Shown here one piece after another: positions 1 to 12,458 of a stretch of 12,458 nt of DNA. Position numbers and translations under genes: made by a program. A model generated the notes under the pieces. That model was not told the DNA's origin, made no database searches, and worked only from the letters and a program-made list of their open reading frames with translations. Origin of the DNA: Cellvibrionales bacterium UBA4495 (lineage in GTDB: Bacteria; Pseudomonadota; Gammaproteobacteria; Pseudomonadales; Porticoccaceae); NCBI GenBank assembly GCA_002388905.1, contig DGNJ01000097.1, forward strand, positions 1-12,458. Reading direction: 5' to 3'. The first letter of the stretch is position 1, and every line of letters starts with the position of its first letter.

Positions 1-35
1 GAATCTGGCTGGTTGGTTAACCCGTTCCGTTGAAA

Positions 36-70
36 TGTTGCATCGCAGCAATCATGTTGCAATGCACAAT
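36..70. promoter_or_regulatory. TGCA-rich candidate operator upstream of phasin gene
   Basis: The phasin upstream region holds a dense cluster of TGC/GCA elements: TGTTGCATCGCAGCA at 36-50 and the near-palindrome TTGCAATGCACAA at 57-69. PhaR-type PHB-responsive repressors of alphaproteobacteria bind TGC/GCA-rich dyads in front of phasin genes, so this is a plausible PhaR site. The assignment is an inference from position and base pattern. No phaR gene lies in the window. Confidence 0.35.
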
Positions 71-147
71 GAAATGCCCTATATTGAGGATGACGCGGCC
101 TGCATTGTTTTGCGTTGGGTCGCAGCCAATCGAAGAGGAGATTCTTC

Positions 148-600
148 ATGTCGAAAACCGCCAAAACAGCAGAAACCATCGAATTCCCCACTTTCGACGC
201 CGGAAAAGCCACCGACCAGCTCCGCTCTTTTGCCGAAAAGAGCCTTGAGCAGTCGAAGGATGCCTACGCCAAGTTCAAGGCCGGTGCCGAGGACGCGCAG
301 AAGACGCTGGAAACAAGCTTCGAGACCATGAAGCAGGCCGGCGACGAAGTGTCGCTGAAAGCGGTCGCGGCGATGCGCGCCAATGCCGAAGCCGGCTTCG
401 GTCATCTCGAGGCGCTGATCGGCGCCAAGACCATCTCGGAGTTTGTCGAGTTGCAGACCGGCTTCGTGCGCAAGAATGTCGAGATGTTGGTCGATCAGGC
501 CAAGGATATGCAGGCTGTGTCGTCGAAGGCCGCCGAAGACATCGCCAAGCCGGTCAAGACCGCGTTTGACAAGACCATGAAAGACATCAAGGCCGCGTGA
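148..600 (+). CDS. Phasin family protein (PHB granule-associated)
   Basis: This 150-residue protein resembles alphaproteobacterial phasins, small amphipathic helical proteins that coat polyhydroxybutyrate granules and control their size and number. It is almost entirely helix-forming, rich in Ala, Lys and Glu. It has no signal peptide and no cysteine, and ends in a Lys/Ala-rich tail (FDKTMKDIKAA). The family core is seen around residues 55-130, with segments such as KAVAAMRANAEAGFGHLEAL and ISEFVELQTGFVRKNVEML. The ATG at 148 is preferred over an in-frame upstream ATG at 115 because AAGAGGAG lies 7 nt before it and the extra 11 residues (MGRSQSKRRFF) are unlike phasins. The gene is monocistronic: a TGCA-rich candidate PhaR operator lies upstream and a strong terminator starts about 60 nt after the stop. 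Family assignment is firm. Whether this is the major granule phasin cannot be told from sequence. Confidence 0.9.
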   Translation: MSKTAKTAETIEFPTFDAGKATDQLRSFAEKSLEQSKDAYAKFKAGAEDAQKTLETSFETMKQAGDEVSLKAVAAMRANAEAGFGHLEALIGAKTISEFVELQTGFVRKNVEMLVDQAKDMQAVSSKAAEDIAKPVKTAFDKTMKDIKAA

Positions 601-658
601 TCCGGCCTATCGATGCGCGGCGGCAAGCCGCGCCGATCCCTTCGCGGGCGCACCGTGG

Positions 659-686
659 AAAAAGGCCGGTTTCAGCCGGCCTTTTT
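659..686 (+). terminator. Intrinsic terminator of the phasin gene
   Basis: A perfect 11-bp stem, AAAAAGGCCGG (659-669) with CCGGCCTTTTT (676-686), encloses a 6-nt loop and ends in five T. It starts about 58 nt after the phasin stop codon. Because the A-tract and T-tract are symmetric, it could also act on the minus strand, but the only upstream gene in range is the phasin gene. Confidence 0.9.
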
Positions 687-768
687 CATGCGTTCAAACG
701 GCATGCCCGCCCTTGCATTCGCGGGAATTTGACCGTATTGCACTCCAGCCTTTCGCAAGAGGCGCCGT

Positions 769-845
769 GCGGTTGTAGCTCAGTTGGTTAGAGCGCAGGA
801 TTGTGGCTCCTGAGGTCGCGGGTTCGATCCCCGTCAGCCACCCCA
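769..845 (+). tRNA. tRNA-His (anticodon GTG), CCA encoded, unusual acceptor stem
   Basis: The cloverleaf is complete apart from the acceptor stem. D stem GCTC/GAGC is at 778-781/791-794, anticodon stem CAGGA/TCCTG at 796-800/808-812, anticodon GTG at 803-805, T stem GCGGG/CCCGT at 818-822/830-834, and CCA at 843-845. The acceptor stem GCGGTTG (769-775) against CAGCCAC (835-841) has a C·A mismatch at pair 2:71 and a T·G wobble at 5:68. The base at position -1 is T, so the G-1 that normally marks tRNA-His is not encoded, although C73 (842) is present. Some alphaproteobacteria lack G-1, but from memory those carry A73. Identity as tRNA-His is clear. Whether it is fully functional, or a 5'/3' hybrid made by integration at the gene's 3' end, is open. 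Confidence 0.93.
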
Positions 846-1361
846 AGTTTCAATGAGTTGTTTTGCAATTCATTCTCAAAAACCGATTATTCGAAACAAC
901 ATTCCATCATATACAGTCTGTCTATTTTACTATTTTCCATGGCAATTTGGCTTGAGGCTCGATAGCCACGGCTGAGGATCGGTTCCTTATCTTCATTTAA
1001 CGGTACCCCACCCTGAGCGGTTGGTCATTCCACCGTATTCAGGGCAAAACCCTGGCGAATTACCATCACAATGGCTCCTGCGCAGGTTTGCTCCGGCGAG
1101 TGTCCTGACGCCGATTTTTACCTGCTTTGACTGGTGATCCGCTCTAAATGGTCCGGGTTGGGTGCCGATGTCCCGGAGCGGTTCGTTGGAAATAAGCCGG
1201 TTTGCTACTGCCCGCCGATGCATTGCTTGGCAGCTGGCGATAAGACTAATAATGTGCTAAACGTACAATATATGGGATGGCTCTGAAGGATGTAACTCCA
1301 CCCCGTAGACCCAAAAATCGTATAAGAATCTCAAGTCACTCAGATTTGTCAGGGGGTCCGG
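846..1361. other. Intergenic region between tRNA-His and the metallopeptidase gene, no convincing gene
   Basis: The first part, about 850-940, is clearly AT-rich compared with its neighbours. The rest is of mixed composition with a small hairpin CAGGG-CAAAA-CCCTG at 1040-1054. A 76-codon minus-strand reading frame spans 993-1223. Its first ~20 residues (ANRLISNEPLRDIG) recall the start of small HTH/terminase-like proteins of mobile elements, but the remainder looks random, so at most it is a decayed remnant. The 3' part holds a candidate sigma-70 promoter for the next gene. I see no copy of the tRNA-His 3' end here. Confidence 0.6.
1227..1255 (+). promoter_or_regulatory. Candidate sigma-70 promoter of the metallopeptidase operon
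   Basis: TTGGCA (1227-1232) and TAATGT (1250-1255) are separated by 17 nt and lie about 100 nt before the ATG at 1362. A TACAAT at 1264-1269 offers an alternative -10 without a good -35. This is pattern matching only. Confidence 0.35.
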
Positions 1362-4300
1362 ATGGATCGCTTCTTCCTCCCCACTCCTTCTCCAGGCGCG
1401 CCCGTTCGGCCTCGCCACGACGGAATATTCCGTGCGTGTGCACTGCAGGAGCGCGTATTTAGGAAAGATATAACCGGAAAGCCACTGCCAAGACGCTGCA
1501 TCGGGATTCTGCTTGGCGCCAGCATGATCGCTCTGTTGCCGCTAATGGCGGAGGCGAATCTGTGCGATCCGGAAAAGCATCTGACGCAGCAACACCGTAC
1601 AGAAGCCAAACGCCCGTATGAAGAGCCTTACGGTCAAGATAGCTATCGCGGCGTGCATGATTACAATGCCCGCGTCATCGCCTGTAATCGCGCGAGGGAC
1701 TCATTGGGCCGGGGGCTCGAAAACATCGCACCTGCCGAATACGTGTACCCGAAAACAATGCCCCCGCGCATCGTCAGGGGCACCATCCGTTATTTCAATG
1801 TCGCTCCGAAACGTTACGGCTATCGGCTTGAACGTCAGGGCGGGACCTGGATCCTGACCTCAGTCGCGGAATTCCATTTTCCAGGCTTGAAATTCCCGGA
1901 TCGATTGGACATCCCGATGGCATTGGCGCGGCAATTGGGTATCGCCGACACAGTCTGCGCGACCACGCAAACCAAATTTGGCGGCATTGACCGTGGCCTG
2001 GTCCAGACCCCGGGCGGCTGGCCGAATGCCTGCCGGCTGAATCGGGACGAGAAAATCGACGGTATCCCAGTAACGCACCACCTAATGGAGTATTGGCGCG
2101 ACACGATCCAACGGTTCTGGTCGCGGCCCGGGTTCGACGTCCGCGTCAAGATCGTCAATCTGAACGAAGTGTCGGCGGAAGAGCTGGACGCGTTTGGAGC
2201 GGGCGTATGGCCGATCCGGCTCAATCACAACAAGAACTCCCGGCCCATGTATCGCGCCTCGCCACACAAGCCGCATCCGCTTTATGCGGGTTTCACGGGC
2301 GCAGTAATCGCCCATGAATTCGGGCATACCATGGGCCTGGACGATGAATATCCGGAAAAGAAAAATCCCGCTGATTTTCGCGACTGTAGGGCCCTGGGCG
2401 GTGACGAATACGCCATGTGTGTAACCCCGCCCATGAATTGGGCGGCCAACAGAGACTGGGCTAAAGGGGTTTATCCCTGGATTGTTACGCGGCGTTATGG
2501 TTTCGGTACGAAAACGAGCCTCGAACCGGCCGAATCCCTGCGAAGCGCCGATGCCGGAGAACATACCTCGCCACCACCGGACGAAGAGCAAACGGCCTCC
2601 GGCGAATATGTGGCGCCACTGCCCACGGAAGACCTGGTCAGCGAGAAAGCCCGCGAATTAGCGCAGATGGATCCCACTGATCCGGATGTCGAAACACCGG
2701 TTTCAGTCCGGCAACCCGTGGGCGAACTGCAGAACCTGGACCGGGACCTCAGCGGCAGTTCATCCGTGGAATCGCCGGCGTTCACCGATCCCACGCAGCA
2801 GGAACAGGGCATCCTTCCCGGCCAGCAACAGCCGGCCGGTGCGTCCCAACCAAAAATGTCAGGAGCTGCAGGTGGCCGGCTGATTGCGCATTTCCCGCTC
2901 GACGGTTCGCCATCGAACACCGTTGGCGAAGATGGGCAAATCTATGCCGAGCGTGGAGCTCCTCCGCAAACGGTACCCGGTAAATTCGGGCAGGCCTACT
3001 TGTTTGAACAAAGGTCGGTCATCGCCGCGCCCGTGGATATCGATTTCGTAAGCTACCCGCAACTCACCATCACCGCCTGGGTAAAGCTTTACGGGGAAGA
3101 TGGCGACGGATACATCGTCTCGACTGGTCCCTCCAGCAGCGCGCCCGGGCTGAGATTGAGCAATGAGCGCGTACGGGGAGAATCCGCCGGCAAGAGGCCC
3201 GTTCTTTATGAAGGCGATAAGGTTGGTGCCGACAGCTGGCGCTTCATTGCCGGTGTATGGAATTACGAAAGCCATACTGTGCGCCTCTTCAACGGAGCGT
3301 TGGCAGAGACTTTCCCGAATCCGGATCTTGACGTCGTGAAGCAAAAGGAGAGAAAACGCAACCAGCCCCTGGCAACGCTGCCAGGTGACGACGAGGCCGA
3401 GCCTCAGCGGTATATCTATATAGGCGCACTCAATTTTAAAGGTGGCTGGTTTGCCGAGGATGTGGCCATCGACGACGTGCGCATCTATGCGGGGGACATG
3501 GATGATAACGCGATTGCCTCCATACGCGACGGCGGGCCACTGAGAGTCGCCGGCCGCGACCAGATTGGCGAAACCGAAAAAAATGCATCCGCCGGAGGCA
3601 GCCCAACGCAAGGCAGCTCTGGTTTGGTGCGCGGTGTGCCCTCAGGGGTCAGGGAGAACCTGGATCGCCTGGCCCAGTCCGAGGAATTCCAGGAGGCGAC
3701 CGAAACGCAGCGGCGACAGCGGGAATTGATGGAACAACTTGAATCCGGCGGAAACCAGGGGTCGGTTCCAGGGGTGCCGTCGAACGTACAGGAAAGCACG
3801 GAGCGCTTTGCGCAGTCGGAAGAATTCCAGAAGGCAGCAGAATCCGCGCGACAGCAGCAGGAACTGATGGATGCGCTGGAATCCGGCAGTTCCACGGGCA
3901 CCGGCGGCGGAAGTGGTGGCGATGTCGATGCAACCGAAAGCGGAGCGGACACGCCGCAGGGAGGCGACACCGGGAGCGATACCGGCCTTGCGACGCGGCG
4001 GCAAGGGCTGAAAGCAGCAGGAGCCAAGCTGCAATATGGCGGACGCGTCTACCGCATCGGCGATATTTCCGGCAGCCGGGGCAGTTACGAGGTCACAAAG
4101 ACATTCCATCAACAGCAGGCGATCTTAAGTAGTCTGGGCACCACGGAGCGAAAAGACAAACCCTGTGGAGTTGACTTAAAAGGCAATAGACTTGCCGGGG
4201 GTAATACCGCTTCATTCGATATCGACAAATGTGAAGGAGGCACCGGTGGCGCTGCCTTAGATCAAATACCAACAAGGAGGATTTCAGATGCCTCGCAAGG

Positions 4301-4592
4301 CATTGTCAAGCTCCAGGTGTGCAGATCCGGCCTCAAGGCGGACAAGCGGGTCAAGGGTGTGCGTGTCACAACCAAGCGCATTAAGGACGACGGCAGCTTG
4401 GGGGTCAATACTCAGACGAAAGTACTGTTCGAGCGGGTAAATTGCGGATCCTGGGAGGGCCATTCGACCTGCGAGAACGGAACTGTTGCCACCGGCGTCA
4501 AAGTTTATTTCGCTGACGGTACACAACTGGCGCCGAGGGACTATCTGACAGGCGTTGCTTTGATGTGTTCCCAACTGCAACCGGTGGAGTGA
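1362..4592 (+). CDS. Secreted zinc metallopeptidase with LamG-like domain, duplicated helical repeat and Cys-rich C-terminus
   Basis: This 1076-residue protein starts at an ATG with Shine-Dalgarno AGGGGG 5 nt upstream. A hydrophobic segment at about residues 46-63 followed by MAEA (63-66) looks like a Sec signal peptide with an unusually long, basic ~44-residue n-region. The catalytic domain (about 80-385) contains HEFGHTMGLDDEY, giving H318, E319 and H322 with D328 in the third-ligand position (HExxHxxGxxD). M352 in EYAMCVTPP is a possible Met-turn, so the fold is probably metzincin-like. Residues ~390-500 are Pro/Ser/Glu/Gln-rich and probably disordered. Residues ~505-722 look like a LamG/concanavalin-type jelly roll, opening with LIAHFPLDG and holding LTITAWVKL and VAIDDVRIY. 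A 46-residue unit occurs twice at 758-849, then comes a Gly/Ser/Asp linker. The last ~190 residues carry six cysteines, probably in disulfides. It is probably cotranscribed with the next gene, 64 nt downstream. Substrate unknown. Confidence 0.8.
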   Translation: MDRFFLPTPSPGAPVRPRHDGIFRACALQERVFRKDITGKPLPRRCIGILLGASMIALLPLMAEANLCDPEKHLTQQHRTEAKRPYEEPYGQDSYRGVHDYNARVIACNRARDSLGRGLENIAPAEYVYPKTMPPRIVRGTIRYFNVAPKRYGYRLERQGGTWILTSVAEFHFPGLKFPDRLDIPMALARQLGIADTVCATTQTKFGGIDRGLVQTPGGWPNACRLNRDEKIDGIPVTHHLMEYWRDTIQRFWSRPGFDVRVKIVNLNEVSAEELDAFGAGVWPIRLNHNKNSRPMYRASPHKPHPLYAGFTGAVIAHEFGHTMGLDDEYPEKKNPADFRDCRALGGDEYAMCVTPPMNWAANRDWAKGVYPWIVTRRYGFGTKTSLEPAESLRSADAGEHTSPPPDEEQTASGEYVAPLPTEDLVSEKARELAQMDPTDPDVETPVSVRQPVGELQNLDRDLSGSSSVESPAFTDPTQQEQGILPGQQQPAGASQPKMSGAAGGRLIAHFPLDGSPSNTVGEDGQIYAERGAPPQTVPGKFGQAYLFEQRSVIAAPVDIDFVSYPQLTITAWVKLYGEDGDGYIVSTGPSSSAPGLRLSNERVRGESAGKRPVLYEGDKVGADSWRFIAGVWNYESHTVRLFNGALAETFPNPDLDVVKQKERKRNQPLATLPGDDEAEPQRYIYIGALNFKGGWFAEDVAIDDVRIYAGDMDDNAIASIRDGGPLRVAGRDQIGETEKNASAGGSPTQGSSGLVRGVPSGVRENLDRLAQSEEFQEATETQRRQRELMEQLESGGNQGSVPGVPSNVQESTERFAQSEEFQKAAESARQQQELMDALESGSSTGTGGGSGGDVDATESGADTPQGGDTGSDTGLATRRQGLKAAGAKLQYGGRVYRIGDISGSRGSYEVTKTFHQQQAILSSLGTTERKDKPCGVDLKGNRLAGGNTASFDIDKCEGGTGGAALDQIPTRRISDASQGIVKLQVCRSGLKADKRVKGVRVTTKRIKDDGSLGVNTQTKVLFERVNCGSWEGHSTCENGTVATGVKVYFADGTQLAPRDYLTGVALMCSQLQPVE
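3633..3908 (+). repeat. Two tandem 46-codon repeats inside the metallopeptidase gene
   Basis: Residues 758-803 and 804-849 of the metallopeptidase align without gaps: both begin GVPS, share AQSEEFQ and ELM, and continue with LESG. The units (3633-3770 and 3771-3908) have drifted at the DNA level, so the duplication is old and kept at protein level. The Glu/Gln/Arg-rich core of each unit is predicted helical, with Gly-rich ends that could act as hinges. Confidence 0.85.
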
Positions 4593-4656
4593 TGGCAAGT
4601 AATCCCAGTCCATGACCTACAGCTAAAAGGAATACTGATGCAAGAGGGCCGCTGAT

Positions 4657-6354
4657 ATGTCGCCTCTATCCGTTTTTGCCGCTGGCGCCATTGCCCTGGG
4701 CTCGATAATTGCCGGGCCGGCCGCATACGCTGCCTGCGAAGAGGAAATCGCTGAACTGGATCGGCGCCTTGCTGATCCCGGTCTGAACGACCGCCAGCGC
4801 CAGGTCGTTCAAGGTATGCGCCAGTCGGCCGATTACCTGTGCGGTGCCGGAAAGGAAGAAGACGTGCGTAACATGCTTGATCGGCTGGACACGATGTTGA
4901 ATGCCCCTGGCATCGGATCGCCGCTTCCCGGGCAAGCGGACACGGCGCCAGCCCGATCTGCTGCTGCGTCAAAACCGGAACGCCAGATCAGACAGAGCAC
5001 GACGGTCGATGCCATTCCCGATAAGGGCCAGTGGATCGACCGGCCGGAGGATATGTTCCAATACTGGTACCACGATGTCGATTTTTCGGACGGCAAGCTG
5101 CGCGTCCTGTATTCGACTTCGCCATCGTTGGAGCAGGGCCAGGCCGGACCCTGGACCGCCAATGTGTATGTGGCTGAAATTGCAGGAAATGGTGAGACCG
5201 ACCAGCATCGCCTTTACAGCAAGGAAGCACTGGAGACGGTGACCATGGCTCTACTTCCCGGCCAGGACAAGGTTCTCGTCCAGATGCGGGCTCTGGGATC
5301 AGGCAAGCCGGAGCGTCTCGAAGTCTGGTCCATCCCCGACGGAAATGTGCTTTCCTCCAACGAAATCCCGCACCCCCGCGGGCCGAAAGACGAACGCTGG
5401 AACTGGGCACAATTCAGAGCCATCACGCTTGACGGGAACGCGATTTTTACCACGACTCAATTCAGCGGACGACGCGCCGATCCGCCGGTCTCCGTTTCCG
5501 GATGGATGGAAGTCACGCCTGACGGCCAGATAGTCGGCAAGGGAACCAATCGCCTGGAACATGCCCGCCAGATGATCCGCTTTACGTTCCCGGCCCATAC
5601 CGGCGGCGCGGGTCTGGCACTCGACATCTCGGCGCTTGACGAGCGGGGGCTCAGCGGCCTGATGGAAGAGCCTGTCATTCATGAGGTCGGTAACCGCGAG
5701 GTGCGCGGTATCCTGGGCCGCGAAATGCGTCTCCTGATTACTGATTCCGATACCCAATCCATGACCCTCGGTCCCGACCTGGAACGCGATCTTATGTGGG
5801 TGGGGGAAATGAGCGCACCCAGGGATCTGCCTGCTACGGAGCGCATGGCGCAAAGCCAGGAGCAGATGCGTCTTATGCAGGAATCCGAGGTCGCATCCGG
5901 TGCGCGCCGTAATCTGCGCGTTATCAAGCCGACCGCGAAGGGTTATGGCCTGCTGATGCGAATCGTCGCCAACCGCAATATGGAGCCTCCTGTTCATGGC
6001 CAACACTTTGTCGAAATTGGGCTGGATGGCGTTCGCCGCGAACTCTATCTGGAGCCGATTGGCGATGATCTGGATGTGAAGTTCGAAGATTTTGCTGCCG
6101 GCAGGGACGGAACCATCTATCTCTTGGCCCAGGGAAATAGCCGTAGCGATTATGACGCCTTGATCCTGCCAATCGACAACAACGGGCAGCAAAAACCGGC
6201 AGTGTCTGTCTCCGTCCCCGACCGTGTAACCATTGATGAAATATTTGCAACACCCTCTGACGTCTGGCTGATCGGCCATGGAATGAATGAGGCGACGGAA
6301 AAAGTGTCGCTCTGGGTAGAGCGAGTCTCTTCAGGGGACCTGGCTCGGAATTAG
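4657..6354 (+). CDS. Exported protein of unknown function, possible beta-propeller
   Basis: I do not recognise a named family for this 565-residue protein. It starts with a clear signal peptide (hydrophobic 4-22, likely cleavage after AAYA at 25). A short helical region follows (26-83) with the only two cysteines seen, C27 and C62, probably disulfide-bonded. After a Pro/Ala linker (~84-110), the rest is beta-rich with repeated strand-turn units such as KLRVLYSTSPS, KVLVQMRALGSG and GTIYLLAQGNSRSD, which suggests a propeller-like fold. No catalytic motif is evident. The ATG at 4657 has AGAGGG about 9 nt upstream. The gap of 64 nt to the metallopeptidase gene, on the same strand and without a terminator, points to one transcription unit, so the two exported proteins may act together. 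A five-codon minigene (4638-4655) ends just before the start. Confidence 0.8.
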   Translation: MSPLSVFAAGAIALGSIIAGPAAYAACEEEIAELDRRLADPGLNDRQRQVVQGMRQSADYLCGAGKEEDVRNMLDRLDTMLNAPGIGSPLPGQADTAPARSAAASKPERQIRQSTTVDAIPDKGQWIDRPEDMFQYWYHDVDFSDGKLRVLYSTSPSLEQGQAGPWTANVYVAEIAGNGETDQHRLYSKEALETVTMALLPGQDKVLVQMRALGSGKPERLEVWSIPDGNVLSSNEIPHPRGPKDERWNWAQFRAITLDGNAIFTTTQFSGRRADPPVSVSGWMEVTPDGQIVGKGTNRLEHARQMIRFTFPAHTGGAGLALDISALDERGLSGLMEEPVIHEVGNREVRGILGREMRLLITDSDTQSMTLGPDLERDLMWVGEMSAPRDLPATERMAQSQEQMRLMQESEVASGARRNLRVIKPTAKGYGLLMRIVANRNMEPPVHGQHFVEIGLDGVRRELYLEPIGDDLDVKFEDFAAGRDGTIYLLAQGNSRSDYDALILPIDNNGQQKPAVSVSVPDRVTIDEIFATPSDVWLIGHGMNEATEKVSLWVERVSSGDLARN

Positions 6355-6416
6355 TGGCCGATCATACCGGGTTGAGGGATAGCGGCTGTTACCTTGTGCT
6401 GAGATGAGTTTTACAG

Positions 6417-6518
6417 GTTCTCTTCGAAGCGCAACCACCTTCCTGCCTATCCTGCCGCAATTTAGTAAACTGGCCTTTTTCAGAAGAAAGGGTTGATATC
6501 AGGCCTCTCGAAGAGAAC
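6417..6518. repeat. Inverted repeat in convergent intergenic region
   Basis: GTTCTCTTCGA (6417-6427) and its exact reverse complement TCGAAGAGAAC (6508-6518) lie 80 nt apart between the converging exported-protein gene and the beta-barrel gene. The whole 6355-6634 gap has no gene-like frame. No standard hairpin-plus-T-tract terminator is visible on either strand, though CCTTT/AAAGG at about 6474-6491 could form a weak hairpin. Confidence 0.5.
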
Positions 6519-6634
6519 AACTGTGACACCCGTTCACGCCTTTGATCTGGCGATCATGTTTAACGTGGTCTCATAGCTGGATTGCCCGGTTGTGTATCCC
6601 ACATGGCCCGTTAACCGGGTGTGCCGGGTAAATT

Positions 6635-7762
6635 CTAGTGTCGGTTCCAACGGAAGGGCAGAGAGAAGCCTAATCGATAATCCGGTGCGTCATTTGTCAG
6701 GCCCACGCCGGCATTGACGCGTAGCAGCAGCCCGCGACCGAGGATCGTGGACGAGGTTATGTTCAATACTGATGACAGGCTGTCTGTCCCGGGGAGCGTC
6801 CTGCCTTTCCGTTCAAACTCTTTCGAGTAACTTTGGTCCAGGGAAAACGTCAATGCTGTTTCGGGGCTCACCGCCAGGGCGGTTCCCAACGAAAAGTCAG
6901 TCCTGTCGCCGGGGCGCAAATCGTCGTCGAGATAATGAGTGTAACCGCCTGTCATGAGAAAAACGAGCGGGTCGTTGCGCCAGTAGGCGCTGAGGCGAGC
7001 GCCGATGCCTTCGCTGCCGGTTCCCAGGGACACGCCGTCTGCGCGTTCCTCCCCGGCGCCGGTGATCCAGACAGCCCGTGCCACGACACTTGGTTGCCAG
7101 TTGTAATTGCGGCTGATCTGTTTCGCCAGACCGATGGTTAAGTCCCCCAGCCCTGATCCGGTGCGGGTCTCGGTGGGGCGGAACCCGTCTGACGCGCTGA
7201 ATGAGGTGCTGCGATGAACCGTCCGGTAAGGCATATTGGCTTCGAGTTGGGCGTCGAACGGTAACCCGACACGAACGCTCAGATTCCAGTCCAGGATATC
7301 CCGTTCGACCCGCGGGGTCACGGTTGCCTGATTGGTAGCGCTCAATGCCACCATGGATGGGGATTCGAGGCGCGAATAGGTGGCCGTTGGTGCAATTTCG
7401 ATCTGGCCCGGCCTCATCAGGCGGGCGCCCTGCTGGACGAGGCTGCGTTCCAATGCTCGCTCGGCAGCCAGCGCATCCACCTCCAAGGCGCCTCGCGCAG
7501 GGGCGTTGTCCTCCGGTTGTTCATTCCCGGATACCGGTGTTGCGATGTCGGTGAGTTCTTGGGACGTCGTATTCTCCTGGAGAGAATTTTCCAGCATTTT
7601 GACACGGTGGAGAAGATCGATAATCACTTTGTCCCGCTCGGCGAGCTCCTCCCGTAATTGCCCCACTGTGACTGAATTACCGGGTTGGGCGAGTGTCACG
7701 GACGCGGCAGCGAAAAGGGATACAATGGGAAGTAAAAGGCGGTAGGGCAATGACAGTGTCAT
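6635..7762 (-). CDS. FapF-like outer-membrane export protein (coiled coil plus beta-barrel)
   Basis: This 375-residue protein has a signal peptide (cleavage near TLA-QP, 25/26). A coiled-coil segment at ~33-63 (LREELAERDKVIIDLLHRV) and a second amphipathic helix at ~92-115 follow. From GQIEIAPTATYSR to the C-terminus it is a run of alternating amphipathic strands typical of a 10-14-stranded barrel, with strands such as WNLSVRVGLPFDAQLEANMP and LLLRVNAGVG. Signal peptide, coiled coil, helix and barrel is the order seen in FapF, the trimeric outer-membrane channel of the Pseudomonas functional-amyloid system, and the adjacent FapD-like peptidase supports the assignment. The last residue is His rather than the usual aromatic, though the last strand reads LGFSLPFRWNRH. 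Its ATG overlaps the peptidase stop (ATGA) and has GGGGA upstream, so translation is probably coupled. A plain MetA-type porin is the main alternative. Confidence 0.75.
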   Translation of the reverse strand: MTLSLPYRLLLPIVSLFAAASVTLAQPGNSVTVGQLREELAERDKVIIDLLHRVKMLENSLQENTTSQELTDIATPVSGNEQPEDNAPARGALEVDALAAERALERSLVQQGARLMRPGQIEIAPTATYSRLESPSMVALSATNQATVTPRVERDILDWNLSVRVGLPFDAQLEANMPYRTVHRSTSFSASDGFRPTETRTGSGLGDLTIGLAKQISRNYNWQPSVVARAVWITGAGEERADGVSLGTGSEGIGARLSAYWRNDPLVFLMTGGYTHYLDDDLRPGDRTDFSLGTALAVSPETALTFSLDQSYSKEFERKGRTLPGTDSLSSVLNITSSTILGRGLLLRVNAGVGLTNDAPDYRLGFSLPFRWNRH

Positions 7763-8406
7763 CTCGAGTTCCCCATTGCGACAGGCAGCAGTACGGGAAA
7801 GTCTGCCGGTTTGGCAGTGAGTTGATTGGGCGGAATCAATCCATCCCGGCGACTGACGGAAAATGCTACCCGGCCAAGTTCGGAGAAGTCGATCCAGGCG
7901 GTGGCAAACCGGTGTAGCGGCAGGGTTCGGTTACCGAAGGCCGGATCCCCAAGCAGCACGTTACCGCCCAGTATCCCCCGAAACACCACGAAGTGATTGT
8001 ATCCGTGCAGGCGTATGGGAACGATGGCCGGTCTGAGACGGCGAAGCTCGTCGAGAGTGACATCGCCGAATGCCTCGCCGCGATAGCCGCTTCGCGCTGC
8101 GTACCGCTTCATGTCCAGAAGGGAAAAGCCCTGCCGGATTCGCACAAGTTCAGGATTGCTCAGGTAGGCTTCGCGTCGGATAAGCTCCAGGGCGACTTGG
8201 TGCTCATTTACGTTTTCACCGTGTTGATAGCGGAGAATGGTCGCCAGTGCAGCAGCCCCGCAACTCAGGTCGAATTGTTGCAGGATAAGCTTGTCGGATC
8301 GCGCTTCGTACAGGGATAGAACGGCTTGATCGCCAGCGGCCGTGGCCGGCAGGATTAACCCAGCCGCCAGGGCTATCAGCAGGAGACAGGAACTTCTAGC
8401 GAGCAT
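7759..8406 (-). CDS. Periplasmic C39-family cysteine peptidase, FapD-like
   Basis: This 215-residue protein has a signal peptide (1-24, LPATAAG) and a stand-alone papain-like C39 domain. C39 peptidases cleave after a Gly-Gly or Gly-Ala leader motif. Usually they are fused to ABC exporters, but here there is no transporter and the enzyme is exported. The oxyanion-hole Gln is Q43 and the catalytic Cys is C49 in QQFDLSCGAAALATIL. The His is H138 in GYNHFVVFRG and the Asp is D154 in LGDPAFG, so the triad is complete. The segments GFSLLDMKRY and LLGDPAFG are characteristic of FapD, the C39 peptidase of the Pseudomonas fap operon. It lies between the small GG-motif protein (57 nt upstream) and the FapF-like barrel (4-nt overlap), which makes the GG protein its likely substrate. 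Enzyme family is secure; the substrate is inferred. Confidence 0.9.
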   Translation of the reverse strand: MLARSSCLLLIALAAGLILPATAAGDQAVLSLYEARSDKLILQQFDLSCGAAALATILRYQHGENVNEHQVALELIRREAYLSNPELVRIRQGFSLLDMKRYAARSGYRGEAFGDVTLDELRRLRPAIVPIRLHGYNHFVVFRGILGGNVLLGDPAFGNRTLPLHRFATAWIDFSELGRVAFSVSRRDGLIPPNQLTAKPADFPVLLPVAMGNSR

Positions 8407-8463
8407 GATCCACGCACCGGGTGGATGCCCCTGCGGGACTGGGTCCGCAGAGGCAAACCGGTC

Positions 8464-8796
8464 TTATTGGGTATACCAGATTGCGGTGTAGTCGGTATCG
8501 CCCGGCGCCGAAAACGGCCCGGCGGGACTGCCATTGCCATCGCCGTTGGTGGCATGCATGGGCACGCGGACGTCGGGGCCGCCGACGGTGTAGTATCCTT
8601 CGATCCCCAGTTCGCCGCCGTTCTTGGCGTGGAGCACATTCTCTGTAGTAATGACGGGGCAAACAAAGCCCGTGGGGGAGGGCGCCGCCCCGCCGGTAAC
8701 CCTGTCCATCTGTGCGTCGGTCAGTGGCACTGCGGCGTGAGCCCAACCCGTGGCCAGGCCAGCAGCAATCATTGCGGTTAGAGTCAGTCGTTTCAT
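8464..8796 (-). CDS. Small exported protein with double-glycine leader motif; probable secreted substrate
   Basis: This 110-residue protein has a short Sec signal peptide (1-21, ending AHA). Directly after it comes VPLTDAQMDRVTGG (23-36), which matches the double-glycine leader type LxxxxLxxVxGG recognised by C39 peptidases. Cleavage after G36 would free a 74-residue product rich in Gly, Asn, Asp, Pro and Thr, with a single Cys (C46) and a final TDYTAIWYTQ. I do not recognise a named family, and no bacteriocin or amyloid repeat is visible. It is the first gene after an ECF-type promoter and is followed by the C39 peptidase and the FapF-like barrel. The consistent reading is Sec export, periplasmic trimming at GG, then release through the barrel. 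The SD (TAGG, 8 nt upstream) is modest. Existence of the gene is well supported; its role is inferred. Confidence 0.82.
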   Translation of the reverse strand: MKRLTLTAMIAAGLATGWAHAAVPLTDAQMDRVTGGAAPSPTGFVCPVITTENVLHAKNGGELGIEGYYTVGGPDVRVPMHATNGDGNGSPAGPFSAPGDTDYTAIWYTQ

Positions 8797-8839
8797 TTTT
8801 GAACCTACGTTTACTTACATCAACAAGTGTTGCCGGATC

Positions 8840-8859
8840 GAGGGATATCAGCATCCCTC
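8840..8859 (-). promoter_or_regulatory. 5' UTR stem-loop at the start of the small-protein operon transcript
   Basis: Read on the minus strand, GAGGGAT and ATCCCTC form a perfect 7-bp stem with a 6-nt loop. The stem begins 10 nt after the CGAA -10 element, so it would sit within the first few nucleotides of the mRNA. Such 5' stems commonly protect transcripts from 5'-end-dependent decay, and a regulatory role is also possible. Confidence 0.5.
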
Positions 8860-8868
8860 TCTTTCTAT

Positions 8869-8894
8869 TTCGTAAGAGAGGCACGTTTAGTTAC
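8869..8894 (-). promoter_or_regulatory. ECF (SigF/ECF16-type) promoter of the small-protein/C39/barrel operon
   Basis: On the minus strand GTAACT (8889-8894) is followed after exactly 16 nt by CGAA (8869-8872). The same arrangement, with the longer identity CCACGTAACTA, precedes the sigma gene at 10316-10341. It fits the GTAACC-N16-CGAA consensus I recall for Caulobacter SigF, whose anti-sigma partner is NrsF, as here. It lies in the gap between the NrsF stop and the small-protein start. Confidence 0.85.
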
Positions 8895-8906
8895 GTGGCG
8901 GAGAAA

Positions 8907-9557
8907 TTAGGGGTGGTTTGACCGGTGCTGGAGTATCAGCCCGATAAAAAGACCCAGGGTGGCAACCAGCAACACCGGTGCGAAATGAGTCAGCAGAATG
9001 TGTCTGGCGCCATACATGCACGCCAGTTGCATCAGAAAAGCGGGAATTCCGCCTGCAGTAACGGCAATGGTGACTGCGGTGCGCGGCCAGTTAAGCACAT
9101 ATCGCCGTCCCGCGATCCAAATTCCCACAACTAACGCCGGCGCGGAATAGAGCAAGGTTTCCAGCGCGCAGTGGGGCCGTTTGCCAACCATTGTCGATTC
9201 CAGCGTGGGGATATAAAGGCCCGCCACGTAGCTTGACAGCCAGAGCGCCGTGGCGGCGACGGCCCAACGCGTCAGGCCTGGGGCGTTGCTGCCCGGAATG
9301 GCAGATTTGAGTCCGGCCGTACCCGTGAGGGCGATCGCTATCACTCCGATCACGGTTTCCAGGGCAAAGCGTGGCACCTCGAGTAGTTGTTCCTCGAAAC
9401 CGGGGCGGAAAGGTTGAACGGCCAACGTCAACAGGGCTACCAGAACAGTGCTGAACCCCAGCCAAAGGGCAGTGGTTGCCGTGCCCGCGCGAACGACGCT
9501 GACCGACGGTAAATCCGCGGTTAACTGCTTGATCAGTCTGTCCCGTGGCTGATTCAT
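8907..9557 (-). CDS. nrsF: NrsF (DUF1109) family membrane anti-sigma factor
   Basis: This 216-residue integral inner-membrane protein has six predicted transmembrane segments, near residues 28-47, 65-83, 97-116, 133-149, 160-178 and 188-208. They follow a short cytosolic N-terminus (DRLIKQLTADLPSV) typical of DUF1109/NrsF, which binds and inhibits its ECF sigma factor. Two cysteines, C130 (KRPHCALE) and C180 (QLACMYGA), sit where NrsF proteins have the conserved pair that, in Caulobacter, is reported to sense heavy metals. The start at 9557 is preferred over ATG codons at 9626 and 9644. It gives the expected family N-terminus and leaves a 34-nt gap after the sigma gene instead of an overlap. 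Cotranscribed with the sigma gene; a separate ECF promoter follows its stop codon. Confidence 0.9.
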   Translation of the reverse strand: MNQPRDRLIKQLTADLPSVSVVRAGTATTALWLGFSTVLVALLTLAVQPFRPGFEEQLLEVPRFALETVIGVIAIALTGTAGLKSAIPGSNAPGLTRWAVAATALWLSSYVAGLYIPTLESTMVGKRPHCALETLLYSAPALVVGIWIAGRRYVLNWPRTAVTIAVTAGGIPAFLMQLACMYGARHILLTHFAPVLLVATLGLFIGLILQHRSNHP

Positions 9558-9591
9558 CAGCGACGCAACCTCTGTCCTGTCGTGGTGAAGA

Positions 9592-10161
9592 TCACCGCAT
9601 CGTCTCCAGATGCCTGCGCAGTTCATGAAGTGCACGATGAACACGGACTTTCATGGCAGATTCGGAGATATTGAGTTTTGTGGCCGCCTCCGCCATTGTC
9701 AGCCCCATTACCTTAGTGAGAACCAATGCCTGGCGCGACGTTGCTCCCATCCCGGAAAACAATTGTTCGCTCTCAATGAGTGCGTCTGCACCCGGTTCCG
9801 TAAGACGATTTTGCTCTGTGGCTTCCTCTGCATATTTGTCGTAAGGGGGTGCCTGCCGGCTTTGTCGTCGCAGCATATCGACACTTTTGTGGCGGACAAT
9901 CGCAAACATCCAGGGTCGGAAAGGTCTGGCCGGATTGTAAGTATGACGGGCTTTGTGTATGGCCAGTAGACTTTCCTGCACGATATCCTCCTCGAAACCG
10001 ATGGGACCCAGGCGGCTTCGCACGTAGTTCTCGATGACAGTACCCAGCCTGGTTAGCAATCGCCGATAGCTGGCCTCGTCACCCCGCTGGGCGTTGACCA
10101 TCCACTGCGACCACTGGGCCTCTTCTGTTTCGGTCTGCGTCTCGTCTTCGGCACTGCTCAT
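9592..10161 (-). CDS. ECF sigma factor, SigF/ECF16-like, partner of NrsF
   Basis: This 189-residue sigma-70-family protein contains only regions 2 and 4. Region 2 spans about 17-103, with FEEDIVQESLLAIHKARHTY (core and -10 contacts) and FRPWMFAIVRHKSVDMLRR. Region 4 spans about 128-186, with the helix-turn-helix LTMAEAATKLNISESAMKVR. No C-terminal SnoaL or other extra domain is present. Pairing with a DUF1109 anti-sigma gene directly downstream is the hallmark of the ECF16/SigF group. A matching promoter lies 155 nt upstream of its own ATG, so the gene is probably autoregulated, and a second copy drives the secretion genes. The ATG at 10161 has only a weak SD (CAGGCAGGG about 17 nt upstream), and a 39-codon reading frame ends 8 nt before it, so coupled translation is possible. 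Confidence 0.93.
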   Translation of the reverse strand: MSSAEDETQTETEEAQWSQWMVNAQRGDEASYRRLLTRLGTVIENYVRSRLGPIGFEEDIVQESLLAIHKARHTYNPARPFRPWMFAIVRHKSVDMLRRQSRQAPPYDKYAEEATEQNRLTEPGADALIESEQLFSGMGATSRQALVLTKVMGLTMAEAATKLNISESAMKVRVHRALHELRRHLETMR

Positions 10162-10169
10162 GGGTAACG

Positions 10170-10289
10170 TCAGTTTCGCCCTGCCTGCTGATTAATGCTG
10201 CTATTGGATATGAACACAGCTTGGTTTGGCTCGGCACAAGCGACAGCATCGAAGATGGTCAAATCGCGGTGTTCATCGATCTTTACCAT
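10170..10289 (-). CDS. Possible short leader ORF upstream of the sigma gene
   Basis: A 39-codon frame begins at ATG (10287-10289), about 27 nt after the -10 element of the sigma promoter, and ends in TGA 8 nt before the sigma ATG. Its product begins MVKIDEHRDLTIFDAVAC and has no signal peptide or membrane segment. It has no good SD, so it may be chance. Its position filling the leader, and the weak SD of the sigma gene, are the only points in its favour. Confidence 0.2.
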   Translation of the reverse strand: MVKIDEHRDLTIFDAVACAEPNQAVFISNSSINQQAGRN

Positions 10290-10315
10290 TTTGATTGACG
10301 GTTTCAGTTAATCTA

Positions 10316-10341
10316 TTCGCAAAAATCGGCCCGATAGTTAC
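10316..10341 (-). promoter_or_regulatory. ECF (SigF/ECF16-type) promoter of the sigma-nrsF operon
   Basis: On the minus strand GTAACT (10336-10341) is followed after exactly 16 nt by CGAA (10316-10319). It shares 11 contiguous bases, CCACGTAACTA, with the promoter at 8869-8894, while the spacers are unrelated. This is the arrangement expected for positive autoregulation by the encoded sigma factor. The implied leader is about 150 nt. Confidence 0.85.
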
Positions 10342-10989
10342 GTGGTTTCCGACAGTTGGAGACGTAAAAGTTTTCTGAATCGGTTCTGATTGATTGTAAA
10401 GCCCTGCCAGGTTCAAGACTCTTTCGTGTTGGCAGGTCGACACCGGGCAGCCGCTCCAGAGTCTTCTGTCCGAATAAGGCATGGTATCTGATCGGCCATG
10501 GGCCGGTTTTGTGCCAGGGGCGCAGGGTCGGGGGATTTGCCTGCAACGGTTCCGCCATTATGCAGTCGCCGGCCGGGAGGCTTTCGATCCGCCGAAGACC
10601 GATCCATAAAGTAGTAAAGTCAGTATGCTAGGTTCGGCCTGATCCATTTGGTCGCACCCTAAAGAGTATAACAAGAGGCCCTCGTTTCAGGGCAGAATCC
10701 GCCAGTGCCCGTCACAGGGAAACAGGTTCTCCGTTTGACCCGGAAAGTCATTAACAAACTGAACCCCCGTCAGTGCCGTTAAATTTGCCGGCTTACCCAC
10801 CCCGATCATCCGATTCTCAATTGTTCCCTGGATCGGGGGCAAACGGATGCTTGAAAGAATGGTTTCATGCAAGATCCCGTCCCCATGGCGGACCGGTTGT
10901 GAGACTGCCATGGGGGCAGATTGATGGTAGGATGCCGGGCCTGTGTGCCGCGACCGTCTCTGCTGACTTTCCCGGAAAACCGCCAACCG
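10342..10989. other. Intergenic region between sigma promoter and MFS gene, no convincing gene
   Basis: Reading frames at 10313-10558 and 10413-10607 on the minus strand lack a plausible SD, overlap each other or the sigma promoter, and have no recognisable domain. A hairpin GCCCT-CGTTTC-AGGGC at about 10679-10694 lacks a T-tract. The minus-strand frame running from the MFS gene down to 10687 ends in a stretch (NRMIGVGKPANLTALTG) that vaguely recalls amidohydrolase C-termini, but this is too weak to call. A strong inverted repeat lies at 10879-10917. Confidence 0.55.
10879..10917 (+). promoter_or_regulatory. Stem-loop or operator just upstream of the MFS gene
   Basis: GTCCCCATGGC (10879-10889) pairs with GCCATGGGGGC (10907-10917) over 11 bp with one G·T pair and a 17-nt loop. 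It sits 6 nt before the ATG at 10924, and the GGGGG that could serve as SD for that start lies inside the stem. It may be an operator dyad or an RNA hairpin that limits translation. Confidence 0.45.
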
Positions 10990-12291
10990 ATGCAAAGCCC
11001 CAAGCAATCTCCCGACACGCGCCAATGGCCCGCCGCTCTCGCTGCCATGGAGTTGCCGGCCTTTCGCTGGCTGCTGTGGGGCAATGTCGCTTTTTTCCTG
11101 GCCATGCAGGGCCAGATGCTGACTCGTACCGTGCTGGCATGGCAGTTGACGCACCGGGAAATGTCGCTGGCCTACATCAATATCGCCTTTGCCGTTCCCA
11201 TGTTCCTGGTGTCCCTTTTTGCCGGGGCCGTGTGTGACCGGGTGGAACGGCGGCGCCTGATAATGATCGGGCAATCCCTCATCATTCTCAACGAGGTTTT
11301 TATCCTCGGTCTCCTGTGGCTGGAACGGCTGGAATTCTGGCACATGCTCGTTGCCGCTTCGGTGGGGGGCACTGTCGTGCCCTTTATCATGCCGGCACGC
11401 ACGGCAATCGTATTCAGCGTGGTCGGCCCCGGGCGTCTCGGCAACGCTATGGCGCTGTCGGGCAGTGTGATGAACCTGTCCCGGGTGGTAGGGCCGGCCC
11501 TGTTGGGGTTTGTTGTCGATATTTATACGGTCAAGGGCGCCTATTTACTTTCCACCCTGCTATACCTGTGCGCGTTCCTTTGTATGTTTGGGGTTCCCCG
11601 AAGCCGGTCCAGGGATTCGGGACGAAAGGCACTACTGGCGGATATAGCCCAGGGCTTTCGTTATATTGCCGGTCATCGCCAGTTGCTGGTGTGCCTGTTG
11701 TTCGGCCTGATGCCCATGATGCTCGCCATGCCGGTGCAGAATTTGCTGGTGGTCTTTGCCGACGAGGTCTGGGAGGTTGGCGAGCGGGGGCTCGGTATCC
11801 TCCTGGCAACGGCGGGGATGGGGGGTGTCCTGGGTTCTCTTTGGATCGCCCGGCGGGGGGAAAACCCCCGCCGGGTAAAAATCATGGTGGCCTGCGCCGC
11901 TGGGTTCGGGACATGCCTGCTGCTTTTCTCCCAGAGTCCGTCCTTCCTTCCCGCCCTGGTTGCGCTGTTGTTGGCCAATGGTTTCGCCAGCGCATGCCAG
12001 ACCCTCAATAACACGGTTATCCAGTTACTGGTCGACGATTCGGTCCGTGGCCGCATGACGTCTTTCATGATGATGTCGTTCAGCCTGACCCCTCTGGGGG
12101 TATTGCCCCTGGCCTTACTGGCGGAAAAAGCCAGCGCCCCCCTGGCGGTCGCCGTCGCCTCGGTACTGCTGATGGTAATCGTCGCTGTTTTTTATTTCGC
12201 CAGCGGGACACTGAGGCAAATGGACGAATCGGTTAAAAAGGTAATCCGGGAGCCGGCGGAAGCCACACCCAAGGATATGCCGGGGGCCTAG
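10990..12291 (+). CDS. MFS transporter, EntS/MFS_3-like exporter
   Basis: From the ATG at 10990 the protein is 433 residues with about 12 hydrophobic segments. It belongs to the MFS drug/siderophore exporter type (EntS/MFS_3) that pumps small molecules out using the proton gradient. The loop between helices 2 and 3 carries a motif-A-like sequence GAVCDRVERRR (about 79-89). Further family-like features are FIMPARTAIV, the N/C-half linker (about 188-205) and RGRMTSFMMMSF late in the second half. The upstream starts TTG 10921 and ATG 10924 would add 22-23 residues that are Cys/Pro-rich and unlike the family, so 10990 is preferred although it lacks a clear SD. The gene stands alone, divergent from the sigma operon, with tRNA-Arg downstream. 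Substrate unknown, and no siderophore genes are nearby. Confidence 0.88.
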   Translation: MQSPKQSPDTRQWPAALAAMELPAFRWLLWGNVAFFLAMQGQMLTRTVLAWQLTHREMSLAYINIAFAVPMFLVSLFAGAVCDRVERRRLIMIGQSLIILNEVFILGLLWLERLEFWHMLVAASVGGTVVPFIMPARTAIVFSVVGPGRLGNAMALSGSVMNLSRVVGPALLGFVVDIYTVKGAYLLSTLLYLCAFLCMFGVPRSRSRDSGRKALLADIAQGFRYIAGHRQLLVCLLFGLMPMMLAMPVQNLLVVFADEVWEVGERGLGILLATAGMGGVLGSLWIARRGENPRRVKIMVACAAGFGTCLLLFSQSPSFLPALVALLLANGFASACQTLNNTVIQLLVDDSVRGRMTSFMMMSFSLTPLGVLPLALLAEKASAPLAVAVASVLLMVIVAVFYFASGTLRQMDESVKKVIREPAEATPKDMPGA

Positions 12292-12325
12292 AAAGGCCGC
12301 ACACGCCTGTATTGCCCTTCAGTGT

Positions 12326-12355
12326 TTGGATTTTTAACCGGGGAATCCGTAAAAT
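12326..12355 (+). promoter_or_regulatory. Candidate sigma-70 promoter of tRNA-Arg
   Basis: TTGGAT (12326-12331) and TAAAAT (12350-12355) are 18 nt apart and lie about 65 nt before the tRNA. The leader contains a dyad TCGCGAC (12374-12380) / GTCGCGA (12396-12402) that may form a 5' stem processed during tRNA maturation. Confidence 0.5.
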
Positions 12356-12419
12356 GCCTGCACTTCGCTATGTTCGCGACTGGTCGCATCAGACGGTCGC
12401 GACGGAAGGGGCATTCTTC

Positions 12420-12458
<39 letters not shown>

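Follow-up and report, generated by a model that had tools for sequence, protein, structure and literature searches.

Our analysis indicates that the window, by which we mean the whole analysed stretch of 12,458 nucleotides from Cellvibrionales bacterium UBA4495, probably harbors a minimal two-step secretion module of the Fap/nap type, driven in this locus by an adjacent sigma/NrsF pair. The conserved unit consists of three genes, encoding a small protein, a C39 peptidase and an outer-membrane barrel. The original prediction had proposed two-step export under a sigma/NrsF switch: the three-gene module and a pair of promoter sites in the window speak for it, the sigma/NrsF genes do not travel with the module, 12 other loci having no match to them, and the export steps themselves are what we infer.

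Layout of the locus

Five open reading frames, all on the minus strand, follow each other in the predicted order: sigma factor, NrsF, small protein, C39 peptidase and barrel. The first encodes an ECF sigma factor of 189 aa (9592..10161; Sigma70_r2 42.7 bits, Sigma70_r4_2 36.8 bits) and the second an NrsF-family membrane anti-sigma factor (PF06532, 36.8 bits against a cut-off of 26.8). The open frame of the latter covers 8907-9644 with its first in-frame GTG at 9644; the ATG at 9557 is the likely start (8907..9557, 216 aa), since the homologue from genome G254 aligns from residue 1 of the protein begun there. Further downstream lie the genes of the small exported protein, our candidate cargo (8464..8796; 110 aa, the length claimed earlier), the peptidase (7759..8406, 215 aa) and the barrel (6635..7762, 375 aa). 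The module genes are contiguous, with spacing below 60 bases or overlap, the last two sharing 4 bases. The claimed absence of amyloid subunits holds for the nine window proteins scanned against Pfam and NCBIfam, none of which matches a FapB/FapC-type family.

The peptidase and the barrel

The catalytic residues Q43, C49, H138 and D154 sit where they had been predicted and are the same in every one of the 24 sequences aligned, the window's included. Peptidase_C39 of Pfam scores 49.9 bits (cut-off 22) and the N-terminus looks by eye like a signal peptide. The best NCBIfam model is FapD with 96.2 bits, below its equivalog cut-off of 330, while the FilB model of the NF050078/NF050079 system reaches 92.4 bits of a required 475. 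Judged by its sequence, the protein belongs to the FapD/FilB type of C39 enzymes and has a predicted signal peptide.

The barrel matches the Phenol_MetA_deg-type family of Pfam (28.8 bits, cut-off 22), and its best NCBIfam model is FapF with 34.6 bits, below the equivalog cut-off of 700; FilC gives 27 bits against a cut-off of 630. The profile likeness to FapD and FapF thus stands in so far as these are the best models for both proteins, but both scores remain far below the equivalog cut-offs. At E <= 0.001 the database contains at least 2845 relatives of the peptidase and at least 107 of the barrel; both are lower bounds, with scoring confined to the candidates that had most words in common.

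The predicted structure of the barrel (pLDDT 85.7, pTM 0.72) consists of a signal peptide (by eye), a helix at 33-66 (putative coiled coil), a helix at 97-110 (plug) and a barrel from 120 onwards. FapF is its top PDB match by both Foldseek and VIA-align, and the plug-helix-plus-barrel fold of FapF is present in the model, which is a monomer and whose helix 33-66 falls outside the compared range. On this model the protein has the FapF fold, in agreement with the prediction.

The small protein and its leader

The small protein appears to be built of three parts. Residues 1-21 (codons 8734..8796, minus strand) form a likely Sec signal peptide, recognised by eye from MKR, a hydrophobic stretch and AHA. 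Residues 22-36, AVPLTDAQMDRVTGG (8689..8733, minus strand), make up a double-glycine-type leader that reads LTDAQMDRVTGG and is assigned on its recurrence in homologues, its enrichment near C39 genes and its contrast with orphan copies. Residues 37-110 (8467..8688, minus strand) would constitute the mature domain of 74 aa, acidic (pI 4.4, charge -5), with one Cys, strongly conserved among homologues and, by eye, free of repeats and poor in N/Q (5/74). The protein has 252 relatives at E <= 0.01, among them records titled beta-, gamma- and alphaproteobacteria, and finds no match over cut-off in Pfam and none in NCBIfam or PHROGs. Its predicted structure was too poor (pLDDT 55) for a fold search to be made. 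The small protein matches no plasmid or phage record and has no confirmed match in viral contigs; as the GC content of the module (0.53-0.60) also lies inside the range of the whole window, we rejected an origin from a mobile element.

The leader motif is present in 115 of the 120 homologues listed, and in 112 of those 115 the (G)FVCP match follows it at a distance of exactly 6 residues. All 11 copies of the domain that adjoin a C39 gene carry it, as against 0 of 4 orphan copies (Fisher 7e-4). With patterns composed after the sequences had been seen, and with 11 of the 13 window-type loci belonging to the source cargo family, a loosened form (ORFs >=80 aa, within 2.6 kb, same strand) occurs in 18 of 111 ORFs near C39 genes and in 1 of 1452 elsewhere, that single match also adjoining a C39 gene; a stricter initial form (ORFs >=45 aa, upstream side only) gave 10/114 and 0/3191, respectively, and missed the window's own VTGG.

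A related leader-like motif, ELxxhRG, is borne by the gene in the fapE position of Fap-like operons: FapE-type proteins show it in 17 of the 27 loci retrieved, which are a subset of all C39 matches. The first form of this pattern is found in 13 of 148 ORFs near C39 genes and the form with R and further letters in 22 of 148 (within 1.5 kb), each against 0 of 1415 elsewhere; one of the hits near C39 genes, in the barrel of L094, is probably coiled coil and not leader. The motif is absent in the other ten loci (L032, L033, L034, L091, L097, L104, L105, L107, L108 and L109). By eye, L105 shows LDDEMLDTLRGGF instead, and L091 has a leader of the window type.

The properties of the mature domain bear on a bacteriocin-like or self-lysis peptide system as in the Neisseria nap island, an explanation that we regard as very unlikely. 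Both indeed combine GG-motif small proteins with a C39 enzyme and a homologue of FapF (PMC11798529); however, the nap peptides are described there as cationic, with 16 to 36 mature residues and pI 9 to 10.1, whereas the window's domain has 74 residues and a pI of 4.4 and is strongly conserved, and the genes of its module are adjacent.

Conservation of the module

The succession small protein, C39 peptidase, barrel is complete and in the same order in six other loci (L015, L016, L017, L020, L026 and L038). In L013 the module is present with the barrel cut by the contig end, and in L014, L018 and L019 the contigs end inside the C39 gene. The barrel therefore follows the peptidase in all seven other same-cargo loci whose contig reaches it. 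It does so also in two loci with peptidases of the same C39 clade and other cargos behind a similar leader: three different cargos in L039 and four in L090. By eye, the small cargos of L090 are largely of low complexity and rich in Ala, Tyr or Ser. The genes flanking the module vary from locus to locus and were rejected as partners.

The cargos of L090 and the FapD/FapF-type machinery would be in keeping with a Fap-type fibre system in which the small protein serves as an uncommon kind of surface or amyloid subunit. We consider this reading very unlikely, as the window cargo has, by eye, neither repeats nor a notable N/Q content and the scores of the machinery stay under the FapD and FapF equivalog cut-offs.

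Leaderless orphan copies of the domain were found in four genomes, in records titled Sphingomonas, Zambryskibacteria, Parcubacteria and Dehalococcoidia. They begin with a signal-like N-terminus, and the stretches examined contain neither a C39 nor a barrel gene, so the domain does not require the machinery in every case. One could argue that the domain, once freed by the peptidase, remains periplasmic and serves there as a buffer while the barrel channels something else: the orphans imply that the domain can work without a barrel channel, and Buf1-type bufferin clusters, which encode copper chelators, are reported to contain sigma/NrsF genes (PMC12452194). Against such maturation without secretion stand the constant place of the barrel behind the peptidase, with the same and with other cargos, and the fact that the closest solved relative of the barrel is a secretion pore. 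We hold it to be unlikely, and secretion through the barrel is the reading that we prefer.

Promoters and the sigma/NrsF pair

Two predicted sigma-F-type promoters with the pattern GTAACT-N16-CGAA lie on the minus strand of the window, where 0.03 matches are expected. The site of the sigma/NrsF pair (10316..10341) begins 180 bases upstream of the sigma ATG and that of the export operon (8869..8894) begins 98 bases upstream of the small gene. Both differ at position 6 only from GTAACC-N16-CGAA, the published sigma-F/NrsF promoter of Caulobacter (PMC3511200). No standard sigma-70 promoter was found in 6300-10600. The placement of this promoter pair supports control of the module by sigma/NrsF in the window. 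A genome-wide regulon was rejected: the pattern has 16 matches in the genome against 18 for the reversed control and is thus not enriched, and the four matches inspected, in three further regions, are all inside long ORFs.

The five-gene order, whose conservation had been proposed as a check, is not kept in the other loci. In the 12 other module loci no protein matches the window's sigma factor or NrsF (phmmer, E <= 1e-3), the sequence before the small gene being 0.9 kb long in L017 and between about 2.6 and 7.9 kb elsewhere; the pair was accordingly rejected as part of the core module. Peptidase and barrel genes lying apart from their partners had been named as evidence against the prediction: in relatives they keep the small protein and have no sigma/NrsF match beside them. 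An NrsF match was obtained in three of 274 genomes of the class, the window's included, and two cysteines align in the window's NrsF and two homologues. The other two sigma/NrsF pairs (G254 and G096) lie in 12-13 kb where nothing matches the C39 peptidase, the barrel or the small protein. A six-frame genome search with PF06532 failed to recover the NrsF of the window itself, so absences from that search are uninformative.

Proposed mechanism

The small precursor would cross the inner membrane by Sec, as its signal-like N-terminus suggests. In the periplasm the C39 peptidase would then cut behind the double glycine, taking off the LTDAQMDRVTGG leader and leaving the acidic one-cysteine domain, which may exit, probably unfolded, through a barrel working as a trimer as in Fap. 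The promoter sites suggest that the adjacent ECF sigma factor transcribes the export operon. NrsF would hold the sigma factor at the membrane until an envelope signal releases it, for instance a thiol-reactive metal, an example taken over from Caulobacter. Once released, the domain most likely works extracellularly; a role as a stress-induced metal- or thiol-active protein is a tentative suggestion.

We lean slightly towards a wider proposal: periplasmic C39 peptidases and FapF-type barrels may form a broad secretion class whose substrates are doubly tagged, with a Sec signal and then a GG/RG leader. The leader forms are LSxAQMDxVxAGG in the window branch and LSxxELxxhRG(K/R/G) in the FapE type. 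If the leader and not the cargo defines the substrate, cargos can be exchanged and leaderless domains live outside the system. Nature provides the controls: leaderless domains where the machinery is unseen and, in its presence, different cargos behind the leader. This would possibly be a compact leader-addressed secretion route for small proteins in Gram-negative bacteria.

Relation to known systems

Cleavage by C39 domains at a double-glycine leader is familiar from the peptidase-containing ABC transporters that export class II microcins and bacteriocins. There the C39 domain is cytoplasmic and fused to the transporter, whereas the window's enzyme stands alone and, like its cargo, has a signal-like N-terminus. 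The putative FilB/FilC pilus system (NF050078, NF050079) shares a peptidase and a barrel of the same wider families, but the window scores of 92 and 27 bits are far below the curated 475 and 630; our literature search on it returned no paper. This small-protein family together with C39 and barrel is not described in the titles and opening lines of abstracts among the papers listed (supplements, most subscription journals and bioRxiv lay outside this search).

The regulatory pair resembles sigma-F/NrsF of Caulobacter crescentus in the order of ECF sigma factor and NrsF, the two conserved cysteines and the promoter type; it differs in having GTAACT and the export module downstream, the small regulon of Caulobacter being another one (PMC3511200).

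The closest described systems are Fap and the nap island. The latter (NapABC, NapP and NapF of Neisseria gonorrhoeae) likewise combines, in a single locus, small GG-motif proteins with a C39 peptidase and a homologue of FapF (PMC11798529), a composition found in the window and its six complete relatives. The cationic mature peptide of fewer than 40 residues has no counterpart in the window's domain of 74 aa and pI 4.4. The island also has the extra genes napI, napH and napR, its napP and napF lie at opposite ends, and the available text of its description does not mention sigma/NrsF (PMC11798529).

With Fap of Pseudomonas the window shares a C39 peptidase with a likely signal peptide and a barrel of the FapF fold with plug helix and a putative coiled coil. 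It differs by having no recognised FapA, FapB, FapC or FapE gene, by a short, acidic cargo without amyloid repeats (by eye) and by its NCBIfam scores (96 of 330 for FapD, 35 of 700 for FapF). FapD works in the periplasm, and FapC secretion depends on the active-site Cys of FapD; the target of this peptidase was described as unclear and the Fap proteins as having no canonical C39 sites (Rouse et al., 2017; PMC5557850). The module presents this question in its simplest form, with one peptidase, one barrel and one cargo with an explicit leader, and points to the matching ELxxhRG site in FapE-type proteins: if the broad two-tag class is real, FapE would be a substrate of FapD.

Results

All five minus-strand genes that the original prediction had described as a Fap-like cluster under an ECF sigma/NrsF switch, without amyloid subunits, are present in the ORF listing: sigma (9592-10161), NrsF (8907-9557), a small protein (8464-8796), a C39 peptidase (7759-8406) and a barrel (6635-7762). 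Gene order, families, the barrel fold, the conservation of the leader and its link to C39, and the promoter sites are directly established, and the catalytic residues of the peptidase are where they had been placed (Q43, C49, H138, D154). Pfam and NCBIfam assign an ECF sigma factor, NrsF (36.8 bits, cut-off 26.8), a C39 peptidase and a transporter-like barrel. The predicted kinship to Fap was borne out in part: the best NCBIfam models are FapD for the peptidase (96 bits) and FapF for the barrel (35 bits), but both scores fall far short of their equivalog cut-offs (330 and 700, respectively). The start of NrsF is more likely the ATG at 9557 (N-terminus MNQPRDRLIKQL) than the GTG at 9644, because the homologue from genome G254 aligns over residues 1-207 from there. 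The six-frame search with PF06532 gave zero matches in the window's own genome, though hmmscan puts the window NrsF over the Pfam cut-off; the miss is a sensitivity gap of this first look. On the plus strand, the window also carries a tRNA gene (769-842; Rfam RF00005, 62 bits) and two large, probably exported proteins that converge on the barrel gene: one (1362-4592) has a zinc-metalloprotease-site-like HEFGHTMGLDDEY and, below cut-off, a weak resemblance to LamG, the other (4657-6354) has zero family matches in the profile scan.

The small protein has no Pfam match over cut-off and none in NCBIfam or PHROGs, and its predicted structure is poor (pLDDT 55). At E <= 0.01, 252 homologues were found, and their alignment reveals a strongly conserved domain (GFVCPVI ... 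YT..GP..VP..ATNG.G..P ... PGDT.YTAIW). Among the best 120 of the 252, the domain is acidic (median pI 4.4), has a single cysteine in 103 and is preceded by the double-glycine leader motif in 115; three of the five homologues without the motif start within the leader. The spacing from the leader end to the (G)FVCP match is exactly six residues in 112 of these 115.

When genome contigs were pattern-scanned with the small-protein alignment, 12 loci came up. In eight (L013-L020) a C39 gene lies downstream of the small gene, and the barrel comes next wherever the contig is long enough: it is complete in L015, L016, L017 and L020 and truncated at the contig end in L013, while L014, L018 and L019 stop within C39. 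The other four, from records titled Sphingomonas (L021:7788-8219), Zambryskibacteria (L022:7893-8204), Parcubacteria (L023:2256-2597) and Dehalococcoidia (L024:4473-4790), are single-gene orphans: the domain follows closely after a signal-like N-terminus, the leader motif is lacking, and neither C39 nor barrel lies within the stretch examined. The L022 copy adjoins a cupredoxin-like gene. The leader is tied to the peptidase, being present in 11/11 small-protein copies beside C39 vs 0/4 orphans (Fisher 7e-4). The leader pattern occurs in 18/111 same-strand ORFs near window-type C39 genes vs 1/1452 other ORFs, the single match also adjoining a C39 gene (L091); shuffled sequences gave 0.0. Since the patterns were devised after inspecting sequences, the counts are descriptive and do not amount to blind tests.

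Genome searches added two complete modules, L026 (genome G001) and L038 (genome G303). With the window counted in, the small protein was found in 3/369 class-sample genomes (one weak, G228), 1/398 phylum-sample genomes and 2/112 family genomes; among the genomes sampled, the module is rare and scattered. One complete module (L020, 7422 bases) belongs to a genome titled Candidatus Bathyarchaeota archaeon; the outer-membrane barrel encoded there suggests a misplaced contig. The L016 module adjoins a fused methionine sulfoxide reductase (PMSR + SelR; L016:6568-7737) and the L019 module a globin-containing chemoreceptor (L019:556-2448), neighbours which perhaps hint at redox stress.

When the class was searched with the C39 alignment, 63/369 genomes matched, four of which were set apart (327, 319, 318 and 269 bits; next best 163). 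Two of these four carry several small genes that share this kind of leader but differ in their mature parts, four in G193 (L090) and three in G228 (L039). The four small exported proteins of G193 are encoded in tandem (L090:5199-6986), ahead of C39 and barrel genes of the window type, their mature parts largely low-complexity, Ala-, Tyr- or Ser-rich. In a midpoint-rooted FastTree of 37 proteins the ten window-type C39 enzymes form one clade (support 0.865), and the L090 enzyme is nested among the enzymes with GFVCP cargos, branching between that of the window and the seven others (supports 0.82, 0.876). This position suggests, with only moderate support, that cargos have been exchanged.

The window holds two perfect matches to GTAAC-N17-CGAA (0.03 expected; 0/200 shuffles had two); one begins 180 bases upstream of the sigma gene, the other 98 bases ahead of the small gene. 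Both predicted sigma-F-type sites read GTAACT-N16-CGAA; according to PMC3511200, the Caulobacter motif is GTAACC-N16-CGAA, and two conserved NrsF cysteines matter for the chromium and cadmium response in that organism. The two NrsF cysteines of the window align with cysteines of two homologues. No match to GTAAC-N(16-18)-CG(A/T)A lies in the 350 bases upstream of ten other GFVCP modules or of the four orphans, and genome-wide the promoter pattern is no commoner than a reversed control. The predicted five-gene order is not kept in relatives: sigma/NrsF was seen in the window only and in 0/12 other module loci (L013-L020, L026, L038, L039, L090). Because the pattern is missing upstream elsewhere and not enriched genome-wide, the switch looks like a local acquisition, apparently self-regulated and acting on the window module. 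Other sigma/NrsF pairs (L113:4225-6386, L114:4127-6038) stand beside one protein of ~180-260 residues, judged by eye to be exported; in L114, two divergent sites of the type GTAAC...CGTA precede the sigma gene.

Discussion

Five loci from the window's family (L027-L031) resemble Fap operons. FapD/FapF scoring among them covered L028 only, with 266 bits for FapD (C39 gene) and 371 for FapF (barrel), both under cut-offs. The operon order is fapABCDEF in Rouse et al. (PMC5557850), and in L027-L031 the gene after C39, at the fapE position, encodes a signal-like N-terminus and then motifs such as LSINELSEIRGK or LSEAELSAIRGM, of the type ELxxIRG(K/M). Near C39, 17/27 Fap/Fil-like loci have a motif of the type ELxxhRG(G/K/R/M), which is missing from the other ten; it was found in 22/148 ORFs near C39 vs 0/1415 elsewhere (0.16 in shuffles). 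Rouse et al. report that the FapD target is unclear and that FapE alone among the Fap proteins was fully processed at its N-terminus, which fits the motif at the fapE position; we infer that FapE may be cleaved there.

As for the window module, the signal-like N-terminus suggests that the small precursor would be exported by Sec; C39 would cleave the cargo after GG and the cargo would pass through the barrel. Transcription would be sigma-dependent, with an envelope-stress signal as the putative trigger. The regulator of the cargo and its one cysteine prompt the guess that it is a metal- or thiol-active extracellular protein.

No description of the window module was found in the titles and abstract openings of the papers that the literature searches listed. 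According to PMC11798529, the nap island of Neisseria unites peptides bearing a GG motif, a peptidase of the C39 family and a homologue of FapF, the same kinds of components as in the window; therefore the general kind is already known. What is new, as far as could be seen, is a cargo that is an acidic, conserved domain, a precursor with two explicit tags for which natural controls exist, differing cargos carried behind a single kind of leader, and control by sigma-F/NrsF.
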